A stretch of 64,000 nt of DNA, taken from a virus. The position numbers and the translations under genes are program-made. Within the stretch, counting starts at the first letter, position 1, and each line of letters starts with the position of its first letter. Below are positions 1 through 64,000 of the stretch, piece by piece. The stretch covers positions 1 to 64,000 of the IMG/VR virus record IMGVR_UViG_3300023179_008905. One strand, given 5' to 3'. The notes under the pieces were generated by a model. That model did no database searches and had not been told where the DNA came from. It worked only from the letters and a program-made list of their open reading frames with translations.

Positions 1-366
1 CCTGGAGTTAAATTTATTAAAGAGTGGATGCCGATATTTGTAGAGCTACCTGATGAAATAACTGTTGAAAAGGGTGATCTTTATGATTCGCCTGAATTAA
101 GAAATGAAGTTATTGAAGCGATAACCCGTGCGTTTGATGCTAACATGGCAAAAGATAAAGAGCTTGTAAATGATTTTATAGACTCATTAAAATATAAAAA
201 CAGCTATTCGCACTCGAGTGAGAAAAAAGAAGGTGAAGGTACAGGTGAAGAGCCTAACATTGAAGAATATCCTGAAGACGATGATGTAACAGGGGAGCTA
301 AGATCTATGGGTGCAATTGGCGGCCGTCGTGGTTATGACGCGGGTGGTTTTAGTTACGGGGACTAA
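1..366 (+). CDS. C-terminal part of an unidentified phage protein (truncated by window start)
   Basis: The reading frame is open from base 1 to a TAA at 364-366, so the ATG at 28 is probably internal and the gene begins outside the window. The visible part has a mixed helix-forming region, then a strongly acidic low-complexity stretch (about residues 65-90 counted from the Met at 28), and ends in a Gly/Arg/Tyr-rich tail. Its 3' end overlaps queC by 17 bp in convergent orientation. I do not recognise the family. An acidic tail occurs in ssDNA-binding proteins and many virion proteins, but nothing here decides the function. Confidence 0.6.
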   Translation, partial: PGVKFIKEWMPIFVELPDEITVEKGDLYDSPELRNEVIEAITRAFDANMAKDKELVNDFIDSLKYKNSYSHSSEKKEGEGTGEEPNIEEYPEDDDVTGELRSMGAIGGRRGYDAGGFSYGD

Positions 367-1099
367 TCTCTTTACACTTAAACTTTTCCCAAGGTATTGA
401 AATTTTATACTTTAAAGGGTCTATAACCCTCGAATCTATAAAGCCTTTTATTCTCAAAGAGCACGCAGTACATTCACCGCATGCTTGCTCTTCTCCCTCA
501 TAACAAGTCCAGGTTTGACTAAAATTAACCCCGAGCTTTATACCGAGTTTTACAATCTCTTCTTTAGATTTATCAATTAAAGGGGCTTGAACTACAATTC
601 TATTTCTTCTGTTAAGAGCGGATACTTTATTGATTTGTTCGAGAAATTCTTCACTACCATCCCAAAACCCAGCAACGCTATCGGCTTGGGCAGCTCCATG
701 AAAAACTGTGCTAGCACCGTAGTTTTCTGCTATAGCAAGTGAGATACTGAGTAACATTAAGTTTCTATACGGAACATAGTTAACTGTCTGCGGATCCCCC
801 ATTACATCCTTTGCCTTAGCAACTGCAATTTTGTTATTTAGAAGTGAAGAGACCTGACATATATCTCTAAAAAACGGTAATTTTATGTGTAAACTATCGA
901 CCGGCATATCAAGCGTTTCAATCTGAAATGAAGCGCAGTTTACTTCTTTATCACGGTGCTTTTGACCGTAGTCGTAGTTAACCGTAATTATTTTATCATA
1001 CCTACTAGCGGCTAAATGTAGTAGGACGGTACTGTCCATTCCCCCAGAAATGGGGACTACAGCTTTACTCGTGAGGCTCTTCTTCGCCTTGCACTTCAT
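350..1099 (-). CDS. queC: 7-cyano-7-deazaguanine (preQ0) synthase QueC
   Basis: QueC converts 7-carboxy-7-deazaguanine to preQ0 using ATP and ammonia. The N-terminus carries the PP-loop ATP pyrophosphatase motif SGGMDST (about residues 18-24). The C-terminal third has the zinc-binding cysteines in CYEGEEQACGECTAC. The length of 249 aa is near the family norm of about 220-240. The gene overlaps the end of uvsX by 35 bp, so it is probably co-transcribed and perhaps translationally coupled with it. The other pathway genes (folE, queD, queE, queF) and a DpdA-type transglycosylase are elsewhere in the window, which points to DNA modification rather than tRNA queuosine. Family assignment is firm; the DNA role is inferred. 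Confidence 0.95.
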   Translation of the reverse strand: MKCKAKKSLTSKAVVPISGGMDSTVLLHLAASRYDKIITVNYDYGQKHRDKEVNCASFQIETLDMPVDSLHIKLPFFRDICQVSSLLNNKIAVAKAKDVMGDPQTVNYVPYRNLMLLSISLAIAENYGASTVFHGAAQADSVAGFWDGSEEFLEQINKVSALNRRNRIVVQAPLIDKSKEEIVKLGIKLGVNFSQTWTCYEGEEQACGECTACSLRIKGFIDSRVIDPLKYKISIPWEKFKCKEISPRN

Positions 1100-2183
1100 T
1101 TGCGTTGTATTTGTATTCCTCTGCTAAGCGCTTGTCGAGTTCCGGAATAATAAACTCCTCGTAGAAAGCGGGGTCTTTAGCAAAAGTCTTTGCATAGCCC
1201 AGTTTATCGCCCTGTTTATACTTTCCACTAGTAACACCAACTGTATATGTTGCGCCGTTTTGTTCAACGATACCTCTCACTGCAGCCATACCAAGCAATC
1301 CACTATACTTGTTAAGCCCGGTCTTAAAAGAAAGATACATTTCTGTCTCTAGAAACGGTGGAAGAAAGCGATTTTTTACAGTTAATGCGCGAAGTGTTGT
1401 GCCGCTATACTTATTAGCTTCTGCAAGCTTCTTATCTTCTGCATCCATAGAATCACCCTCGCCTTCCTTTTCATGCCGCTTAGCAAGCTGTACTAAAATA
1501 CTCGCCATATATACAGGGCCTGAGCCTCCAGCTTGATTCTTAACTAAGCTGGGAAACATTGCAGCCGGGTCATCATAAGTATGGTTTGTAAACAATATTG
1601 TAACACCAGCCTTAGCTGCTTTAAAAGTTAGAGTACGGAACATACTCTTTAAAGACTTTGCACGAAGTCCCATATCAGATGCAGACTTGTCCTTAGCTAC
1701 ATCGTCTAACTCTTTCTGTGAAGCAAGATTACCTAAACTGTCAATACTAATAATAAACTTACCCTTAGCATTATTCTCAATAATACTATCAAGTAACGCG
1801 CTGATTTGATTACGACACTGATCAATCGTATCAACAGGAACATATTTAACATTTTCAGGATCCAAGCCTACACCCTTTGTACTGTTTTCGTCAATAGCAA
1901 TTTCTGTATCAAATATAACTGGAGTAATGCCTTTCTTTTGTGCAGTAGCAAGAATCTTATTAACAATAAACGTCTTACCGGTTTGACTAGGGCCAGAAAA
2001 GCCTGTTATTCTCCCCTTAGGAACGCCACCACCGCGGCAACTCCCGCCGAGTATAGCGTTAAGAGCATAACATCCTGTATCAAACCACTCATCAACTTTA
2101 CTAAGTGCATTTTCGTTTAAAAAAGAAGCTTCACTGTTTAATTTGTCTAACGACGCGAATATTTTATTAAGGTCTTTACTCAT
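1065..2183 (-). CDS. uvsX: UvsX, RecA-like recombinase
   Basis: UvsX is the T4 RecA homologue that forms filaments on ssDNA and drives strand exchange and recombination-dependent replication. A Walker A motif GPSQTGKT lies near residue 66, and a Walker B-like segment (FIISIDSLGNL) lies near residue 146. The length of 372 aa fits T4 UvsX (about 390 aa). The ATG at 2183 is preceded by an AGAGGT ribosome-binding site and a sigma70-like promoter (TTGTTT, 16 bp, TATACT). It leads a transcription unit with queC downstream. UvsY and UvsW, its usual partners, lie at the other end of this minus-strand block. Confidence 0.95.
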   Translation of the reverse strand: MSKDLNKIFASLDKLNSEASFLNENALSKVDEWFDTGCYALNAILGGSCRGGGVPKGRITGFSGPSQTGKTFIVNKILATAQKKGITPVIFDTEIAIDENSTKGVGLDPENVKYVPVDTIDQCRNQISALLDSIIENNAKGKFIISIDSLGNLASQKELDDVAKDKSASDMGLRAKSLKSMFRTLTFKAAKAGVTILFTNHTYDDPAAMFPSLVKNQAGGSGPVYMASILVQLAKRHEKEGEGDSMDAEDKKLAEANKYSGTTLRALTVKNRFLPPFLETEMYLSFKTGLNKYSGLLGMAAVRGIVEQNGATYTVGVTSGKYKQGDKLGYAKTFAKDPAFYEEFIIPELDKRLAEEYKYNANEVQGEEEPHE

Positions 2184-2189
2184 ACCTCT

Positions 2190-2217
2190 AGTATAAAGGA
2201 TATAAAAATAAAAACAA
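2190..2217 (-). promoter_or_regulatory. sigma70-like promoter of uvsX
   Basis: On the minus strand TTGTTT (2217-2212) is separated by 16 bp from TATACT (2195-2190), followed by AGAGGT just before the uvsX ATG. The same 16-bp spacing appears upstream of folE, queD, queE, dpdA and the 42380 gene, which supports a common early/middle promoter class. Transcription starts have not been shown. Confidence 0.5.
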
Positions 2218-2225
2218 GTAAAAAA

Positions 2226-2585
2226 TTACTCGTCAAACAACTTAATTACTTTTTCGCCCTGAGGAGGTGTAATAATGCCTGAGGGAGCAGAAAATAGCTT
2301 CTTATATTGATCAACTAGTCTAGAATCATTATCAATATCAATACCTAGTACGACATTGGCAAGATTAAACTTCCATACTGTTCCTTCATTCTTACTCTTA
2401 TCCCCGACAAATTCACGGAAATAAAGTGGAATAGTCTGTACATTAAGTTGACCCTGTTGTGTAGGCTGTACATGAATAATAGCAGGGTTCTTAACAGTGA
2501 GTGTTGTCTTATCCTGGCTAACTTGCTCGGCTAAAATTGTTCTACCAATATGGTCTATAAAAGTTACTAATGTTTGTTCGCTCAT
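2226..2585 (-). CDS. conserved-looking hypothetical protein, possibly beta-rich
   Basis: A 119-aa protein between gene 43 and uvsX. The first 60 residues alternate hydrophobic and polar residues (TLVTFIDHIGRTILAEQ, then TTLTVKNPAIIHVQ), which suggests a small beta-barrel such as an Sm-like fold. No catalytic motif is seen. The minus-strand position inside the replication block suggests a role in DNA metabolism or gene control, but this is only inference. TTGATT and TATAAT upstream are spaced only 14 bp apart, so a promoter there is uncertain. Confidence 0.75.
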   Translation of the reverse strand: MSEQTLVTFIDHIGRTILAEQVSQDKTTLTVKNPAIIHVQPTQQGQLNVQTIPLYFREFVGDKSKNEGTVWKFNLANVVLGIDIDNDSRLVDQYKKLFSAPSGIITPPQGEKVIKLFDE

Positions 2586-2615
2586 GTAGTTATATTATAA
2601 TATCTTACTATTAAA

Positions 2616-5270
2616 TCAACTGTCTTTTAATAAATCGAACAAATCTGTTTGTACTTGACTACCAGGTGATTGCAGCTTCCAATTTACTGCCTGATAGAAC
2701 CTTTCTATTACTGAAAAAATAATCTTTTCAAACATCAATTCGTAATCAACTTCAAAAAATTCTGCAAATTCTTTAGGAAAATTATATTTGTATCCTATTG
2801 TCGAAATACCAAAGCGGTTGGGCTGTTTAGTATAAAAATATCTTACTTTGTCACCAGAAGATATTTTTTCATACTTTTTACCGGTGTTAAACCGATCAAG
2901 TAATATATTATAAAAATAAGCTGCTTTAACATGAATTGGCATATGCTTAGCAGTTTTAAAGTTATCACACATTGCAGCATATTTTTCGTACCCCTTAATA
3001 CCCATTACAAAGGCTACATCCTCAATAGGCAATTTCTTAAAAATATCATATGTTTCATTAAAAATCTTATTAGTTTGCGAAAAGTCTTTAGTAAGCAGCA
3101 TTGTCTCAATTATCTTCTTAACATAAGGTTTAATTGGAGTAGGCATTGTTGTTCTTACAACTTCAACTCCTGTGTATTTAAACTTATTGCAAGGAATACC
3201 CTCTTCGTCTAGTACATGTAATACGTATCTTTTCTTCTGCAAGAACAGTCCAACATCTGCTATAGCTTCTCTCTTAAAATTTAATCTACAATCTTGTGAC
3301 CCTAGAGCTTGTTGCCCCCATTTAATAATATTTTTATTAAGATAATCTTCTATATCTTGTACCTGTTTGTAGTATTCAGGAGTAATCTTACCTCTCTCTG
3401 TAAGCATTTTTAATCCTGTTTTTCTAACAATATGCTTAATGGAAACATAAGAGCTATCTGTATCGTTATAGATAATAGGAGTATCGTTAGATATCTCTTC
3501 ATCTGTAAGGTTAGCCTTAGATTTAATATATTCTTCTAATAAGCGGTTTGATTCCTTAATAACAGCTTGGCCGGTGAGTGTGATCGATTCTGCAAGTTCA
3601 TCATCGCCTAGAGGACTGTGTTTATTTCCAAAATAACCATAGATTGTATTAATTAAAATCTTAATTGTATGTTGTAGGATGTTAAGATTTTCGCTTTGTA
3701 ACTTAAGGTTTTTATATTCTTCTGTTTTCTTATCTACGTCAACTAATTTCTTTTTCAAAAGTTTTAATTGTCTTTTTATTTCTACTCTCTTCTTGTAATA
3801 GTGATCTACTGTGAGCGGTATAATGCCTTTTTCTTTCTGTGTAAAAAGCACTTTTGCCTTAGAAATAGCTATTTTTTCTTTTTTAACAAATTCTACAAAG
3901 TGCGCAGGAGATAATTTAAATGTTTGTCCGTTGACGTGATTGATTGTAATTTCTTTATCTGTTTTTTCTGTAATTACGCCAACTTTAGTTTCAGGCGATA
4001 AATTGAGAGTTATCATAACGTTTGGATACAGGCTGTTAGCATCAAACGAAACAACGTTTTCTTGAAAACCTTGACGAGGCTCACCTACATAAGCACCGGC
4101 ATTTTGTTCGTTATTAAATACTTCTTTATTAAAAGTCGGTATTCGTTGATTACGCATACGCGCACGAATAGCGCATAATCCTGTTATAACAGATAGCGAT
4201 CCTAATGCCCCTTCAAACGTTGTTAATCCCGCATATGCAATCATTCTTAAAAGCTTTAAGTATTGAAGCTTTTCTTCCAATCTTACAAGTAAATTAACGT
4301 CTTGAATGTTATAGTCGACAAACAATTCCCAATTTTCATCAGCAAGACTTGTTAAATTAGTATCGCCATAATCAATTTTATTCTCACCCAATTCTATTTC
4401 ACCGATAGCATCTAGTTTGTAGGATTCACGTAATACTGGGCAAAATCTTTTATAAATGTCAAGATAATCGACGCATGAAACACCTTCAATATGCCAATGA
4501 ACTTGATCTCTGCCGAACTTCCCTTTAAAAGAAATAGGTCTAATATAACCAACGGGTGAAAGCTTTTTAGTTTCATCTTCACCTAGAATACGAGTCATTC
4601 TATTGATAATATACGGTACGTCAAAGAACTCGCTATTCCACCCCGAAAGTATATCTGGGTAGTCAGAAATAAAATAATGCAAGAATTTCGATAGTAAGTC
4701 CTTTTCTGTTTTACAATAGATATAGGTAGTATTGTCTTTCTTTTTATCATATGATTTTAACCCCCAAGTTATAAATTTACCTCTTAATGTATCGTAAACT
4801 GTAATAATATTAATAGGGTGGTTAGGGTTATCTGGAACTGGAAATTCATCAGGACTATATGTCTCGATATCAATAAACAATACTCTAATAGGAAGAGATG
4901 AGAATTCATCTTTCTCATTATCTTGCCAAAAACTATCAATTAAAAATTGTTGTTGTATGTTTAAATTCTCAAATACTCTAGTTATTTTATTTTCTCTTAA
5001 ATAATGGGCTCTCTCAGCTTGATTGCGAAATTTCTTTTTCTTTAAGCGAGTATTAAATATACTAGTTGTATCTGGATGGTTATTTGTCTCTAAGAAGATA
5101 TAAGGCTCAAAAGTTGTATCTAAAGCGACGCGCTTGCCGTCTTTATCCCAGGTAAAGAGGCGCATTAATTGGCTTTTCGGTAAATAGGCTACATTTCTAT
5201 ACACAATATTATTATAAATGCTTAAACCGAAAGTACAATTAGAAATGTAAAACGATCTTAAACAAAACAA
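2616..5270 (-). CDS. 43: family B DNA polymerase (T4 gp43-like)
   Basis: The replicative DNA polymerase with proofreading exonuclease. Exo I (FIDIETYS, near residue 134) and Exo II (SGWNSEFFDVPY, near 210) are present. So are polymerase motif A (FDANSLYPN, near 408), motif B (INTIYGYFGN, near 545) and motif C (YNDTDSS, near 600). Motif C has Asn where many family B enzymes have Gly. The 884-aa length matches T4 gp43 (898). The only plausible start is the TTG at 5270: the frame closes a few codons upstream, and the FYIS near residue 7 matches the T4 N-terminus. This start lies inside the small membrane-protein gene 5239-5418, so translation may be coupled. Confidence 0.96.
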   Translation of the reverse strand: MFCLRSFYISNCTFGLSIYNNIVYRNVAYLPKSQLMRLFTWDKDGKRVALDTTFEPYIFLETNNHPDTTSIFNTRLKKKKFRNQAERAHYLRENKITRVFENLNIQQQFLIDSFWQDNEKDEFSSLPIRVLFIDIETYSPDEFPVPDNPNHPINIITVYDTLRGKFITWGLKSYDKKKDNTTYIYCKTEKDLLSKFLHYFISDYPDILSGWNSEFFDVPYIINRMTRILGEDETKKLSPVGYIRPISFKGKFGRDQVHWHIEGVSCVDYLDIYKRFCPVLRESYKLDAIGEIELGENKIDYGDTNLTSLADENWELFVDYNIQDVNLLVRLEEKLQYLKLLRMIAYAGLTTFEGALGSLSVITGLCAIRARMRNQRIPTFNKEVFNNEQNAGAYVGEPRQGFQENVVSFDANSLYPNVMITLNLSPETKVGVITEKTDKEITINHVNGQTFKLSPAHFVEFVKKEKIAISKAKVLFTQKEKGIIPLTVDHYYKKRVEIKRQLKLLKKKLVDVDKKTEEYKNLKLQSENLNILQHTIKILINTIYGYFGNKHSPLGDDELAESITLTGQAVIKESNRLLEEYIKSKANLTDEEISNDTPIIYNDTDSSYVSIKHIVRKTGLKMLTERGKITPEYYKQVQDIEDYLNKNIIKWGQQALGSQDCRLNFKREAIADVGLFLQKKRYVLHVLDEEGIPCNKFKYTGVEVVRTTMPTPIKPYVKKIIETMLLTKDFSQTNKIFNETYDIFKKLPIEDVAFVMGIKGYEKYAAMCDNFKTAKHMPIHVKAAYFYNILLDRFNTGKKYEKISSGDKVRYFYTKQPNRFGISTIGYKYNFPKEFAEFFEVDYELMFEKIIFSVIERFYQAVNWKLQSPGSQVQTDLFDLLKDS

Positions 5271-5418
5271 TAGCAGAGCTTATAGCTGCTATAAGACTAG
5301 TAAACGTTCTTAGTAGCTCTAATTTATGATTGTGCTTATCTACCCAGATCTCAACATGATCGCGAAGGCGTCCTTCTTTCTCTAATTTTTTTATTTCTTT
5401 TTTAGAGAGCTTTCTCAT
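5239..5418 (-). CDS. small single-pass membrane protein
   Basis: A 59-aa reading frame that begins with ATGA overlapping the stop of the upstream glycosyltransferase gene and ends inside the 5' end of gene 43. The first half is highly charged (KKEIKKLEKEGRLRDHVE). The second half is a hydrophobic segment (TSLIAAISSAIVLFKIVL) suited to one membrane helix. Tight packing between two real genes and the ATGA junction support it as a gene. Function is unknown. Its translation could help ribosomes reach the TTG start of the polymerase. Confidence 0.6.
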   Translation of the reverse strand: MRKLSKKEIKKLEKEGRLRDHVEIWVDKHNHKLELLRTFTSLIAAISSAIVLFKIVLHF

Positions 5419-6638
5419 GCAATAATTCCGTTTAAGGCATTCAAGAGCTTCCTATCCTTGTGTGCATATGGTAGCGTATAGAGTTCTTGATACGCGCCAA
5501 TATTAGAGTCATTTTCTAACCATCTGCTTTCCGCTACTTTTCTAAACTTTGCACACATATTCATATATTTACCCTTCTTGTCTAATGTCTCTTCTATACA
5601 CGCTAACATTTCTTCACCTGTTTTAAATTTAATTGGTGCATTAGAATAGGTAACTAAATCTTGACAAGCGATTGGCAGACCAAAGCAACATGCTTCTATA
5701 TATTTTAAGTCGCTTTTAGCTTTGTTAAAAGTATTATCTTGTAACGGGGCAACCATCATATTAATCTGTAAGTTAGAAATCTTTTCTGGGTAAGAATAAA
5801 GATGCTGCCAAGGATGAAACTCTAGATCACCGTTTTGTACATAGGGATGTAATGGTAGAGGAAACGCTCCTAAAAATACCCAGCGATACTTTTGACGAGT
5901 CTTAACGATAGCCTCAATTACGTGCTCGAAATCATCTTTCTGACCAACACGGTTTTCAACATCAAAATGCGCACCAGATCCTGCATAAAGAATGCGCGGT
6001 CTTGCTCTATGCGTATCATAATTTTCTGAAATACGTCTCTCGTTATAAAAATTACCAATCCACCACTTTGGAGGAAAATTAGGGATAACTGTTATATTTT
6101 TATTCTTAATCTTGCTAGAATAGTAATCCTTCATAAAGTCACAGGTAACTGTGATTTCATCGCAAGTCTCCATAATTTTTTGTGCGGTGTTTCTAATTTC
6201 TGGATCAGCAAAAGCAGGCTTAAATTTATTATACTCAGGAATATCTTCTATAAAAACCAAATCATCAACTTCATAAATTAGTTTAAACCCGATCTTTTGG
6301 CTTAGTTCCTTTAAAAATTCTATAAATTTTAATTGATGTGGTGTTGCTTGGCGCTGTACGCGTACTGTCTTCACCCCGCGAAAATAGTTAGGATCAAAAC
6401 ACATTACAGTACTGCCGTGAATAACTAGCTTTTGATGGGCATTAAGAAAATGTTCAGGCCAAATCATTCTCCAGAATCCACAGCCACTATAATCTGCATA
6501 ATAATTTAAGCATCTCTGTAAGTCTAATTCAGGTGGTCGGGGAGAAGTATTTGCTGCGGGAAGTTGAGCTGTAGGAAAAGGCGATGCAAAAGGAGAGACA
6601 AAAGGTGAAGGCGATACAAAGGGAGAAGGGGTAAACAT
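5415..6638 (-). CDS. GT-B type glycosyltransferase with proline-rich N-terminus
   Basis: A 407-aa protein with features of group 1 (GT-B) glycosyltransferases. It has a donor-domain segment RPRILYAGSG near residue 215 and a C-terminal nucleotide-sugar region (LKYIEACCFGLPIACQDLVTY). The first 35 residues are a repetitive Ser/Pro/Phe tract (SPFVSPSPFVSPF), probably disordered. It lies between genes 43 and 46, the broad genomic neighbourhood of the alpha-glucosyltransferase gene in T4, so DNA glycosylation is possible. It could equally modify a protein or a surface sugar. The family call is good; the substrate is unknown. Confidence 0.75.
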   Translation of the reverse strand: MFTPSPFVSPSPFVSPFASPFPTAQLPAANTSPRPPELDLQRCLNYYADYSGCGFWRMIWPEHFLNAHQKLVIHGSTVMCFDPNYFRGVKTVRVQRQATPHQLKFIEFLKELSQKIGFKLIYEVDDLVFIEDIPEYNKFKPAFADPEIRNTAQKIMETCDEITVTCDFMKDYYSSKIKNKNITVIPNFPPKWWIGNFYNERRISENYDTHRARPRILYAGSGAHFDVENRVGQKDDFEHVIEAIVKTRQKYRWVFLGAFPLPLHPYVQNGDLEFHPWQHLYSYPEKISNLQINMMVAPLQDNTFNKAKSDLKYIEACCFGLPIACQDLVTYSNAPIKFKTGEEMLACIEETLDKKGKYMNMCAKFRKVAESRWLENDSNIGAYQELYTLPYAHKDRKLLNALNGIIA

Positions 6639-6646
6639 AATATATA

Positions 6647-8458
6647 TTAACTACTATATTCTTTATAATCAACTCTACGAGTTATACCGTTTGTCTTCTC
6701 TAAGAATATAATATCGCCGGTGGCAGCTTTAATACTTTCCTTTCTATGACTAATAACCATTATACTTTCATTATATTTTTCTACTCGTTCCTTAAGAATA
6801 TTAATAACTAAGTCTACTCCTTTTTCATCTAAGCTTGAATCAAAAAGCTCATCATAGATGCTAAAATTAAAGGATACATCACCCTGAAGTCTTCGAATAT
6901 CCATAAATGTAAATAAACAAGCTAAATCTATATTTTTACGCTCTGCTCCGCTAAAATTAAAGTAAGAGCATTGTTTGCCTTTATTATCAAATATTTCTTC
7001 TTCAAAGTATTCATTAAAAGTACATGTACAATTTGCATCCATTTTTTTAAGATAATATGATAGCTTACTGTTGAACAGCTGTAGTATCTTTTTGACAATA
7101 TAAGATTTTACACCTTCTTCAGACACCACAAACTTAACTATATCTAAAACATTCAATGATTCTTTAATAGTTTCTATTTGATCTCTTGTTTCTATTAATC
7201 TCTTATTTTGTTCCTCTATAAGAGTATCAAATGTATTCGAATCCGTTTCTATATCTATTAAATCCTGCTCTAATTCTTTTTGCCATAACTGTAGCTGAGA
7301 TAAGCGATCTTCAAGATTTTTCTTTTGTGTAACTTTTGTTTTGTAGGAAGATATTTCGTCTCGTAGTTTTTGTATTTTAAGATCTAGTTTGTTTTGCGCA
7401 CCTACAAACTGTTTTTCTTCTTCTTTTAATTTAACAATTTTTTCTTCGTGGTCTTCAATTTCTTGATTAAGCTTTTTTTTCTCACTTTTAATATGATTGC
7501 GATCAACATCCTGTATTGATCTTAAGCATGTAGGGCAAACTTCTTTATCTGTACCCACTGATTGAATTTTTTTATTGATTTGAGAAATAAGAGTAGTGCT
7601 CTCTGAGATAGAATGTCTAATATCCTGTATTTTTTTATCAGCTTTATTGTAATTTGACTCCTGTGCTTGTATTTCATCTCTTATTTTTTGAATATCCGGT
7701 AAAGCAAAGCTTTCAAGCTGTTTATTGATATCTGCTATCTCTTTTTCATTATTAACTTGGCGTGTTTCATACTTCTCTTTTTTCTTCTTCCTCTCTAAAG
7801 CAGAATTCTCTTTTTGCTTATTGTATGTTAAAATTGTTTTTTGTATTTCATCGTGCTTTGCAACTTCTATATCAAATGTCTTCTTTTTATCATTAACATC
7901 TGTTTTAAGAATATTAAGCATATCGCCAAAAATACCAAGATTAAAAATGTCTTCAATAAACTTTCTTTTTTCTTGTTTTTTCTTTGCCATAAACGGTATT
8001 GTATTGTTTATGGTCATAATTACACAGTTTTGAAATATCTCTGGTGTGCAGTTAAACTTTGACATTATAAATTCACTAGTATTAGAAATGCTGTCTCGGG
8101 TCTTATCTTCACCGTTCACAAAAACAAAACACTTAGACGGCTCTATTGTTCTTATAATTTGTATGTTTTCTGTTTGATCTAAATTCTTAATAGTTACATC
8201 TAAGCTAACTTCACAATTCTTTCTATTTACATTATTAATAATGTTTTCTTTTTTAAGATCTCTTAATGTTTCACCAAATACAGCAAAATAAACTGCATCT
8301 GCGATAGTAGATTTACCAACACCGTTTCTTCTATCTTCTTTATCTTTATTAATGCCTGTAATAATATGAAGACCACGATTAAATTCTACAGCTACAGGTG
8401 TATTACCAACTGACAAGAAATTTTTAATACTAATTTTATTAAAAATAATATTTCTCAT
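6647..8458 (-). CDS. 46: gp46, Rad50/SbcC-like recombination nuclease subunit
   Basis: The ATPase subunit of the gp46/gp47 end-processing complex, which is needed for recombination-dependent replication and host DNA breakdown. The N-terminal Walker A is NGVGKST (near residue 47). Two long coiled-coil arms flank a zinc hook CPTC (near 309). The ABC signature FSGAERK (near 503) and Walker B SIYDELFDSSLDEKG (near 540) follow. The length of 603 aa is close to T4 gp46 (560). Its start overlaps the end of gene 47 by 4 bp, as expected for a two-subunit operon. Confidence 0.95.
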   Translation of the reverse strand: MRNIIFNKISIKNFLSVGNTPVAVEFNRGLHIITGINKDKEDRRNGVGKSTIADAVYFAVFGETLRDLKKENIINNVNRKNCEVSLDVTIKNLDQTENIQIIRTIEPSKCFVFVNGEDKTRDSISNTSEFIMSKFNCTPEIFQNCVIMTINNTIPFMAKKKQEKRKFIEDIFNLGIFGDMLNILKTDVNDKKKTFDIEVAKHDEIQKTILTYNKQKENSALERKKKKEKYETRQVNNEKEIADINKQLESFALPDIQKIRDEIQAQESNYNKADKKIQDIRHSISESTTLISQINKKIQSVGTDKEVCPTCLRSIQDVDRNHIKSEKKKLNQEIEDHEEKIVKLKEEEKQFVGAQNKLDLKIQKLRDEISSYKTKVTQKKNLEDRLSQLQLWQKELEQDLIDIETDSNTFDTLIEEQNKRLIETRDQIETIKESLNVLDIVKFVVSEEGVKSYIVKKILQLFNSKLSYYLKKMDANCTCTFNEYFEEEIFDNKGKQCSYFNFSGAERKNIDLACLFTFMDIRRLQGDVSFNFSIYDELFDSSLDEKGVDLVINILKERVEKYNESIMVISHRKESIKAATGDIIFLEKTNGITRRVDYKEYSS

Positions 8459-9528
8459 GTACTATGCGCCCTTTTGTAAAGATCTAAGCAATAGTGTGAT
8501 ACTTCACTCTTTTTATCCACATCTAGTAAAGAAACAAACTCTTCAATAGCTTTGCCCATATCAACACCTGAGAGATCATATGGTTGCTCCTCATTTACTG
8601 TTATGCTGTCGCTATAGAGAGAATAATCCACAGACAGATTAAAGGGCTTATAAGCAGATATCTTTTGAATTAATATATCGATGTTATCACTTGTCACTTT
8701 CTTATCTATAACTAGCTTAATAATATTATTAGAAACTGTATCCTTTACTTCTGTAGCACTTAAAGATTTAAGAGTAGCAATATCTGTGATAGAAAGCTTT
8801 TTATGCTTAGGCGACAAGCTATTTTCAAAAAACGAATACGATAAATCTGTAAAATCTAAAATGTAGTAGCCTTTAGTTGAGCCGGTGTCACCAAAATCCA
8901 TTTCAAAAGGATTACCTACATATAGGATTGTTTTATTGTCATATTTTCTTTCATCACGCAAATGAAAATGACCGGTCATAATTAAGTTTGCTTTAGAGAG
9001 AAGATCTTTTGATTTAATACCATGATCACAAGACTTGTGACTATTCATTTTAAAAGTTTCAATTTCTAAATGACCAAAAATAACATCACTTTGCGGTATG
9101 TTTTCTAGAGTAGCTCCCCATGGTAAAAACGAACACTCCTTACCAAGAATAGTAAAGGTACTGGGCTCGCTGATAATGTGTATATTTTTCCAACCATTTA
9201 GAATAGAAAGAGAATTAATATCGGCCCTATCTTTGTAAAATGCGTCATGATTACCGACTAAAATAACAATATTAAACTCTTCCCATATGTTTAAGATTTG
9301 ATTAACAACATGTATAGTGTTAACTGCAATTTCATCGCGATAGTGATAAAGATCTCCTAATATAAAAATATCCCTTATACTTTTTTGTTGTAATTCTTTT
9401 TTAAGCCATTCAGCCCATTTAAGAGCTGTTTCATGCCAAAAAATACTATTTTGATGAACGCCAATATGAAGATCGGCGATACAGCAAACTTTATTGGATC
9501 TAATTGTGAGTTCTTTTATATGTTTCAC
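8455..9528 (-). CDS. 47: gp47, Mre11/SbcD-like nuclease subunit
   Basis: The nuclease partner of gp46. Calcineurin-type metallophosphoesterase motifs appear in order: IADLHIGVHQ (near residue 18), LGDLYHYRDE (near 58), VGNHDAF (near 92) and TGHFHLRD (near 182). The 357-aa length fits T4 gp47 (339). It overlaps gene 46 and gene 55 by 4 bp on either side, so all three are one transcription unit. Confidence 0.95.
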   Translation of the reverse strand: MKHIKELTIRSNKVCCIADLHIGVHQNSIFWHETALKWAEWLKKELQQKSIRDIFILGDLYHYRDEIAVNTIHVVNQILNIWEEFNIVILVGNHDAFYKDRADINSLSILNGWKNIHIISEPSTFTILGKECSFLPWGATLENIPQSDVIFGHLEIETFKMNSHKSCDHGIKSKDLLSKANLIMTGHFHLRDERKYDNKTILYVGNPFEMDFGDTGSTKGYYILDFTDLSYSFFENSLSPKHKKLSITDIATLKSLSATEVKDTVSNNIIKLVIDKKVTSDNIDILIQKISAYKPFNLSVDYSLYSDSITVNEEQPYDLSGVDMGKAIEEFVSLLDVDKKSEVSHYCLDLYKRAHST

Positions 9529-10139
9529 TCTGTTCTATTATAATTGTCGTCAGTCGGCTCAACGTAAATATGAGCACTCCCACCTTCATCGGAACTAAGC
9601 ATCAAATCAGTATAAACCTTATCGCGGTATTCATTTAAAACAGCATGATGTTTATTTTCCTTTTTAATTCTGTTAATAAATGCATGAAATGCAATGGTCG
9701 TAAAATAAGAAAACGGACTAAATCCTGTGTTTAATTTAAACTTCTTATTTCTTAAAGCAGAGAACATCTTTACTATAGCATCGCCTATCATATCATCTTT
9801 GTAGGAGTAATTGATAAAATTAGGTGCATAAGATAGTCCATGTGCAATTTTTGTTAAACTTTCTCCAAGCTTTTCTGTAATATTACCAGATTTATAATAC
9901 TTTCTAATCTCATCTTCAAATTCTTTACTATTTACATAATGAACCTTATCTTTTGGCTTTACTTTTTTTCCGTCTGGGGTAACTTCAGGTGTTGCTATAT
10001 TTGTGGTAAGTATCTTCTTAAGCTCCGGGTCGCTTTGAATACTCTCCGTATCTTCAGATAATTCTTCTACTTTCTGATTTTTCTTTTTTTCAGATTTCGG
10101 CAATTTTTTTGATGGTATATTTGATTTTTTCTTTCTCAT
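9525..10139 (-). CDS. 55: gp55, late-transcription sigma factor
   Basis: In T4, gp55 is the sigma-family protein that recognises the late promoter TATAAATA. Residues about 95-165 resemble sigma70 region 2: a helical stretch (YKDDMIGDAIVKMFSALRNKKF) then NTGFSPFSYFTTIAFHAFINRIKKE. The first 45 residues are a lysine-rich, probably disordered extension. The 204-aa length is near T4 gp55 (185). Many TAAATA boxes in this window fit the presence of this factor. The gene overlaps uvsW by 50 bp at its 5' end, so a later start is possible. Confidence 0.88.
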   Translation of the reverse strand: MRKKKSNIPSKKLPKSEKKKNQKVEELSEDTESIQSDPELKKILTTNIATPEVTPDGKKVKPKDKVHYVNSKEFEDEIRKYYKSGNITEKLGESLTKIAHGLSYAPNFINYSYKDDMIGDAIVKMFSALRNKKFKLNTGFSPFSYFTTIAFHAFINRIKKENKHHAVLNEYRDKVYTDLMLSSDEGGSAHIYVEPTDDNYNRTE

Positions 10140-11547
10140 AAAGGTTTATTCGTTTTTCCATGTGTGCAGTACTATATTTAAAATCATCGGCTATGTCGAA
10201 TATTATAAGCTTATCCTTATCCTTATGCAAGCGAAGGCCTCTACCAATTGATTGAACTATTTTTATTTTTGCTTTTCCACCGCACGCAAAAACAATATAA
10301 TGTAAATTCTTAATATTGATTCCTGTAGAAAATATTTTTGATATTGCGACCACTACTACATCTGATCTATTTTCCATTAATGATCTTATTTTTTCTCTCT
10401 CTGCAACCTCTACTTCACCGCGAATAAAATATATCTGCTTCTTAGAGCAAAGTTCTTTTAAAGCTCTGTAAAGCGCCTCTCCATGCTCAATAAAGTCTAC
10501 TAAAATGAGAGCATTATTAGTTAACTTGCAAGCTAGCTTACCAATAACATTATTTCTAAATTTATTTCTAATTAAAAATCTCTGCTCTTCTCTATAAAGA
10601 TTTGCGGACGATATAACAACATCTTTGAAGGGGTCTTCATTGTAGCTTATTTTAAGAATCTGCACTAAAACATTGCTTACATAGTTTTCAAGTCTAAGTT
10701 CATGACTATGTTTTTCATATATAACAGGTCCTATTTTACCTATAATATTCCATTGATCAATTAACCCCTCAGGCATTGTACCCGTAAAACCAAAGCGAAC
10801 TGGTGTTTTTATCTTTTTTATAATTTTGTTTATTTCATTTCCTTTACGTATTTTGTGAACCTCGTCTACAATTAAACAATCTATATCTTCAATCCAGGTA
10901 AGATCTGTATTTTTACTTTGTAAAATGCCGAGATTTGCAACTGTAACATTTGCATTACCTTCTAATGGGGTACTACCTGTCCATTTACGAACAGTAAATG
11001 GTACATTATATGTTTTAAAATCTTCAGATGTCTGTTCAACTAAGCCTAGATCAGGTACAATGTAAAGACATTTGAAATTTGAGCCATGTAGTAAGAACAT
11101 CTTTGTTAACAAAGATGCAGCTGTCAACGTCTTGCCACCAGCGGTAGCTAATACTATTGTACCGCGGCCTATTGAATAAGCCTTTTTGACAATCTCTTCT
11201 TGATAATCGCGCAACGGTAAAGCAAGTGGTATTATATTATCACTGTAAAGAGGGTTCGACTTCCATCTGGTAGATGGAACAATTTGTTCGTGAAATAAAG
11301 GATCAGTTTTTACTTCACCTACATAGTTTTTTGTAGTTAAAAATTTTCTTATTTCAAAATAAAGCCCGGGTTCAAATCTACCTGTGGGTGTTATTGCATA
11401 AGTTCTTTGAGGTAAAAATCTTCCGTATCTTCTGCGTACAAAAAAAGCAGCATCATTTTTAACAGAAAAATTCTCTCTAATTTCTTCAAATTGTTCGCCA
11501 GATAGAATACCGGTACCCTTCTTAGGGTCGTAAGAAAAATTAATCAT
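10090..11547 (-). CDS. uvsW: UvsW, superfamily 2 DNA helicase
   Basis: UvsW is a branch-migration helicase that resolves recombination intermediates and origin R-loops in T4. Motifs visible are Walker A TAGGKT (near residue 133), DEVH box VDEVHK (near 227), motif III GFTGT (near 253) and motif VI QSIGRGLRLH (near 437). The length of 485 aa fits T4 UvsW (503). It overlaps uvsY by 4 bp (ATGA) and precedes gene 55. Confidence 0.93.
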   Translation of the reverse strand: MINFSYDPKKGTGILSGEQFEEIRENFSVKNDAAFFVRRRYGRFLPQRTYAITPTGRFEPGLYFEIRKFLTTKNYVGEVKTDPLFHEQIVPSTRWKSNPLYSDNIIPLALPLRDYQEEIVKKAYSIGRGTIVLATAGGKTLTAASLLTKMFLLHGSNFKCLYIVPDLGLVEQTSEDFKTYNVPFTVRKWTGSTPLEGNANVTVANLGILQSKNTDLTWIEDIDCLIVDEVHKIRKGNEINKIIKKIKTPVRFGFTGTMPEGLIDQWNIIGKIGPVIYEKHSHELRLENYVSNVLVQILKISYNEDPFKDVVISSANLYREEQRFLIRNKFRNNVIGKLACKLTNNALILVDFIEHGEALYRALKELCSKKQIYFIRGEVEVAEREKIRSLMENRSDVVVVAISKIFSTGINIKNLHYIVFACGGKAKIKIVQSIGRGLRLHKDKDKLIIFDIADDFKYSTAHMEKRINLYEKEKIKYTIKKIAEI

Positions 11548-11936
11548 GTAGTTTCTAGCTTAATAATGTCTACTAAATTTTTTATATCGTACGAAGTTGA
11601 GCTTAATGTTTTTTCTGACTTTTCGAGTAGTTCAACAACAAGTTCTAATTCTTTTATCTTGCTATCTATTTCCGCCACTTCACTATGTTTTTCTGCTGTT
11701 CTTTCTATAACTGGAAGTGCTAATTTTACCGGGCTTTGCTCTTGTATTTTATCTACTAATTCTTTTTTTAGTAATTCTCGTTTTTTACGCAACTCATTGA
11801 TATCCATCTTATGACGTATTAATCTACCTGCCCATTTGTGTTTAATGCCTGGCAGTTTGAGTTGATATTCTTTTAATACCAATTCATCAATTTTAAGATC
11901 ATTTTCTAGCTCTTTTATATAATTTTCTAGCAGCAT
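11544..11936 (-). CDS. uvsY: UvsY-like recombination mediator
   Basis: A 130-aa helical, charged protein immediately upstream of uvsW, the T4 position of uvsY, which loads UvsX on gp32-coated ssDNA. The segment IKHKWAGRLIRHKMDINELRK resembles the conserved basic UvsY region. I chose the ATG at 11936 (MLLENYIKEL) because residues further upstream would be an unrelated hydrophobic extension reaching into the divergent gene at 11963. A candidate promoter lies just upstream. Assignment rests on synteny plus weak similarity. Confidence 0.75.
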   Translation of the reverse strand: MLLENYIKELENDLKIDELVLKEYQLKLPGIKHKWAGRLIRHKMDINELRKKRELLKKELVDKIQEQSPVKLALPVIERTAEKHSEVAEIDSKIKELELVVELLEKSEKTLSSTSYDIKNLVDIIKLETT

Positions 11937-11944
11937 TAACTTAA

Positions 11945-11972
11945 ATAATAGTATAGAGTTATATGAAATCAA
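11945..11972 (-). promoter_or_regulatory. candidate sigma70-like promoter for uvsY-uvsW-55-47-46
   Basis: Minus-strand TTGATT (11972-11967), 16 bp, then TATTAT (11950-11945), nine bases before the uvsY ATG. The -10 is imperfect, but the spacing matches the other promoters of this class. It overlaps the start of the divergent 11963 gene. Confidence 0.4.
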
Positions 11973-12229
11973 ATAATTTATTTGAAGAAGCTTTTTTAAA
12001 GGCTCTAAATGAAATGAATATGGCAGGAGGCTTGGGTAGTGTTTTTGGAGGAGGATTTGTTGATGTAGGCGCAACCGGAGGTAAGGTACCTGGAGCTCCT
12101 AATGACGTCTATGCTCCTAATGATACAAGAGTTCCAAAAGTTCTAGGAATGGGTAAAAAAAAGAAAAAAGAAAAAATTGTTATTCAAAGACGCCCACTTC
12201 CGGGCTTAGGCAAAGAAGTTGTAAATTAA
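11963..12229 (+). CDS. small protein with a capsid-protein-like motif
   Basis: An 88-aa protein. Residues 7-17 (FEEAFLKALNE) match a short amphipathic segment that recurs at the N-termini of several neighbours. Residues 35-61 align with residues 82-108 of the major capsid protein gp23, 20 of 27 positions identical, including PND.YAPNDTR.PK. A lysine run (KKKKKEK) follows. Codon use in the shared stretch differs from gp23, so it is not a fresh copy. It may be a capsid-associated or packaged protein; the function is unknown. Confidence 0.7.
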   Translation: MKSNNLFEEAFLKALNEMNMAGGLGSVFGGGFVDVGATGGKVPGAPNDVYAPNDTRVPKVLGMGKKKKKEKIVIQRRPLPGLGKEVVN

Positions 12230-12670
12230 TTGTTTACACCTAATTACCTTATGGATTTAGGCCACTGGGTATTGACTGAAGGTGTTTCATTAGACGAAAA
12301 TACTTTTGGATTTATTTATGAAATTACCAATACTTTAAATAATAAAAAATATATTGGCAAAAAACAATGTAAATCTAAATTAAAAAGAAAGCCTTTAAAA
12401 GGCAAAAAAAATAAAAGAATAGAAATTAAAGAATCGGATTGGAAAGAATATACAAGCTCCTCAACAGAATTAAATGAAGATATTAAAAAATATGGAAAAG
12501 ATAAATTTACTTTTAGAATTATACGGGCTTGTAGTTCTAAATGGGAATTAGCATACTTTGAAATTTCTGAACAAATTGCTAAAAACGTTTTAATGAGAGA
12601 TGATTATTATAACGGCATTATTAATGTTCGTATCGGTCGCCCTCCTAAAAACTTCTTGAATAGTTTGTAA
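12230..12670 (+). CDS. GIY-YIG-like nuclease protein
   Basis: A 146-aa protein with a GIY-YIG-type opening (FIYEITNTLNNKKYIGKKQ, about residues 27-46), followed by a basic stretch and a conserved-looking YGKDKFTFRIIR segment typical of these small nucleases. The start is a TTG directly after the stop of the previous gene. Residues 1-18 resemble the short N-terminal segments of its neighbours and end in LTE-G, like a prohead-protease site. It could be a free-standing homing-type endonuclease or a packaged nuclease. Confidence 0.7.
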   Translation: MFTPNYLMDLGHWVLTEGVSLDENTFGFIYEITNTLNNKKYIGKKQCKSKLKRKPLKGKKNKRIEIKESDWKEYTSSSTELNEDIKKYGKDKFTFRIIRACSSKWELAYFEISEQIAKNVLMRDDYYNGIINVRIGRPPKNFLNSL

Positions 12671-12688
12671 TTTCATACATACTTAAGT

Positions 12689-13249
12689 ATGCTCAAAAAA
12701 CTTGAGTTTAAGCAATATAATTTTAGACTCGTTAACTTTAACCATATTTTGCGTAAAGTAGAGGTCGATATTATTAATGATCTGCACAAATACCATTTAT
12801 TAAAAGATAGAATAACAACCAGCGCTAAACAATTTTTCTATCATCATATTATATTTGGCATTTGTGAATATCTTCTAAATGATAAAACAAATGAAAAAAC
12901 AGTTGTCTATTTTAACAATACCCAACTAGAACAGTTATTGTTAGTAAAATACTTTAAAGAAGAAGATATACTGAAACTACTCGATCAAATACTTAGTAAA
13001 GTAAAAAAATTGCTTCCAATTAAAGTATTTCTAACAAATATTTCATTTGAATTCTTACACCATTTACTCTCAAAAAATGAAGGTAGAGGGTTAGAATTAA
13101 TTAGTAATATACGTTCTTACATTGATAGTGTTAATATTGAACGATATACCTTTGCAAAAGTAAAAACATTTACAAAGAAAAATAACCTTATTTTTTTAAA
13201 TAAAGAATACTTCAATCAGCTTAAGACTAAACAACTTCTGATCGTTTAA
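12689..13249 (+). CDS. hypothetical protein
   Basis: A 186-aa, Lys/Leu/Ile-rich protein predicted to be mostly helical, with no motif I recognise. It lies in the same direction as the genes around it, 18 bp after the nuclease-like gene and 16 bp before a fibre-like gene. No signal peptide or membrane segment is evident. Confidence 0.7.
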   Translation: MLKKLEFKQYNFRLVNFNHILRKVEVDIINDLHKYHLLKDRITTSAKQFFYHHIIFGICEYLLNDKTNEKTVVYFNNTQLEQLLLVKYFKEEDILKLLDQILSKVKKLLPIKVFLTNISFEFLHHLLSKNEGRGLELISNIRSYIDSVNIERYTFAKVKTFTKKNNLIFLNKEYFNQLKTKQLLIV

Positions 13250-13252
13250 ATT

Positions 13253-13260
13253 AATAAATA
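13253..13260 (+). promoter_or_regulatory. late promoter box AATAAATA
   Basis: T4-type late -10 box whose last A is 6 nt before the ATG at 13266. With T4 late geometry (box at about -13 to -6) transcription would start on the A of the ATG, giving a leaderless mRNA. No Shine-Dalgarno sequence fits between box and start. Confidence 0.6.
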
Positions 13261-13265
13261 TTTAA

Positions 13266-14177
13266 ATGGCCGATATAACAGTTTCCCAGCTTACTAGAGG
13301 ACTGCCTCCGGTAAATGCTTTTATCCCTTTTTCTAATGGAACGACTACGCTTGCTGTTGCTCCTTCTGGGTTATTGGTTAATGCGGGTAAAGTTGGTATT
13401 AATACAGCAACACCAACGTCAGAATTAACACTTTCAAGATCTGTACAGCTTTCGGCTGATTCTATAGAGCTTAATGTTAGAAGCGGTATTACTGAAGGTA
13501 ATTTTGATGGAATAAAATTTACGCAAACCGCAGGTACTTATAATGAGCTCGCAGCTATAAGATGCAAGTATTTTAATAACGGGCAAACGGCATTAGAACT
13601 TTCAACAAGAGAAAATAATGGTGTAAACCTTAAGGTTGAGTCAATGCTTACTCTGGACCGTAATAACGGTAATGTCTTAAATCATGGTTTAATATTAAGT
13701 GGTAGCAGTTTATATAATCAAGGAAATAGTGCTTTTCCTGATAGTGGTGTTACAAGTCTAAATGTTGCTAGAGGGTGGACATATGGCTACAACGATGTTA
13801 CTGGAAACCTATCTTTTTACACTCATATACTATTACCTCCTGATTTTAATCAAAACAACTATCAAATGTTTTTATTAGAAATAAAAGGATATAATTTTAG
13901 AAGCGCTACAGCTCAACTTATAAATTTAATTGTAGGTGGTTACGTAACCCCAGTATCAAACGGTGGACCAATAAGAAATGTTTCCGCCTGGCAGGCATTA
14001 GGTGATTTTAATCCAACAGCATATTATAGCAGTACATATAATAGAGGGGTTGTGAGGTTTTACTTATCAAATGCTTACTATGCTTCTTTTGTAGTTAATT
14101 CCATATGTGTAGGTAATGGTAGAATTATTAAGCCTGGGGAACTACAAATCATTTATAGTTCCAGTGCAACATTATAA
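13266..14177 (+). CDS. tail fibre-like structural protein (paralogue A)
   Basis: A 303-aa protein whose first 40 residues (MADITVSQLTRGLPPVNAFI) are shared in pattern with the proteins at 20776 and 21659. This points to a common virion-attachment head. After it comes a fibre-type motif GKVGINTATPTSELTL, common in phage tail fibres, then a long beta-rich region without a recognised enzyme motif. A late promoter box lies directly upstream. It is probably a virion component with its own distal domain; its place in the particle is unknown. Confidence 0.7.
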   Translation: MADITVSQLTRGLPPVNAFIPFSNGTTTLAVAPSGLLVNAGKVGINTATPTSELTLSRSVQLSADSIELNVRSGITEGNFDGIKFTQTAGTYNELAAIRCKYFNNGQTALELSTRENNGVNLKVESMLTLDRNNGNVLNHGLILSGSSLYNQGNSAFPDSGVTSLNVARGWTYGYNDVTGNLSFYTHILLPPDFNQNNYQMFLLEIKGYNFRSATAQLINLIVGGYVTPVSNGGPIRNVSAWQALGDFNPTAYYSSTYNRGVVRFYLSNAYYASFVVNSICVGNGRIIKPGELQIIYSSSATL

Positions 14178-14183
14178 TAAATA
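14176..14183 (+). promoter_or_regulatory. late promoter box AATAAATA
   Basis: The last A lies 6 nt before the ATG at 14189, again predicting a transcript that starts at the start codon. Confidence 0.6.
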
Positions 14184-14188
14184 ACTAT

Positions 14189-14638
14189 ATGAGCTTTAAC
14201 TCTAAGTTGTCCGAATATTTAAAATTGTTTACTGAGCAAGGTGAAGAACAGCAGGTTGATGCTACAGCTCCTGCACCTCAGCAAGCACCACCTCCTACAC
14301 CACCCACAGCTCAAAAAGAAGAGCCCTCTGCATTACCACCAGAAGGTTATGTTGATATGGTTAGAATGTTAGCGAAAGCTTTAGTCATGAATATACCTGC
14401 AGGTACTATTGATGCTTTGTTTACAAAACCTATTAATCAAGAATCTGCAGTTGAAGCAAGAGAAGCATTGCAACAGTCTATAGCTTCTAACGAAAATTAT
14501 GAAGATAACCCTCAGCGTATAACTAACCCCCATGTTAAAAAGTTTGTTGATTCTATAAATGAAAATAACTTTATGGCAAAATACAAAGAGATTCTTAATA
14601 TAATGAAGCGTTATAGCAACGATCCCAATCTCAAATGA
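14189..14638 (+). CDS. hypothetical late protein with Pro/Gln-rich linker
   Basis: A 149-aa protein. Residues 1-16 (MSFNSKLSEYLKLFTE) form an amphipathic segment like those of several neighbours. Residues 24-52 are a Pro/Ala/Gln-rich linker, and the rest is a helical domain. It is followed after one base by the next gene. No family is recognised. The late promoter and N-terminal segment make a virion or internal-head role plausible but unproven. Confidence 0.7.
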   Translation: MSFNSKLSEYLKLFTEQGEEQQVDATAPAPQQAPPPTPPTAQKEEPSALPPEGYVDMVRMLAKALVMNIPAGTIDALFTKPINQESAVEAREALQQSIASNENYEDNPQRITNPHVKKFVDSINENNFMAKYKEILNIMKRYSNDPNLK

Positions 14639-14639
14639 T

Positions 14640-15869
14640 ATGCATAAGAAAAAGCTTAAAAAGCCTTACAAGTCTCTTGATGAGATTTATCTAAAAGAAT
14701 CTTTTGCTAAGCCTGTACCAGCTCTACCTAGACAAACAATTTTTAACGAAGCTCCAGAAGATAAAACAATAGATGTTTATGCACAAGTAGATGACGGCGG
14801 TAGGCCAAAGCTATTAGGTGCAGTTGATAGAAAAGGTCTTACAAAAATTACTAATATAGTAAGTTCTGATAAAAGCGGAACCGTATTTAAGGACCTTATG
14901 AGTGTATGTAATTTACAAGGATTAGAAAATTTTATATATCCTATTTTTGAAAAATATAATATTAATTACGATGAAGTAAAAAGATTATTAGTTGATGGTA
15001 AAAATTCTAAAGCTATGCAATTTCCTATCTCTAATAAAATTGTTGGAAAATCGGGTAGCTTTGAGCTTTGGAATACTTTAAAACCGGTTATAAAAGCTGT
15101 TTTAGTAGAACAAGAAGAAAATGATGCTGTAAATTTATTTTCTGAATTATTTAATTTTGAACCCCCTAAGGGTACAGTAGCTACCGGTAAAGGCGAATTA
15201 GTTATAATTCTTTTTAGTGACGGTAAAAAAGTGAAGTATGAAAAAGATGATGTATCAAAAGGTGATATTGTTTTATCAGATGGTCGACGACTTGAACTAA
15301 AGGTAGGTCAAGGAAGATTAGCTTCTGCAAGAAGTAGAGGATTTGAAAAATTGCGACAATCTGTAGAACAGCTAGTACACAAACGAATGACAGGAGAAAA
15401 TTTAACGTTTGATGAGCTAAAAAATGTTAATTTAGCTTTATCTAAAGAAGAAGATATTAATTTTTCATTACAATTTATTAATAAAAATACTGATCCAAAT
15501 GTTTTAGAAAGTTTAATTTGGGCTCCGAGTTTATTAGGTTATGGTGGAAAGGGGTTTGAATATCTTTTAATTATGAGTAATAAGGATAGAGCAGCGGGTA
15601 AATTTATTCTTAGTTATTATGATATAAAAGATAAGAATATTATTATTGATGCATTGCTAAATAAAAATCTTAGTGTTTATGCAGACAATGAAGGTTTAAC
15701 AATAACTTCTGGCTTAAGACCTACTGGTAAAAGTGCCTATAAGCAGTATAGACCTGCTCCAGTTAAAAAATCTGCTAAAGCAGTAAACCCTTCTTTTACC
15801 CCACCGGTAAGACCACCCGCAATACCAGCTCAACCGACAACACAGGAACAACCTAATGCTAACGTTTAA
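14640..15869 (+). CDS. hypothetical protein with possible PD-(D/E)XK nuclease signature
   Basis: A 409-aa protein. The middle region (about residues 180-225) reads TGKGELVIILFSDGKKV, then KGDIVLSDGRRLELKVGQ. Its acidic residues and ELK triad resemble the core of PD-(D/E)XK nucleases. The N-terminus is basic with a LKE-S site near residue 20, and the C-terminal 35 residues are Pro/Ala-rich. It overlaps the following gene by 14 bp. The nuclease call is a pattern match only. Confidence 0.6.
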   Translation: MHKKKLKKPYKSLDEIYLKESFAKPVPALPRQTIFNEAPEDKTIDVYAQVDDGGRPKLLGAVDRKGLTKITNIVSSDKSGTVFKDLMSVCNLQGLENFIYPIFEKYNINYDEVKRLLVDGKNSKAMQFPISNKIVGKSGSFELWNTLKPVIKAVLVEQEENDAVNLFSELFNFEPPKGTVATGKGELVIILFSDGKKVKYEKDDVSKGDIVLSDGRRLELKVGQGRLASARSRGFEKLRQSVEQLVHKRMTGENLTFDELKNVNLALSKEEDINFSLQFINKNTDPNVLESLIWAPSLLGYGGKGFEYLLIMSNKDRAAGKFILSYYDIKDKNIIIDALLNKNLSVYADNEGLTITSGLRPTGKSAYKQYRPAPVKKSAKAVNPSFTPPVRPPAIPAQPTTQEQPNANV

Positions 15870-17043
15870 GCAATTTCTTCTTGAAGGTGGAGTAGCTGGT
15901 CATATGGCTCATCCTTTCGATTTACCTAATGTAAATACGGGTAAAGATCTTATTAATATTTTTAATAAAATAGTTAATAGTTTAAAAAAGAAGCCTTCTA
16001 CAGTAAAGATAGACGGTGTTAACGCTTCTATAAAGTTAATAACAAATGCCGAGGGTAATAAAGAGTTTGCTATGGATAGAGGCTCTAGCAAGCCTGAAGA
16101 CGTGGAAGGTGTTACAATATCAAGACTAACTGCAAGGTTTCCAGCAGGTCATGGTATGATAGAAACAGGAAAGACTGTTCTTAATATTTTTAATACAGCT
16201 ATTCCTAGCATAGAACCTGAACTAAAAAAACTTAAAATGTGGAATAATCCTAAAATTCTTTTTAATATGGAATTCGTAAAAGGTGCAACCAATGTTATTG
16301 GATATGCTAATAACTTCTTAGCAATACATGGTTTAAATGAAATTATAGAAGTAAAAAGCCCTGTTCGTGGAAGCGTAAGAAGAGCTTCACGTGAAATATC
16401 TTATGACAAAAAAGCATTACTTTCTTTAATTCAAAAAGTAGACCCTATTGCTAAGAAGTCCGGTTTTGATGTTGAGCATGAATTTACTGTAGAATTAAAA
16501 GATGTAAATTTTAATGATGTTTTAAATCAAAAATTTACCGTTAGCTATGATTCTAAAACTTTTGATACTAGGCCTTTAAAAGATTGGCTTTTAAAAGCTA
16601 AGAATCCTAGGGCTGAAAAAATTAAAACAGCTTCTGGCAAAACAATAAGTGCAATGAGCTTAGAAAACTATAAGAATGTAATTTCTGGTATTCCTATGAT
16701 ACAGTATATAGGTAATAATAAAAAGGTAATAGAAAAAGCTATCAACGGTGCTTTATTTTATCATGCAACATTACTAATGGGTGATAAGATTAAGCAAGCT
16801 TCGACATCAAAGCTTGGCTCTCTTCAAACACAAGAAGGCATTGTTGTAAGAGATTCTACAGTATCTTCTAACCCAGTTAAAATAACAGGAAGCTTTATCA
16901 CAGGAAAAGAGGCTGGTAAATTTGCCAAACGCGGTGAAAATGAAGAAAATCAAAGACAAATGTCTAATCAAAATTATATGGTAAATCCTGAATTTGGAAA
17001 AGAAGGTGCACGATTAACGCAAACACCAGGAATGTCTATATGA
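15856..17043 (+). CDS. ligase-like nucleotidyltransferase with possible capsid-targeting N-terminus
   Basis: A 395-aa protein with the motif order of covalent nucleotidyltransferases (DNA/RNA ligases). KIDGVNAS is motif I with the candidate nucleotidyl-lysine near residue 51. NMEFV is a motif III-like segment near 136. EGIVVR is motif IV near 329, and PVKITG is motif V-like near 340. The first ten residues (MLTFKQFLLE) followed by GG resemble the T4 internal-protein capsid-targeting sequence with its LxE cleavage site. It overlaps the following NMN adenylyltransferase-like gene by 4 bp, so a joint function is likely. The substrate is unknown. Confidence 0.7.
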   Translation: MLTFKQFLLEGGVAGHMAHPFDLPNVNTGKDLINIFNKIVNSLKKKPSTVKIDGVNASIKLITNAEGNKEFAMDRGSSKPEDVEGVTISRLTARFPAGHGMIETGKTVLNIFNTAIPSIEPELKKLKMWNNPKILFNMEFVKGATNVIGYANNFLAIHGLNEIIEVKSPVRGSVRRASREISYDKKALLSLIQKVDPIAKKSGFDVEHEFTVELKDVNFNDVLNQKFTVSYDSKTFDTRPLKDWLLKAKNPRAEKIKTASGKTISAMSLENYKNVISGIPMIQYIGNNKKVIEKAINGALFYHATLLMGDKIKQASTSKLGSLQTQEGIVVRDSTVSSNPVKITGSFITGKEAGKFAKRGENEENQRQMSNQNYMVNPEFGKEGARLTQTPGMSI

Positions 17044-17690
17044 AATTCGATAAATTAGTAAATGAAATTTTAATGCCACAAAAAAATAATTTAATCGTTA
17101 TATTTCCTGGGCGCTTTCAACCTTTTCATGTAGGTCATAAACATTTATTTGATATGGCTAAAAAACAGTTTCCGGGGGCTGATTTTTTTATAGCTACAGC
17201 AGATGAAATAGCTAAAAAAGAAGACCCATCTCGCTATCCTTTTAATTTTAAAGAAAAAAAAGAAATTATTAAAGCAACGGGTATTCCTGAAAAAGAAATA
17301 GCCCAGGTTAAAATGCCTTATAAGCCTTTAGAAATTTTAAAAAATTATGATCCTAATGTTGCAAAAGTAGTTTATCTTGTAGGTAAAAAAGATATGGAAT
17401 CAGATCCTCGTTTTGCATTTGGAATAACTAAGAAAGGAACGCCTACTTATTTTCAACCGTTTGCTGATTTACAATCTATGCAACCATTTAAAGAGCAAGG
17501 TGGTCACGGTTATATCTATGCTCCGGCTACAATTGAATTTAACCTAGGTAAAAAGAAGATAACAAGTGCAACCGAACTTAGAAATATGTATAAAGCATCT
17601 AATGAAGCTGTAAGAAAACAAATCGTGCAAGCTGTTATTGGAAAATTTGACCCTAAAATTTATAACCTATTTAATTCTAAATTAAGTTAA
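17040..17690 (+). CDS. NMN adenylyltransferase-like nucleotidyltransferase
   Basis: A 216-aa protein of the HxGH nucleotidyltransferase superfamily. GRFQPFHVGH lies near residues 20-31, and a second motif similar to the ISSTxxR type appears as ITSATELRNMY near residue 180. NadM-type enzymes join NMN and ATP to make NAD. The N-terminus (MKFDKLVNEIL) resembles those of its neighbours. Coupling by a 4-bp overlap to a ligase-like protein suggests a two-enzyme module around NAD or adenylylated nucleic acid ends. The exact substrate cannot be read from sequence. Confidence 0.75.
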   Translation: MKFDKLVNEILMPQKNNLIVIFPGRFQPFHVGHKHLFDMAKKQFPGADFFIATADEIAKKEDPSRYPFNFKEKKEIIKATGIPEKEIAQVKMPYKPLEILKNYDPNVAKVVYLVGKKDMESDPRFAFGITKKGTPTYFQPFADLQSMQPFKEQGGHGYIYAPATIEFNLGKKKITSATELRNMYKASNEAVRKQIVQAVIGKFDPKIYNLFNSKLS

Positions 17691-18335
17691 ATTCTTTTTC
17701 TTTTCAAGTATTAGAATAGTTTCTAGCAATACCTTTTCTAAGTTTTCGGCAGATTCGCGTCTTAAAACATCACTTAGTTTATTCAAAAGAACATCTCCAC
17801 CTTTTGTGATAGCACTATAAAGCTCCTCTTCATTACTCTCTTCAAAGTTGTTGTCGCCACACATTCCATGTTGTGGGTTTAGAGCTTTTTCATAATCTTC
17901 ATAACCAAACACTGATTCAATTTGATCGTGTGCATTAGTTAGCTTGCTTAAAACCCAAGCTTCAACATTATCTTTACCGTTCATTAAATCATGTAACATA
18001 GCGGATAATTTGAAAATTCTAAACAAAAGCTGTCTACACATCTTACCATTACTGTCATAAGTTTCAGGATTATAGCCTTCACAATCTTCGCTTTTATCTT
18101 TATGTTGATTAGCTTTACATTCTACACACCCATTACACTTACATCCTTTAGCAGCATAAACGCAATGCTCTTCAGATTCTTCACAACCGCAATGTCTTTT
18201 TGGAATAGTAATTTTAGCTAGCTTTGTAGGGGTAGGGCCTACATCGGAAATAGCTTGGGGACCCATTCCTACGTCTTCTTTTACAATCTTTTGATTGTAA
18301 ATTTCGTTTAATAAATGAAAGTCTTTGTGAAACAT
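17682..18335 (-). CDS. cysteine-rich hypothetical protein
   Basis: A 217-aa protein on the opposite strand, overlapping the end of the previous gene by 9 bp. A cysteine/histidine cluster at about residues 49-85 (HCGCEESEEHC, then GCKCNGCVEC) probably binds metal. The C-terminal half is helical. The N-terminus (FHLLNEIYNQKIVKE) is another variant of the amphipathic segment found in the region. A late box lies 10 nt upstream on the minus strand. Function unknown. Confidence 0.7.
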   Translation of the reverse strand: MFHKDFHLLNEIYNQKIVKEDVGMGPQAISDVGPTPTKLAKITIPKRHCGCEESEEHCVYAAKGCKCNGCVECKANQHKDKSEDCEGYNPETYDSNGKMCRQLLFRIFKLSAMLHDLMNGKDNVEAWVLSKLTNAHDQIESVFGYEDYEKALNPQHGMCGDNNFEESNEEELYSAITKGGDVLLNKLSDVLRRESAENLEKVLLETILILEKKKNLT

Positions 18336-18344
18336 ACCGATAAA

Positions 18345-18352
18345 TATTTATT
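18345..18352 (-). promoter_or_regulatory. late promoter box AATAAATA (minus strand)
   Basis: The last A at 18345 lies 10 nt from the ATG at 18335. It is part of the palindrome ATAAATATTTAT (18340-18351), which gives a late box on both strands. Confidence 0.5.
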
Positions 18353-18358
18353 CAAATA

Positions 18359-18366
18359 TATAAATA
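18359..18366 (+). promoter_or_regulatory. late promoter box TATAAATA
   Basis: A perfect match to the T4 late box, 6 nt before the ATG at 18372. This decides that start over the in-frame ATG at 18315, which would place the box inside the gene. Confidence 0.65.
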
Positions 18367-18371
18367 ATTTT

Positions 18372-18659
18372 ATGTTATTCGAAAAAGCATTTATCAATGC
18401 ATTGCAACAAGATATATTAGAAGAAGGAAAAGGTTCTCGTTGTACAAAAGTAACAGGACAACAGTCTTCTACCCGTTCTGATAAAAAATATATGAGATGT
18501 GTTAGAAAAGACGGTAAGTTAAAGAGAATACACTATGGAGATCCAAATTTAAGAATAAAAAAGTCTAATCCTTCAAGACGTAAATCATTTAGAGCTCGTC
18601 ATAAATGTTCATCAGCAAAGCCCGGGACTCCAAAATATTACAGCTGTAAGAACTGGTAA
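18372..18659 (+). CDS. small basic late protein, candidate internal head protein
   Basis: A 95-aa protein. The start at 18372 is set by the late promoter. Residues 1-18 (MLFEKAFINALQQDILEE) followed by GKG resemble a capsid-targeting segment with a prohead-protease site. The remainder is strongly basic with several cysteines (YMRCVRKDGKLKRIHYGDP and a C-terminal SCKNW), suggesting nucleic acid binding and perhaps metal. Similar short basic domains occur in other T4-like phages of aquatic bacteria. It may be packaged with DNA. Confidence 0.65.
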   Translation: MLFEKAFINALQQDILEEGKGSRCTKVTGQQSSTRSDKKYMRCVRKDGKLKRIHYGDPNLRIKKSNPSRRKSFRARHKCSSAKPGTPKYYSCKNW

Positions 18660-19045
18660 CCGCTTCCTGTAGAATAATAAACCTTTTTAAATTTTAGTTG
18701 ATCTAATAACGAACTACATCCTTGACAGGGTTTAGATAAATCTAAGGCGTTATTTCTATTAATTCTTGTATTAATAATTGTATAATCAGAGCAGTCTTCT
18801 TCTCCAAGCTTTAATACGGCAGATAACTCAGAATGTACACCAATAGTATCAGAAATATCTTCCCCCTTTCTATTGTAAAACCCTATTTTTTTGTTCTTTG
18901 GATGTGTTTTGTTTGGATTGTTGAAACCTATAGAAACTAACCTATTTTTGTAGAAAATAAAAGAGAAATGCTTACAGCGATAATTACCATGCTTTTTTAG
19001 TAAAGCATAAGAAATTTCAGTACACCTCTTAAATAAATTATCCAT
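18638..19045 (-). CDS. cytidine deaminase-like protein
   Basis: A 135-aa protein with the zinc signature of the cytidine/deoxycytidylate deaminase fold: HSELSAV (HxE, near residue 78) and PCQGC (PCxxC, near residue 112). It is shorter than typical dCMP deaminases. It overlaps the end of the preceding gene by 22 bp in convergent orientation. Possible roles are nucleotide metabolism or base editing; the substrate cannot be read from sequence. Confidence 0.7.
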   Translation of the reverse strand: MDNLFKRCTEISYALLKKHGNYRCKHFSFIFYKNRLVSIGFNNPNKTHPKNKKIGFYNRKGEDISDTIGVHSELSAVLKLGEEDCSDYTIINTRINRNNALDLSKPCQGCSSLLDQLKFKKVYYSTGSGYQFLQL

Positions 19046-19078
19046 ATAGTAATGTTATATGAAACAAGCTTACAAATC

Positions 19079-19086
19079 AATAAATA
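19079..19086 (+). promoter_or_regulatory. late promoter box AATAAATA
   Basis: The last A lies 7 nt before the ATG at 19093. Confidence 0.5.
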
Positions 19087-19092
19087 TTTAAA

Positions 19093-19752
19093 ATGGAAAC
19101 ATTTAAAGAATTTTATGATAAACCGGTCTTTGGAGTTACTGAGTTTGTTGACATCGATGGTGTGGGTCGTGTTAAAGCCAAAATTGATAGTGGTAACGAG
19201 GCCTTTAACGTCCTTCATGGGGTGGATGTCTCTGAAGATAGTGAAAGTGTATCTTTCACTACCGTAGATGGTAAACAAATCAAAGCACCTAAAGCAGGTG
19301 ACATTAAAATTCATATTGGAAGCGGAGTAAAAGAAGATAGACCTATAGTAAAATTGAATATAAAAATAAATGGAAAAGAATACAAAGATGTTCCTTTCAG
19401 TATTGCTGATCGTTCAGAAAATGAAGATCCTATTTTAGTTGGTGAGCCCTTTCTTAAGAAACTAAATGCGGTTATTGATGTTAACAAAGAATTACATGAA
19501 TCAACGCGTTACAATGTTATTGCTATTAATAAAAAAGATCCGTTGTCAAGAGAATGGATGAGACCGAGTTTTAGCGAAAAGGCCATTCGCCATATAGCTA
19601 ACAAACAGAAAACTTTAATTGTAAATCAACACGGAGGTCCTAAGTTTAAGGGAAAAGATATTCTAAAAATTTACAACCCACAAACAAAAAAACCTTTTAT
19701 AGTTTTTAAGAAAAAATTAAAATCTAAACCCTCTGAATCCGATACTCTGTAA
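19093..19752 (+). CDS. retropepsin-like aspartic protease-fold protein
   Basis: A 219-aa protein resembling the RimK-associated zinc/aspartic protease family. The catalytic-type DSG triad is in VKAKIDSGNEAFNVLHG (near residue 33), and a second conserved block is FSIADRSENEDPILVGEPFL (near 110-130). The N-terminus METFKEFYDKP resembles the T4 capsid-targeting sequence pattern. A late box lies 7 nt upstream. A role in virion maturation or after injection is possible; the protease activity is inferred from the fold. Confidence 0.6.
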   Translation: METFKEFYDKPVFGVTEFVDIDGVGRVKAKIDSGNEAFNVLHGVDVSEDSESVSFTTVDGKQIKAPKAGDIKIHIGSGVKEDRPIVKLNIKINGKEYKDVPFSIADRSENEDPILVGEPFLKKLNAVIDVNKELHESTRYNVIAINKKDPLSREWMRPSFSEKAIRHIANKQKTLIVNQHGGPKFKGKDILKIYNPQTKKPFIVFKKKLKSKPSESDTL

Positions 19753-20046
19753 AATAGATTCAACATTGTTTTGATCAATTACCTCTGCAACGTAAACTGT
19801 GGGATGGTAATTAAAATCTTTATCAATTCTCATACCTTCTTCTTCACCGAATACAGTTAATTCATCTACAAAATCCATGGCACCAAATGCTTTTAAAAAA
19901 CGATAATAAAAATCCTTTTCAGCAATACATTCTATAATTACATCAAAATTTAAATACTCATGAGCTATAAAAGTCACATCCCTCACACACGAAATAGACG
20001 ATGGAGGGTTTATTAAATCGCCATTTATTAATAGCGACTGACTCAC
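19717..20046 (-). CDS. hypothetical late protein
   Basis: A 109-aa protein convergent with and overlapping the previous gene by 36 bp. No motif is recognised; the C-terminal half looks like a small alpha/beta domain. The minus-strand box ACTAAATA ends 6 nt before its ATG, so it should be expressed late and without a leader. Confidence 0.7.
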   Translation of the reverse strand: MSQSLLINGDLINPPSSISCVRDVTFIAHEYLNFDVIIECIAEKDFYYRFLKAFGAMDFVDELTVFGEEEGMRIDKDFNYHPTVYVAEVIDQNNVESILQSIGFRGFRF

Positions 20047-20051
20047 ATAAA

Positions 20052-20059
20052 TATTTAGT
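20052..20059 (-). promoter_or_regulatory. late promoter box ACTAAATA (minus strand)
   Basis: The last A at 20052 is 6 nt from the start codon at 20046, the same geometry as the plus-strand late genes. Confidence 0.5.
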
Positions 20060-20065
20060 CAATAT

Positions 20066-20719
20066 TTAGATCAATTTTCTATTTTGTGCAAATTCAATAA
20101 ACTTATAAAACTCGTTTCTTGAGTTATCCTTATCATCTAAGAAAGCACCAGACATTCTAGCTGTACGCATGGTAGAATCATGTCTAATACCACGATTCGA
20201 ACAACAGGTATGAGCTGCTTCAATCATTACAGCTACACCCTTATTCTTTAAGCATACCTCATCAATATATTTGTGAATTTGCATTGTTAGGTTTTCTTGA
20301 ACTTGAGGGCGACGGGCAAACCAATCAACAATACGATTTAGCTTACTTAAACCAATAACCTTACCGTCTTTAGCAGGAATATAAGCAACATGCGCAAACC
20401 CCATAAAGGGCGCATGATGATGAGAGCAAAGAGATGTTAATTTAATATTTGTTTGTGCGACTATACCGTCATACTTATCTACATTATCGAATGCAGTAAC
20501 TTTAGGAGGAGTGCTATAACAGCCCCATGCAAAATCTTCAACAAAAGCCTTTGCTACCCGGTGTGGTGTATTATCACTATTTGGATCGTTTCTCCAATCA
20601 TAACCTAAAGCATCCATGTACGCTTCGTACGCTTTAGCTGCTCGTTCTATAATTTGTTCTCTTTCTTCTTGAGTATGAGGGTGATTGTGATTTGCAAAAG
20701 CTAATTTCTTTTTAAACAT
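20066..20719 (-). CDS. folE: GTP cyclohydrolase I FolE
   Basis: FolE converts GTP to dihydroneopterin triphosphate, the first step of both folate and 7-deazaguanine synthesis. Conserved segments are NTPHRVAKAF (near residue 50), TSLCSHHHAPF with zinc-binding Cys and His (near 97), GLSKLNRIVDWFARRPQVQE (near 125) and HTCCSNRGI (near 170). The 217-aa length is typical. With queD, queE, queC and queF in the same window, it most likely feeds base modification. It has its own sigma70-like promoter. Confidence 0.96.
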   Translation of the reverse strand: MFKKKLAFANHNHPHTQEEREQIIERAAKAYEAYMDALGYDWRNDPNSDNTPHRVAKAFVEDFAWGCYSTPPKVTAFDNVDKYDGIVAQTNIKLTSLCSHHHAPFMGFAHVAYIPAKDGKVIGLSKLNRIVDWFARRPQVQENLTMQIHKYIDEVCLKNKGVAVMIEAAHTCCSNRGIRHDSTMRTARMSGAFLDDKDNSRNEFYKFIEFAQNRKLI

Positions 20720-20726
20720 ATTGAGT

Positions 20727-20754
20727 ATTATATGATAAGATGTGCCTAGTTCAA
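20727..20754 (-). promoter_or_regulatory. sigma70-like promoter of folE
   Basis: Minus-strand TTGAAC (20754-20749), 16 bp, TATAAT (20732-20727), just before the folE ATG. Confidence 0.6.
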
Positions 20755-20762
20755 CATAAATA
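20755..20762 (+). promoter_or_regulatory. late promoter box CATAAATA
   Basis: Lies 14 nt before the ATG at 20776, so a short leader of about 8 nt is expected. It overlaps the folE -35 by no bases and is back to back with it. Confidence 0.45.
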
Positions 20763-20775
20763 TTATTGTATATCT

Positions 20776-21654
20776 ATGGCTGATACAACCATTAAACAAT
20801 TGACAACAGTAATACCTAAAGGTGTAGGGCTAATACCATTATCACAAGATAATGTTACAGTTAATACTCTTGCTTCTAGTATTACTGCAAGTGCTATGCC
20901 TTCTAGTGTAAGATATAGTGTTGAATATTTAGTGGTGGGAGGAGGCGGTGGAGGGGGGCAAGATTATGCCGGTGGTGGGGGTGCAGGTGGCTATGTTGAA
21001 GGAAATATGTTTTTAAATGTTGGTGAAAGATATCAAGTTATAGTGGGCTTAGGGGGGAGAAAAGATTTACAACATTATTATAATGAAGATGGTACTGATT
21101 CTGTTTTTGGCCCTGTAGTAGCTTTTGGTGGTGGTGCAGGTATGTCATATCAAAACAGACGACAAGCTAATAATGGTGGTTCAGGCGGTGGGTGTGGCTA
21201 TCAGTATGCTTATATCGGTAGAGGCTTTCCGGGTCAAGGTAATAATGGTATAATAGGAGGTAATATAGGTTCAACAGCAGGTGGTGGTGGTGGTGGAGCT
21301 GGTGGAGTTCCTCTAACAATAACACCCTATATTGGCGGGGTAGGTAAGTCTTCATCAATTACGGGAACAAGTACTTTGTATGCAAGTGGTGGTTCACATA
21401 TAGGTGATTTAGGTACTGTTAAAGCGTCTGACCCTACACCAAACACTGGTCACGGGGGTAATAGTGCTTATGGATCGTGGACAGGCGATGGAACAGCGGC
21501 TAACGGAGCAACTGGTATTGTTGTTATAGCTTATGCTGGCGCACAGCGCGGTACTGCTTACAATTATAATAATGTTATAATACCAGCTGATACCTCTTCT
21601 AGAGCAGGCTATACTGTGCATAAATTTACTCAAGGAGGCTATTACATAGCTTAG
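20776..21654 (+). CDS. glycine-rich tail fibre/adhesin-like protein (paralogue B)
   Basis: A 292-aa protein. The ATG at 20776 (MADTTIKQL) is chosen because it aligns with the N-termini of the paralogues at 13266 and 21659 and lies downstream of a late box. From residue 50 on it is dominated by glycine clusters separated by short variable pieces (VVGGGGGGGQDYAGGGGAGG), as in phage Gly-rich receptor-binding tips such as T-even gp38 adhesins. It ends with a conserved-looking VIAYAGAQRG and TVHKFTQGGYYIA. A receptor-binding role is likely but inferred. Confidence 0.75.
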   Translation: MADTTIKQLTTVIPKGVGLIPLSQDNVTVNTLASSITASAMPSSVRYSVEYLVVGGGGGGGQDYAGGGGAGGYVEGNMFLNVGERYQVIVGLGGRKDLQHYYNEDGTDSVFGPVVAFGGGAGMSYQNRRQANNGGSGGGCGYQYAYIGRGFPGQGNNGIIGGNIGSTAGGGGGGAGGVPLTITPYIGGVGKSSSITGTSTLYASGGSHIGDLGTVKASDPTPNTGHGGNSAYGSWTGDGTAANGATGIVVIAYAGAQRGTAYNYNNVIIPADTSSRAGYTVHKFTQGGYYIA

Positions 21655-21658
21655 TTTT

Positions 21659-22498
21659 ATGGCAGACGTAACAATATCTAATTTAACTTATGGGATTCCT
21701 TCTACAGGGTCCTTTATACCTTATACTGATAATGGTGTTACGCTTAAAGTTTCACCCTCTGGTATATATGCTCAAAAAAATAGTTTATTAATGGTAGGTG
21801 CATCGGGGATTGCACCTGATGTATTTCCTGAAAATCAGACTGCTGCAATTGCACCGCTGACAAACTATAATGCAATTTTTCGAGGAGGGTGGTTAGTAAA
21901 CATTACAGATAAAAATACAACTTGGGGTGATTCTGCAGCAAGAATAGGTGTTTTAAAAGTTGGAGCGGGTGATAGCTGGTGGTTTTCACATAATGCAGAC
22001 GGTTCTTGTGGAATACATCAAAGTAGACAAGGTGATAGAATACATATACTTTCTGGTGGTGAAGTGACTAAACCCTACCAGCCATTTTTATATGCAAGTA
22101 GAGCAGGTAAAGGTGATTATACATACTCAAATGCTACTGTTGTAGCAAATACAGCTACAATACCTTTTAATACTATCATAAAGCAAGTTGGAGACAATTA
22201 CAATACGTCAACTGGATTATACACTGCACCTGTGAATGGTGTTTATTTAATAGAAGCGGGTATAAATTTTGGCGGTGGGAAAGTAAATCAAATGTGGCCT
22301 TTAATAGATGGGGTAAGGCAACCTACATTCGGGGGAGGACAGGACTATTCTAGTTTTAATATTTTATTCGGTACAACAATTTTATATTTAAATAAAAATC
22401 AAACTGTGGGTATAAGAGTTTACAGTGGTCAAACAAGTAATATTACTATTTATGAAAATGAATCACATACATTTTTAAAGATAGCTTTATTAGGATAA
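21659..22498 (+). CDS. tail fibre-like protein with C1q-like end (paralogue C)
   Basis: A 279-aa protein. Its first 40 residues (MADVTISNLTYGIPSTGSFI) match the shared head of the 13266 and 20776 proteins. The C-terminal 120 residues resemble the C1q/TNF jelly-roll (YNTSTGLYTAPVNGVYLIEAG and a final TFLKIALLG). That fold is used by virion tips for binding. An AAGGAGG sequence inside the end of the upstream gene may serve as ribosome-binding site at a distance. It is probably co-transcribed with the glycine-rich gene. Confidence 0.75.
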   Translation: MADVTISNLTYGIPSTGSFIPYTDNGVTLKVSPSGIYAQKNSLLMVGASGIAPDVFPENQTAAIAPLTNYNAIFRGGWLVNITDKNTTWGDSAARIGVLKVGAGDSWWFSHNADGSCGIHQSRQGDRIHILSGGEVTKPYQPFLYASRAGKGDYTYSNATVVANTATIPFNTIIKQVGDNYNTSTGLYTAPVNGVYLIEAGINFGGGKVNQMWPLIDGVRQPTFGGGQDYSSFNILFGTTILYLNKNQTVGIRVYSGQTSNITIYENESHTFLKIALLG

Positions 22499-22501
22499 AT
22501 A
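22494..22501 (+). promoter_or_regulatory. late promoter box GATAAATA
   Basis: The last A lies 8 nt before the ATG at 22509. Confidence 0.5.
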
Positions 22502-22508
22502 ATATTGT

Positions 22509-22943
22509 ATGGAATATACCAACGTAATAAAAGAGAGTCTAAAGAAAACAGCTCTTAAGAGAATAAGAGTAAAAGTGGATCCTGCTTTGGTTACTGCTGG
22601 GGTTGATTTTTCTAAAGTAGACGGTTATGAAGGTTATGTATTAGAAGAATGTATGGGTAGGTTAAGAGTATTAGTTCTTTCTCCAGATATGCCTATTTGT
22701 GATTTACCAGAAGAAATGTTAGAAATAGTTGCAGATAGTATCGATAGCGATGTATTTGAAGAATATAAAGCTTTTGTAATGCACAGGCTTATTAAAGATG
22801 GTAAAACTATTAATGACCCTTTATTAGAGCAGATAAGATGTAGTGCTGATATAAATAGTATAGAAGTTTTAATCAATCAGGCCGGTTATACCGGGGATAG
22901 GTTGGCAGAACTTTATAGAGATTTTATAACTAATGAAAACTAA
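22509..22943 (+). CDS. hypothetical late protein
   Basis: A 144-aa acidic protein. The middle (GYEGYVLEECMGRLRVLVLS) looks like a small beta-barrel, while the ends are helical. It overlaps the next gene by 11 bp. I do not recognise the family. Promoter type and neighbours suggest a virion or assembly role. Confidence 0.7.
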   Translation: MEYTNVIKESLKKTALKRIRVKVDPALVTAGVDFSKVDGYEGYVLEECMGRLRVLVLSPDMPICDLPEEMLEIVADSIDSDVFEEYKAFVMHRLIKDGKTINDPLLEQIRCSADINSIEVLINQAGYTGDRLAELYRDFITNEN

Positions 22944-23598
22944 ACAATTTGATGCTTTAGTAGAACAGCTTTTAAAAGAAGCCGATGGTGATGGTGGAGG
23001 CAGTTTTCTCTCCAAGATTGGAAGCGCAGCAAAAACGGTAGGTAGAGGTTTAGCCCAAGCTTATAATGCCCCTGCTACTTTCGCAAGAGGTGCTGCTAAA
23101 TTACGTAGTGCAGTACAAACCGGTGAAATACCTTTAGATGATAAAGAAAAAAAAGCAGGAAAAGGTACAATGGCAGCTTCCGGAGAAATACCAAAACAAG
23201 GTGATTCCGTAAATATACGTTTAAAAGGGTTAGGTACCTCACCTACCGGTATAACTGGAAAATTAGAAAACCCTAAACCCTATCAGGGGGGTCAATTATT
23301 TGATGTAAGAGTTACCGGTAATCCGCAAGTAGATAAACTTAGAATTTTAGACAAACCCAACGAAAAAGGTACTATGGAGAGGCAGATCTATTATTTTAAT
23401 AAAGACAATATGCCTGTAGATCCTGGGTTTCTTAAACAAAAGAAATTAAACTCTATGGGCTTTTTTGGTATGAATCCAAATATAGATAAATCTAAAAACC
23501 CCACCGGTAGAGAATGGATAGTTTCAGATAATGAATATCCTTTTCTTCCTCAAGATCAACAAGAACCAGGAACTCCTGGTAAAATACCTACTAAATAA
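22933..23598 (+). CDS. hypothetical late protein with capsid-targeting-like N-terminus
   Basis: A 221-aa protein. Residues 1-16 (MKTKQFDALVEQLLKE) are followed by ADGDGGG. This is close to the T4 internal-protein pattern of a short amphipathic segment ending LxE before Ala/Gly, the gp21 cleavage type. A Gly/Ala-rich basic stretch follows, then a domain with many Gly and Pro turns (about residues 90-200). No enzyme motif is seen. It could be a packaged internal protein. Confidence 0.65.
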   Translation: MKTKQFDALVEQLLKEADGDGGGSFLSKIGSAAKTVGRGLAQAYNAPATFARGAAKLRSAVQTGEIPLDDKEKKAGKGTMAASGEIPKQGDSVNIRLKGLGTSPTGITGKLENPKPYQGGQLFDVRVTGNPQVDKLRILDKPNEKGTMERQIYYFNKDNMPVDPGFLKQKKLNSMGFFGMNPNIDKSKNPTGREWIVSDNEYPFLPQDQQEPGTPGKIPTK

Positions 23599-23604
23599 TA
23601 AATA
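23597..23604 (+). promoter_or_regulatory. late promoter box AATAAATA
   Basis: The last A lies 6 nt before the ATG at 23610; predicted leaderless. Confidence 0.55.
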
Positions 23605-23609
23605 TTAAT

Positions 23610-23813
23610 ATGCCCGCAAAAACAGAGAAACAAAGAAAATTTTTTGGTGCCGTAATGGGTGCAAAGAAACATCAAAAAGGTGTTAAAGGAGCTGCAAAAA
23701 AAGTAGCAAAAGAAATGCCTAAAAAGGAAATTAAAAAGTTTTTAAAGAAAGAAAGTTTCTCTTCTTTAGTAGAGGATATTCTTACCGAGCTATACAAGCC
23801 TAATGCCTCCTAA
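23610..23813 (+). CDS. small very basic protein (DUF3008-like)
   Basis: A 67-aa protein with KQRKFFGAVMGAKKHQKG at residues 7-24, a pattern common to a family of small basic phage proteins (DUF3008-like). It is lysine-rich throughout. The C-terminus carries FSSLVEDILTEL, a version of the amphipathic segment seen at the N-termini of neighbours. Probably a DNA-associated or packaged protein. It overlaps the following small gene by 11 bp. Confidence 0.7.
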   Translation: MPAKTEKQRKFFGAVMGAKKHQKGVKGAAKKVAKEMPKKEIKKFLKKESFSSLVEDILTELYKPNAS

Positions 23814-23976
23814 GCTAATTAACGGTAAGCTTTTTATTACTAAGTGCGGTTATTTCTTAGTTGACGAACACGGTAAAGAAATTACTAATTCTACCGGCGA
23901 TTTAATTACCTTTACAAGCGCTTTAGACGCAGAAAAATATTTAAAAGAAAATAATATTAAAGGTTCATACAAATAA
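23803..23976 (+). CDS. small hypothetical protein
   Basis: A 57-aa frame from ATG 23803 to TAA 23976, overlapping the end of the previous gene. It reads as a compact beta-hairpin domain (GKLFITKCGYFLVDEHGKE) then a helix (SALDAEKYLKEN). Amino acid composition is protein-like and the overlap suggests translational coupling. Function unknown. Confidence 0.55.
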   Translation: MPPKLINGKLFITKCGYFLVDEHGKEITNSTGDLITFTSALDAEKYLKENNIKGSYK

Positions 23977-23980
23977 ACAG

Positions 23981-24008
23981 TTGATTTTTTAAAAAATTCG
24001 CTTATAAT
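23981..24008 (+). promoter_or_regulatory. sigma70-like promoter of queD
   Basis: TTGATT (23981-23986), 16 bp, TATAAT (24003-24008), 29 nt before the queD ATG. An AAGGATA sequence lies between them. Confidence 0.6.
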
Positions 24009-24036
24009 ATTAAGGATATAGAAAAGTAGAGTTCTG

Positions 24037-24750
24037 ATGAGATATAAAAGTACTAAGATCTTAGAATTAGGTAGTTGTGCATTTAGACAATGGAGAGCTG
24101 TACATAGTCATTGTAAGTTTATTCATGGCTATAGATTAGTTGCTAAGTTTTGGTTTAGTTGTGATTCTTTAGATGATAAGAATTGGGTAGTAGATTTTGG
24201 AGGGTTAGATGAACTTAAGAAAATTTTACAAAAACAATTTGATCATACATTATGTGTTTCAGAAGATGATCCTTTGTTAGAAGGATTTAAATCATTACAT
24301 ACTGCTGGTGGTTGTGATTTAAGAATTATGCCTAAGGGAGTAGGTATTGAAAGGACAGCTGAATGGTGTTTAAATGTTTCTGATGCGCATGTAAGACAGT
24401 TAACAAATAATCGTTGTTGGGTTGAAAAAGTTGAAGTATGGGAACATGAAAAAAATTCAGCTATAGCAATTGCAGAAAATATTAATCATAATCATGTTAA
24501 TTTGAGCAATGCATTTAATGTTACAAATAATGTTACAACTGGTAATTCTGAAACTGTTGCAACAACATTGCAACCACCTATTAATCAGGTAAGAACGTTT
24601 TTAGACGACGTACAGCAAGAAACCGGTGTTAATGTTGCTAATGTTTTAAAACAAGTTCCTCAGCAGCAAGTACCGAGACCAGCTAATGTAGGTAATAAGA
24701 CGTCTTCAGGTTTTTCGAATTTATTTGGCGGTACAAGCTGGGGAATGTAA
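24037..24750 (+). CDS. queD: 6-carboxytetrahydropterin synthase QueD, long C-terminal tail
   Basis: QueD turns dihydroneopterin triphosphate into 6-carboxytetrahydropterin. The N-terminal 135 residues show HSHCKFIHGYR (residues 23-33, with the catalytic-type Cys), NWVVDFGGL (near 49), FDHTLCV (near 68) and a GIERTAEWC segment (near 107). The usual HGH zinc motif reads HGY; a second His in HSH may compensate. Residues 150-237 are an extra Asn/Thr/Gln-rich tail ending in a Gly/Ser/Phe-rich piece, absent from ordinary QueD (about 120-140 aa). It lies near queE and has its own promoter. Confidence 0.88.
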   Translation: MRYKSTKILELGSCAFRQWRAVHSHCKFIHGYRLVAKFWFSCDSLDDKNWVVDFGGLDELKKILQKQFDHTLCVSEDDPLLEGFKSLHTAGGCDLRIMPKGVGIERTAEWCLNVSDAHVRQLTNNRCWVEKVEVWEHEKNSAIAIAENINHNHVNLSNAFNVTNNVTTGNSETVATTLQPPINQVRTFLDDVQQETGVNVANVLKQVPQQQVPRPANVGNKTSSGFSNLFGGTSWGM

Positions 24751-25488
24751 TTAGATTTTTGGCTTAATTGTTGCTATTACTTTTACTATAAATTTAAGTA
24801 ATTTACTTCTAGTAATATCATCTTCTGTAAAATGAAAAACATGTATTCCGTGATCCTTACTATCTTGTGAATCGAAACCACCCATAATATTTTTAAATCC
24901 GGATTTTTGAATATCTGATTGCAAAGAATCTCCTATAACAAACAATTTACAATTTTTTCCAAACCTAGTTAAAATCGTAACTAATTCACTATGCTCTAAG
25001 TTTTGTGCTTCATCAACTATTACAACACTGTTTGCAAAAGTTGCACCTCTCAAGAAATTAACAGGCGTACATTTTAAGTATTCATTTTCAAATAACATAT
25101 TTGTTATTTGTTTACCTACTAATTCATCACATTTTTCTATTAATGGAATACTCCATGGCTTAAACTTATCGTCTACCTCACCAGGTAAGCTTCCTAGTTT
25201 ACGTGTAGCAGATTCTACTATACTCCTTATATAGATTATCTCATCTATCTTTTTTTCCTTTAACATAGACAAAGCAACATATGTTGCACAGTATGTTTTC
25301 GAAGAACCAGCAGGCCCGTCACAGAATATAATATGGGTATCGTCTTGAAAAGCCTTGTCTACAAAAGCTTTATGATGTTCATTAAAATGAAATTTCTGCT
25401 CTACTTTAAAATTCAGAAAAATATCTGATTTTATAAGCTTATTATCTTCGCGAGCAGCTTTTTTTAGCTGTCTGTCCTTCTTAGACAT
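24751..25488 (-). CDS. phoH: PhoH-like P-loop ATPase
   Basis: A 245-aa protein of the PhoH family. Walker A is GPAGSSKT (near residue 59), IYIRSIVES follows, and Walker B is VVIVDEAQN (near 158), with FVIGDSLQSDI after it. PhoH-like genes are frequent in marine phages; the role may be RNA metabolism. The minus-strand late box AATAAATA ends 8 nt before its ATG, so it seems to be late-expressed. It ends exactly where queD ends, in convergent orientation. Confidence 0.92.
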   Translation of the reverse strand: MSKKDRQLKKAAREDNKLIKSDIFLNFKVEQKFHFNEHHKAFVDKAFQDDTHIIFCDGPAGSSKTYCATYVALSMLKEKKIDEIIYIRSIVESATRKLGSLPGEVDDKFKPWSIPLIEKCDELVGKQITNMLFENEYLKCTPVNFLRGATFANSVVIVDEAQNLEHSELVTILTRFGKNCKLFVIGDSLQSDIQKSGFKNIMGGFDSQDSKDHGIHVFHFTEDDITRSKLLKFIVKVIATIKPKI

Positions 25489-25495
25489 CTGTAAT

Positions 25496-25503
25496 TATTT
25501 ATT
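25496..25503 (-). promoter_or_regulatory. late promoter box AATAAATA (minus strand) for phoH
   Basis: The last A at 25496 is 8 nt before the phoH start at 25488. Confidence 0.5.
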
Positions 25504-25504
25504 C

Positions 25505-25532
25505 TTGAATAGTAGCAGATATGTAATATAAT
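25505..25532 (+). promoter_or_regulatory. sigma70-like promoter of queE
   Basis: TTGAAT (25505-25510), 16 bp, TATAAT (25527-25532), 11 nt before the queE ATG. Confidence 0.6.
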
Positions 25533-25542
25533 ATAAAAATTA

Positions 25543-26286
25543 ATGAGTGATTCGTATATTTTTTTAAGTGACGATAAGTTATTTTATACTCTAGAAGGTG
25601 AAGGTGAGTATGTAGGATATCCTTCTGTTTTTATGCGTTTATCAATGTGTAATTTAACGTGTAAAGGATTTGCTTCATCTGATTCACCTCACGGTTGCGA
25701 TAGTTTTGTCAGCTGGTCAGTAAAAAACAGAATGACGTTTGATGAGGTGTTTGAATATATGGCACAAAATAGTTATAACTGCCATTTAAAAGATGGTGCT
25801 ATATGGAAAATTACTGGTGGCGAACCACTTATTCAACAAAAAACATTATTAGAGCTTGTTGATCAATTTATTTTCCGCTTTGGGTTTGTACCGAGAATAG
25901 ACTTTGAAACAAATGCTACAATTATACCTGACCATCAGTGGGTAGATTGGAAAGCAACATTTACAACTTCACCTAAGCTTTCAAACAACGGAGATCCGAT
26001 TGAAAAGAGATATAAGCCTGAAGTATTAAAATGGCATGTAAAACATAATTCGGGCTTTAAATTTGTTATTAATAATGAAAACGATTTTAATGAAGTTTTA
26101 GAAAAATATATACTTGAGCCGAATATTAAAGTTCCCCGGGAAAGAGTATGGTTAATGCCTTGTTGTGGTAGTAGAGAAGAGCATATTGAAAAGGCGTCTG
26201 TTATTGCCGAGTTATGTAAAAAACATAAGCTTAAATTTAGTCCAAGATTACAACTTGTTATTTGGAATAAAGCTCTTAAAGTATAA
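25543..26286 (+). CDS. queE: 7-carboxy-7-deazaguanine synthase QueE (radical SAM), variant cluster motif
   Basis: QueE is the radical SAM enzyme that makes the 7-deazaguanine ring. TLEGEGEYVGYPSVFMRL (residues 16-33) is typical of the family, as are ITGGEPLIQQ (near 89) and FETNAT (near 123). The cysteines near residues 36-52 read C-NLT-C, then 11 residues, then C. That is CX3CX11C rather than the classic CX3CX2C. The start is the ATG behind a good promoter. The gene is followed after one base by a P-loop kinase. Identity is firm; the cluster geometry is unusual. Confidence 0.92.
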   Translation: MSDSYIFLSDDKLFYTLEGEGEYVGYPSVFMRLSMCNLTCKGFASSDSPHGCDSFVSWSVKNRMTFDEVFEYMAQNSYNCHLKDGAIWKITGGEPLIQQKTLLELVDQFIFRFGFVPRIDFETNATIIPDHQWVDWKATFTTSPKLSNNGDPIEKRYKPEVLKWHVKHNSGFKFVINNENDFNEVLEKYILEPNIKVPRERVWLMPCCGSREEHIEKASVIAELCKKHKLKFSPRLQLVIWNKALKV

Positions 26287-26287
26287 T

Positions 26288-27025
26288 ATGAGAATAGCTA
26301 TTTCCGGTAGCGCATGTCAGGGTAAATCTACATTAGTTAAAGATTTTTTAAAAAATTGGCCCCAGTATAAAAGATCTGAAGAATCATATAGAAAGCTAAT
26401 AAAGAAAGAAAAAATTAATATTAATAAAAAAGTTGATCAAGATGGCCAATGGAAAATTTTAAATTGTCTTATAGATGATATACAAAAAACGGAAAAGGGT
26501 GACAAGGTAATTTTTGATAGATGTCCGCTAGATAATATTATCTATTCTTTATGGGCAGAAGAAAAAGGTACTTCTGATATTGATAGAGATTTTATTAAAA
26601 AATGTATACCTTTAGTACAGGAGAGTATGAAATCTATTGATATTATTTTCTTTTTACCTATTACAAAAGTTGCACCGGTACCTATAGAAGATAGACCTGA
26701 TCGCGAAATTGATAAAGTTTTTATTGAAGAAGTAGATCATATCTTTAAAGCTGTTTCTCATGCTTTGGCACAAAAAGGCATATGCCCTTTTATGGCTTCA
26801 GATGACAGGCCTCCAATTATTGAAGTATTTGGAACACCAGAGGAGCGTATTGAGATTATAAAACTTTATTTGGATGAAAAAGGTGATGTAATAACTGATT
26901 CTACTAGTGTATTAGATCCTGAAAATATTAATAATATGGAAACCATACTAAGAGCACAAGAGAAAGCACTTAGTGATGAAAAATACGAGCAAAAAATAAA
27001 AAAGAATATAATACTCGGACAATAA
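26288..27025 (+). CDS. P-loop nucleotide kinase-like protein (AAA_28 type)
   Basis: A 245-aa protein with Walker A GSACQGKST at residues 6-14, FDRCPLDNIIY (kinase-type DR motif, near 79) and IIFFLPIT (near 121), like NadR or thymidylate-kinase-type enzymes. The ATG at 26288 is chosen because the frame further upstream lies inside queE. It is one base from queE and so co-transcribed. A paralogue at 55716 sits next to queF, so both may act on nucleotides of the deazaguanine pathway. Substrate unknown. Confidence 0.75.
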   Translation: MRIAISGSACQGKSTLVKDFLKNWPQYKRSEESYRKLIKKEKININKKVDQDGQWKILNCLIDDIQKTEKGDKVIFDRCPLDNIIYSLWAEEKGTSDIDRDFIKKCIPLVQESMKSIDIIFFLPITKVAPVPIEDRPDREIDKVFIEEVDHIFKAVSHALAQKGICPFMASDDRPPIIEVFGTPEERIEIIKLYLDEKGDVITDSTSVLDPENINNMETILRAQEKALSDEKYEQKIKKNIILGQ

Positions 27026-27028
27026 ATA
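27021..27028 (+). promoter_or_regulatory. late promoter box AATAAATA
   Basis: The last A lies 6 nt before the ATG at 27034; predicted leaderless. Confidence 0.55.
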
Positions 27029-27033
27029 ATTAC

Positions 27034-27246
27034 ATGTCCAAGTTTAATGATAAGTTTGAAGAATTACTAGAAAGTTTTAATTTTATTAAAACAGTTAAAA
27101 GAGAGTTTTATCCAAAAAACTTTAAGCTATCAGAAGATTTTATTAAATCATTTAAAAATGAATATGTAAGGTTAGTAAAAGAAGGAAATCACCCACGGAA
27201 GGTTTTAGCGCGTATTAATAAAGCGCTTTTATTCCATACAAAATAA
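27034..27246 (+). CDS. small late protein with amphipathic N-terminus
   Basis: A 70-aa basic helical protein. Its N-terminus (MSKFNDKFEELLESFNFIK) resembles the amphipathic segments of genes 11963-23813. No motif for function is seen. It is convergent with the fibre-like gene at 27247. Confidence 0.65.
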   Translation: MSKFNDKFEELLESFNFIKTVKREFYPKNFKLSEDFIKSFKNEYVRLVKEGNHPRKVLARINKALLFHTK

Positions 27247-28005
27247 TTAACTATTACCGCCAGTTAGAGCAGTTACATTTACCCATAGAGTAGAATTATA
27301 CAAGTACAGGAATCTCCAATAAGCCCTTACTGGGGCACCGCCAATCGGTATTACATATCCAAGATCTACATTAAAGTTTAAATTGTTACCGCTTTTTATA
27401 ATACTATCGTAAGGAATATAAGGTACGTAAAGAGATGATGTACCGAGCGTTATAGTAAATAAATCTGGTCTCTTAACAGCATTAATTGTAATATCAGAAA
27501 AATTATAAAAAAAGTTTGCAATAGTTATGAGACTACTCTTGTTAGTCGGTTGAATGTCTGTATAACCCCAAAATTCTACTACACGCTTGTAGAGCTGATT
27601 TTGATAAGCAGTTAAATTAGGAATTAAAGTTTGTGAAATATAAACGTAATCAGGAGATGCATTTTCTACATAATTAGCACTTGTAATTAAACCGCCGCTA
27701 AAGGTGAATCTATTATAATAATCATCTTGACCGGTAAATCCTAGCTCACTTTCTGTAACGTAAAGAGGTGAAGAAATGACCGAACTTGCAGAAACGGTAT
27801 CAAACCTTACATATTCACCTGTAAGGCTTCCGGGTAAAACTGTTTCACCATTAGGATTAGTTTTAACGACATTTAAATTTTCAAACGTTATAGTCTGGGT
27901 ACCATTTTCTGTTTGAAGAATAAAAAGATCGCTACCTAAAACTTCTTGAGATTTAGGTAAACTATTAATATTAACAAAATTACTATTGGATGTATTAATT
28001 GCCAT
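27247..28005 (-). CDS. fibre- or baseplate-like structural protein
   Basis: A 252-aa, Asn/Thr/Ser-rich, beta-type protein. The N-terminal 45 residues (NINSLPKSQEVLGSDLFILQ) look like the attachment head of phage fibre and neck proteins. No catalytic motif is present. The late box TATAAATA ends 7 nt before the ATG. Probably a virion component; exact location unknown. Confidence 0.65.
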   Translation of the reverse strand: MAINTSNSNFVNINSLPKSQEVLGSDLFILQTENGTQTITFENLNVVKTNPNGETVLPGSLTGEYVRFDTVSASSVISSPLYVTESELGFTGQDDYYNRFTFSGGLITSANYVENASPDYVYISQTLIPNLTAYQNQLYKRVVEFWGYTDIQPTNKSSLITIANFFYNFSDITINAVKRPDLFTITLGTSSLYVPYIPYDSIIKSGNNLNFNVDLGYVIPIGGAPVRAYWRFLYLYNSTLWVNVTALTGGNS

Positions 28006-28011
28006 CGTTAT

Positions 28012-28019
28012 TATTTATA
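28012..28019 (-). promoter_or_regulatory. late promoter box TATAAATA (minus strand)
   Basis: A perfect T4 late box whose last A at 28012 is 7 nt before the start at 28005. The opposite strand also reads TTGCCA (27999-28004), 16 bp, TAAAAT (28021-28026), a weak candidate promoter for the sugar cassette. Confidence 0.55.
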
Positions 28020-28037
28020 TTAAAATACAATTAATAT

Positions 28038-28853
28038 ATGGAGAAAATAGGTGTTGGTATTATAACATGTAATCGACCACGGTTTTTTGTAAAATGCTTT
28101 AGATCTATACCTCTAGTAGATAATATTATCGTTGTTAATGATGGTGCGGATTTTGAGGATGTAAGTAAGCTGCAACAGGAAAAGTCTTTTTATTATGTTC
28201 ATAATAAAACAAATATTGGTGTTGGTAGATCAAAAAATATTGCTTTAAAATATTTATTAGAACAAGGCTGCACACATTTATTTCTTATAGAAGATGATAT
28301 AGTAGTAAAAAATAAAGACGTATTTAATGTTTATATTAATGCTAGAAAAATAACCGGTTTACAGCATTTTAATTTTGGTTATCATGGTCCAGCTAATAGA
28401 AACAATATTTCTAAAGGTCAGCCGGTTCCCAGATTTATTATTGATTACGGTGATACAAAAATTGCTATAAATGCAAATAGCGTTGGCGCATTTTGTTATT
28501 ACACCAAAGAGGCTCTCGAAGAAACGGGGTTATTAGATGAAAGTTATTTAAATGCTTTTGAACATGTAGATCATGACTACAGGCTTTTTAAAGCAGGATA
28601 TTATACGCCATATTGGAATTTTGCTGACATAGCTAATAGTTTAGAATATTTAGATGAATTAGAATGCTCTGAAAATAGTAGCTCTATTAGACCGAGATCA
28701 GATTGGCGTCAGAATATTGAGCGCGGATTACAAATTTTTAAAAATAAGCATGGTTATACACCAGCATGGGAAAATAGAGTACCCGATTCTACAGAAGAAG
28801 AGGTAAAAAAAGTTTTAAAGACGATTTATAAAAAATATTCATTGAAAAAATAA
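28038..28853 (+). CDS. family 2-type glycosyltransferase
   Basis: A 271-aa GT-A fold protein. It opens with IGVGIITCNRPRFF, followed by VDNIIVVNDGADF, NIGVGRSKNIAL (near residue 60) and an acidic metal-binding segment LIEDDIVVKN (near 88). It is the first gene of the sugar cassette. Acceptor and donor are unknown. Confidence 0.85.
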   Translation: MEKIGVGIITCNRPRFFVKCFRSIPLVDNIIVVNDGADFEDVSKLQQEKSFYYVHNKTNIGVGRSKNIALKYLLEQGCTHLFLIEDDIVVKNKDVFNVYINARKITGLQHFNFGYHGPANRNNISKGQPVPRFIIDYGDTKIAINANSVGAFCYYTKEALEETGLLDESYLNAFEHVDHDYRLFKAGYYTPYWNFADIANSLEYLDELECSENSSSIRPRSDWRQNIERGLQIFKNKHGYTPAWENRVPDSTEEEVKKVLKTIYKKYSLKK

Positions 28854-28869
28854 TGATGTAATATAAAAT
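28842..28869 (+). promoter_or_regulatory. candidate promoter inside the sugar cassette
   Basis: TTGAAA (28842-28847), 16 bp, TAAAAT (28864-28869), ahead of the GTG start at 28876. The AT-rich background lowers confidence. Confidence 0.35.
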
Positions 28870-28875
28870 AATCTT

Positions 28876-29313
28876 GTGCAAAGAAAGTACTTACCTACCT
28901 TTTCAGAATTAGTTGATAGACTTACAATAGTTTTACTTAAAAGTATTTTTATCCCTCAAAACAAATCTCAGTATAATCAGGAAATAAAAGATATTAAGCA
29001 CGATATAGATCAAATAATTAATGATAAAAATATTAAGCTAAATTCTGATATTATTAAATCAATTTGTATTATTATGCTTGCAAACCGATATATTTGGGAG
29101 AATGAAAGTAAATGTCGGTCTGGTGAATCACAGGACTTATCTCTTCTTAAACTTACCCATTCAATTAACGGGGTAAGAAATACTGCAAAAAACATTTTAG
29201 CAAAAGAATTTAATGAAAGACAAGATCTTAAAATTGATTGCCTTGCTGCTGAACTTTTATCAGATTTTCAAAATTGGGATATTTTTAAAGATTATGAAGA
29301 AAAAACAAAATAA
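28876..29313 (+). CDS. hypothetical helical protein of the sugar cassette
   Basis: A 145-aa helical protein starting with GTG (MQRKYLPTFSELVDRLTIV). The charged middle (EIKDIKHDIDQII) and conserved-looking WENESKCRSGESQDLSLLKL suggest a globular helical bundle. It overlaps the following gene by 20 bp. I do not recognise the function; its place points to polysaccharide-related work. Confidence 0.7.
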   Translation: MQRKYLPTFSELVDRLTIVLLKSIFIPQNKSQYNQEIKDIKHDIDQIINDKNIKLNSDIIKSICIIMLANRYIWENESKCRSGESQDLSLLKLTHSINGVRNTAKNILAKEFNERQDLKIDCLAAELLSDFQNWDIFKDYEEKTK

Positions 29314-29641
29314 ACAAACACCTCCAAACATTCCTTTTAATGAATATTATAAAGGATATCTAAAGAAACATACAAACCTAATTAATCGTAGATTACATGT
29401 ATTAGGTCAATTAACAACAATTGCTTATTTCCTTACTGTAACTTATTTGACAGTGAAAGTAAGCCTGGCGTTTGCTTTGTTATACCCTTTTACTTTATTT
29501 GTTGTTTACCCGTTTGCATGGTCGGGGCATTTTTTCTTTGAAAAAAATAAACCCGCTGCTTTTAAAAATCCTTGGAAAGCTAAAGCAGCAGACTGGGTAA
29601 TGTTAAAAGATATTCTTCTTGGAAGAATTAAATTATGGTGA
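29294..29641 (+). CDS. Mpo1-like (DUF962) membrane protein
   Basis: A 115-aa protein with the DUF962 pattern: FNEYYKGYLKKHTNLINRRLHVLG (residues 16-39), two hydrophobic segments (about 43-75), then FAWSGHFFFEKNKPAAF (near 79) and DWVMLKDILLG (near 102). The yeast relative Mpo1 is an Fe-dependent 2-hydroxy fatty acid dioxygenase of alpha-oxidation. The ATG at 29294 is chosen because the family pattern begins just after it. The His residues of the family are present. A phage role in lipid or surface change is inferred. Confidence 0.8.
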   Translation: MKKKQNKQTPPNIPFNEYYKGYLKKHTNLINRRLHVLGQLTTIAYFLTVTYLTVKVSLAFALLYPFTLFVVYPFAWSGHFFFEKNKPAAFKNPWKAKAADWVMLKDILLGRIKLW

Positions 29642-30174
29642 GAACAAAAACAGACTATGTAAGTAATACGATTAAAGATTTATTGGTATTAAAGCCAGGA
29701 ATCTTTCGTGATTATAGAGGAGAAAACGTTGAAACGTTTGATAAAGAATATAATCGTATTTCTTTAGCACACATTGATGAGTTTAGAAAAGAGAAATTAG
29801 AGTTTGTCGTAGATTCACTTTCCTTTTCTAGAAAAAATGTTCTTAGAGGATTCCATGGTGATACAAAAGCTTGGAAATTAGTTCAATGCATTCAAGGCAG
29901 CATTTACTTAGTAGTTATTGATACAAGAAAAGATTCTCCTACTTTTAAAAATATTGAAACATTTACTTTAGATGATAAAGATAGGCATCAAGTTCTCATT
30001 CCACGTGGTTGCGTTAATGCGCATTTATGCTTAACAGATACATGCACTTTTTTCTATAAATTAACACATGGCTATGTTAATCCTGAAGATCAAATTACTG
30101 TAAAATGGAATGATCCAAGTTATAATGTAAAATGGCCTATAGTTAACCCCATTTTATCATTAAGAGATTCATGA
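29635..30174 (+). CDS. dTDP-4-dehydrorhamnose 3,5-epimerase-like (RmlC) protein
   Basis: A 179-aa cupin with RmlC-like segments: GIFRDYRGENVETF (near residue 24), NVLRGFHGDTKAWKLVQCIQGSI (near 65), IPRGCVNAHLCLTDTCTFFYK (near 122) and a C-terminal DQITVKWNDPS. RmlC-type enzymes epimerise nucleotide 4-keto-6-deoxysugars. Start and stop overlap the neighbours by 7 and 4 bp. The exact sugar is unknown. Confidence 0.82.
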   Translation: MVRTKTDYVSNTIKDLLVLKPGIFRDYRGENVETFDKEYNRISLAHIDEFRKEKLEFVVDSLSFSRKNVLRGFHGDTKAWKLVQCIQGSIYLVVIDTRKDSPTFKNIETFTLDDKDRHQVLIPRGCVNAHLCLTDTCTFFYKLTHGYVNPEDQITVKWNDPSYNVKWPIVNPILSLRDS

Positions 30175-31112
30175 AAATATTAATTACCGGTGGTGCAGGG
30201 TATATTGGGTGTAAGCTTACGCAAGCTTTAGCCGATCATTATAAGACTGAAAAAGTAATTGTTTACGATAATTTAATGTACAAGCAAGATGGACTTTTTT
30301 CACTTCTTAGTCACCCTAAGATTGAATTTGTCTACGGTGATGTAAGGGAAGAACAAAAACTATCTAAATTAGTTAAAGAAGCTGATATCGTTATTCCTCT
30401 TGCTGCTATAGTAGGGTTCCCTGCCTGTGCAAAAGATCCTGATACTGCTAACAAAGTAAATAATTTACAAATACAAAATATTATTAAATGGGCTAACAAT
30501 GATACAAAAATAATTTACCCAAATACTAATAGTGGCTACGGTGTTGGCGTAGAAGGTGAATTCTGTACAGAAGAAACACCTCTTAATCCTATCTCGGTTT
30601 ACGGGGTAACAAAATGCGCGGCAGAAAAATCAGTTCTCGATTTTGGGGGGATATCTTTTAGGCTTGCTACAGTATTTGGTGTCTCACCTCGCTTTCGAAA
30701 AGATCTATTAGTAAATAGTTTTGTCTTAAAAGCACTAACAGACAAATATATTGTTTTGTTTGAGAGTCATTTTAAACGTAATTTTATACATGTAAACGAT
30801 GTTGTAAAAGCATTTATAGCAATGATACACAACTATAATAATTACAAGGGTCAAGCTTTTAATGTTGGCTTATCTACTGCAAACCTTTCAAAGCTTGAAT
30901 TGTGTGAAAAAATAAAACAATATATACCTGATTTTGTTATAACAACTAACGAATTTAATACAGATCAAGATAAACGAAATTATATTGTAAGTAATGAAAA
31001 ATTAGAGGCCATCGGTTGGAAGCCCGATTGTAGTCTAGATTATGGTATACAGGAGCTAATTAAAGCATATCCAGTTATTATAAATACGGATACTAAACAT
31101 ACTAACTTGTAA
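30171..31112 (+). CDS. NAD-dependent nucleotide-sugar epimerase/dehydratase (extended SDR)
   Basis: A 313-aa extended short-chain dehydrogenase. The NAD-binding GGAGYIG is at residues 7-13, the substrate loop is near NTNSGYGVG (118), and the catalytic YGVTK is near residue 144. Such enzymes epimerise, dehydrate or reduce nucleotide sugars. It is joined to the RmlC-like gene by a 4-bp overlap. Confidence 0.88.
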   Translation: MKILITGGAGYIGCKLTQALADHYKTEKVIVYDNLMYKQDGLFSLLSHPKIEFVYGDVREEQKLSKLVKEADIVIPLAAIVGFPACAKDPDTANKVNNLQIQNIIKWANNDTKIIYPNTNSGYGVGVEGEFCTEETPLNPISVYGVTKCAAEKSVLDFGGISFRLATVFGVSPRFRKDLLVNSFVLKALTDKYIVLFESHFKRNFIHVNDVVKAFIAMIHNYNNYKGQAFNVGLSTANLSKLELCEKIKQYIPDFVITTNEFNTDQDKRNYIVSNEKLEAIGWKPDCSLDYGIQELIKAYPVIINTDTKHTNL

Positions 31113-31138
31113 AAATTATAGCTTCACATATATAATAT

Positions 31139-32635
31139 ATGAGTTTAGATTTACTTGTTATTCACCCCAACGCTGCTAAAAAAATTTATCAAGGGCTAAG
31201 TAAAAGTTTTTCTGCCAAAGAGCCACCCATATGGGCAGGGCTTATAGCTAATTACATACGTAAGCATGGTCATTCTGTACAAATTTTAGATTGTGAAGCA
31301 TTAGAATATACTTTAGATGAAACACTTAGTGAAATAAGAAAACTTGATCCTAAGCTCGTGTGTACTGTAGCTTACGGTCAGCAGCCTTCAGCATCCACAC
31401 AAAATATGACTGGTGCTTTAAGCTTAATGCAGAAAATTGGCGCCGAAACAAACATTCCTAGAGTTTTCTCTGGTCCTCACCCTTCATCTCTTCCTGAGCT
31501 TACTCTTAAGCAAGACCCGGGTTGCTATGTCTGTGAAGGGGAAGGCCCTAAAACAGTTTTACATCTGTTAGAAGCTATTAAAAATAATGAAAAAGATTTA
31601 TCTAAAGTCCCGGGATTATGGTATAGTAGTGAAGCAGGTCCTATACGCAATGCACCAGCAACATTATTTAAAGATTTAGATAATGAACTACCTGGAGTTG
31701 CTTGGGATTTATTACCATTAGAAAAATATAGAACGGCTAATTGGCACAGTTGGACAAATAATAATAACACTCAGCCGTTTGCATCTATTTATACGAGCCT
31801 AGGCTGTCCTTTTCAATGCACGTTTTGTATGATTAATGCTCCGTTTAACGACGGTGATATTAAGAATAATGCGTTCAGACACTGGTCTCCGGAATTTATA
31901 ATTAAGCAGTTCGATTTTTTTGCAGAAAAAGGTATTAAGAATGTAAAGATAGCTGATGAAATGTTTGTTTATAAGCCTGCACATTTTATGAAGTTGTGTG
32001 AACTTATAATTGAACGTGGTTATAATTTTAATATGTGGGCTTATGCACGTGTAGACACAATTAGAGAAAAATATCTCGAAACACTTAAAAAGGCCGGTGT
32101 AAATTGGCTGGGTATTGGTATTGAATCTGCTAATAAGCTTGTTCGTCAGGAAGTTACTAAGGGCAAGTTTCAGGAAGTTAATATTCGCGACATAGTAAAA
32201 AAGGTATCGGATTCCGGTATTTGTGTAGGTGGTAATTATATTTTCGGTCTGCCAGGTGATACACACGAAACTATGCAAGAAACGTTAGATCTCGCTTTAG
32301 ACCTTAAAACAGAATATGCTAATTTTTACTGTGCTATGGCTTACCCCGGATCACAGCTTCATAGAGAAGCTGTAAAAAACCGTCCTCACGTATTACCTGA
32401 AAATAATGGAATTGGTTGGGTCGGTTATTCACAACATGCTTTTGAAACATTTAATTTACCCACCGATAAATTAACTAATAAAGAAATTTTACAATTTAGA
32501 GATAAAGCTTTTGAAACATATTTTACTAATCCGGACTATATAGCTAAAATGAAAGCAAAGTTTGGAGTTGCATTTGAAGAAGAATTAACTAGAATGTTAA
32601 GTATAAAGCTTGAAAGGAAGCTATTAACTGAATAA
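31139..32635 (+). CDS. B12-binding-domain radical SAM enzyme
   Basis: A 498-aa protein. The N-terminal 180 residues resemble a cobalamin-binding domain (LLVIHPNAA at the start, IRKHGHSVQILDCEA near 50, SGPHPSSLPELTL near 110, CEGEGPKTV near 136). The radical SAM domain follows with CPFQCTFC near residue 222 (CX3CX2C) and IGIESAN near 326. Members methylate or rearrange unreactive carbons or alter lipids and sugars. A weak promoter (TTGTAA, 31107-31112; TATA box near 31131) lies upstream. Substrate unknown. Confidence 0.85.
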   Translation: MSLDLLVIHPNAAKKIYQGLSKSFSAKEPPIWAGLIANYIRKHGHSVQILDCEALEYTLDETLSEIRKLDPKLVCTVAYGQQPSASTQNMTGALSLMQKIGAETNIPRVFSGPHPSSLPELTLKQDPGCYVCEGEGPKTVLHLLEAIKNNEKDLSKVPGLWYSSEAGPIRNAPATLFKDLDNELPGVAWDLLPLEKYRTANWHSWTNNNNTQPFASIYTSLGCPFQCTFCMINAPFNDGDIKNNAFRHWSPEFIIKQFDFFAEKGIKNVKIADEMFVYKPAHFMKLCELIIERGYNFNMWAYARVDTIREKYLETLKKAGVNWLGIGIESANKLVRQEVTKGKFQEVNIRDIVKKVSDSGICVGGNYIFGLPGDTHETMQETLDLALDLKTEYANFYCAMAYPGSQLHREAVKNRPHVLPENNGIGWVGYSQHAFETFNLPTDKLTNKEILQFRDKAFETYFTNPDYIAKMKAKFGVAFEEELTRMLSIKLERKLLTE

Positions 32636-32638
32636 TTT

Positions 32639-33172
32639 ATGAAAAAAGCACTAATATTAACCTGGGACGGATACCAAGATCAAGAAGTAATTTACCCTTT
32701 TTATAGGCTAAAAGAGGAAAATTTTGATATTACTCTTTGCGCAGAAAAAGAAGGTCTATTTTATGGAATTCTTGGTACTAAAATGACTGCTAATGGTACT
32801 TGCAGTAGTATTAATACTAATAATGTACTAAACTATGATTTTCTATTGCTCCCTGGCGGTGTTAAAGCGCTAGAAAAAATCAGACAGCAAAAAAATATTT
32901 TAGACTCTATTACACACTACGTAAATTCAGGTCGAATTGTTGCTAGTACATGCCACGGTGCACAGCTATTAGTTTCTGCTAAGGTTGTTAAGGGTAGAAA
33001 GATTGCAGCATACTATAGTATTGAAGATGATATTAATAATTCTGGTGCTATATATACACGTGAGCCAGTAGTTATTGCAGATAATATTGTCTCATCTCCA
33101 CACTATGATCACATGGGCATTTGGATGAAGACTGCAATTGAACAATACTATAAGTGGGCTGATCGTAGTTGA
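32639..33172 (+). CDS. DJ-1/PfpI-family protein
   Basis: A 177-aa protein with the DJ-1/PfpI fold pattern: ALILTWDGYQDQEVIYPFYRL at the start, LLLPGG near residue 66, and the nucleophile elbow STCHGAQLL near residue 103 with Cys then His. It lies 3 bases after the radical SAM gene. Family members are deglycase, chaperone or amidase-like; its task in the cassette is unclear. Confidence 0.85.
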   Translation: MKKALILTWDGYQDQEVIYPFYRLKEENFDITLCAEKEGLFYGILGTKMTANGTCSSINTNNVLNYDFLLLPGGVKALEKIRQQKNILDSITHYVNSGRIVASTCHGAQLLVSAKVVKGRKIAAYYSIEDDINNSGAIYTREPVVIADNIVSSPHYDHMGIWMKTAIEQYYKWADRS

Positions 33173-33187
33173 TAGCTAAAATGGTAT

Positions 33188-33838
33188 ATGCATGATGCTA
33201 CCGATTTTAGGAATTACGTTATTCCTAAACCATGGGGTCATGAGTATATTATTTTTGAAAATAATTTCTTAAGTATTTGGTATTTGTTTATAAAAAGCGG
33301 TGCAAGCACCTCTCTTCATTGTCATCCTAAGAAAAAAACCGGGCTCGTTGTACTAGAGGGTACTGCTCGCTTTCATCTTATTGAAAGAGATTTTGAACTT
33401 CAAAGCAATCAAAAAGTTATGATAAGACCGGGCTCATTTCATAAGACAGAAAACAGAACAAATCAAAACTTGCATATTATAGAGGTTGAAACACCAAAAG
33501 ATAAAGAAAACTTAGTACGAATATCTGATCTTTATGGAAGGCAGAATAAAGCGTATGAGTCTGAAACATTAAAAAGAACTAATGAGTTTTTTATTCCTAA
33601 TGATAGCTTTTTAAAATTAGAATTTTTAAATAATAGTTTTGAAATTGTTTCTAATTTAATAACCCTTAACCCTAATGATTCGGATTTATTAGTTGTGTTA
33701 AGCCCTACCCTTTTTAAGCACCATGATCATGATTTATGTCCCGTAGGTGAAATTTTATCAGGTAAAACTTTTAAAAAATTGGCAATCGATTATACTATTG
33801 CTAAAAATGCACAAATACTTAAAATCTGTCACTTATGA
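33188..33838 (+). CDS. cupin protein, mannose-6-phosphate isomerase-like
   Basis: A 216-aa protein. KPWGHEYIIFE (near residue 14) and the cupin metal motif SLHCHPKKKTGLVVLEG (near 41), then PGSFHKTENR (near 82), resemble type II phosphomannose isomerase and related cupins. The second half may be another, degenerate cupin barrel. It overlaps the following HAD gene by 4 bp. It may isomerise a sugar phosphate or act on a nucleotide sugar. Confidence 0.78.
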   Translation: MHDATDFRNYVIPKPWGHEYIIFENNFLSIWYLFIKSGASTSLHCHPKKKTGLVVLEGTARFHLIERDFELQSNQKVMIRPGSFHKTENRTNQNLHIIEVETPKDKENLVRISDLYGRQNKAYESETLKRTNEFFIPNDSFLKLEFLNNSFEIVSNLITLNPNDSDLLVVLSPTLFKHHDHDLCPVGEILSGKTFKKLAIDYTIAKNAQILKICHL

Positions 33839-34323
33839 TACTTGACTATGATACTATTATTTTAGATTTAGATGATACTGTATGGCACGGTAGTGAAAAA
33901 AATATTTGGGCTAAGACATTAAGAGGTCAAATAACATTACAAAATGTAAATGATCAGAAAAGAGTATATGATGAAACGGGAAGATACCTATATCTTGACA
34001 AGGATATAGTTGTTTTTTTAAATAAATTAAAAAACGACTTTAAGCGAATTGAATTTATATCGCGCGGTATGCTGCCTTGTATTTCTTTTGATAAACAACC
34101 ATCGATAATTGCTCTTAAATATTTTGACATTTTTCATTTGTTTGATAAGCGTACTTTATTGTATAAGAACGAAAATAAAGGCCATCACATTATTTCTACC
34201 GGCAAAACAATTTTTATTGACGATAATGATATAGATGTCAATCGAGTGCAAAAATTACATAAAAATATTACTTGCATTAACAGAAATATATTTGATAATT
34301 GGATGCATCTTTATGAACGATAA
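33835..34323 (+). CDS. HAD-superfamily phosphatase-like protein
   Basis: A 162-aa protein. HAD motif I is ILDLDDTVWHG (near residue 9), a lysine-containing loop is at about 115, and FIDDNDIDV (near 125) provides the terminal acidic motif. It resembles small Mg-dependent phosphatases. The next gene starts within its last codons. Together with the kinase at 39847 it could supply or trim sugar phosphates. Confidence 0.8.
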   Translation: MILDYDTIILDLDDTVWHGSEKNIWAKTLRGQITLQNVNDQKRVYDETGRYLYLDKDIVVFLNKLKNDFKRIEFISRGMLPCISFDKQPSIIALKYFDIFHLFDKRTLLYKNENKGHHIISTGKTIFIDDNDIDVNRVQKLHKNITCINRNIFDNWMHLYER

Positions 34324-35164
34324 CGAAAGATTACAAATTTTTTCTGAAGCATGTAAATGCAGAGCGTTTGAAGAAATAGTATATAAGTATATAGAAAATA
34401 AAACATTTAAGTATCCTCTTTATCTTTCAGCTGGAGAAGAGTATATTGCATGCTCAGTTGCACATTTTACTAAGAAATATTCTCCATATATATTTGCACA
34501 ACACCGTGCACATAGCACGTATCTGGCGTTTGGTGGTGTAATACAAGAATTAATTGATGAGCTTTTAGGTAGGCCAACAGGTTGTTGTAAGGGTATGGGT
34601 GGATCAGCTTCTATACAATCAAAACATATAAAAATGTTTGGTCATGATGGTCTTATGGGCAGTCAAGTACCTATTGCTGTTGGTGCATGTCATGCTAATA
34701 GACACTTTACTGTTGCTATTATGGGCGATGCTGCAGCAGAAGAAGATTACGTAATGTCTGCTATAGCTTGGGCAGGCACTAAAAAGCTTCCTATTCTTTT
34801 TGTAATAGAAGATAATAATTTATCTATTTTAACAAAGAAGAATGTTAGACGTAACTGGAGTATGGTAGATTTTGCAAAGTCTGTTAATGTTAATGCAGCT
34901 GAAATTAGCGATGAGCCTACAAGCTTTGAGTCATGGTTAAGCGAAGAAAAGTTATTTAACAATTTACCGCTACTACTTAATGTAAATACAGATAGATTAT
35001 ATTGGCATGCAAATGCTGGCATCGATGTATACGAAAAAGTAGATAGATTTACAGAAGAGAAATTTGCACTAGAGAAGATTTTTGGAGATAAACCACTTTT
35101 AATGTTTAATGAAACAAAACATGAACTGGAGAAAATATGGCAAAAAACCTTAGAGATACAATAA
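34313..35164 (+). CDS. thiamine-diphosphate dehydrogenase E1 alpha-like subunit
   Basis: A 283-aa protein like the alpha subunit of pyruvate/acetoin dehydrogenase E1. FAQHRAHSTYLAFGG (near residue 62), GCCKGMGGSASIQS (near 90) and the ThDP motif GDAAAEEDYV with NN at the end (about 138-167) are visible. The ATG at 34313 is chosen because similarity begins there; the frame extends further upstream inside the HAD gene. It overlaps the beta subunit gene by 28 bp. No E2 or E3 gene is near, so it is unlikely to be a classical dehydrogenase complex. Confidence 0.85.
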   Translation: MNDNERLQIFSEACKCRAFEEIVYKYIENKTFKYPLYLSAGEEYIACSVAHFTKKYSPYIFAQHRAHSTYLAFGGVIQELIDELLGRPTGCCKGMGGSASIQSKHIKMFGHDGLMGSQVPIAVGACHANRHFTVAIMGDAAAEEDYVMSAIAWAGTKKLPILFVIEDNNLSILTKKNVRRNWSMVDFAKSVNVNAAEISDEPTSFESWLSEEKLFNNLPLLLNVNTDRLYWHANAGIDVYEKVDRFTEEKFALEKIFGDKPLLMFNETKHELEKIWQKTLEIQ

Positions 35165-36039
35165 AAGAAATTTCTGCTTATCATCTGAGTAAAGGTAACA
35201 AACTTTACGGTCAATGTCTTACTGCTGTTGGCTGGGTTAACGGTACAGTACCAGAATTAACAGAAGAACAGGGTATAGTTGAGCTATCTATGGCTGATGT
35301 TATGGCAGGTGGGATTGTTACGGGCGCAGCACTAGCTGGTCAGCGACCTATTTACGTAGTACGCTATCAAGGATTTCAATGGTTTAATGCACCTATTATA
35401 GCTAATTATGCTGGTAAGAGTAAGGACATTTGGGGGATATCTTGTCCAGTGTTTATTAGATCTATTGCTATGGAAGGCGGTATAGGACCGGTTGCCGGTT
35501 CATCACACCATGGAATTTATTATCGTATGCCGGGTGTAAAGATAGCTTCACCTATGACACCTTTTGAGTATGAAGAAGTGTACAATTCGTTTATGCTAGA
35601 CGATATGCCTTACTATGTAAGTGAGCATAGAAAAAGTTATGAGTGCGATTATCGTTTAGAAGATATTGAATATGAAAATCCGGATATTTGTTTATTCCCG
35701 TTTTCTATTACTAGATTTGAATCAGTTAAAGCATCACAATCGCTAGCTAAACAAGGCATAAAAGTCAATGTATACCACCAGCTTTGGATTAACCCCTTAT
35801 TAATATCTGAGAACCAAAAAGATCAATTAAAGAAATCAAAATACGGCGGTATTGTTTTAGATGACGATTATCCGAATGGTATAGCCAAACAAGTTGCTTA
35901 TGAGTTGATGCTTGAGACAAACAAGCCAGTTAGAACTTTATGTATTAAAGAAAAGACAGCCGGCTTTCAGCCTGAGGACGACAACATGCCACCTACATCT
36001 ATTGAAATTGAAGAATATATACTTAAATTACTAAAATAA
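35137..36039 (+). CDS. thiamine-diphosphate dehydrogenase E1 beta-like subunit
   Basis: A 300-aa protein like E1 beta. It has TEEQGIVELSMADVMAGGIVTGAALAG (near residue 45), FIRSIAMEGGIGPVAGSSHH (near 106) and a transketolase C-domain-like region (about 170-290). Together with the alpha gene it should form a two-subunit ThDP enzyme that transfers or decarboxylates a 2-oxo acid. Directly followed by the DegT-family gene. Confidence 0.87.
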   Translation: MAKNLRDTIKEISAYHLSKGNKLYGQCLTAVGWVNGTVPELTEEQGIVELSMADVMAGGIVTGAALAGQRPIYVVRYQGFQWFNAPIIANYAGKSKDIWGISCPVFIRSIAMEGGIGPVAGSSHHGIYYRMPGVKIASPMTPFEYEEVYNSFMLDDMPYYVSEHRKSYECDYRLEDIEYENPDICLFPFSITRFESVKASQSLAKQGIKVNVYHQLWINPLLISENQKDQLKKSKYGGIVLDDDYPNGIAKQVAYELMLETNKPVRTLCIKEKTAGFQPEDDNMPPTSIEIEEYILKLLK

Positions 36040-37259
36040 TGAGCGCTGAAAAGTATTTGTTGATGGATGATAATATAACTCGTAATGATATTAACGAAGT
36101 TATAAAATTCCTACAACAAGACCCTTTGCCGCAGCTAACAAACGGACCAAAGGTACGAGAGTTTGAGCAAGCTTGGTCTAAGTGGTTAGGGGTAAAATAT
36201 AGCGTTTTTGTCAATTCAGGTACTATTGCAAATCAGCTAACTATGCTATTAGTACGCTATCTAAATAATAATAAAAACTTTTCACCACGAGTTATTGTTC
36301 CCCCGCTTACATGGGTTTCCGATATTGCATCAACATTGCAAAATGGTATCGAGCCTGTATTTTGTGATATAAATTTCTCTAACCTTAGCTTTGATAATAA
36401 AAAGCTTTTGCAAAAAATAGAAAAAATAAAACAAGATACTGGTGAATACCCAGCAGCAATTTTTCTTACACATATTTTAGGGCTTAATGGACTTACTGAT
36501 TATATTATTAACCTTTGTAAAGATAATAATATTTTGCTTATTGAAGATGTCTGTGAATCGCATGGAACGACTTTTAAAGGCCATAAAGTCGGTACTTTTG
36601 GAGATGTAAGTAATTTTAGTTTTTATTTTGCACATCACATGTCAACCATAGAAGGCGGTATTATTTGTACAAACAATGAACATTATTACAATTTGTTAAG
36701 AGCATTTAGATCTCATGGTATGGTGCGTGAATGTGATAGTTTAGAATTTAAAAATGATATTATTAAACAAAATCCTCAATTAAATTCTGATTTTATTTTT
36801 CTTGCGCCAGCTTTTAATGCTCGTAGTACAGAAATTAATGCTGTGCTAGGATTATCACAACTCAAAAAACTAGATAATAATAATGAGATTAGAAGACAAA
36901 ATTTTGATTATTTTATTTCTAATTTGGATGGTGAAAAATATATTAAAACATTTGACATTACAGGACAATGTAATTACGCATTTATTGTAATTCTTAAAAA
37001 CGGCAATATTGAAAAGCGTAATAAAGTAGAAGCTGTTTTAAAACAGAACAATATTGAATTTCGTAGAGGTCTTTCCGGGGGCGGCAGTCAAATTCAACAA
37101 CCATATTTAAGAAATTTTTATAAAAATTATTCTCAAATAAATTTATATGAATTCGACGTTATGAATTATATTCATGATCATTCCTGGTATATTGGTAATT
37201 ATCCTACACTTAAGAAAGAAAAAATAGATAGTCTTCTAAGCATCTTAAACGGTGTTTAA
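36039..37259 (+). CDS. DegT/DnrJ-family PLP enzyme with His in place of the PLP lysine (dehydratase type)
   Basis: A 406-aa sugar aminotransferase-fold protein. Visible blocks are FVNSGTIANQL (near residue 57), LLIEDVCESHGT (near 168) and SFYFAHHMSTIEGG (near 190-203). In aminotransferases the last block carries the lysine that binds PLP; here a His takes that place. That change is known in the ColD and RfbH/E1 3-dehydratases, which remove the C3 hydroxyl of 4-keto-6-deoxyhexoses. Its start shares one base with the E1 beta stop. Prediction: formation of a 3,6-dideoxy sugar. Confidence 0.85.
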   Translation: MSAEKYLLMDDNITRNDINEVIKFLQQDPLPQLTNGPKVREFEQAWSKWLGVKYSVFVNSGTIANQLTMLLVRYLNNNKNFSPRVIVPPLTWVSDIASTLQNGIEPVFCDINFSNLSFDNKKLLQKIEKIKQDTGEYPAAIFLTHILGLNGLTDYIINLCKDNNILLIEDVCESHGTTFKGHKVGTFGDVSNFSFYFAHHMSTIEGGIICTNNEHYYNLLRAFRSHGMVRECDSLEFKNDIIKQNPQLNSDFIFLAPAFNARSTEINAVLGLSQLKKLDNNNEIRRQNFDYFISNLDGEKYIKTFDITGQCNYAFIVILKNGNIEKRNKVEAVLKQNNIEFRRGLSGGGSQIQQPYLRNFYKNYSQINLYEFDVMNYIHDHSWYIGNYPTLKKEKIDSLLSILNGV

Positions 37260-37264
37260 TCATT

Positions 37265-38188
37265 ATGAAATACCTAGTGGTATTTAATACATGCGAACTT
37301 AAGGGACCGAATTTTAAGTGGTATGAATCCTGTTTAGATAATCTCCTCAAAGTAAAATCAGATCAATATGAATACGATATTGCGGTTTCTGGTTGCATGA
37401 TAACACCCGATACACAAGAAAAACTGTTAAAAAAATATAAAAATAAAATAATCTTTAATTTTATAGAATGTAAGCTTACGGTAAATGTGACTTTTAATCA
37501 TACAATTAATAAAATAGTTGAGCAACGCGGCAGATATGATGGGTATGTATATTTTGATTCTGGTGTTAATATTAATGACAATTTACATTATCTTGACGAA
37601 ATACATTCTCGCTTTGCTACTAAAAAATATGGTATGGTAACGCTACAGACCGATACCGATACAGGTTTTTATTTTCTTGGATTGTATGGTTATTTTTACG
37701 ACCACGATTACATTGTACCAGTTGGCAAGGCATGTAATCTACATGTAACTTGTTTTAGCGATAAGCTTCTTCAATACTATAACAAACTTATACCTGATAT
37801 ATTTTTAGCTTATTGTACAGAATCGGTTTTTAGCTTTTTAAATGCGGCATTAAATTTGCGTTGGATTATTGTAAAAGATCTTATTTTGGAGCACAAAAAA
37901 TCTATTGATGGCGCTTCTGCTGGATTTGATCATGTAGGAAAAAAGGAGCACTGGAATAATCTTTACGGTGGTCTAGATATGCTTGATATTATTAAAGACC
38001 CAGAAGCAAGAAGATTAGGTCTAGGATATGAAGAGATTAATCACATCATGATGCATGATGTTGAAGCATTTACACACTACGGACATGCTAAAAATAATGG
38101 GTTAAAAGACTATATAAAAGAAAAACTTTTTCTAAAAGATAGAATGCTTAACTATAATCATATTCCTTTTAAATTTTATAATATTTAG
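37265..38188 (+). CDS. glycosyltransferase-like protein, tandem copy 1
   Basis: A 307-aa protein about half identical to the next one (307 and 308 aa). Shared blocks are YLVVFNTCEL, RYDGYVYFDSGVN (with an acidic motif), TLQTDTDTGF, HVTCFSDKLLQYY and PDIFLAYCTESVFSFLNAAL. The pattern is like GT-A folds with a DxD-type site, but the family is not firmly recognised. It is 6 bases after the DegT gene. Confidence 0.7.
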   Translation: MKYLVVFNTCELKGPNFKWYESCLDNLLKVKSDQYEYDIAVSGCMITPDTQEKLLKKYKNKIIFNFIECKLTVNVTFNHTINKIVEQRGRYDGYVYFDSGVNINDNLHYLDEIHSRFATKKYGMVTLQTDTDTGFYFLGLYGYFYDHDYIVPVGKACNLHVTCFSDKLLQYYNKLIPDIFLAYCTESVFSFLNAALNLRWIIVKDLILEHKKSIDGASAGFDHVGKKEHWNNLYGGLDMLDIIKDPEARRLGLGYEEINHIMMHDVEAFTHYGHAKNNGLKDYIKEKLFLKDRMLNYNHIPFKFYNI

Positions 38189-38200
38189 TATTTCTTTTTT

Positions 38201-38208
38201 GATAAATA
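38201..38208 (+). promoter_or_regulatory. late promoter box GATAAATA
   Basis: The last A lies 9 nt before the ATG at 38217. It is the only late box seen inside the sugar cassette, and it lies between the two tandem copies. Confidence 0.4.
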
Positions 38209-38216
38209 TATTAAGT

Positions 38217-39143
38217 ATGAAATACTTAGGAGTATATAACATTTGTGAACGTAAGCATAAAAATTATGAGTGGTATGAGTCATGCATAGATAATCTTTTA
38301 AGAGTAAAATCTGATCAATATGATTACGATATTGCGGTCTCCGGGTGCATGGTTTCAGCCGAAACGCAAGAAAAATTGTTAGCTCGCTACAAAGATAAAG
38401 TTTTTTTATACTTTACAGATGAAAATTTTACAGTTAATGTTACCTTTAATCATGCTGTAAATAAAATTGTCGAAGAAAAGGGAAGATATGATGGTTACAT
38501 TTATTTTGATTCAGGAATTAACATTCACGATAATATAAACTATCTAGATGAAATACATTCAAGATTTGTAACTGGTGAATTTGGTATGGTCACCGTACAG
38601 ACCGACACAGATACAGGGTTTCATTTTGTAGGGAGATCTAACAGCCATTTTCGTGATGAGGATTATATAATACCTGTTGGTAAAGCTGTAAATTTACATG
38701 TAACTTGCTTTAATGATAAATTGCTGCAATATTACGGAAAAGTAATACCCGATATATTTTTAGCATATTGCACAGAATCGGTTTTTAGCTTTCTTAATGC
38801 TGCATTACATTTAAAATGGGTCATTGTAAAAGATCTTATTGTCGCTCACAAGGCTGTTGATGGCGGTTCTTCCGGGTTTTGTCATTACGGTAAAAAGTCT
38901 TGTCCGTGGAACAACGTCTTCGGCGATTTAGATATGAACGATATTATTAATGATCCGGAAGCAAAAAGATTGGGACTGGGGTATGAAGAAATCGGCAATG
39001 TAATGATCCATGATGAAAATGCTTTTACTTCTGAAGGTTTTGCCAAGTATGATGAGCTTAAAGTTTACATAAAAGAAAAACTCTATTTATCAAAACAAAT
39101 GCTGGACTATGATAAAATTGAGTTTAAATTTTATAGTAAATGA
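38217..39143 (+). CDS. glycosyltransferase-like protein, tandem copy 2
   Basis: A 308-aa protein, the second copy of a duplicated gene. The ATG at 38217 is chosen because MKYLGVYNIC aligns with MKYLVVFNTC of copy 1; an earlier ATG at 38199 would add six unrelated residues and include the late box. Acidic and TDTDTGF blocks are retained, so both copies look functional. The two could glycosylate different acceptors or positions. Confidence 0.7.
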   Translation: MKYLGVYNICERKHKNYEWYESCIDNLLRVKSDQYDYDIAVSGCMVSAETQEKLLARYKDKVFLYFTDENFTVNVTFNHAVNKIVEEKGRYDGYIYFDSGINIHDNINYLDEIHSRFVTGEFGMVTVQTDTDTGFHFVGRSNSHFRDEDYIIPVGKAVNLHVTCFNDKLLQYYGKVIPDIFLAYCTESVFSFLNAALHLKWVIVKDLIVAHKAVDGGSSGFCHYGKKSCPWNNVFGDLDMNDIINDPEAKRLGLGYEEIGNVMIHDENAFTSEGFAKYDELKVYIKEKLYLSKQMLDYDKIEFKFYSK

Positions 39144-39844
39144 AGTTTAGTATTCTTGTCCCTACTAGAAAAAGAGTTAAGAATATAAAAAATTTAGTTC
39201 AGTCGGTATATTCTACAACTAAAAATCTTAACAATATAGAATTATTGTTTTATGTTGACAAAGATGACATTGAAACTCAAAATTTTTTTGATCAAGAGAA
39301 AGTAAAGCCTAGGTTTACACATCTTATATCTACAAAAGTTATTGTACAAGAAAGACAGCCTACATTTGGTGAAACAAATAATGTTCTCTATAGAGCTAGT
39401 ACAGGTGATATTATAATGATGGCTGCTGATGATGTATGCTTTAGGACACAAAATTGGGATGAAATTGTTGCTAGTGAATTTGAGAAATATCCCGATAATA
39501 TTGCTCTTGTTTTTGGTTATGATGGTATTCAGCCTCCTGGTACTTTAGCCACACACAGCTTTGTATCTAGAAAAGCTATAGATATATTAGGTTATGTTAC
39601 GCCAAGCGATTTTGGCTATAACTATGCTGATAATTGGATTACAGAAATCTATAGACAAGTCAATAGATTAATTTATATACCGGTATACTTTGAACATTGT
39701 CATTGGGGAATTGGGAAAGCTCCTTTTGATGAGACATATGAACGCGGCTCTCATGCACCGCATGATAACAGTATAAAAATTTGGGAAGATAAAGCTCGTT
39801 TAAATAGAGATATTGAACGTTTAAAATTACACATAAATAAATAA
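39140..39844 (+). CDS. family 2-type glycosyltransferase
   Basis: A 234-aa GT-A protein: FSILVPTRKRVKNIKNLVQSV at the start, FYVDKDDIETQ near residue 36, and MMAADDVCF (near 94) as the metal-binding acidic motif. It overlaps copy 2 by 4 bp. Donor and acceptor unknown. Confidence 0.82.
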   Translation: MKFSILVPTRKRVKNIKNLVQSVYSTTKNLNNIELLFYVDKDDIETQNFFDQEKVKPRFTHLISTKVIVQERQPTFGETNNVLYRASTGDIIMMAADDVCFRTQNWDEIVASEFEKYPDNIALVFGYDGIQPPGTLATHSFVSRKAIDILGYVTPSDFGYNYADNWITEIYRQVNRLIYIPVYFEHCHWGIGKAPFDETYERGSHAPHDNSIKIWEDKARLNRDIERLKLHINK

Positions 39845-39846
39845 TA

Positions 39847-40599
39847 ATGCTTACTAAGCCTGTTCTTATTATAGGTGATTCCTGTAAAGATGCCTTTATA
39901 TATTGTAAGTGCGATAGATTATGTCCAGAAGCACCTGTACCTGTGCTCGATATTATAGAAAAAAGACATAACGGAGGGATGGCTATGAACGTATTTAAAA
40001 ATTTTAAAAAGCTCTATAAAAATGTAGAAATAGTTACTAATAAAAATTGGAGCAGGATTACAAAAACCAGATATATGGATATTAAAACAAACCATATGTT
40101 TATAAGAATAGATCATTGTGAAAATAATAACTTTACCTTTAAAAATATTAAAAATAAAATTAATTTTAAAAACTATTCAGCAGTAATAATAAGCGATTAT
40201 GACAAAGGATTTTTATCTACTGAAGATATTCAATATATTTCAAAAAATCATGAATTAACTTTTTTAGATACCAAAAAGATTCTCGGCGAATGGGCTAAAA
40301 ATATTACTTTTATTAAAATTAACAGAAACGAATTTGATATTTCTTTTGATTCAATAAAACATTTACCTAATATTTTAAATAAAATTATAAAAACTCTAGG
40401 TAAAGACGGTGCAGAATATAAAAATAAAGTCTACCCTGTAAAAGAGGTTGAAATAAAAGACTTATCTGGAGCTGGAGATACATTTATTGCCAGTCTCGTA
40501 TACGGCTATTTAACAACAAGAGATATAGAAAAATCTATTGAACTTGCAAATAACCACGCCACAATAGTAGTACAAAAAAGAGGCGTCACTACCATATAG
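39847..40599 (+). CDS. PfkB/RfaE-type sugar kinase
   Basis: A 250-aa ribokinase-fold protein. PVLIIGDSCKDAFIYCKCDRLCPEAPVPVL at the start (in the style of HldE/RfaE kinases) and the catalytic LSGAGDTFIASLVYG near residue 206 are present. It is shorter than the RfaE kinase domain (about 310 aa) through loss of part of the lid region. It probably phosphorylates a sugar or heptose phosphate for nucleotide-sugar synthesis. Confidence 0.8.
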   Translation: MLTKPVLIIGDSCKDAFIYCKCDRLCPEAPVPVLDIIEKRHNGGMAMNVFKNFKKLYKNVEIVTNKNWSRITKTRYMDIKTNHMFIRIDHCENNNFTFKNIKNKINFKNYSAVIISDYDKGFLSTEDIQYISKNHELTFLDTKKILGEWAKNITFIKINRNEFDISFDSIKHLPNILNKIIKTLGKDGAEYKNKVYPVKEVEIKDLSGAGDTFIASLVYGYLTTRDIEKSIELANNHATIVVQKRGVTTI

Positions 40600-40623
40600 T
40601 AACGCTCTCTAGGCATTTAAAAA

Positions 40624-41550
40624 ATGATAAAGATATACGTATATCCAAATGCTCGTAAACCATTTGAACATGATACCTTAGACTTTAATTATAATACTAC
40701 TGTTTTTTCTGAAAAAGGAATTAAGGATCATTGTACATTAGTATCTCCGGAAGAGGCGGAGCTATTTTATATGGGTCAAATATCCTGCGGTACATATACT
40801 GAATTTAGCGAATCTGATTTTAAATACTTAAAAAATAATTACACCAAGCACGTTGTAGAAATAGAAGGAGATTGGTATCAAAAGCGTATACCCTCCTGGC
40901 TCTTAGATTGTAACTGCGTTGGAAATGGCAATAGAACTTATTATTATCCGAGATTATTTTTTACAAGGCCTTGTTTAAGTAGATTGTTAGTTTATTTAGC
41001 AAAAAATAATATTGAATATGATATTGATTTACCGGAGCAAATTTCTTTTGGATTTATCGGTCAACATGATCCATATCATACTAGAATTAAAACTTATAAT
41101 ATTTTAAAATCTAATAACATTAATCATGAAATTTATTTTAATGAAAAATGGAGCGCTCAAGTAGATCTTAAGAAAGATAATCAAATTATACAAAATTTTG
41201 CAGGTGTTCTTAAAAGAAATATTTTATCTTTATGTCCTCGTGGAGTTGGTGAAGATAGCTCAAGGTTTTACGAAACATGTTTTTTTGGTAGAGTACCGGT
41301 CATTATAGGCCATTGTAAAATAATGGATGAAGATAAATTAGAAGATAAATTTTTTTACAGAATTAATCCTGATTTACCCGACGATAAGCTTTTAGAAGAG
41401 CTTAACAAAATTTACAGCACACCTTTAGAAGAATTAAAGAAAAAATGTTATCAAGCTAAAGAGTATTTTAATAACAATGTAAAAAAATATTTTGAAGACC
41501 CCACAAAATATTATTTAACTTTTTTAAATTTTAATGAAAAAAATAGCTAA
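40624..41550 (+). CDS. exostosin-like glycosyltransferase
   Basis: A 308-aa protein whose C-terminal half has the exostosin (GT47-like) pattern LSLCPRGVGEDSSRFYETCFFGRVPVII (near residues 200-227). Upstream is an IGQHDPYHTR segment similar to FGKRxxxR in that family. An imperfect hairpin lies before the gene. Overlaps the next gene by 17 bp. Confidence 0.75.
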   Translation: MIKIYVYPNARKPFEHDTLDFNYNTTVFSEKGIKDHCTLVSPEEAELFYMGQISCGTYTEFSESDFKYLKNNYTKHVVEIEGDWYQKRIPSWLLDCNCVGNGNRTYYYPRLFFTRPCLSRLLVYLAKNNIEYDIDLPEQISFGFIGQHDPYHTRIKTYNILKSNNINHEIYFNEKWSAQVDLKKDNQIIQNFAGVLKRNILSLCPRGVGEDSSRFYETCFFGRVPVIIGHCKIMDEDKLEDKFFYRINPDLPDDKLLEELNKIYSTPLEELKKKCYQAKEYFNNNVKKYFEDPTKYYLTFLNFNEKNS

Positions 41551-42349
41551 TTTTACTCAAACATATCAAGGCGATCCTATCTGGAGCCCGGGGTGTGATA
41601 ATAAAGATAGAGAGTTTTTAATTGATGCTTTAAGATTAAACCCTGGTAAATATGACGCTATTAATTTATTAGACTATCAGACTTTTAATTTTCATAATTT
41701 AACTGAAGAAAAAAGTAAGCAATTAGCTAAAAAAATAAAAAAAGTAATACCTAACTGTCAATTTTATGTCTATCAAAATATGACATTTGGAAGTACAATA
41801 TTAAAGCATTTACAGATGTTAAGATCAAACAATATTACAGACTTTTTATGGGTACAAGATGATGAATTTTTTATACATACAAATTTTGAAGATTTTAAAA
41901 ATCTTTTAAATTATTATAGAGAAAATAAAGATTTAATGCACATTAATTTACTCTATTCTTTTCATAATAACACTCTTACTAGCCGCTATGCTACGCTAAA
42001 AAATGTTGACCCCTGTGAAGAGATCTCTATCACTAGCAATTTAAAGCTCTACAACACGCATACAGATCATTTAAAGAATGCCTCTAATTATAGAATGGAT
42101 TTTTCTGCATTTTTATGCAATATAGATTATTTTTTAAAATACATGTTTAGTGCTGCTTTTATTAATATTTTTGATGCATATAAATTAGAGAGCGCAATTA
42201 ATGAATTTAGTACTAAGAATAATATTCAGAGATATTTTACAAATATTAATTTTTTTGAATCTTTTAATATTGTCGGTATGCCGCCGTCTTTAAATAAGAG
42301 CGACGAAGCACTTACAAGGCTAAAAAATATTTGCTCACAAAATTCTTGA
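41534..42349 (+). CDS. putative glycosyltransferase, last gene of the sugar cassette
   Basis: A 271-aa Asn/Phe-rich protein. The segment FLWVQDDEFFIHTNFEDF near residue 103 resembles an acidic GT-A metal site. The rest is not diagnostic. Overlap with the exostosin-like gene and position support a glycosyltransferase role, with low certainty. Confidence 0.55.
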   Translation: MKKIANFTQTYQGDPIWSPGCDNKDREFLIDALRLNPGKYDAINLLDYQTFNFHNLTEEKSKQLAKKIKKVIPNCQFYVYQNMTFGSTILKHLQMLRSNNITDFLWVQDDEFFIHTNFEDFKNLLNYYRENKDLMHINLLYSFHNNTLTSRYATLKNVDPCEEISITSNLKLYNTHTDHLKNASNYRMDFSAFLCNIDYFLKYMFSAAFINIFDAYKLESAINEFSTKNNIQRYFTNINFFESFNIVGMPPSLNKSDEALTRLKNICSQNS

Positions 42350-42373
42350 TATTTAAAAATTACTTTATATAAT
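42346..42373 (+). promoter_or_regulatory. sigma70-like promoter upstream of the 42380 gene cluster
   Basis: TTGATA (42346-42351), 16 bp, TATAAT (42368-42373), 7 nt before the ATG at 42380. It would restart transcription after the sugar cassette. Confidence 0.6.
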
Positions 42374-42379
42374 AGATTT

Positions 42380-42967
42380 ATGATTATTACGGATATTAAA
42401 TGTTATGATGGCAAGCTTTTGCATTCAAGATTTGCATATAAATTTTTTAGAGAAAAAACTCTTCCTATAGGTAATATAATTGCTTTTCGCGCTCCTATGA
42501 AGGTAGAGACGGAGGGAATGATTGATAGCGAGGATGTACTTAACAATGATTTTATTTATAGTGATGATGCGATAAACTTTTTGTGGGAAATTCCTAACCT
42601 TGATGCATTCGGAGCTGTTGCATACCAGCGCTTATTAAACACTCAGATTGCAAATATACTAAGTACAAAATATTTAAATGCGCCAATTGAGGTTGACGGT
42701 GATGATCTAATTGTTCACAAAGAACACACCCAAGGTGGTGTTACGCAGACAAAAGGTAAGTGCTCAGTAAGCATTACATATACAAAGAATAACGTAGCTC
42801 TGGGTCATACAGGAATTAATGTTACCGCAGGTAAAAAAGCCCCTGCATTTGCTTATTCTACTAATTTAACAGAAGAGCAAGCAAACTTATTTATGAGAGA
42901 AATAATAGAGTTATTTTATACTATAAATGATGATATTTTTATTGCTACATCAAAAGTTATTAGTTAA
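42380..42967 (+). CDS. DUF366-like protein
   Basis: A 195-aa protein. Its opening (IKCYDGKLLHSRFAYKFF, then GNIIAFRAPMKVETEGMID) resembles DUF366, a small uncharacterised family of archaea and bacteria with a biotin/lipoyl-ligase-like look. It is the first gene after a strong promoter, ahead of the clamp-loader-like gene, with which it shares one base. Function unknown. Confidence 0.65.
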   Translation: MIITDIKCYDGKLLHSRFAYKFFREKTLPIGNIIAFRAPMKVETEGMIDSEDVLNNDFIYSDDAINFLWEIPNLDAFGAVAYQRLLNTQIANILSTKYLNAPIEVDGDDLIVHKEHTQGGVTQTKGKCSVSITYTKNNVALGHTGINVTAGKKAPAFAYSTNLTEEQANLFMREIIELFYTINDDIFIATSKVIS

Positions 42968-43347
42968 TGACTATATTTGACTTTATATCAAATATTCTTT
43001 TTACTAAAAAACAAAAATTTTTAGACAATATTGATAGTGCGTCTGAATTTTCGCCTTTTATTTTAAATAGGTGGATAAGTATGTATTCACCAGAAATAGT
43101 ACCGCTATGTAATGCTATTAATCGATATTTAGGAGTTTTTGAAAATAAGACAGAATTGTATTCTTTGTTTTTTTCAGTTTTTAATAAGCAACCTTCTAAA
43201 AAAATTAATTATTTTAAAAAAAATAAAGAACAAAAACAAGAGAACAATGATCTAGATCTTTATAAAAAAATAGCTAATTCAAAAGAACTCTCCTTTAGAG
43301 AAATAAAAGAATACGTTGAATTATATAAAGATATAGCTAAATCTTAA
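42967..43347 (+). CDS. 62: clamp loader small subunit-like protein (gp62-like)
   Basis: A 126-aa protein resembling the short gp62 of cyanophages. It opens with FDFISNILFTKKQKFLDN, then PFILNRWISMYSPEIVPLCNAIN, then a Lys-rich stretch, in the same order as the T4 gp62 segments. gp62 works with gp44 to load the gp45 clamp. Neither 44 nor 45 is in the window. Assignment is by pattern memory only. Confidence 0.5.
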   Translation: MTIFDFISNILFTKKQKFLDNIDSASEFSPFILNRWISMYSPEIVPLCNAINRYLGVFENKTELYSLFFSVFNKQPSKKINYFKKNKEQKQENNDLDLYKKIANSKELSFREIKEYVELYKDIAKS

Positions 43348-43348
43348 T

Positions 43349-43804
43349 ATGCCTGCAGATATTGATTTGTTGCCTGTTCATAAAAGTTTAATAGATCTAT
43401 CAGAATTACCAAAAAATTCCTTTAATTCAGTTTTTTATGGTTATAATCTTAAAACTGTATTAGATGATGTATTACTTGTAAAGTATGTCGATGAAACGGA
43501 AGATGGTTCCTCTATAGTGAGAAAAGGAATAGTTATACCTATAAATGCAGATACTAAAGCTTGGCGAATTGGTGAAGTTATTTTGGCTGGGCCTAATACA
43601 AAATATGTTAAGAAAGGAGATCATGTTTGCTTTCCTAACAATTTAGGAGTACCAGTAGCAAATTTAGATATTGATGGTTATGGTAATTTAAAGAAGGGAT
43701 TATTTCTTAATGAACAGCGCATTTTTGGTATTTGCTCCATAAGAAAAGACGATGAAAGTGTCGCTACCCACATTAAAAAATCTTCTTCTAAGCAACGTAG
43801 CTGA
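43349..43804 (+). CDS. 31: GroES-like co-chaperonin (gp31-like)
   Basis: A 151-aa protein with a GroES beta-barrel pattern: LDDVLLVKYV (near residue 35), a mobile-loop-like region GSSIVRKGIVIPIN (near 53-66), GEVILAGPNTKYVKKGDHVCFPN (near 75-97) and a late FGICSI. In T4, gp31 replaces GroES so that GroEL can fold gp23. It lies in the run-up to the head gene module. Confidence 0.75.
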   Translation: MPADIDLLPVHKSLIDLSELPKNSFNSVFYGYNLKTVLDDVLLVKYVDETEDGSSIVRKGIVIPINADTKAWRIGEVILAGPNTKYVKKGDHVCFPNNLGVPVANLDIDGYGNLKKGLFLNEQRIFGICSIRKDDESVATHIKKSSSKQRS

Positions 43805-44129
43805 AATTAAATTCTTGAGAAGACGTCCTAAAGCCGGCGCGCCTTCAACAAGAAGAATGCTATGTACGAACTCACTTCAACTTTTAAGCAGCCCGGAAGG
43901 AAGAATTGCTTTAAACTACCGTAGAGCAATTAACATGCCCAGGTATAACCCGGAAGCTAAAACACTTTTAATTACATGGGATATCTTTATGCAAGACTAT
44001 CGCTGTGTAAATATGTCCGCATGTGATTTAATTAATATTATTCCTGCAAATAAATCTTTTTGGTCTTTTTTTAATCAGCGCTTAGCACTAATGTCAACAG
44101 ATCAAAAAGTAAGGTTTATGAACTCATGA
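43752..44129 (+). CDS. conserved-looking phage protein, DUF2693-like
   Basis: A 125-aa protein overlapping the gp31-like gene by 53 bp. The sequence NVAEIKFLRRRPKAGAPSTR, then RMLCTN, and the later WDIFMQDYRCVNM look conserved in T4-like phages of aquatic hosts. A small basic SH3-like nucleic-acid-binding or regulatory role is possible. The start within gp31 is uncertain. Confidence 0.6.
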   Translation: MKVSLPTLKNLLLSNVAEIKFLRRRPKAGAPSTRRMLCTNSLQLLSSPEGRIALNYRRAINMPRYNPEAKTLLITWDIFMQDYRCVNMSACDLINIIPANKSFWSFFNQRLALMSTDQKVRFMNS

Positions 44130-44473
44130 CATCTATAGAGGAAATAGAAAAAATATTCTCAACATTTTTGCAAAAAACATTAATGTTTCAACTTGAACAC
44201 AAAACTCTTAAAAAAGGTAGATTATTGCTTTTTTGCGTAAAGGATTTCTTTTGTACTTTTACTTTGCTTTGCGAAGAAAAAAATAATAAAAAAATTATTT
44301 ACGAAATACCCTATCCTTTTGGTATTATAGCATCTGAAAATAAATTAATTTTTGACTATACCTTAAAGCGATTTAGTAGAAATAATTCAGAGTTAGAATC
44401 TTGTGTTAAGCAAATAATGCCAGATAAACCATCAAAGATTTTTAATAAAAAAATAACAATTACAGCACTTTAA
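44126..44473 (+). CDS. hypothetical protein
   Basis: A 115-aa protein that overlaps the previous gene by 4 bp. Alternating hydrophobic strands (LLLFCVKDFFCTFTLLCEE) suggest a small alpha/beta domain. No motif recognised. It precedes the helicase gene. Confidence 0.65.
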   Translation: MTSIEEIEKIFSTFLQKTLMFQLEHKTLKKGRLLLFCVKDFFCTFTLLCEEKNNKKIIYEIPYPFGIIASENKLIFDYTLKRFSRNNSELESCVKQIMPDKPSKIFNKKITITAL

Positions 44474-44501
44474 TTTGCAAATTTTTAGTATATAATAAAG
44501 T

Positions 44502-46133
44502 GTGTTTAGTAGATATATTCAGCATTTTCCTAAAGAGTATAATCCAAGCACTAGTCAGGTAAAACTAATACGCGGCGTTGAAAAAGCATTTAATAGTGGA
44601 AAAAAATTTGTTATTTGTTGTGCTCCAACAGGAACAGGTAAAAGCTTTTTAGCAAAAACGCTATCCGGATTAAGTTCGTCACCTACTAGTAAATTTGTTA
44701 ATAATATTGAAACCTACTCTGCTTTTAAACAAGATTTTTCCGGTAATTACATAAATGAAATAGATTGTATATCTCAACCACCTTTTGGTACTTTTGCGCT
44801 AACGATTACCAAGTCTTTACAAGATCAATATTTAAACCTTTTTCCTGATACCGATATATTAAAAGGCAAATCGAACTATCTTTGCGATATAGACCAAAAT
44901 TTTGATGTTGAAACCGCTCCATGTGTTCTTGTTCCAAAAATAAAAGAAGATTGCTGGGAGAAAAATCGCTGCCCTTATTTTAATGCTAGAAATTCTGCAA
45001 TACTTTCAAAGTTTGCAGTTTTAAATTATAAGATGTTTTTATCCTTACCGAATCATGTAAAGAGAAAAAACTTTATTATTTGTGATGAGGCATCTGAATT
45101 AGAGGATGAATTAGTAAAGCAATTTTCTGCTGAAGTAAATTATGATAGACTTCGTGCTTACGGTATAGACATATCTACCCTTTTAACAGAAAATAGAGAT
45201 AAAACGCGTTCATGGCTTTATGAATTAATATTTTTAATAAGTGAAAAGATAAATCAAACTATTAATAAAGTCAATAAAAAGCAAAGAACATTCTCACAGC
45301 CGGAAAAAATAAAAATACAATACCTTAAAAATGTTCATAGCGCTCTTACTACTGTAGATACATTATGGCGTGACTGCGAATTTGTTATTGATAGAGATGT
45401 AAAAAAGGTTTTATTTACTCCTCTTAAAGTAAGCAAACTTACAAAATATATTTTTGATTTTGCAGATAATATTCTCTTAATGTCGGCAACTATTATTGAT
45501 CATAAAAATTTTGCAAAAACGCTAGGTATAACAGACTATGAATATGTAGAGGTGGAAAGCGGGTTTGATCCCGAAAAATCTCCCATCTATGTATCATCAA
45601 AAAATAAATTAAACTATAAAAACTTAACGCACGTTTTACCAGCTATATGTGATCAAATTAATACTATTATCGAACATCACAAGACAGAAAAAGGTATTAT
45701 ACATACACATTCCCGAGATATTACAAATTTTATAAAACTTAGGTTGGGAAGTAATAAAAGATTTTTATTTCGTGATGAACAGGCTAATAATGAAAACATC
45801 TTAAAAGAACATTTTAGTACAGACGAGCCAACTATCCTAGTATCACCTTCCCTTGCATTTGGGGTTGATCTAAAAGATCATTTAGCGCGCTTTCAAATTG
45901 TAATTAAACTTCCGTTTCCACCTCTTTCTTCAAAATATATTAAAAAGCTTTTTGAGGTAGATAAAAATTGGTATGAAAATAAAATGCTTAACGCACTAGT
46001 ACAGGCGTGTGGAAGAGCAACACGAAGTAAAGATGACTTCTCTACGACATATATTTTGGATGGAAACGCTTCTAATACATTAAAGCGTGTAAAATCTAAG
46101 CTTCCAAAATACTTTATTGACCGTATATGTTAA
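44502..46133 (+). CDS. DinG/XPD-like iron-sulphur DNA helicase
   Basis: A 543-aa superfamily 2 helicase starting with GTG. Walker A is APTGTGKSF (near residue 42). Four cysteines in the XPD/DinG style appear between about residues 127 and 161 (C-DIDQ, PC-V, DC-WEKNRC-PYF) and probably bind a 4Fe-4S cluster. The DEAH-like box is FIICDEASELEDE (near 188), and motif VI is QACGRATRS (near 504). T4 has no DinG-type enzyme in its core set. Likely roles are removal of R-loops or blocked forks. Confidence 0.85.
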   Translation: MFSRYIQHFPKEYNPSTSQVKLIRGVEKAFNSGKKFVICCAPTGTGKSFLAKTLSGLSSSPTSKFVNNIETYSAFKQDFSGNYINEIDCISQPPFGTFALTITKSLQDQYLNLFPDTDILKGKSNYLCDIDQNFDVETAPCVLVPKIKEDCWEKNRCPYFNARNSAILSKFAVLNYKMFLSLPNHVKRKNFIICDEASELEDELVKQFSAEVNYDRLRAYGIDISTLLTENRDKTRSWLYELIFLISEKINQTINKVNKKQRTFSQPEKIKIQYLKNVHSALTTVDTLWRDCEFVIDRDVKKVLFTPLKVSKLTKYIFDFADNILLMSATIIDHKNFAKTLGITDYEYVEVESGFDPEKSPIYVSSKNKLNYKNLTHVLPAICDQINTIIEHHKTEKGIIHTHSRDITNFIKLRLGSNKRFLFRDEQANNENILKEHFSTDEPTILVSPSLAFGVDLKDHLARFQIVIKLPFPPLSSKYIKKLFEVDKNWYENKMLNALVQACGRATRSKDDFSTTYILDGNASNTLKRVKSKLPKYFIDRIC

Positions 46134-46139
46134 TAAATA
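46132..46139 (+). promoter_or_regulatory. late promoter box AATAAATA
   Basis: The last A lies 6 nt before the GTG at 46145, so even a GTG start keeps the leaderless geometry. Confidence 0.55.
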
Positions 46140-46144
46140 ATTAA

Positions 46145-46954
46145 GTGAAGAATGAGACGTTTCACTTTGAGATAAAAGATCTGCTTACACAATTTGTAGC
46201 AGCTTTTGATGATATTATTATTAAAAGATTTGATAATAATAGGAGTGCACAACAAAAGGTACAAGTAAGATATGTTTATGCTCCAAAGCAAAGAGTAATA
46301 TATGATTTAGTTAATAAAGCTCAAAATTTAACTGTACCTGTAATAGCTATTAATATTAATAGCGTAAGTCGCGATGAAACTAGAGTTTTTAATAAACTTG
46401 CAGGTTTTTATGTCTCTCGAGGTCTAAGTGAAACAGACACCAAGCTAATATCACAATTTTATAGAACCCCGGTGCCTGTTAATATTCAAATTAACATGTC
46501 AATATTAACAAAATTTCAAACTGATATGGATCAAATTATATCTAATTTTGTACCTTACAGTAATCCTTACATCATACTGTCGTGGAAAGTACCGAAAGAT
46601 ATTCTAGGCAATTCAGTACCTCAAGAAATTAGAAGTGAAGTTCTATGGGATGGTGGTATAACTCTTTCCTATCCTACGGATATAAATGCTAATGAAAAAT
46701 ATAGAATAGTCGGTGATACAGCATTTACTATTAAGGGTTGGTTATTTCCGTATGCATCTAACCCTGCAGGCAACATTTATACTATAAATGCTAATTTCTA
46801 CAATTCTAGAATAGTAACTGATTACGAATCTTTATCCGGAGATACATACATGTACCCTGTAAGTACTAATTTAATAAATGAAAAAGAATCTATACTTTTA
46901 AAAGGTAATCCTGAACTAACAGGTATAGAATACATTAATATAGAATACATATAA
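46145..46954 (+). CDS. 15: gp15-like proximal tail sheath stabiliser
   Basis: A 269-aa protein starting with GTG. It aligns by eye with T4 gp15: VRYVYAPKQRVIYDLVN (near residue 40), PVNIQINMSILTKFQTDMDQIISNFVPYSNPY (near 116-147) and FTIKGWLFP (near 199). gp15 caps the tail and joins it to the neck. It opens the neck-head module. Confidence 0.82.
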   Translation: MKNETFHFEIKDLLTQFVAAFDDIIIKRFDNNRSAQQKVQVRYVYAPKQRVIYDLVNKAQNLTVPVIAININSVSRDETRVFNKLAGFYVSRGLSETDTKLISQFYRTPVPVNIQINMSILTKFQTDMDQIISNFVPYSNPYIILSWKVPKDILGNSVPQEIRSEVLWDGGITLSYPTDINANEKYRIVGDTAFTIKGWLFPYASNPAGNIYTINANFYNSRIVTDYESLSGDTYMYPVSTNLINEKESILLKGNPELTGIEYINIEYI

Positions 46955-46980
46955 TATTAGTTTAAGTTTGCTTAATGTAT

Positions 46981-46988
46981 TATAAATA
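46981..46988 (+). promoter_or_regulatory. late promoter box TATAAATA
   Basis: A perfect T4 late box 10 nt from the portal gene ATG at 46998. Confidence 0.6.
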
Positions 46989-46997
46989 ATATATCAT

Positions 46998-48794
46998 ATG
47001 GCTGATCCAAATAGGGAAAGTACGTTCGGTAGAGATTTAATGAAGTTTATTTCGTCTAAGCTTCCCTACCAGTCTGTTAGTGTTCAAGATAAAATTAAAG
47101 CTTTAAATCCAAAGTATGAGGAATTCTATGATAAAGGTACAAAACGAGATGAGGCATTATCACGTCAATCAATTTCATCATCTTTAACATTTACAGATGA
47201 TTTATACGCGAATGTTGTACAGAACAAAGACTATCATAATTTCATGTATGCCAATATACAGCCGGATAAAGGTCGTAGGTTAGTTGATTACAGAGTGATG
47301 GCTGCTTTTTCTGAAGTAGCAGACGCGCTAGATGAAATATGTGATGAGTTTATAAATGTAGATGATAACGGTAATATTGTAAAATTAAAATTTAAGTCCT
47401 CTGGTCTATCGGATGAACAGGAAGAAAAAATAAGAAAAGAATTTCAAAAATATATAGGTTTTTTTGATCTAGAAAATAAAGGGTGGGAATACTTGAGACA
47501 GCTTCTAGTTGATGCAGAAGTATATTTTGAACATATAGTTCATAAAAAGTATCCTCAAGAAGGTATTTTAGGTGTTGTATTAGTACCTTCAGATATTATT
47601 GATCCGGTTTTTGAAAATGTACAAAATCAAATTGTCCGTGGATATTTACTAAGAAAAAATATTTATGACCCTAAAAACCCTGGTAAAGTAGCTAAAGTCG
47701 AGCTAGTTCCTCTCGACATTAATCAAGTATCCTATATCAATTCAGGCATATGGAATGAGACTAAAACAATTCGGCTTCCGTTCATTGAAAATGCACGACG
47801 TGCATACAGACAACTTTCTCTTATAGAAGATTCTATCGTAATTTATCGCTTAGTACGTGCACCAGAGCGTTTAGTATTTAACGTTGATGTGGGTAATATG
47901 CCGCCACCAAAAGCAGAAGCTTATCTAAAGAAGCTTATGCAAAATTATTGGTCTCGTAGAACATATGATGCCGATCAAGGCGCAACAGTACAAAAATTTA
48001 ATCCTCAATCTATGTTGGATAGTTTTTGGTTTGCTAAAAGAACAGGTAGTACAGGAACAGAAGTACAACAATTACCTGGCGGTCAAAATTTAGGTGAGCT
48101 TACCGACTTAATGTATTTTGTACAAAAACTATATAAGTCGCTAAAAGTACCTGTTACGCGCTTAAATGTCGAAGACGTCTTTAAGGACGGAACTGACATT
48201 CTTCGCGAAGAATTAAAATTTGCAAGGTTTATTATTCGCTTACAACAAAGATTTGCTGCAGGTTTAAAGCCAGGTTTTATTACACATCTCAAACTTAAAA
48301 AATTCTGGGATGAATTAAAATTAAAAGAAACAGATTTTGAGCTTGTATTTAATGTACCTACTAACTTCTATGAGTTAAGAGAAAATCAAAAGTTCCAGCT
48401 TAAAGCAGAAAACTTTAATAGCATTACTCAAAGTGATCTAGTTTCTAAGACATTTGCACAAAAGAAATATCTTGGATGGTCGGAAACAGATATGATGGCT
48501 AATAGAGAGTTTCTACGTAAGGATAGAGAATTACTTTGGGAATTAGACCAAATTACTAATGGTGGTCCAAACTGGAGAGAGCTTGGAGCAGTTGCGCCTG
48601 GTCAAGGCGGTGGAGCGGGTGAAGCTGGTGGTGGTGGCGGAGGTGGTGGAGGTGGTTCTGCACTACCTCCTCAATTTGGCCCTGCTCCTGGGCCGGCAGG
48701 CGGAGCTACCGGTGCTGAAGGCGGAGGGCCCGCTGGCGCCGAGGGTGGTGCTGCAGGCGGTGCAGCAGCTGCTCCTGGCGCGCCAACAGCTTAA
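46998..48794 (+). CDS. 20: portal protein gp20
   Basis: A 598-aa T4-type portal protein forming the ring for DNA entry and exit. Characteristic segments are DYRVMAAFSEVADALDEICDE (near residue 95), VPSDIIDPVFE (near 197), RAPERLVFNVDVGNMPPPKAEAY (near 290) and KVPVTRLNVE (near 385). The last 70 residues are an unusual Gly/Ala/Pro-rich tail (with runs of Gly) not found in T4 gp20 (524 aa). Confidence 0.95.
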   Translation: MADPNRESTFGRDLMKFISSKLPYQSVSVQDKIKALNPKYEEFYDKGTKRDEALSRQSISSSLTFTDDLYANVVQNKDYHNFMYANIQPDKGRRLVDYRVMAAFSEVADALDEICDEFINVDDNGNIVKLKFKSSGLSDEQEEKIRKEFQKYIGFFDLENKGWEYLRQLLVDAEVYFEHIVHKKYPQEGILGVVLVPSDIIDPVFENVQNQIVRGYLLRKNIYDPKNPGKVAKVELVPLDINQVSYINSGIWNETKTIRLPFIENARRAYRQLSLIEDSIVIYRLVRAPERLVFNVDVGNMPPPKAEAYLKKLMQNYWSRRTYDADQGATVQKFNPQSMLDSFWFAKRTGSTGTEVQQLPGGQNLGELTDLMYFVQKLYKSLKVPVTRLNVEDVFKDGTDILREELKFARFIIRLQQRFAAGLKPGFITHLKLKKFWDELKLKETDFELVFNVPTNFYELRENQKFQLKAENFNSITQSDLVSKTFAQKKYLGWSETDMMANREFLRKDRELLWELDQITNGGPNWRELGAVAPGQGGGAGEAGGGGGGGGGGSALPPQFGPAPGPAGGATGAEGGGPAGAEGGAAGGAAAAPGAPTA

Positions 48795-48810
48795 TAATAT
48801 ATTCTATTGA

Positions 48811-48818
48811 TATAAATA
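48811..48818 (+). promoter_or_regulatory. late promoter box TATAAATA
   Basis: A perfect late box; the last A lies 7 nt before the ATG at 48825. Confidence 0.6.
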
Positions 48819-48824
48819 ATAGAT

Positions 48825-49901
48825 ATGGACTGTTTAGAAGTAACACCAATAACAGCGTTTCAGAGTACTAATCTAGCTAGTAAGATAGATACATTTACTA
48901 GACTTGGAGATAGAATAGTACGCGCTATGGGCGCACCTTTAATTAATTTAGAAATACATCATGATCAATTGTTTGAAAATATTTCTATTGCATGTGAGAT
49001 GTTTTCAAAATTTGCCGGCTATACAGAAGAAATTTTAGTTTTTGATTCAAATCTTTACATAGATAATGTAGGTGTTAGATTAGATCAGCTCTATACAGTA
49101 ACTCCTTATTTTAATAAAACTATAACTACAGCTTCAACAGTCTATGTTGCAAATAATTCATTACCTGCAAGTACATTCTCAACATCGCCTCTTCTATCTT
49201 CCGAATATAAAGATGGTATTTTTAAGAATCAAATATTAACTGAAACAAAATATCTAAGTGTTATTAATTTTGATGGTACATTAGCTATTAATTTTGCCCC
49301 TTCTAATTCTCAAGAACAGAAATTTGTTAACAGTTTTGATTATGATATTATGGATTATAGAAAAGTTATTGATGTAATAGATTTTGAAGAGGGTACTAGT
49401 ACTGGTGTTAATACTCTATTTACCATTGAGCAAACGCTTGCTCAACAAACATATTTTAGCTATGCAATGGGTAATTATGGGTTTGATTTAATAAGCTGGT
49501 ACGTTTTAAAAAATTGGTTAAAAGATAGGGAAAAACTTTTAGCAATTAGACGATATATTCAATTTGATGATAGAACACAATATTTAACTATGTACCCACC
49601 TCCTAGAACACCGGGATCAGGATCAAGGTTTTATGGGGTAGTAAATTGCTATGTTGAAAGGCGTTTAAGAGATATTATAAAAGAGCCTTGGGTATATCAA
49701 TATGCCCTTGCATTATCTAAGATTGCCATAGGTAATGTAAGAGGCAAGTACACCGGTACCACAATGTTTGGTGGTGGTCAAATTAATTATAATGATTTAC
49801 TAACTCAAGGATTAAGAGAAAAAGAAGAGCTAGAAAAAAAGCTATTCGAAGGTGCACCCGGGTTTGGTGATGCTTCACCACCTTCTTTCTTTGTTGGATA
49901 A
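48825..49901 (+). CDS. 13: gp13-like neck protein
   Basis: A 358-aa protein that aligns with T4 gp13 at both ends: IVRAMGAPLINLEIHHDQLFE (near residue 31) and WVYQYALALSKIAIGNVRGKY followed by GGGQINYNDLLTQGLREKEELEKKLFE (about 286-345), ending PSFFVG. gp13 links head and tail. Its stop overlaps the start of the gp4-like gene by one base. Confidence 0.82.
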   Translation: MDCLEVTPITAFQSTNLASKIDTFTRLGDRIVRAMGAPLINLEIHHDQLFENISIACEMFSKFAGYTEEILVFDSNLYIDNVGVRLDQLYTVTPYFNKTITTASTVYVANNSLPASTFSTSPLLSSEYKDGIFKNQILTETKYLSVINFDGTLAINFAPSNSQEQKFVNSFDYDIMDYRKVIDVIDFEEGTSTGVNTLFTIEQTLAQQTYFSYAMGNYGFDLISWYVLKNWLKDREKLLAIRRYIQFDDRTQYLTMYPPPRTPGSGSRFYGVVNCYVERRLRDIIKEPWVYQYALALSKIAIGNVRGKYTGTTMFGGGQINYNDLLTQGLREKEELEKKLFEGAPGFGDASPPSFFVG

Positions 49902-50359
49902 TGATACCTCTAAATAGTTCTGATAAATTTAGACAAGGTATTTTTAGACCAAAAAATCTAAAAAAATATATTGGTAAGTCATTACCCGTCTATAGGTCAG
50001 GATGGGAGCTTAGATTTTTTAGATGGTGCGATGAGAATACAAATGTATTAGAATGGGCATCTGAAGCAATAGTTATACCTTACATAAACCCCGTAGACGG
50101 TAAAGCACATAGATATTTTACTGATGGTGTTATTGCTTTAAAAGAAGGAGAAAAAATTAAAAAATATATTGTTGAAATCAAGCCCAGCTCTCAAACAGTA
50201 AAGCCTGTACCCGGAAAAAAACGTCAATCTACTATATTATATGAAACGGCTAGATATATTCAAAACCAAGCTAAATGGACAGCAGCAAAAAAATGGTGCG
50301 ATGCTAGAAGTTACTCCTTTTTAATATTGACTGAGAAAGAGCTGGGATTAAGTAGATAG
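49901..50359 (+). CDS. 4: gp4-like head completion protein (TnsA-like nuclease fold)
   Basis: A 152-aa protein like T4 gp4 (gp50): YRSGWELRFFRWCDEN (near residue 31), WASEAIVIPYINPVDGKAHRYFTDG (near 52-76), VEIKPSSQT (near 91) and SFLILTEKEL (near 139). The E-D-EIK arrangement suits a nuclease fold. It completes filled heads. Confidence 0.85.
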   Translation: MIPLNSSDKFRQGIFRPKNLKKYIGKSLPVYRSGWELRFFRWCDENTNVLEWASEAIVIPYINPVDGKAHRYFTDGVIALKEGEKIKKYIVEIKPSSQTVKPVPGKKRQSTILYETARYIQNQAKWTAAKKWCDARSYSFLILTEKELGLSR

Positions 50360-50917
50360 GTGAAGCTAAATATCGAAGAGCTTAATAATTTAGATCTCTC
50401 TAACTCTTTAAAATATGCAAACGGATCTAGCGATATAGATTACCTTGCTCCTGCAGGAAGAGCTCATTATAGATTATTAACTCATATTTCAAATACATTT
50501 AATAATAAAAAAATAATTGATATAGGCACACACTACGGCTGGAGTGCTTTAAGCTTAAGCTCTAATAAAACAAATAAAGTTTTAACTTATGATTTAGAAA
50601 ATTTTTTAAAAAATATTTCTCCTTCTATTTTAGAAATTAAAAATATTACTTTTAGACAAAAAAATATTTTAGAAGATAAAGAAGAATTAAAAAACACAGA
50701 CATTATATTTCTCGACGTTGATCCACATGATGGTATACAGGAAAAAATAATATATAATTTTTTGATTGAAAACAACTTTAATGGTATACTAATATTAGAT
50801 GATATAAAGCTAAATACACGTATGATTGAATTCTGGGATTCAATTACACATGATAAAGAAGATATTACAGAATACGGACATTATTCAGGTACAGGGTTAG
50901 TTTATTTTAATAGGTAA
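50360..50917 (+). CDS. SAM-dependent methyltransferase-like protein
   Basis: A 185-aa class I methyltransferase pattern: IIDIGTHYGWSALSLSS (motif I, near residue 52), VLTYDLE (near 75), DIIFLDVDPHDG (near 112) and ILILDDIK (near 137). GTG start directly after the gp4-like stop. An extra gene between 4 and 21 compared with T4. It may methylate a sugar, a protein or a small molecule. Confidence 0.72.
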   Translation: MKLNIEELNNLDLSNSLKYANGSSDIDYLAPAGRAHYRLLTHISNTFNNKKIIDIGTHYGWSALSLSSNKTNKVLTYDLENFLKNISPSILEIKNITFRQKNILEDKEELKNTDIIFLDVDPHDGIQEKIIYNFLIENNFNGILILDDIKLNTRMIEFWDSITHDKEDITEYGHYSGTGLVYFNR

Positions 50918-50935
50918 AAAATAATGGTTAAATTA

Positions 50936-50943
50936 AATAAATA
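50936..50943 (+). promoter_or_regulatory. late promoter box AATAAATA
   Basis: The last A lies 6 nt before the gene 21 ATG at 50949. Confidence 0.55.
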
Positions 50944-50948
50944 ATTAT

Positions 50949-51620
50949 ATGTCCTTTCGTCTACTCGTAGAAACACCTGCTCCAGAAGAGCAGTTTGAAT
51001 ATATTCTAGAGGAAAAAAATCCGAAAGAACCAGCTAAGCTTCATATTCAAGGTCCTTACATGATGTGTAACGAGGTTAATCGCAATCAACGCGTTTATGA
51101 AAAGACTGATATGGAGCGTGAAGTTAGCCGATATATTAAAGAAATGGTTAATACAAAGCGCGCTATGGGCGAATTAAATCACCCTGCTTCTGCAGAAGTA
51201 AATCTTGAAAGAGCTTGTCATATGGTTACAAATTTAAAAATGGAAGGTAATATTGTATATGGTAAATCGCAAGTGCTCTCTACTCCTATGGGACAGCTTG
51301 TTCGCTCTTTAATTAATGACGGGGTTAAAGTAGGAATGTCTAGTCGCGCACTAGGTAAGTTAAACGAAGAAACTGGTGGCGTTAACCGCGTAACTGATAT
51401 GAGGTTAGTAGCTATTGATTGCGTCGCTGATCCGTCGTGCCCTACTGCCTTTGTAAACGGTATTTTAGAGAGCAAACAATTTTTAGTTGCATCTAATGGT
51501 AAGCTTGAAGAAGTTTTTGATAGGTTAGAAAACTCAATATCTAATCTACCTCGTAAAGACGTACAAGGTTTTTTAAAAGAACAGATTTTGACGTTTTTTA
51601 AGTTTTTAAAGACGTCATAA
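50949..51620 (+). CDS. 21: gp21 prohead protease
   Basis: A 223-aa protein of the T4-type prohead protease family. The catalytic His is in MGELNHP (near residue 77) and the Ser in GMSSRALGKL (near 136). The N-terminal QGPYMMCNEVNRNQRVYE is typical. T4 gp21 cleaves after (L/I)xE, and such sites occur in many small proteins of this window (see findings). Confidence 0.93.
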   Translation: MSFRLLVETPAPEEQFEYILEEKNPKEPAKLHIQGPYMMCNEVNRNQRVYEKTDMEREVSRYIKEMVNTKRAMGELNHPASAEVNLERACHMVTNLKMEGNIVYGKSQVLSTPMGQLVRSLINDGVKVGMSSRALGKLNEETGGVNRVTDMRLVAIDCVADPSCPTAFVNGILESKQFLVASNGKLEEVFDRLENSISNLPRKDVQGFLKEQILTFFKFLKTS

Positions 51621-51646
51621 AAAAATGGAAAATATACTTGTTTAAT

Positions 51647-51654
51647 AATAAATA
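51647..51654 (+). promoter_or_regulatory. late promoter box AATAAATA
   Basis: The last A lies 6 nt before the ATG at 51660. Confidence 0.55.
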
Positions 51655-51659
51655 ATAAT

Positions 51660-51845
51660 ATGGCCAAAAAAGACTTAAAGAAAAAAGCTAACAAAAAACA
51701 AGTTAATGAGAATCATGAATTAATTAACTTTATTAAGTCTATTTCTCAAAAAAATTATTCTGAGGCTAATAAATATTTACAGAACATTGTCGATTATAAG
51801 TTAAAAGCTAAAATCGGTGATGCTCTAAAAGAAAAACTTTTTTAA
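51660..51845 (+). CDS. small prohead core-like protein
   Basis: A 61-aa lysine-rich helical protein (a KK-rich start, then HELINFIKSISQKNYSEANKYL) between the protease and scaffold genes. T4 encodes small prohead core proteins (67, 68) close by, so a core role is likely by position. Similarity to those is not evident. Confidence 0.65.
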   Translation: MAKKDLKKKANKKQVNENHELINFIKSISQKNYSEANKYLQNIVDYKLKAKIGDALKEKLF

Positions 51846-51848
51846 TTT

Positions 51849-52733
51849 ATGGAAAACAACATCACAAAGATACTGAGAGAAGCTACAAAGGATATCCTTA
51901 CTGAGGATGTTCTTAAGGAAATTGAAGCTGCTTTTGATAGCACAGTAAATGAAAGAGTACAGATTCACGTAGAAAAAGCTCTTTCTGAACAAGATGCTGA
52001 TTATTCCAAGAAGCTAGAAACATTAGTAGAAGCTATCGATACTGATCACACCAATAAGCTTAAAAAAGTTGTTGAAGCTATTGATGCAGACCGTGCTGCT
52101 AAATTAAAAACAGTTGTTGAAAAGTATCAAAAAGCTCTTAATGAAGAGGCTAAAAATTTCAAAGAGAATATTGTAGATCAAGTTAGCAAATATCTTGATT
52201 TATATCTCGAAGAAAAACTTCCTTTAGCTGATATAAAGGAAGCTGTGAAGAACAAGAAAGCAGTTGCTCTTCTTGAAAGTCTTCGCTCTTCTCTAGCCGT
52301 AGATATGGCATTGTCGAAAGATACTATTCGTGATGCAGTTATCGAAGGCAAGAAGAAAATAGATGAAGCTGCTAGTCAGCTTGAAGCCGCAACCTCTACT
52401 GTTGCAAAACTTACTGAAGAGAATAAGAAAATGGCTGCCTCTCTTTTACTCGAAACAAAGATAACCGATCTAAGTGAAGATAAAAAGACATACATGAAGA
52501 AGATGCTTGGAAGTAAGTCCGTAGAATTTATCAAAGAGAATTTTGATTATACATTAAAGCTTTTTGAAAAAACAGAAGAGGAGAGGCTTGCAAATCTAAA
52601 GTCTGAAGCTGTAGCTGAAACAGTTACAGCTCATGTTGATCGTCCTGTAATTGAGGAATCAGTTACAACTTCTGAATCTGTTGAAGACGATCGTTCTTTT
52701 GGCGCTTATCTTAGCGAGCTTAAGAAATATTAA
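51849..52733 (+). CDS. 22: gp22 prohead scaffold protein
   Basis: A 294-aa, Glu/Lys-rich, coiled-coil protein directly upstream of the capsid gene. It has repeated VEAIDxDxxxKLKxVVEAID segments near residues 58-90 and an acidic C-terminus (SVEDDRSFGAYLSELKKY) typical of T4-like scaffolds. Several (L/I)xE sites fit degradation by gp21. Size matches T4 gp22 (269). Confidence 0.9.
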   Translation: MENNITKILREATKDILTEDVLKEIEAAFDSTVNERVQIHVEKALSEQDADYSKKLETLVEAIDTDHTNKLKKVVEAIDADRAAKLKTVVEKYQKALNEEAKNFKENIVDQVSKYLDLYLEEKLPLADIKEAVKNKKAVALLESLRSSLAVDMALSKDTIRDAVIEGKKKIDEAASQLEAATSTVAKLTEENKKMAASLLLETKITDLSEDKKTYMKKMLGSKSVEFIKENFDYTLKLFEKTEEERLANLKSEAVAETVTAHVDRPVIEESVTTSESVEDDRSFGAYLSELKKY

Positions 52734-52750
52734 TTTTTTAGATTTTGTTA

Positions 52751-52765
52751 AGAGTCTAGTACTCT
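52751..52765 (+). other. small hairpin in the 22-23 intergenic region
   Basis: AGAGT CTAGT ACTCT forms a 5-bp stem with a 5-nt loop, 48 nt before the gp23 start. No T-run follows, so it is not a terminator. It could mark an mRNA 5' end or stabilise the gp23 message. No clear TAAATA box is seen here; TTATAAAAT (52771-52779) is the nearest. Confidence 0.3.
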
Positions 52766-52812
52766 GAATAGTTATAAAATTGGTCGACATATTATTTGTT
52801 AAGGATTTATAA

Positions 52813-54303
52813 ATGGCTAAACAAATTCGTCCTACACAGGCTTACATCGATGAATCTCGCGCTAAGGTATTGCTCGAGAAGTGGGGTCCAGTATTGGATT
52901 ACACTTCGGACAATGTCCGCGCAATCGAAGATGATCATACTCGTTTAAATACCGCCATCCTCTTGGAAAACCAGGAGAAGTGGTGTTTCGAAGCTAGTAA
53001 TATCGCCGGTGGTTCCAGCTCTGTCTTTAATCAGGCAGGCGCTGGGCTACCTAATGTTGGTGGTACAGGTGGAGTATTCCCCGGTTCCCCTAACGATACT
53101 TACGCTCCTAACGACACTCGTCTTCCTAAGATTCTAATTCCGATGATTCGCCGTACGTTCCCTGAGTTGATCACCAACGAAATCGTTGGCGTTCAGCCCA
53201 TGAGCGGTCCAGTAGGTCTCGCTTTTGCCCTCCGTTATAAGTACGAAGCTGATGCTTTAGGTTCTCAAGTTAACAGCGGTGATGCTGCTCCAAACGTCTC
53301 TGGTCCTACCAGTGGCTGGACAAACAAAGCCGATGGTGCAGAACTTGGCTATCAGTACCTCGACACAAGATACACAGGTCAGTCCGCCTCGGCCCTTTCG
53401 GGTCTAGGTACCGGAAGTGACTTTGAAATTCTTGGTCAGGACCAGGGTGTTGCTCAGTTACTAGCTAACTTTGAGTTAACATCAAAGATTCCTCAGATTG
53501 TCGTTTCTTTCGAAAAGACAGCTGTTGAAGCTGGTACTCGTAGGTTATCCGCTCGTTGGTCAGTAGAATTAGAGCAGGATCTTAAGAATATGAATGGCAT
53601 CGATATCGATACCGAACTCACAAACGCAATGTCTTATGAGTTGCAGGCCGAAATCGATCGTGAAATGATTATTCGCATGATCCAGACAGCTCTAAACGCC
53701 GGATACGGCACAGGTTACTCCGTATGGAGCCCTGTCTCCGCAGACGGCCGCTGGCTCGTTGAGCGTAATCGTGACTTCTATCAGAGACTAATCGTTGAGG
53801 CTAATCGTATTGCTGTTCGTAATCGTCGTGGTGCTGCCAACTTCGTTGTTGCTACACCTCGCGTTTGCGCAATCTTGGAAATGCTCCCTGAGTTTCAGTG
53901 GGCACCAGTCCAGGGCAATGTCAATACACAGCCCGTCGGTGTTGCAAAAGTAGGCTCGCTGGGTGGCAGGTTTAACGTTTATCGCGATACACGTACTGAA
54001 GCTCAAGCTGAAGCATCCACAGGTAATTTCCCTGCTGGTGCTACACGCTCGATTCGCTTAGAGTACGCCCTCCTTGGTTACAAGGGACCTGAATTCTACG
54101 ACACTGGTATCATCTATTGTCCGTATATTCCGGTAATGGTTCAGAGAACTATTGGTCCTAACGATTTCTCCCCTCGTGTTGGTCTATTAACCCGTTATGG
54201 CGTTGTAGATAACATCTTCGGAGCTAATCTTTACTACCACGTAATTATTCTGAAGAATCTCGGTACTGCGTTTACCCCGGGAACTCAGTCGGTTTACTTC
54301 TAA
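52813..54303 (+). CDS. 23: gp23 major capsid protein
   Basis: A 496-aa T4-type capsid protein. GVQPMSGPVGLAFALRYKYE (near residue 137) matches T4 GVQPMNSPTGQVFALR, and LSARWSVELEQDL (near 245), GYKGPEFYDTGIIYCPYIPV (near 421) and FSPRVGLLTRYG (near 454) are conserved. An AAGGA ribosome-binding site is 9 nt before the ATG. The gene is visibly richer in G/C and C-ending codons than its neighbours, as expected for very high expression. A strong terminator follows. Confidence 0.97.
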   Translation: MAKQIRPTQAYIDESRAKVLLEKWGPVLDYTSDNVRAIEDDHTRLNTAILLENQEKWCFEASNIAGGSSSVFNQAGAGLPNVGGTGGVFPGSPNDTYAPNDTRLPKILIPMIRRTFPELITNEIVGVQPMSGPVGLAFALRYKYEADALGSQVNSGDAAPNVSGPTSGWTNKADGAELGYQYLDTRYTGQSASALSGLGTGSDFEILGQDQGVAQLLANFELTSKIPQIVVSFEKTAVEAGTRRLSARWSVELEQDLKNMNGIDIDTELTNAMSYELQAEIDREMIIRMIQTALNAGYGTGYSVWSPVSADGRWLVERNRDFYQRLIVEANRIAVRNRRGAANFVVATPRVCAILEMLPEFQWAPVQGNVNTQPVGVAKVGSLGGRFNVYRDTRTEAQAEASTGNFPAGATRSIRLEYALLGYKGPEFYDTGIIYCPYIPVMVQRTIGPNDFSPRVGLLTRYGVVDNIFGANLYYHVIILKNLGTAFTPGTQSVYF

Positions 54304-54364
54304 TTGAAGTACATCGGTTAAGAAAAAAGAAAACATTTTCACCTAGTAAGTCCTAGGAAATTTA

Positions 54365-54396
54365 AAAAAGGGCCTCTTGCGGGGCCCTTTTTTTTT
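54365..54396 (+). terminator. Rho-independent terminator after gp23
   Basis: AAAAAGGGCC (54365-54374) pairs with GGCCCTTTTT (54383-54392) around an 8-nt loop, and the T-run continues to 54396. It is the clearest terminator in the window. The A-rich 5' arm also pairs in the opposite direction, so it could act on minus-strand transcripts too. Confidence 0.9.
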
Positions 54397-54426
54397 GAGC
54401 AGATATAAAAAAACTCACATGCGAAG

Positions 54427-54434
54427 AATAAATA
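54427..54434 (+). promoter_or_regulatory. late promoter box AATAAATA
   Basis: The last A lies 6 nt before the ATG at 54440 and so selects that start instead of the earlier in-frame codon at 54377, which lies inside the terminator region. Confidence 0.6.
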
Positions 54435-54439
54435 TTTGT

Positions 54440-54820
54440 ATGGCATCATTAGTATTTTTAAACACAGTAGTCGACCCAACAGCTACATTTCCAGTATCTT
54501 TAAATCTTTCGCTTACATCTAACGGAGTAGATATTTGGACGCTAGGAAGTAACGCAGTCGGATTACTTTTTAATGCTGTATCTCCTTTAGCAGGAACAAC
54601 AACTCTTTACTCTGTAACTGCTAATAATATTAAAACAGTATTTAGAGCAGACGATGCTTATGATGGAACTGTATTTGCTTTACAGTTAAAAGACGGTACT
54701 TCTTCAACATTTACACTAGCTCTAGCTACACCGAATGCCCAAACTTTAACTTCTAACGGCTTTGATTCTGTTGGGCCAGAAAAACTTCGTAAGTGGGGTC
54801 AGGAAAACGGCGGACTATAA
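54440..54820 (+). CDS. small late protein, possible capsid or tail decoration
   Basis: A 126-aa, Thr/Ser/Ala-rich, beta-type protein (MASLVFLNTVVDP at the start) with its own late promoter behind the gp23 terminator. No family recognised. Position and composition would suit a decoration or minor virion protein. Confidence 0.65.
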   Translation: MASLVFLNTVVDPTATFPVSLNLSLTSNGVDIWTLGSNAVGLLFNAVSPLAGTTTLYSVTANNIKTVFRADDAYDGTVFALQLKDGTSSTFTLALATPNAQTLTSNGFDSVGPEKLRKWGQENGGL

Positions 54821-55735
54821 TTACTGTCTTACCGTCTTAGTAAAATACTTAAACTCGTCTATTAAAGCCGTATCTAATAAGCTATAGTTACTAGCTCTTG
54901 TTGGATTAATATCGATACCACCACGTCTTACATATAGACAACTTACTACAAGCTCTTCTGGTTTAAACAATCTAAACAACCGCATATAAATTGTCTCACA
55001 AATCTCTTCATGAAAATGACATTCATCTCTAAATGAGACAATATACTGTAAAAGAGATGTCTGATTAATCTCATACTTTCCTTTATAATGAATATAAACA
55101 TCGCCCCAATCAGGTTGTGAAGTTACCCTACAATTACTTTTTAATAAAGCAGAATGAAATCTTTGTACTCTAGATTCAGGGATCTTTATTGCAGATAAAA
55201 TAGAAGGATCCTCAGTATATGATTTAGATTGTATCATTGTAACATCAATATTATTTTCTAATGTAGGGTAGTCTTTATTCGAAAACACCGGGGGATAATA
55301 CAAATCATCCGATACTGCTGCAGCAGATCTTACATAGACCTTCACATCTGTTTCCAAAAGATTAGATAGATCTCTTGCAATTGTATTTTGCAATTCATTT
55401 AAAACTTGAATCATATTACCTTTAAATACTTGCATGTTAAAAGAATTCATATATAGCTTAATAGATTTTGATTCAACTATATAATGGTTTTTACAAGGAT
55501 AAACAATTTTAGCTATAGCGGCTATAGGCATTCCTTCTGCAGTCAGGCACGATACTTCATATGCATTCCAAATATCATAACCACCAAACGGGGCGTTTTC
55601 ATCAGTTATATCTAAATGCTTTCTATTATTAATTCTTGGTTCACGGACTAACAGAGAAGGGTCGTAAGTCGACTTATAACCAGTTACCTTACCTAAATGC
55701 TTTGAAATGTTACTATTATCTAATACCTTGTTCAT
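54821..55735 (-). CDS. queF: NADPH-dependent preQ0 reductase QueF
   Basis: QueF reduces preQ0 to preQ1. It is the long (E. coli-like) form. ESKSIKLYMNSFN lies in the N-terminal half (near residue 86), the catalytic Cys is in LKSNCRVTSQPDWGD (near 202), and FHEEICETIY and YVRRGGIDINPTR follow (near 240-285). I chose the ATG at 55735, which overlaps the kinase stop by 20 bp; an ATG at 55771 is also in frame. QueF implies that preQ1, not only preQ0, is made. It is the last gene of the dpdA operon. Confidence 0.93.
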   Translation of the reverse strand: MNKVLDNSNISKHLGKVTGYKSTYDPSLLVREPRINNRKHLDITDENAPFGGYDIWNAYEVSCLTAEGMPIAAIAKIVYPCKNHYIVESKSIKLYMNSFNMQVFKGNMIQVLNELQNTIARDLSNLLETDVKVYVRSAAAVSDDLYYPPVFSNKDYPTLENNIDVTMIQSKSYTEDPSILSAIKIPESRVQRFHSALLKSNCRVTSQPDWGDVYIHYKGKYEINQTSLLQYIVSFRDECHFHEEICETIYMRLFRLFKPEELVVSCLYVRRGGIDINPTRASNYSLLDTALIDEFKYFTKTVRQ

Positions 55736-56300
55736 GTAGTTTAATTTTAATCTGTTCCATTCGTTCTTCAACTGTTCCTTTTAAAAACACTACTCTTTCT
55801 CTCCATGGGTGTTGATTAAGATAATAATTTTCATACTTATCGATAATTGCATCTCTAAACTCTATATCAATACTCCTCTCACCATCGCTAACTAAATTAA
55901 TCTCATGAGGATTCGGATAAAATATAATATCATACTTAGTAAAAAAATTATGCCAATAATTTTTCGCTTGATCGTATGATAATCTTGAAACCCGTCCCTT
56001 TTCAAAAAAGTATTCTGTATACACTAACCCATCTAGTAAACATCTATCATGTACAGTACCCTTACACCATCCACCCATACTACCGCATGTAAACAAATTC
56101 TTTAGTTCCTCGTTTATTATTAAAAGCTGTGTTACATCACTTGCACCCTCTTCATTAATCGGTACGTTACATTCATCTCTTATTTTCCTAGTAACTTCGT
56201 TAATATAAAAGAATTTATCAAATATACCTCCACTGCTTCTCATTGTCTTAAGCAATGTCGTTTTACCAGAGCACTGAGGACCTGTAAACGTAATATTCAT
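55716..56300 (-). CDS. P-loop nucleotide kinase-like protein (AAA_28 type)
   Basis: A 194-aa protein with Walker A GPQCSGKTT at residues 6-14 and a kinase-type VHDRCLLDGLVYTEYFF (near 88). It resembles NadR- or thymidylate-kinase-like enzymes and the 26288 protein next to queE. ATGA links it to the small upstream gene. It may phosphorylate a nucleoside related to the base modification; substrate unknown. Confidence 0.75.
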   Translation of the reverse strand: MNITFTGPQCSGKTTLLKTMRSSGGIFDKFFYINEVTRKIRDECNVPINEEGASDVTQLLIINEELKNLFTCGSMGGWCKGTVHDRCLLDGLVYTEYFFEKGRVSRLSYDQAKNYWHNFFTKYDIIFYPNPHEINLVSDGERSIDIEFRDAIIDKYENYYLNQHPWRERVVFLKGTVEERMEQIKIKLHEQGIR

Positions 56301-56449
56301 TTCTTATTCCAATCAACACCAAATAAAAGATTTTTTAATATCTTTATTTCTTCTAAAAATACTTTATTTTCTTGCTCAAGCTCAGCCAAAAGAATCTTCA
56401 ATCTCTTGACTTCATCATTCTTTTTTCGAAAAATATCTAATAAAGACAT
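56297..56449 (-). CDS. 50-aa coiled-coil protein
   Basis: A small frame from ATG 56449 to TGA 56297, the stop overlapping the kinase ATG (ATGA). The sequence is a single heptad-like helix (VKRLKILLAELEQENKVF), ending GVDWNKK. Coupled position inside the dpdA operon supports it. It may help assemble a complex; function unknown. Confidence 0.5.
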   Translation of the reverse strand: MSLLDIFRKKNDEVKRLKILLAELEQENKVFLEEIKILKNLLFGVDWNKK

Positions 56450-56484
56450 ACTATAGTATAAATGACTTTTTATTATTAATCAAG

Positions 56485-56832
56485 CTATTTACACCACTTT
56501 TTTCTTTTCACAATTTCAGCAATTATACAGTATACCGATGTATCACTAAATGCATCAAAGATAGGCTCATTAGCAGATTCAAACGTCTTCTTACGCAATA
56601 CTAAATTAATTAAACGCTGAATTTTATCGTTAAGTCGAACTACGATTGCAGAAATAGAGGCAATAATATCTTCTTTCTTGTGTAAATCAGATCCCAGGCT
56701 TATGTTGTGCGGCCCGTAATCAAATTGCTTCTTACAGAATGTTTCGTATTGCTCTTTTTGAATCTTTTTAAATTCCTCGCAAGTCTCAGGATACGTAGAC
56801 TCTACACTTTTAATATAATCTTCCGGGTTCAA
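56485..56832 (-). CDS. DUF1599-like (nucleotide modification associated) protein
   Basis: A 115-aa helical protein with the pattern FCKKQFDYGPHNISLG (near residue 32), then VVRLNDKIQRLINLV (near 64) and FDAFSDTSVYCIIAEIV near the end. It matches DUF1599, a family noted near nucleotide-modification genes. Its stop is 35 bases before the next gene, and its start overlaps the GMP reductase end by 4 bp. Confidence 0.72.
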   Translation of the reverse strand: MNPEDYIKSVESTYPETCEEFKKIQKEQYETFCKKQFDYGPHNISLGSDLHKKEDIIASISAIVVRLNDKIQRLINLVLRKKTFESANEPIFDAFSDTSVYCIIAEIVKRKKWCK

Positions 56833-57800
56833 ATTCTTACTCCGTAACCAATCTTATTTAAATTAAGAGCATTTAAATTGCAACCCCCAGCATAGCTGAT
56901 TGCGCTCTGAAGATCTTGAGTTATTTCTAATAGCTTTTCATCGTAAGTAAATGAATCGGTTTCCATAAGCTTCATTGTACCTTCTATGTTCTTTTTATCA
57001 ATCTTATTATGTATACTAGCAGAACCGTAATACTGTTTATACCGTCTCCCGTTAGTATCTTTTACAACCGGTGCAGGGCTATCCGTACAAGCAGCAAATA
57101 TAGATCCGCACATAACCATACTAGCCCCAGCGACTAGCGCTTTAGCTATATCACCGTTGCAGCGAACTCCACCGTCTGCAATAATAGGTACATCAATATC
57201 TGAATTATAATTATTTGCACACTCCATAACGCAGCTAAACATAGGATATGTAAACCCGGTTTTGTCTTTAGTAGTACATGCATGACCACCACCGATACCA
57301 ACTTTAACTGCATCAGCACCTGCAAGGGCAAGATATTCAACACCTTTACGTGTAGCTACATTACCAGCTATTATCTTTGTTTCAGGTAGTTTATTTTTAA
57401 TAAACTTTACTTGGTCAGCAACTTTAGCATGATGCCCATGAGCCACATCAATTGTAATAAAATTTACTCTTAATTTATGTCGAGATATATTGTCAATTAA
57501 CGCTTTATCTTTTTCCTGTATCCCTACACTTATAGATACATAATTGAAAAAAGCTTCATTTGCATCTCTTACAAACGCAAAAATATCGTGATCAAACCGA
57601 TGCATAACATAAAAGTAATATTTCGAATCTAACGCTTGACAAATATCAAAATCTATGCAGCATTTCATATTTGCTGGGATAACTGGAAGACGAAAATTTT
57701 TATCTAAAAACTTTACCTCTGTACTAATTTCTGCCCTCGTCTTAACCGAATTAAAATTAGGCTTAAGAAAAACGTTTTCGTAATGCAGAGAAATGTCCAT
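56829..57800 (-). CDS. guaC: GMP reductase (GuaC-like)
   Basis: A 323-aa TIM-barrel protein without CBS domains. VKVGIGGGHACTTKDKTGFTYP (near residue 165) holds the active-site Cys. IIADGGVRCNGDIAKALVAGA (near 208) and YYGSASIHNKIDKKNIEG (near 255), then a final DLQSAISYAGG, match Bacillus-type GuaC better than IMP dehydrogenase. The enzyme turns GMP into IMP. In this operon it might recycle guanine displaced by DpdA into adenine nucleotides; that is my inference. Confidence 0.85.
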   Translation of the reverse strand: MDISLHYENVFLKPNFNSVKTRAEISTEVKFLDKNFRLPVIPANMKCCIDFDICQALDSKYYFYVMHRFDHDIFAFVRDANEAFFNYVSISVGIQEKDKALIDNISRHKLRVNFITIDVAHGHHAKVADQVKFIKNKLPETKIIAGNVATRKGVEYLALAGADAVKVGIGGGHACTTKDKTGFTYPMFSCVMECANNYNSDIDVPIIADGGVRCNGDIAKALVAGASMVMCGSIFAACTDSPAPVVKDTNGRRYKQYYGSASIHNKIDKKNIEGTMKLMETDSFTYDEKLLEITQDLQSAISYAGGCNLNALNLNKIGYGVRI

Positions 57801-57801
57801 A

Positions 57802-58371
57802 CTAGCGATTTAAAATATTATATGCTTTAAAAAAGCTTTTCCACAAATCAAATGCAACGTCATGTAAAATATTATAGACTTCATTTAATGTTTTACTCTC
57901 TATCGATACCCCTTGACTCATCATAATTTCACCCTCATCAACTTCAGGCACTACTTTATGAATAACGCAACCAGCTAATTTATAGCCATTTACAAACGCT
58001 CTCTCCTGAGGATTAAACCCTTTTAGAGACGGGTACTTGTCAATAAGCCCGGGGTGTAGATTATATATTTCATATTTTTCACATATTTCTTTTGGAACAA
58101 TACGTAAATAGCCGTGTAAAGTTATAACTGGATTTTTAAATTTAGATAATACTTCTGTATAATCTTCTAAAGAAGGTTTTAGAGGTAACATATACCATAT
58201 AGTTTGATTGAGTTTATGCTCTCTAAAAGTAGTTGTACGAAGCAAATCTTTATTTACATTATCCGTTGTAATTTTATTAGTAACGATAGCATCAGGATAA
58301 ACTTCTAAGGCTTTACAGAGATTATTAATTTCTGTACCGGTCTGTGAAAAAAACGCTACCCAAGGTCTCAT
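57802..58371 (-). CDS. formyltransferase-fold protein, candidate 7-deazaguanine formyltransferase
   Basis: A 189-aa protein of the PurN/Fmt formyltransferase fold. VITLHGYLRIVPKEICEKYEIYNLHPGLIDKYPS (near residues 82-115) contains the Asn-x-His-Pro active-site motif NLHPG, and AGCVIHKVVPEVDEGEIM (near 133) is also conserved. It overlaps dpdA by 4 bp. A formyltransferase (called DpdN, as I recall) has been linked to 7-(formylamino)methyl-7-deazaguanine in phage DNA. Its position next to dpdA and queF makes that role likely here. Confidence 0.82.
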   Translation of the reverse strand: MRPWVAFFSQTGTEINNLCKALEVYPDAIVTNKITTDNVNKDLLRTTTFREHKLNQTIWYMLPLKPSLEDYTEVLSKFKNPVITLHGYLRIVPKEICEKYEIYNLHPGLIDKYPSLKGFNPQERAFVNGYKLAGCVIHKVVPEVDEGEIMMSQGVSIESKTLNEVYNILHDVAFDLWKSFFKAYNILNR

Positions 58372-59180
58372 CTATATAAAATGCGCTTAAACATTTTAAC
58401 ATTATAATTTAAAATTTCCAATTGATCTGGTGTAAATTGATGCTCTATTAAATCTGCTAATTTTGTCTTAGGTTTAGTCTGTAGACCGTATTCTGCATCA
58501 TAACGCATATTATGAATAGCTGCGACTACAGGGTTACTCGTATCACAACTTACAATATTATATACATTTTTATCAACATAAAATCTAAACTCTTTTGCAA
58601 GAGAGCAGCCTAATAAATGATGAGGCTTATTCCATTCCCATAACCCTGATTCAATTAAATCTGTAATAAATCTCTGTCGTCCTGAACAAAACCTTTCTAG
58701 CTCAGTATTACCCTCACCTATTGTTTGATAATAACTAAAATCAAAACTTATAGCTACCATGTCAGCATCAAATGACATAAAACGATAACAGTTTTTTAAT
58801 TCTTGCCATGTCTTACCCTGTACTGCTCCAATAGCTTTAGTCTGAAATGATGATTTTAAATCCTTAGCTTTATCTCTAAAGCTTAAAAAACTCACCATCG
58901 TTTCTTGCGAATTTTCCAAAACATCTGGAACAATAAACATACTAGGCTCAAGATCTTTTGCGGCTTGATAAAACATTTGCGGATCAAAAGCTTTTCCAAG
59001 CTCAAATATTGAATTATCGAGCAATACTTCTCTGTTATATGTATTTTTGGAGGCTTTAAAAAAATTATAATATTCTGGATATTTTTGAAAAAGATGAACT
59101 AATGCATAGTCAAAATCATTATATTTTCTTGATTGTTCTAATAATGAAATAGGAGATTCATGAGATACTTTCAATAGCAT
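58368..59180 (-). CDS. dpdA: DpdA-like DNA guanine transglycosylase
   Basis: A 270-aa protein of the tRNA-guanine transglycosylase superfamily in its DNA-acting DpdA form. It has VLLDNSIFELGKAF (near residue 51, the substrate-pocket Asp), GAVQGKTWQEL (near 118), HLLGCSLAKEFRFY (near 187) and VSCDTSNPVVAAIHN (near 205, the candidate nucleophile Asp). DpdA exchanges guanine in DNA for preQ0-type bases. It leads the modification operon behind a strong promoter. Whether it accepts preQ0, preQ1 or both is not visible. Confidence 0.85.
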   Translation of the reverse strand: MLLKVSHESPISLLEQSRKYNDFDYALVHLFQKYPEYYNFFKASKNTYNREVLLDNSIFELGKAFDPQMFYQAAKDLEPSMFIVPDVLENSQETMVSFLSFRDKAKDLKSSFQTKAIGAVQGKTWQELKNCYRFMSFDADMVAISFDFSYYQTIGEGNTELERFCSGRQRFITDLIESGLWEWNKPHHLLGCSLAKEFRFYVDKNVYNIVSCDTSNPVVAAIHNMRYDAEYGLQTKPKTKLADLIEHQFTPDQLEILNYNVKMFKRILYR

Positions 59181-59186
59181 AATTAT

Positions 59187-59214
59187 ATTATAAATGTAAA
59201 TAATACTATATCAA
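59187..59214 (-). promoter_or_regulatory. sigma70-like promoter of the dpdA operon
   Basis: Minus-strand TTGATA (59214-59209), 16 bp, TATAAT (59192-59187), six bases before the dpdA start. It is back to back with the gp5 late box on the other strand. Confidence 0.6.
59195..59202 (+). promoter_or_regulatory. late promoter box TGTAAATA
   Basis: A weaker box, 14 nt before the gp5-like ATG at 59216, leaving a short leader. Confidence 0.4.
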
Positions 59215-59215
59215 C

Positions 59216-62065
59216 ATGAAGTATCCAAAATACTATGGTCATTATCTAGGTATTGTAGTTCAAAATAATGATCCTGATAAAAGGGGCAGAGTTAAGGTGT
59301 TTGTACCACATATCTCTCCAACTGTTTATAAGAAATGGAATGAAGCTGTAAAAGACAAGAAATTTAAATTTATAGGTAAAAACGTAGGTAGCGATATAAC
59401 AGATGTAACGGATGATTTAAAGAAAATTCTACCATGGGCAGAAATTGCAGCACCGCTGGCAGGTGAAAGTAGTAGCGGTAGATTTAATGCTTATAAAAAT
59501 ATTGGAACAATTAGTGATTCGAGTAGCTTAAGCGGTTCTATTTCTAATACACAAAACAGCGAGATAGATGTTTCAAAATTAGATTATTTTTCTCCAAATC
59601 TTGACAACATAGGTGAAAAGCCAGGTAATATATTTGATATATCCTACTACAAGCTGAAAGATGCGTTCAGCGTTCCAGCAGAAACAAATGTTAATAATGC
59701 TAATAAATTTAGCTATAATTATACACCAGAATGCTATAGTAACTGCGCGCGTGGTTCTTTTCCTCTTTTAAACGTAGGTTCTCACGTGTGGGTATTTTTT
59801 CATAATGGTGATGCTCTTAAGCCTATTGTTTTTGCTGCAGCATTTGGTACCGAAGATTGGAAAAGTATTTCAAATATTCCTACTACTAATGCAATAGAAC
59901 TATCTGCAGCAAAAAGCCCGGGTGTAGATTACCCCGGTGCTTATGAAAATAGAAGCTCTGTTTCTAGTCAAGAATACGATATTAATGTTGAAACTTATAG
60001 GAATAAATATGTAATTAATCAAAAAGGCGGTACTATATCATTTGTAAATACTGATAATAGAGAAGCTTTAAAACTAACACATTATTCTGGTTCATTTAAA
60101 GAGTTTAATAATTTTACTAATACAGAATTAGCTACTAATAATGATCAAAAATTAGTTTTAAATGATCAATTTTTAACTGTAAGAGGTTCCAGAAACGAGT
60201 ATACACAACTGGATTACGATAACGTTACTAAAGGAGATGTGTATAGAAAAATAGGAGATTTAAATAGAAATTTACATTTACAATGGAAATCTATAGTTCA
60301 AGAAATAGCTGATGTAAAACAATTATTTGATATTCAAAGAGCAGAAAAAGCGGTTTCTGAAAATGGCATGCTCTTAACGTCACCGCTTCAAACACAAGCT
60401 TCTGGTGGGTTTGATAACTGCCCTGTGTGTAATAAAAATATAAACTCTTATTTTTCAGTTAATAATTCATATAGTAATAATTTTAATTTAAAGCTTTTTC
60501 CAAGTCTAGCTGATAGCGGTGGTAATTATATATTTGGTAATACGCTAACACCAGATGGTATAATGGGTAGCTTAGACTTTGTCGGCTCACTAGGCGCACC
60601 TCAATTTGGTCCCCCTACACAGGTTTTAGGTAATTCAGGTGATGGTTCTTCTGATCCTAATAAACCAGGAACTATATTTGGGGTTACTTGCCCTGCATGC
60701 GGTGGAACAGGAAAAAGCCCTAGTTCACTTGGTGGTAATTGGCCACCCGATCCTAAAAAACAAAATTTAAATAATTTAATTAAAAGTAAAATACAAGATC
60801 TTGCTAAAATAGAAAAAGATATGGGTCTAGGGGGTAGTGAGATTATAGAAATTACAAAACATAAAATAGAAACGATCGGCACAGTAATGAACGATTTTGG
60901 TAGCATAAGAGTAGATATGAAAGGTAAAATGTATATCTCAGATGTACAGGTGGGTAAATACGGAACATTTTATAATAGAAAACCTTCACCCCTCGTAGAG
61001 CTAGTACATGTAGATGATCTGCCTGGTGGTAATTATACTCTAAACGTTTGTAATAGATATAATGTAATGGTTGGAGCTGGAGGCTTAAATCTTAAATCTT
61101 ACGGACCAGTTAACATTAGTGGATCTCTTACTAACATTGCAGGCAAGCAAGTAAATATAGGTAGTGAACTAGAAACCAATATTGATGGTGGTCGTCGATT
61201 ATCTCTAGTTGCAGATATCATAAGCTTGAGGCAAAGAAACAAAGAGCAAGTAGTTGTAGAGGGGTCATTAGGAATTACAAATAATTTAATAGTAGCGGGC
61301 GGTCTGCACGTAGAAGGTGAGTTTACTGCTAACCACATTACTATGCCTACTGAAGTACAGGCTACGGAGGAGACAAATGTATTTGCTGCAGCTACAACAG
61401 ATGAGAGTAATATGAATGGTAAAATAATTGGATTTGCTGTTCCTCTATCAAATTATGCTACTGTTAAAAATGCTAAGGATAAATCATTTAAAGAAAACAC
61501 TAAAAAAGATACCGGAGCACCTTACTTAGGCTATACTGATGCATCAGTAGTCGCTGGTCGGCTTAAAAAAGATGAAAATATAGGTTATTTAAAATCTGGG
61601 CAAATTATAGGCTATATAAAGCAAACAGACATTGCATCTATAATTGCACCATCAACCGGTGGTGCGTGTTCCTCTACAGTAAACATTCCCATCTATTGCT
61701 CTACAAATATTGCAACAGATACAGATGTATCGGTAAAAGCATCTAGTACAGGTAGCTCTACCAACTCTAAGGACACGCCAGTATATGGATCAGGACCGGG
61801 TGGTAATGCAGATCTTGCAGGCGGTACAGTTAGAGGCAGTATTAAGGGTGCAGATACAGGCGCTGGTGGTAAAGATCCCATGCAAATGCCTATAGTCGTG
61901 TATGGTTCCGGTCGTGATAGAGATAGTATTTACGTAGAAAAACACTCGCACATGTTTAAAGGATTACCTTCTACTCTTACAAATACTAATGCACAGACTA
62001 GAGAAAAAATATCTGGCAAGCTAGCCCCACTAAATTCAGAAGTAGTTGCAAATTACAAGAAATAA
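59216..62065 (+). CDS. 5: gp5-like baseplate hub/spike protein with zinc-binding-like insert
   Basis: A 949-aa protein. The N-terminal OB-fold region (YYGHYLGIVVQNNDPDKRGRVKVFVPHISP, residues 5-34) and GSHVWVFFHNGDALKPIVFAAAFG (near 187-210) match gp5/gp27-type hub OB domains. Two cysteine pairs, NCPVCNKN (near 400) and TCPACGGTGK (near 490), flank a Gly-rich stretch. The C-terminal half is beta-helix-like (NVMVGAGGLNLKSYGPVNISG). No lysozyme domain is evident. Late promoter upstream; longer than T4 gp5 (575). Confidence 0.85.
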   Translation: MKYPKYYGHYLGIVVQNNDPDKRGRVKVFVPHISPTVYKKWNEAVKDKKFKFIGKNVGSDITDVTDDLKKILPWAEIAAPLAGESSSGRFNAYKNIGTISDSSSLSGSISNTQNSEIDVSKLDYFSPNLDNIGEKPGNIFDISYYKLKDAFSVPAETNVNNANKFSYNYTPECYSNCARGSFPLLNVGSHVWVFFHNGDALKPIVFAAAFGTEDWKSISNIPTTNAIELSAAKSPGVDYPGAYENRSSVSSQEYDINVETYRNKYVINQKGGTISFVNTDNREALKLTHYSGSFKEFNNFTNTELATNNDQKLVLNDQFLTVRGSRNEYTQLDYDNVTKGDVYRKIGDLNRNLHLQWKSIVQEIADVKQLFDIQRAEKAVSENGMLLTSPLQTQASGGFDNCPVCNKNINSYFSVNNSYSNNFNLKLFPSLADSGGNYIFGNTLTPDGIMGSLDFVGSLGAPQFGPPTQVLGNSGDGSSDPNKPGTIFGVTCPACGGTGKSPSSLGGNWPPDPKKQNLNNLIKSKIQDLAKIEKDMGLGGSEIIEITKHKIETIGTVMNDFGSIRVDMKGKMYISDVQVGKYGTFYNRKPSPLVELVHVDDLPGGNYTLNVCNRYNVMVGAGGLNLKSYGPVNISGSLTNIAGKQVNIGSELETNIDGGRRLSLVADIISLRQRNKEQVVVEGSLGITNNLIVAGGLHVEGEFTANHITMPTEVQATEETNVFAAATTDESNMNGKIIGFAVPLSNYATVKNAKDKSFKENTKKDTGAPYLGYTDASVVAGRLKKDENIGYLKSGQIIGYIKQTDIASIIAPSTGGACSSTVNIPIYCSTNIATDTDVSVKASSTGSSTNSKDTPVYGSGPGGNADLAGGTVRGSIKGADTGAGGKDPMQMPIVVYGSGRDRDSIYVEKHSHMFKGLPSTLTNTNAQTREKISGKLAPLNSEVVANYKK

Positions 62066-62257
62066 TTATTTTTTGTTAAGCCAATCAGTTCTATGATGTG
62101 TAACCCAATCCATTAAGGCTCTCTCAAACCCCACATCATGTCCAGACCGCTCAGACATATACCATTTATTTCTTAAAATCTCTTCTCTTTCTTGAAGAAA
62201 TCTTTTATAAAGATCGGTATTTTTTAATTCTAAACTTGTAGATGACAGTGAATCCAT
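62066..62257 (-). CDS. small DUF4032-like protein
   Basis: A 63-aa helical protein with the end pattern ILRNKWYMSERSGHDVGFERALMDWV followed by HHRTDW, as in a family of small bacterial and phage proteins (DUF4032-like). It begins right after the gp5 stop in convergent orientation. Late box 9 nt upstream on the minus strand. Function unknown. Confidence 0.7.
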   Translation of the reverse strand: MDSLSSTSLELKNTDLYKRFLQEREEILRNKWYMSERSGHDVGFERALMDWVTHHRTDWLNKK

Positions 62258-62265
62258 TACTACAA

Positions 62266-62273
62266 TATTTATT
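62266..62273 (-). promoter_or_regulatory. late promoter box AATAAATA (minus strand)
   Basis: The last A at 62266 is 9 nt from the ATG at 62257. Confidence 0.45.
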
Positions 62274-62284
62274 CTTACACTAGT

Positions 62285-62307
62285 AACCTTGCAATAAATT
62301 CAAGGTT
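62285..62307. other. hairpin between the two small minus-strand genes
   Basis: AACCTTG (62285-62291) and CAAGGTT (62301-62307) form a 7-bp stem with a 9-nt loop. No T-run follows on either strand, so a simple terminator is unlikely. It borders the G-rich element at 62308-62323. Confidence 0.5.
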
Positions 62308-62323
62308 CCCACCAACCCACCCC
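62308..62323 (-). other. G-rich tract able to form a two-layer G-quadruplex
   Basis: On the minus strand the tract reads GGGG T GGG TT GG T GGG, four G-runs with 1-2 nt loops. In such an AT-rich genome this is striking. It lies downstream of the nrd genes and would be in their transcript. Confidence 0.5.
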
Positions 62324-62326
62324 TAG

Positions 62327-62339
62327 TGTACGTCGTACA
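62327..62339. repeat. 13-bp inverted repeat TGTACG-T-CGTACA
   Basis: A perfect 6-bp palindrome around one base, suitable as a protein-binding site (operator-like). It is 3' of the 62361 gene on the minus strand and adjacent to the hairpin and G-rich tract. Confidence 0.45.
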
Positions 62340-62360
62340 GTTGCTCCTTCTAAAATTTAT

Positions 62361-62588
62361 TTATTGTTGAGCGAGCTTATTTTTTAAATTATCAAATATA
62401 ATTTTTTTATCGTCTAATGCTTGAGCTTTAAGTACATCTATCATTCTTAAAACAACATCTAATCTAAGCATTTTTAAATAATCATATTTTATTTCTAAAC
62501 CGATACATGCAAGAAACCTTTCACAAATAAAAAATAAAACAGATAATTCTTCTTCAGTTAATTCTTTTAATGTATGGCTATAAATCAT
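62361..62588 (-). CDS. hypothetical small helical protein
   Basis: A 75-aa helical protein (LKELTEEELSVLFFICERFLA at the start) that overlaps nrdB by 4 bp. No motif recognised. Its position suggests co-expression with ribonucleotide reductase. Confidence 0.7.
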   Translation of the reverse strand: MIYSHTLKELTEEELSVLFFICERFLACIGLEIKYDYLKMLRLDVVLRMIDVLKAQALDDKKIIFDNLKNKLAQQ

Positions 62589-63649
62589 AGTTCAATATCT
62601 TCAAAAACACTTTCAGATATATTTGTATCTCTTGCACCTATCTTGTAAGTAGAGATTTCTGTCTCTTGTGGAGCAACCTGTACTTTGCTTGAATCAAGAT
62701 AACTATCTAACCATCCTGAAATTGGATTTTCTTTTTGATTAAATATCTTTTTATATCCTAAAGAACGCAACCGATTATCACACAACCATTTAGAATACCC
62801 TCCTAGAACTTCAGCGTTTAATCCTAGTAATGACCCTTTACTAAAAAGATATTGCGCCCATTCAATTTCATTTTTTGCGGCTTGCTCGTAGAATGCATAA
62901 ATTTTATCTTCACTTTTTTTAACAATAGATGCAAACCCTTCCTTATCTTCATCGCGTAAAATTTTTATTAAATTTTGTGTAATTGCAAAATGCTGAGCTT
63001 CATCACGTTGAATAAATTTTATAATCTTTGCATTACCTTCCATTTTACCGCGATATCCAAAATAAAAACTACAGGCAAAGCTTACATAAAATACTAACCC
63101 TTCCATAACATTTACGGATAAGATACAATCAAATATTTTTTGTTTTAAATCTTTCTTTGTATCGTCTCCTAAGATTTTATCAAAATTATTTCTAATTAAC
63201 TCTGCTCTACTTACAATATCTTTATCTTCCATTATACTATCAAAAAAATTAGATGCGTCCGGGTGTACATTATTTAAGAGGTAAGAATAACTATAACTAT
63301 GTATACCTTCAAACCGCTGCCATGTATTCATGCAAATCTCTAGTTCTGGGTTGCTCACATAATCTTTTAAAGAATGAATACTTCTAGATAGCATTGAATC
63401 TCCTAAAGTTTGAAATTTTAAGTTTGTATCAAATACAAACCGCTCTTCTCCTTTAAGCTCTCTATAATCTCCTCTATCTTTTTGAAGAGATATTTCATGA
63501 GGCCACCAAAAAAATTCTTCCTGTTTTTTAAACAATTCAAAGAACGTAGGGTATTTAAATTTATCGTATCTCTGTAAATTTAAATCTTCACCAAAAAAAA
63601 GAGGCTGTTTGGTGTGATCAATGTTTTTTATATTTAAAACAGACTTCAT
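62585..63649 (-). CDS. nrdB: ribonucleotide reductase small subunit NrdB (class Ia)
   Basis: A 354-aa class I RNR beta subunit that holds the di-iron/tyrosyl radical centre. FFWWPHEISLQKDRGDY (near residue 46), WQRFEGIHSYSYSYLLNNV (near 110, with Glu and His ligands and the Tyr region), and RDEAQHFAITQNL (near 215) are seen. It follows nrdA after 12 bases and supplies dNTPs for phage replication. Confidence 0.94.
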   Translation of the reverse strand: MKSVLNIKNIDHTKQPLFFGEDLNLQRYDKFKYPTFFELFKKQEEFFWWPHEISLQKDRGDYRELKGEERFVFDTNLKFQTLGDSMLSRSIHSLKDYVSNPELEICMNTWQRFEGIHSYSYSYLLNNVHPDASNFFDSIMEDKDIVSRAELIRNNFDKILGDDTKKDLKQKIFDCILSVNVMEGLVFYVSFACSFYFGYRGKMEGNAKIIKFIQRDEAQHFAITQNLIKILRDEDKEGFASIVKKSEDKIYAFYEQAAKNEIEWAQYLFSKGSLLGLNAEVLGGYSKWLCDNRLRSLGYKKIFNQKENPISGWLDSYLDSSKVQVAPQETEISTYKIGARDTNISESVFEDIEL

Positions 63650-63661
63650 AAGGAGGTAATA

Positions 63662-64000
63662 TTATAGCTTACAAGCACCGCTAGAGCAATCATTATTCTC
63701 TTTTTGTGTTATAAGTTGTTCTTTATCGCCATCATCTGTATTATTATAGTATAAAGATATTAAACCTAGACTATAAGCATACATTATTTCTTTCATTACC
63801 TTGCTATCTGGTAATACATTATTTTCATAATGACTGTAATTATAATACAAATTCGTTGATATAGCCATGTCAATATATTTTTGTATAACGGCGTTTAAAT
63901 TTATGATTCCCGTATTATCCTTAAAATCAAACGCAAAATTGTAATGATTATCAAACTTACCTATACCCGGTACAAGTACGGGAAGTTTTCCCATCTTTGA
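63662..64000 (-). CDS. nrdA: ribonucleotide reductase large subunit NrdA, C-terminal part
   Basis: The frame stays open to the window edge, so only the C-terminal end (113 codons with the stop excluded) is visible. MYAYSLGLISLYYNN (near the end) and the terminal CSSGACKL, with the redox cysteine pair, are typical of NrdA. It leads the nrdA-nrdB pair. Confidence 0.85.
   Translation of the reverse strand, partial: SKMGKLPVLVPGIGKFDNHYNFAFDFKDNTGIINLNAVIQKYIDMAISTNLYYNYSHYENNVLPDSKVMKEIMYAYSLGLISLYYNNTDDGDKEQLITQKENNDCSSGACKL

Follow-up and report, generated by a model that had tools for sequence, protein, structure and literature searches.

The window, by which we mean the whole stretch of 64,000 nucleotides analysed here (part of a 76,130-base IMG/VR virus record), encodes a small formyltransferase directly downstream of a DNA guanine transglycosylase gene, dpdA. 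This protein is very probably a DpdN-type enzyme, which would transfer the formyl group of 10-formyl-tetrahydrofolate onto preQ1 or dPreQ1, so that the predicted product in viral DNA is 7-(formylamino)methyl-7-deazaguanine. The chemistry appears to have been described before, in one other phage group; the new points are the wide distribution of the formyltransferase gene and its tight linkage. On this reading, a protein that databases annotate as a purine enzyme would in fact modify DNA, and its product can be tested.

The formyltransferase ORF is intact, with an ATG start and zero internal stops (Table 1). A preliminary description of this DNA had noted a PurN-fold protein with an NLHPG motif, a 4-bp overlap with dpdA and an operon shared with queF, and all of this was confirmed by the ORF, by Pfam and by the sequence itself. 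The sole Pfam domain of the protein is PF00551 (Formyl_trans_N; E=1.6e-16, 61 bits, with the cutoff at 26.1). Relatives with 46–80% identity were found by tblastn and pattern searches at the same position in 37 viral loci, and a profile search brought the number of viral stretches encoding a relative to 561. Moreover, dN/dS against the closest relative, estimated roughly by NG86, was about 0.10, indicating purifying selection. Clearly, with such conservation of position, occurrence and sequence, the gene is not a chance reading frame.

Table 1. Genes of the predicted DNA-modification pathway in the window, with the basis of each assignment.
Feature	Position	Strand	Basis
queC, preQ0 synthase	350..1099	-	TIGR00364, above cutoff
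folE, GTP cyclohydrolase I	20066..20719	-	NCBIfam FolE, 171 bits, under the 202-bit cutoff
queD-like, 6-carboxytetrahydropterin synthase	24037..24750	+	weak: TIGR03367, 33.6 bits, under cutoff
queE-like, radical SAM 7-carboxy-7-deazaguanine synthase	25543..26286	+	hits to several QueE models at 36-47 bits, each below cutoff
queF, two-domain NADPH-dependent preQ0 nitrile reductase (to preQ1)	54821..55771	-	PF14819 + PF14489
P-loop nucleoside/nucleotide-kinase-like protein	55716..56300	-	PF13521
115-aa ORF, kept in closer relatives	56485..56832	-	phrog_1485
GMP-reductase-like gene	56829..57800	-	NCBIfam GMP reductase as best model, 327 bits (cutoff 344)
DpdN-like formyltransferase, 189 aa	57802..58371	-	PF00551, alignments, AlphaFold model against PurN/GART structures
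overlap (4 bp) of dpdA stop and formyltransferase start	58368..58371	-	ATGA in sequence
dpdA, DNA guanine transglycosylase, Campylobacter CP220/immuto type	58368..59180	-	homology, invariant Asp, DTSNP motifs

The genes on the minus strand are ordered dpdA, formyltransferase, GMP-reductase-like gene, 115-aa ORF, P-loop kinase and queF. The Pfam support for DpdA is weak (DUF6610, 19 bits, under the cutoff). The protein is 43–45% identical to the annotated DNA guanine transglycosylase of Flavobacterium phage immuto and to Campylobacter CP220-type proteins, and in the alignment with these CP220/immuto-type homologues the invariant Asp columns and the DTSNP motif are kept. We take the CP220/immuto type to be the DpdA3 group. 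QueF scored 266 bits against TIGR03138, under its cutoff of 293, and retains residues C190, D197, H229 and E230 of E. coli QueF as well as the NADPH motif ESKSxKLYxNSFN. As the catalytic Cys, the Asp and the NADPH motif are all kept, the product of this QueF should be preQ1, the aminomethyl group of which is a primary amine. The presence of queC, folE and the weaker queD-like and queE-like genes in the window, together with queF, makes the GTP-to-preQ1 gene set complete; the queD-like protein is 39% identical to QueD of immuto. Judging from gene content, FolE, QueD, QueE and QueC would convert GTP to preQ0, and QueF, given also its catalytic residues, would convert preQ0 to preQ1. The GMP-reductase-like gene is optional and mobile in the module, as some other loci have it upstream of dpdA and in others it was not found; as a speculation, its product may feed or recycle guanine nucleotides freed by base exchange. 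The virus had been labelled T4-like, which fits with the T4-type capsid/head, portal, UvsX, gp46/47-type and polymerase families present in the window.

The AlphaFold model of the formyltransferase (mean pLDDT 90) matched best, among PDB structures, PurN/GART folds over 171–175 residues, with Foldseek E down to 3e-11 for PurN/GAR transformylase structures and Z up to 19.7 at 2.0 Å over 171 residues (VIA). The structures of PurU, Fmt and sugar formyltransferases ranked just after them. The catalytic triad N104, H106 and D145 corresponds to N106, H108 and D144 of E. coli PurN, and the Asn-His-Asp triad is kept in all 25 DpdN-like sequences aligned. Thus, the fold and the triad are common to the window protein and PurN. 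Since PurN is also the nearest HMM, and since the immuto homologue bears a purine-enzyme name in GenBank, the protein could be thought of as a PurN carried by the phage, which would formylate GAR and so raise purine synthesis in the host. A real PurN-type gene does exist in cyanophage P-SSM2, and in the window a GMP-reductase-like gene adjoins the formyltransferase gene. However, the P-SSM2 protein scored 148 bits against PF00551, whereas the match of the window protein (about 60 bits) covers the C-terminal part alone, and the NCBIfam PurN equivalog scored the window protein at 57.2 bits against a cutoff of 150.1. The two residue positions that presumably contact the ribose and phosphate of GAR, N13 and E173 of GAR transformylase, are nearly or fully invariant within PurN, but in the DpdN-like sequences they are replaced: the position of E173 is occupied by A or S in 25/25, and that of N13 by Glu in 24 and by Ala in the remaining one. 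In a maximum-likelihood tree of 56 sequences, the DpdN-like sequences formed a clade of their own (support 100/100) that excludes PurN, PurU, Fmt and ArnA. Placement inside PurN had been named in advance as the outcome that would speak against a role in DNA modification, and the phylogeny gave the opposite. Additionally, the gene is linked to dpdA and queF, neither of which is required for making purines. On the grounds of the tree, the residues, the equivalog score and this linkage we rejected a PurN role in purine metabolism, and we regard GAR formylation as highly improbable.

Two other members of the same fold family were considered. A methionyl-tRNA formyltransferase was rejected, as Fmt is a two-domain protein of about 310 aa with a C-terminal tRNA-binding domain, compared with 189 aa here, and the window protein lies outside the Fmt clade. 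The protein could also act on folates or on formylated preQ1 as a deformylase or a regulator, rather than as a transferase, because formyltetrahydrofolate deformylases (PurU) have the same fold and triad. We consider this extremely improbable, as the protein falls outside the PurU clade (the support of which is 100/98), lacks the ACT domain and is only 189 aa long.

As a DpdN-type transferase, the enzyme would use 10-formyl-tetrahydrofolate and its Asn-His-Asp triad to formylate the aminomethyl nitrogen of preQ1. Formylation would be the last tailoring step, and could take place either on free preQ1 before its insertion or on dPreQ1 already in DNA. DpdA, as expected from its family, would swap guanine in DNA for the modified base. 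Viral DNA would then contain 2'-deoxy-7-(formylamino)methyl-7-deazaguanosine, which would shield it from host nucleases. The search for DpdA residues that covary with the formyltransferase revealed three columns that differ between the two main groups of loci, none of which holds in other clades. With no DpdA position following the formyltransferase in all clades, a changed DpdA substrate gains no support, weak as this argument is.

To place the gene among its relatives, 277 loci with DpdA relatives were collected and reduced to 142 non-redundant ones at 95% identity; this sample is enriched for relatives of the window, and it is within it that the formyltransferase gene was present in 96/142 loci. 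In all 96 the gene lay on the strand of dpdA, and in 78 of them at most 60 nt from it. The gene states could be read in 133 non-redundant loci: 88 had the formyltransferase and QueF, 41 had QueF alone, and 4 had neither, while the formyltransferase without QueF was seen in none (0/133). Two apparent exceptions lacking QueF were resolved by a search of the whole records, in which queF was located just past the fetched stretch. The dependence on QueF-made preQ1 that had been predicted is therefore borne out, as every locus with the gene that has enough sequence to judge also has QueF. On the DpdA tree the formyltransferase state requires 6 changes and the absence of QueF 4. As the nesting counts share ancestry, and as the tree offers only 3 independent pairs for the co-gain of the formyltransferase and QueF, a co-gain test has no power and cannot reach significance. 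Taken together, the gene patterns predict that many viruses of this DpdA lineage, and not just one Flavobacterium phage, add formylation as an optional final step. Pairs of viruses with and without the formyltransferase would then be predicted to carry two different DNA bases made by otherwise similar operons.

The same linkage bears on whether the amine that is formylated belongs to preQ1 at all. The enzyme might formylate another amine, for instance that of an amino sugar, and occupy its place in the operon for unrelated reasons. Among the sugar-type genes of the phage is a 406-aa ORF (36039-37259) that looks aminotransferase-like by eye, and a bacterial relative of the formyltransferase gene, described below, adjoins a gene for a DegT aminotransferase. 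Against this, the gene lies next to dpdA or overlaps it, ahead of queF, both in the window and in its relatives, and it keeps with queF when away from dpdA: in the two loci of the apparent exceptions above, dpdA was 6–7 kb off and the formyltransferase gene stayed near queF, with the kinase gene read directly between the two in one case. An amine other than that of preQ1 as the substrate in these viruses is thus very unlikely.

Bacterial genomes yielded just two relatives, one in a cyanobacterial MAG and one in a Rhodobacteraceae MAG; in these MAGs the genomes' own PurN genes scored 177–180 bits against PF00551, and the DpdN-like genes 31–39 bits. The cyanobacterial relative, on a Microcoleus contig (L282:1752-5537), is 43% identical to the window protein, and has as neighbours genes for a radical SAM protein, a thymidylate-kinase-like protein, the DegT aminotransferase and a phosphoribosyltransferase. 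DpdA of the CP220/immuto type was not detected in the Microcoleus genome bin. This other gene context, along with a bin without detectable DpdA of that type, suggests that enzymes of the clade may act on other amines, so that the substrate range in the DpdN-like clade may be wider than preQ1. The contig of the Rhodobacteraceae bin (L283:701-8946) is compact and carries queE, a phosphoribosyltransferase-like ORF, queD, folE, dpdA, the formyltransferase gene, the kinase gene, queF and queC. A search of plasmids for relatives of the formyltransferase gave weak matches alone, and the named ones were PurU, PurN or members of the formyltransferase family.

Formylated preQ1 appears to have a precedent in phages. 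Cui et al. 2023 are said to have introduced the DpdA3 subfamily, to have reported 2'-deoxy-7-(formylamino)methyl-7-deazaguanine, and to have given the name DpdN to a predicted formyltransferase of phages with DpdA and QueF, its predicted product being fdPreQ1. Among six cultured modified-base phages that we searched whole, the formyltransferase was present only in Flavobacterium phage immuto; by exclusion within this set, the immuto protein is likely to be the published DpdN. The protein of immuto (vB_FspM_immuto_2-6A/3-5A/13-6C; QQO91984.1) is the nearest named homologue of the window protein, with 46% identity over 96% of its length. The order of genes in immuto, dpdA, (a small ORF), formyltransferase, kinase and queF, is like that in the window. 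In contrast, the window operon has an extra GMP-reductase-like gene, which is not annotated in the immuto operon, and the 115-aa ORF, and immuto has queD, queE and folE directly upstream of the operon. As the formyltransferase occurs only in immuto among the cultured phages searched, and as the gene order is common to both, the window gene is classed here as a probable DpdN. The preliminary description had expected an extension of the known chemistry to a T4-like phage with a full preQ1 pathway; this extension is modest, since immuto already shows the same operon order. The GenBank name of the immuto formyltransferase, phosphoribosylglycinamide formyltransferase, is misleading, as is the name 'GTP cyclohydrolase' given to QueF in several RefSeq phage records (NC_055915.1, NC_005083.2).

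Other cultured phages have preQ1-type modification with QueF. In Vibrio phage 6E35.1a, 15% of dG carries a modification whose mass fits dPreQ1 (PMC12028318). This phage has folE, queD, queC, queF and a transglycosylase gene in a single cluster, similar in content to the gene set of the window; QueF is present, and a PF00551 protein was not found in a search of its whole genome. In Streptococcus phage Dp-1, dPreQ1 was identified by mass spectrometry (PMC6884629), and the search of the whole record likewise revealed QueF but did not find a PF00551 protein. As negative controls, both phages agree with the predicted role of the formyltransferase. Cellulophaga phage phi38:2 was rejected as an alternative source of DpdN, as it encodes a short QueF and a CxxCxxCC-domain protein, and a PF00551 protein was not found when it was searched whole. 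The gene of the CxxCxxCC-domain protein (L359:8952-9605) lies between the genes of the short QueF and a putative transglycosylase, and it is possible that its product is an alternative tailoring enzyme for preQ1.

Another partner of DpdA in these loci was the P-loop kinase, found in 120 of the 122 non-redundant loci for which 3 kb or more of downstream sequence was available, with or without QueF. In Campylobacter phage CP220 the same DpdA type is followed by the same kinase, as in the window, and a search of the whole record found neither QueF nor the formyltransferase. The AlphaFold model of the kinase, built from seven sequences, matched deoxynucleoside kinases and NadR in Foldseek. We know of no published pathway step that would explain a P-loop kinase. 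We propose only tentatively, as an idea we find somewhat doubtful, that a large and mostly uncultured group of viruses with this DpdA type replaces most or all of its guanines by formylated preQ1, and that the uncharacterised P-loop kinase is the constant second component of the module. The kinase was noted at 55716-56300 of the window and at L052:10813-11355.
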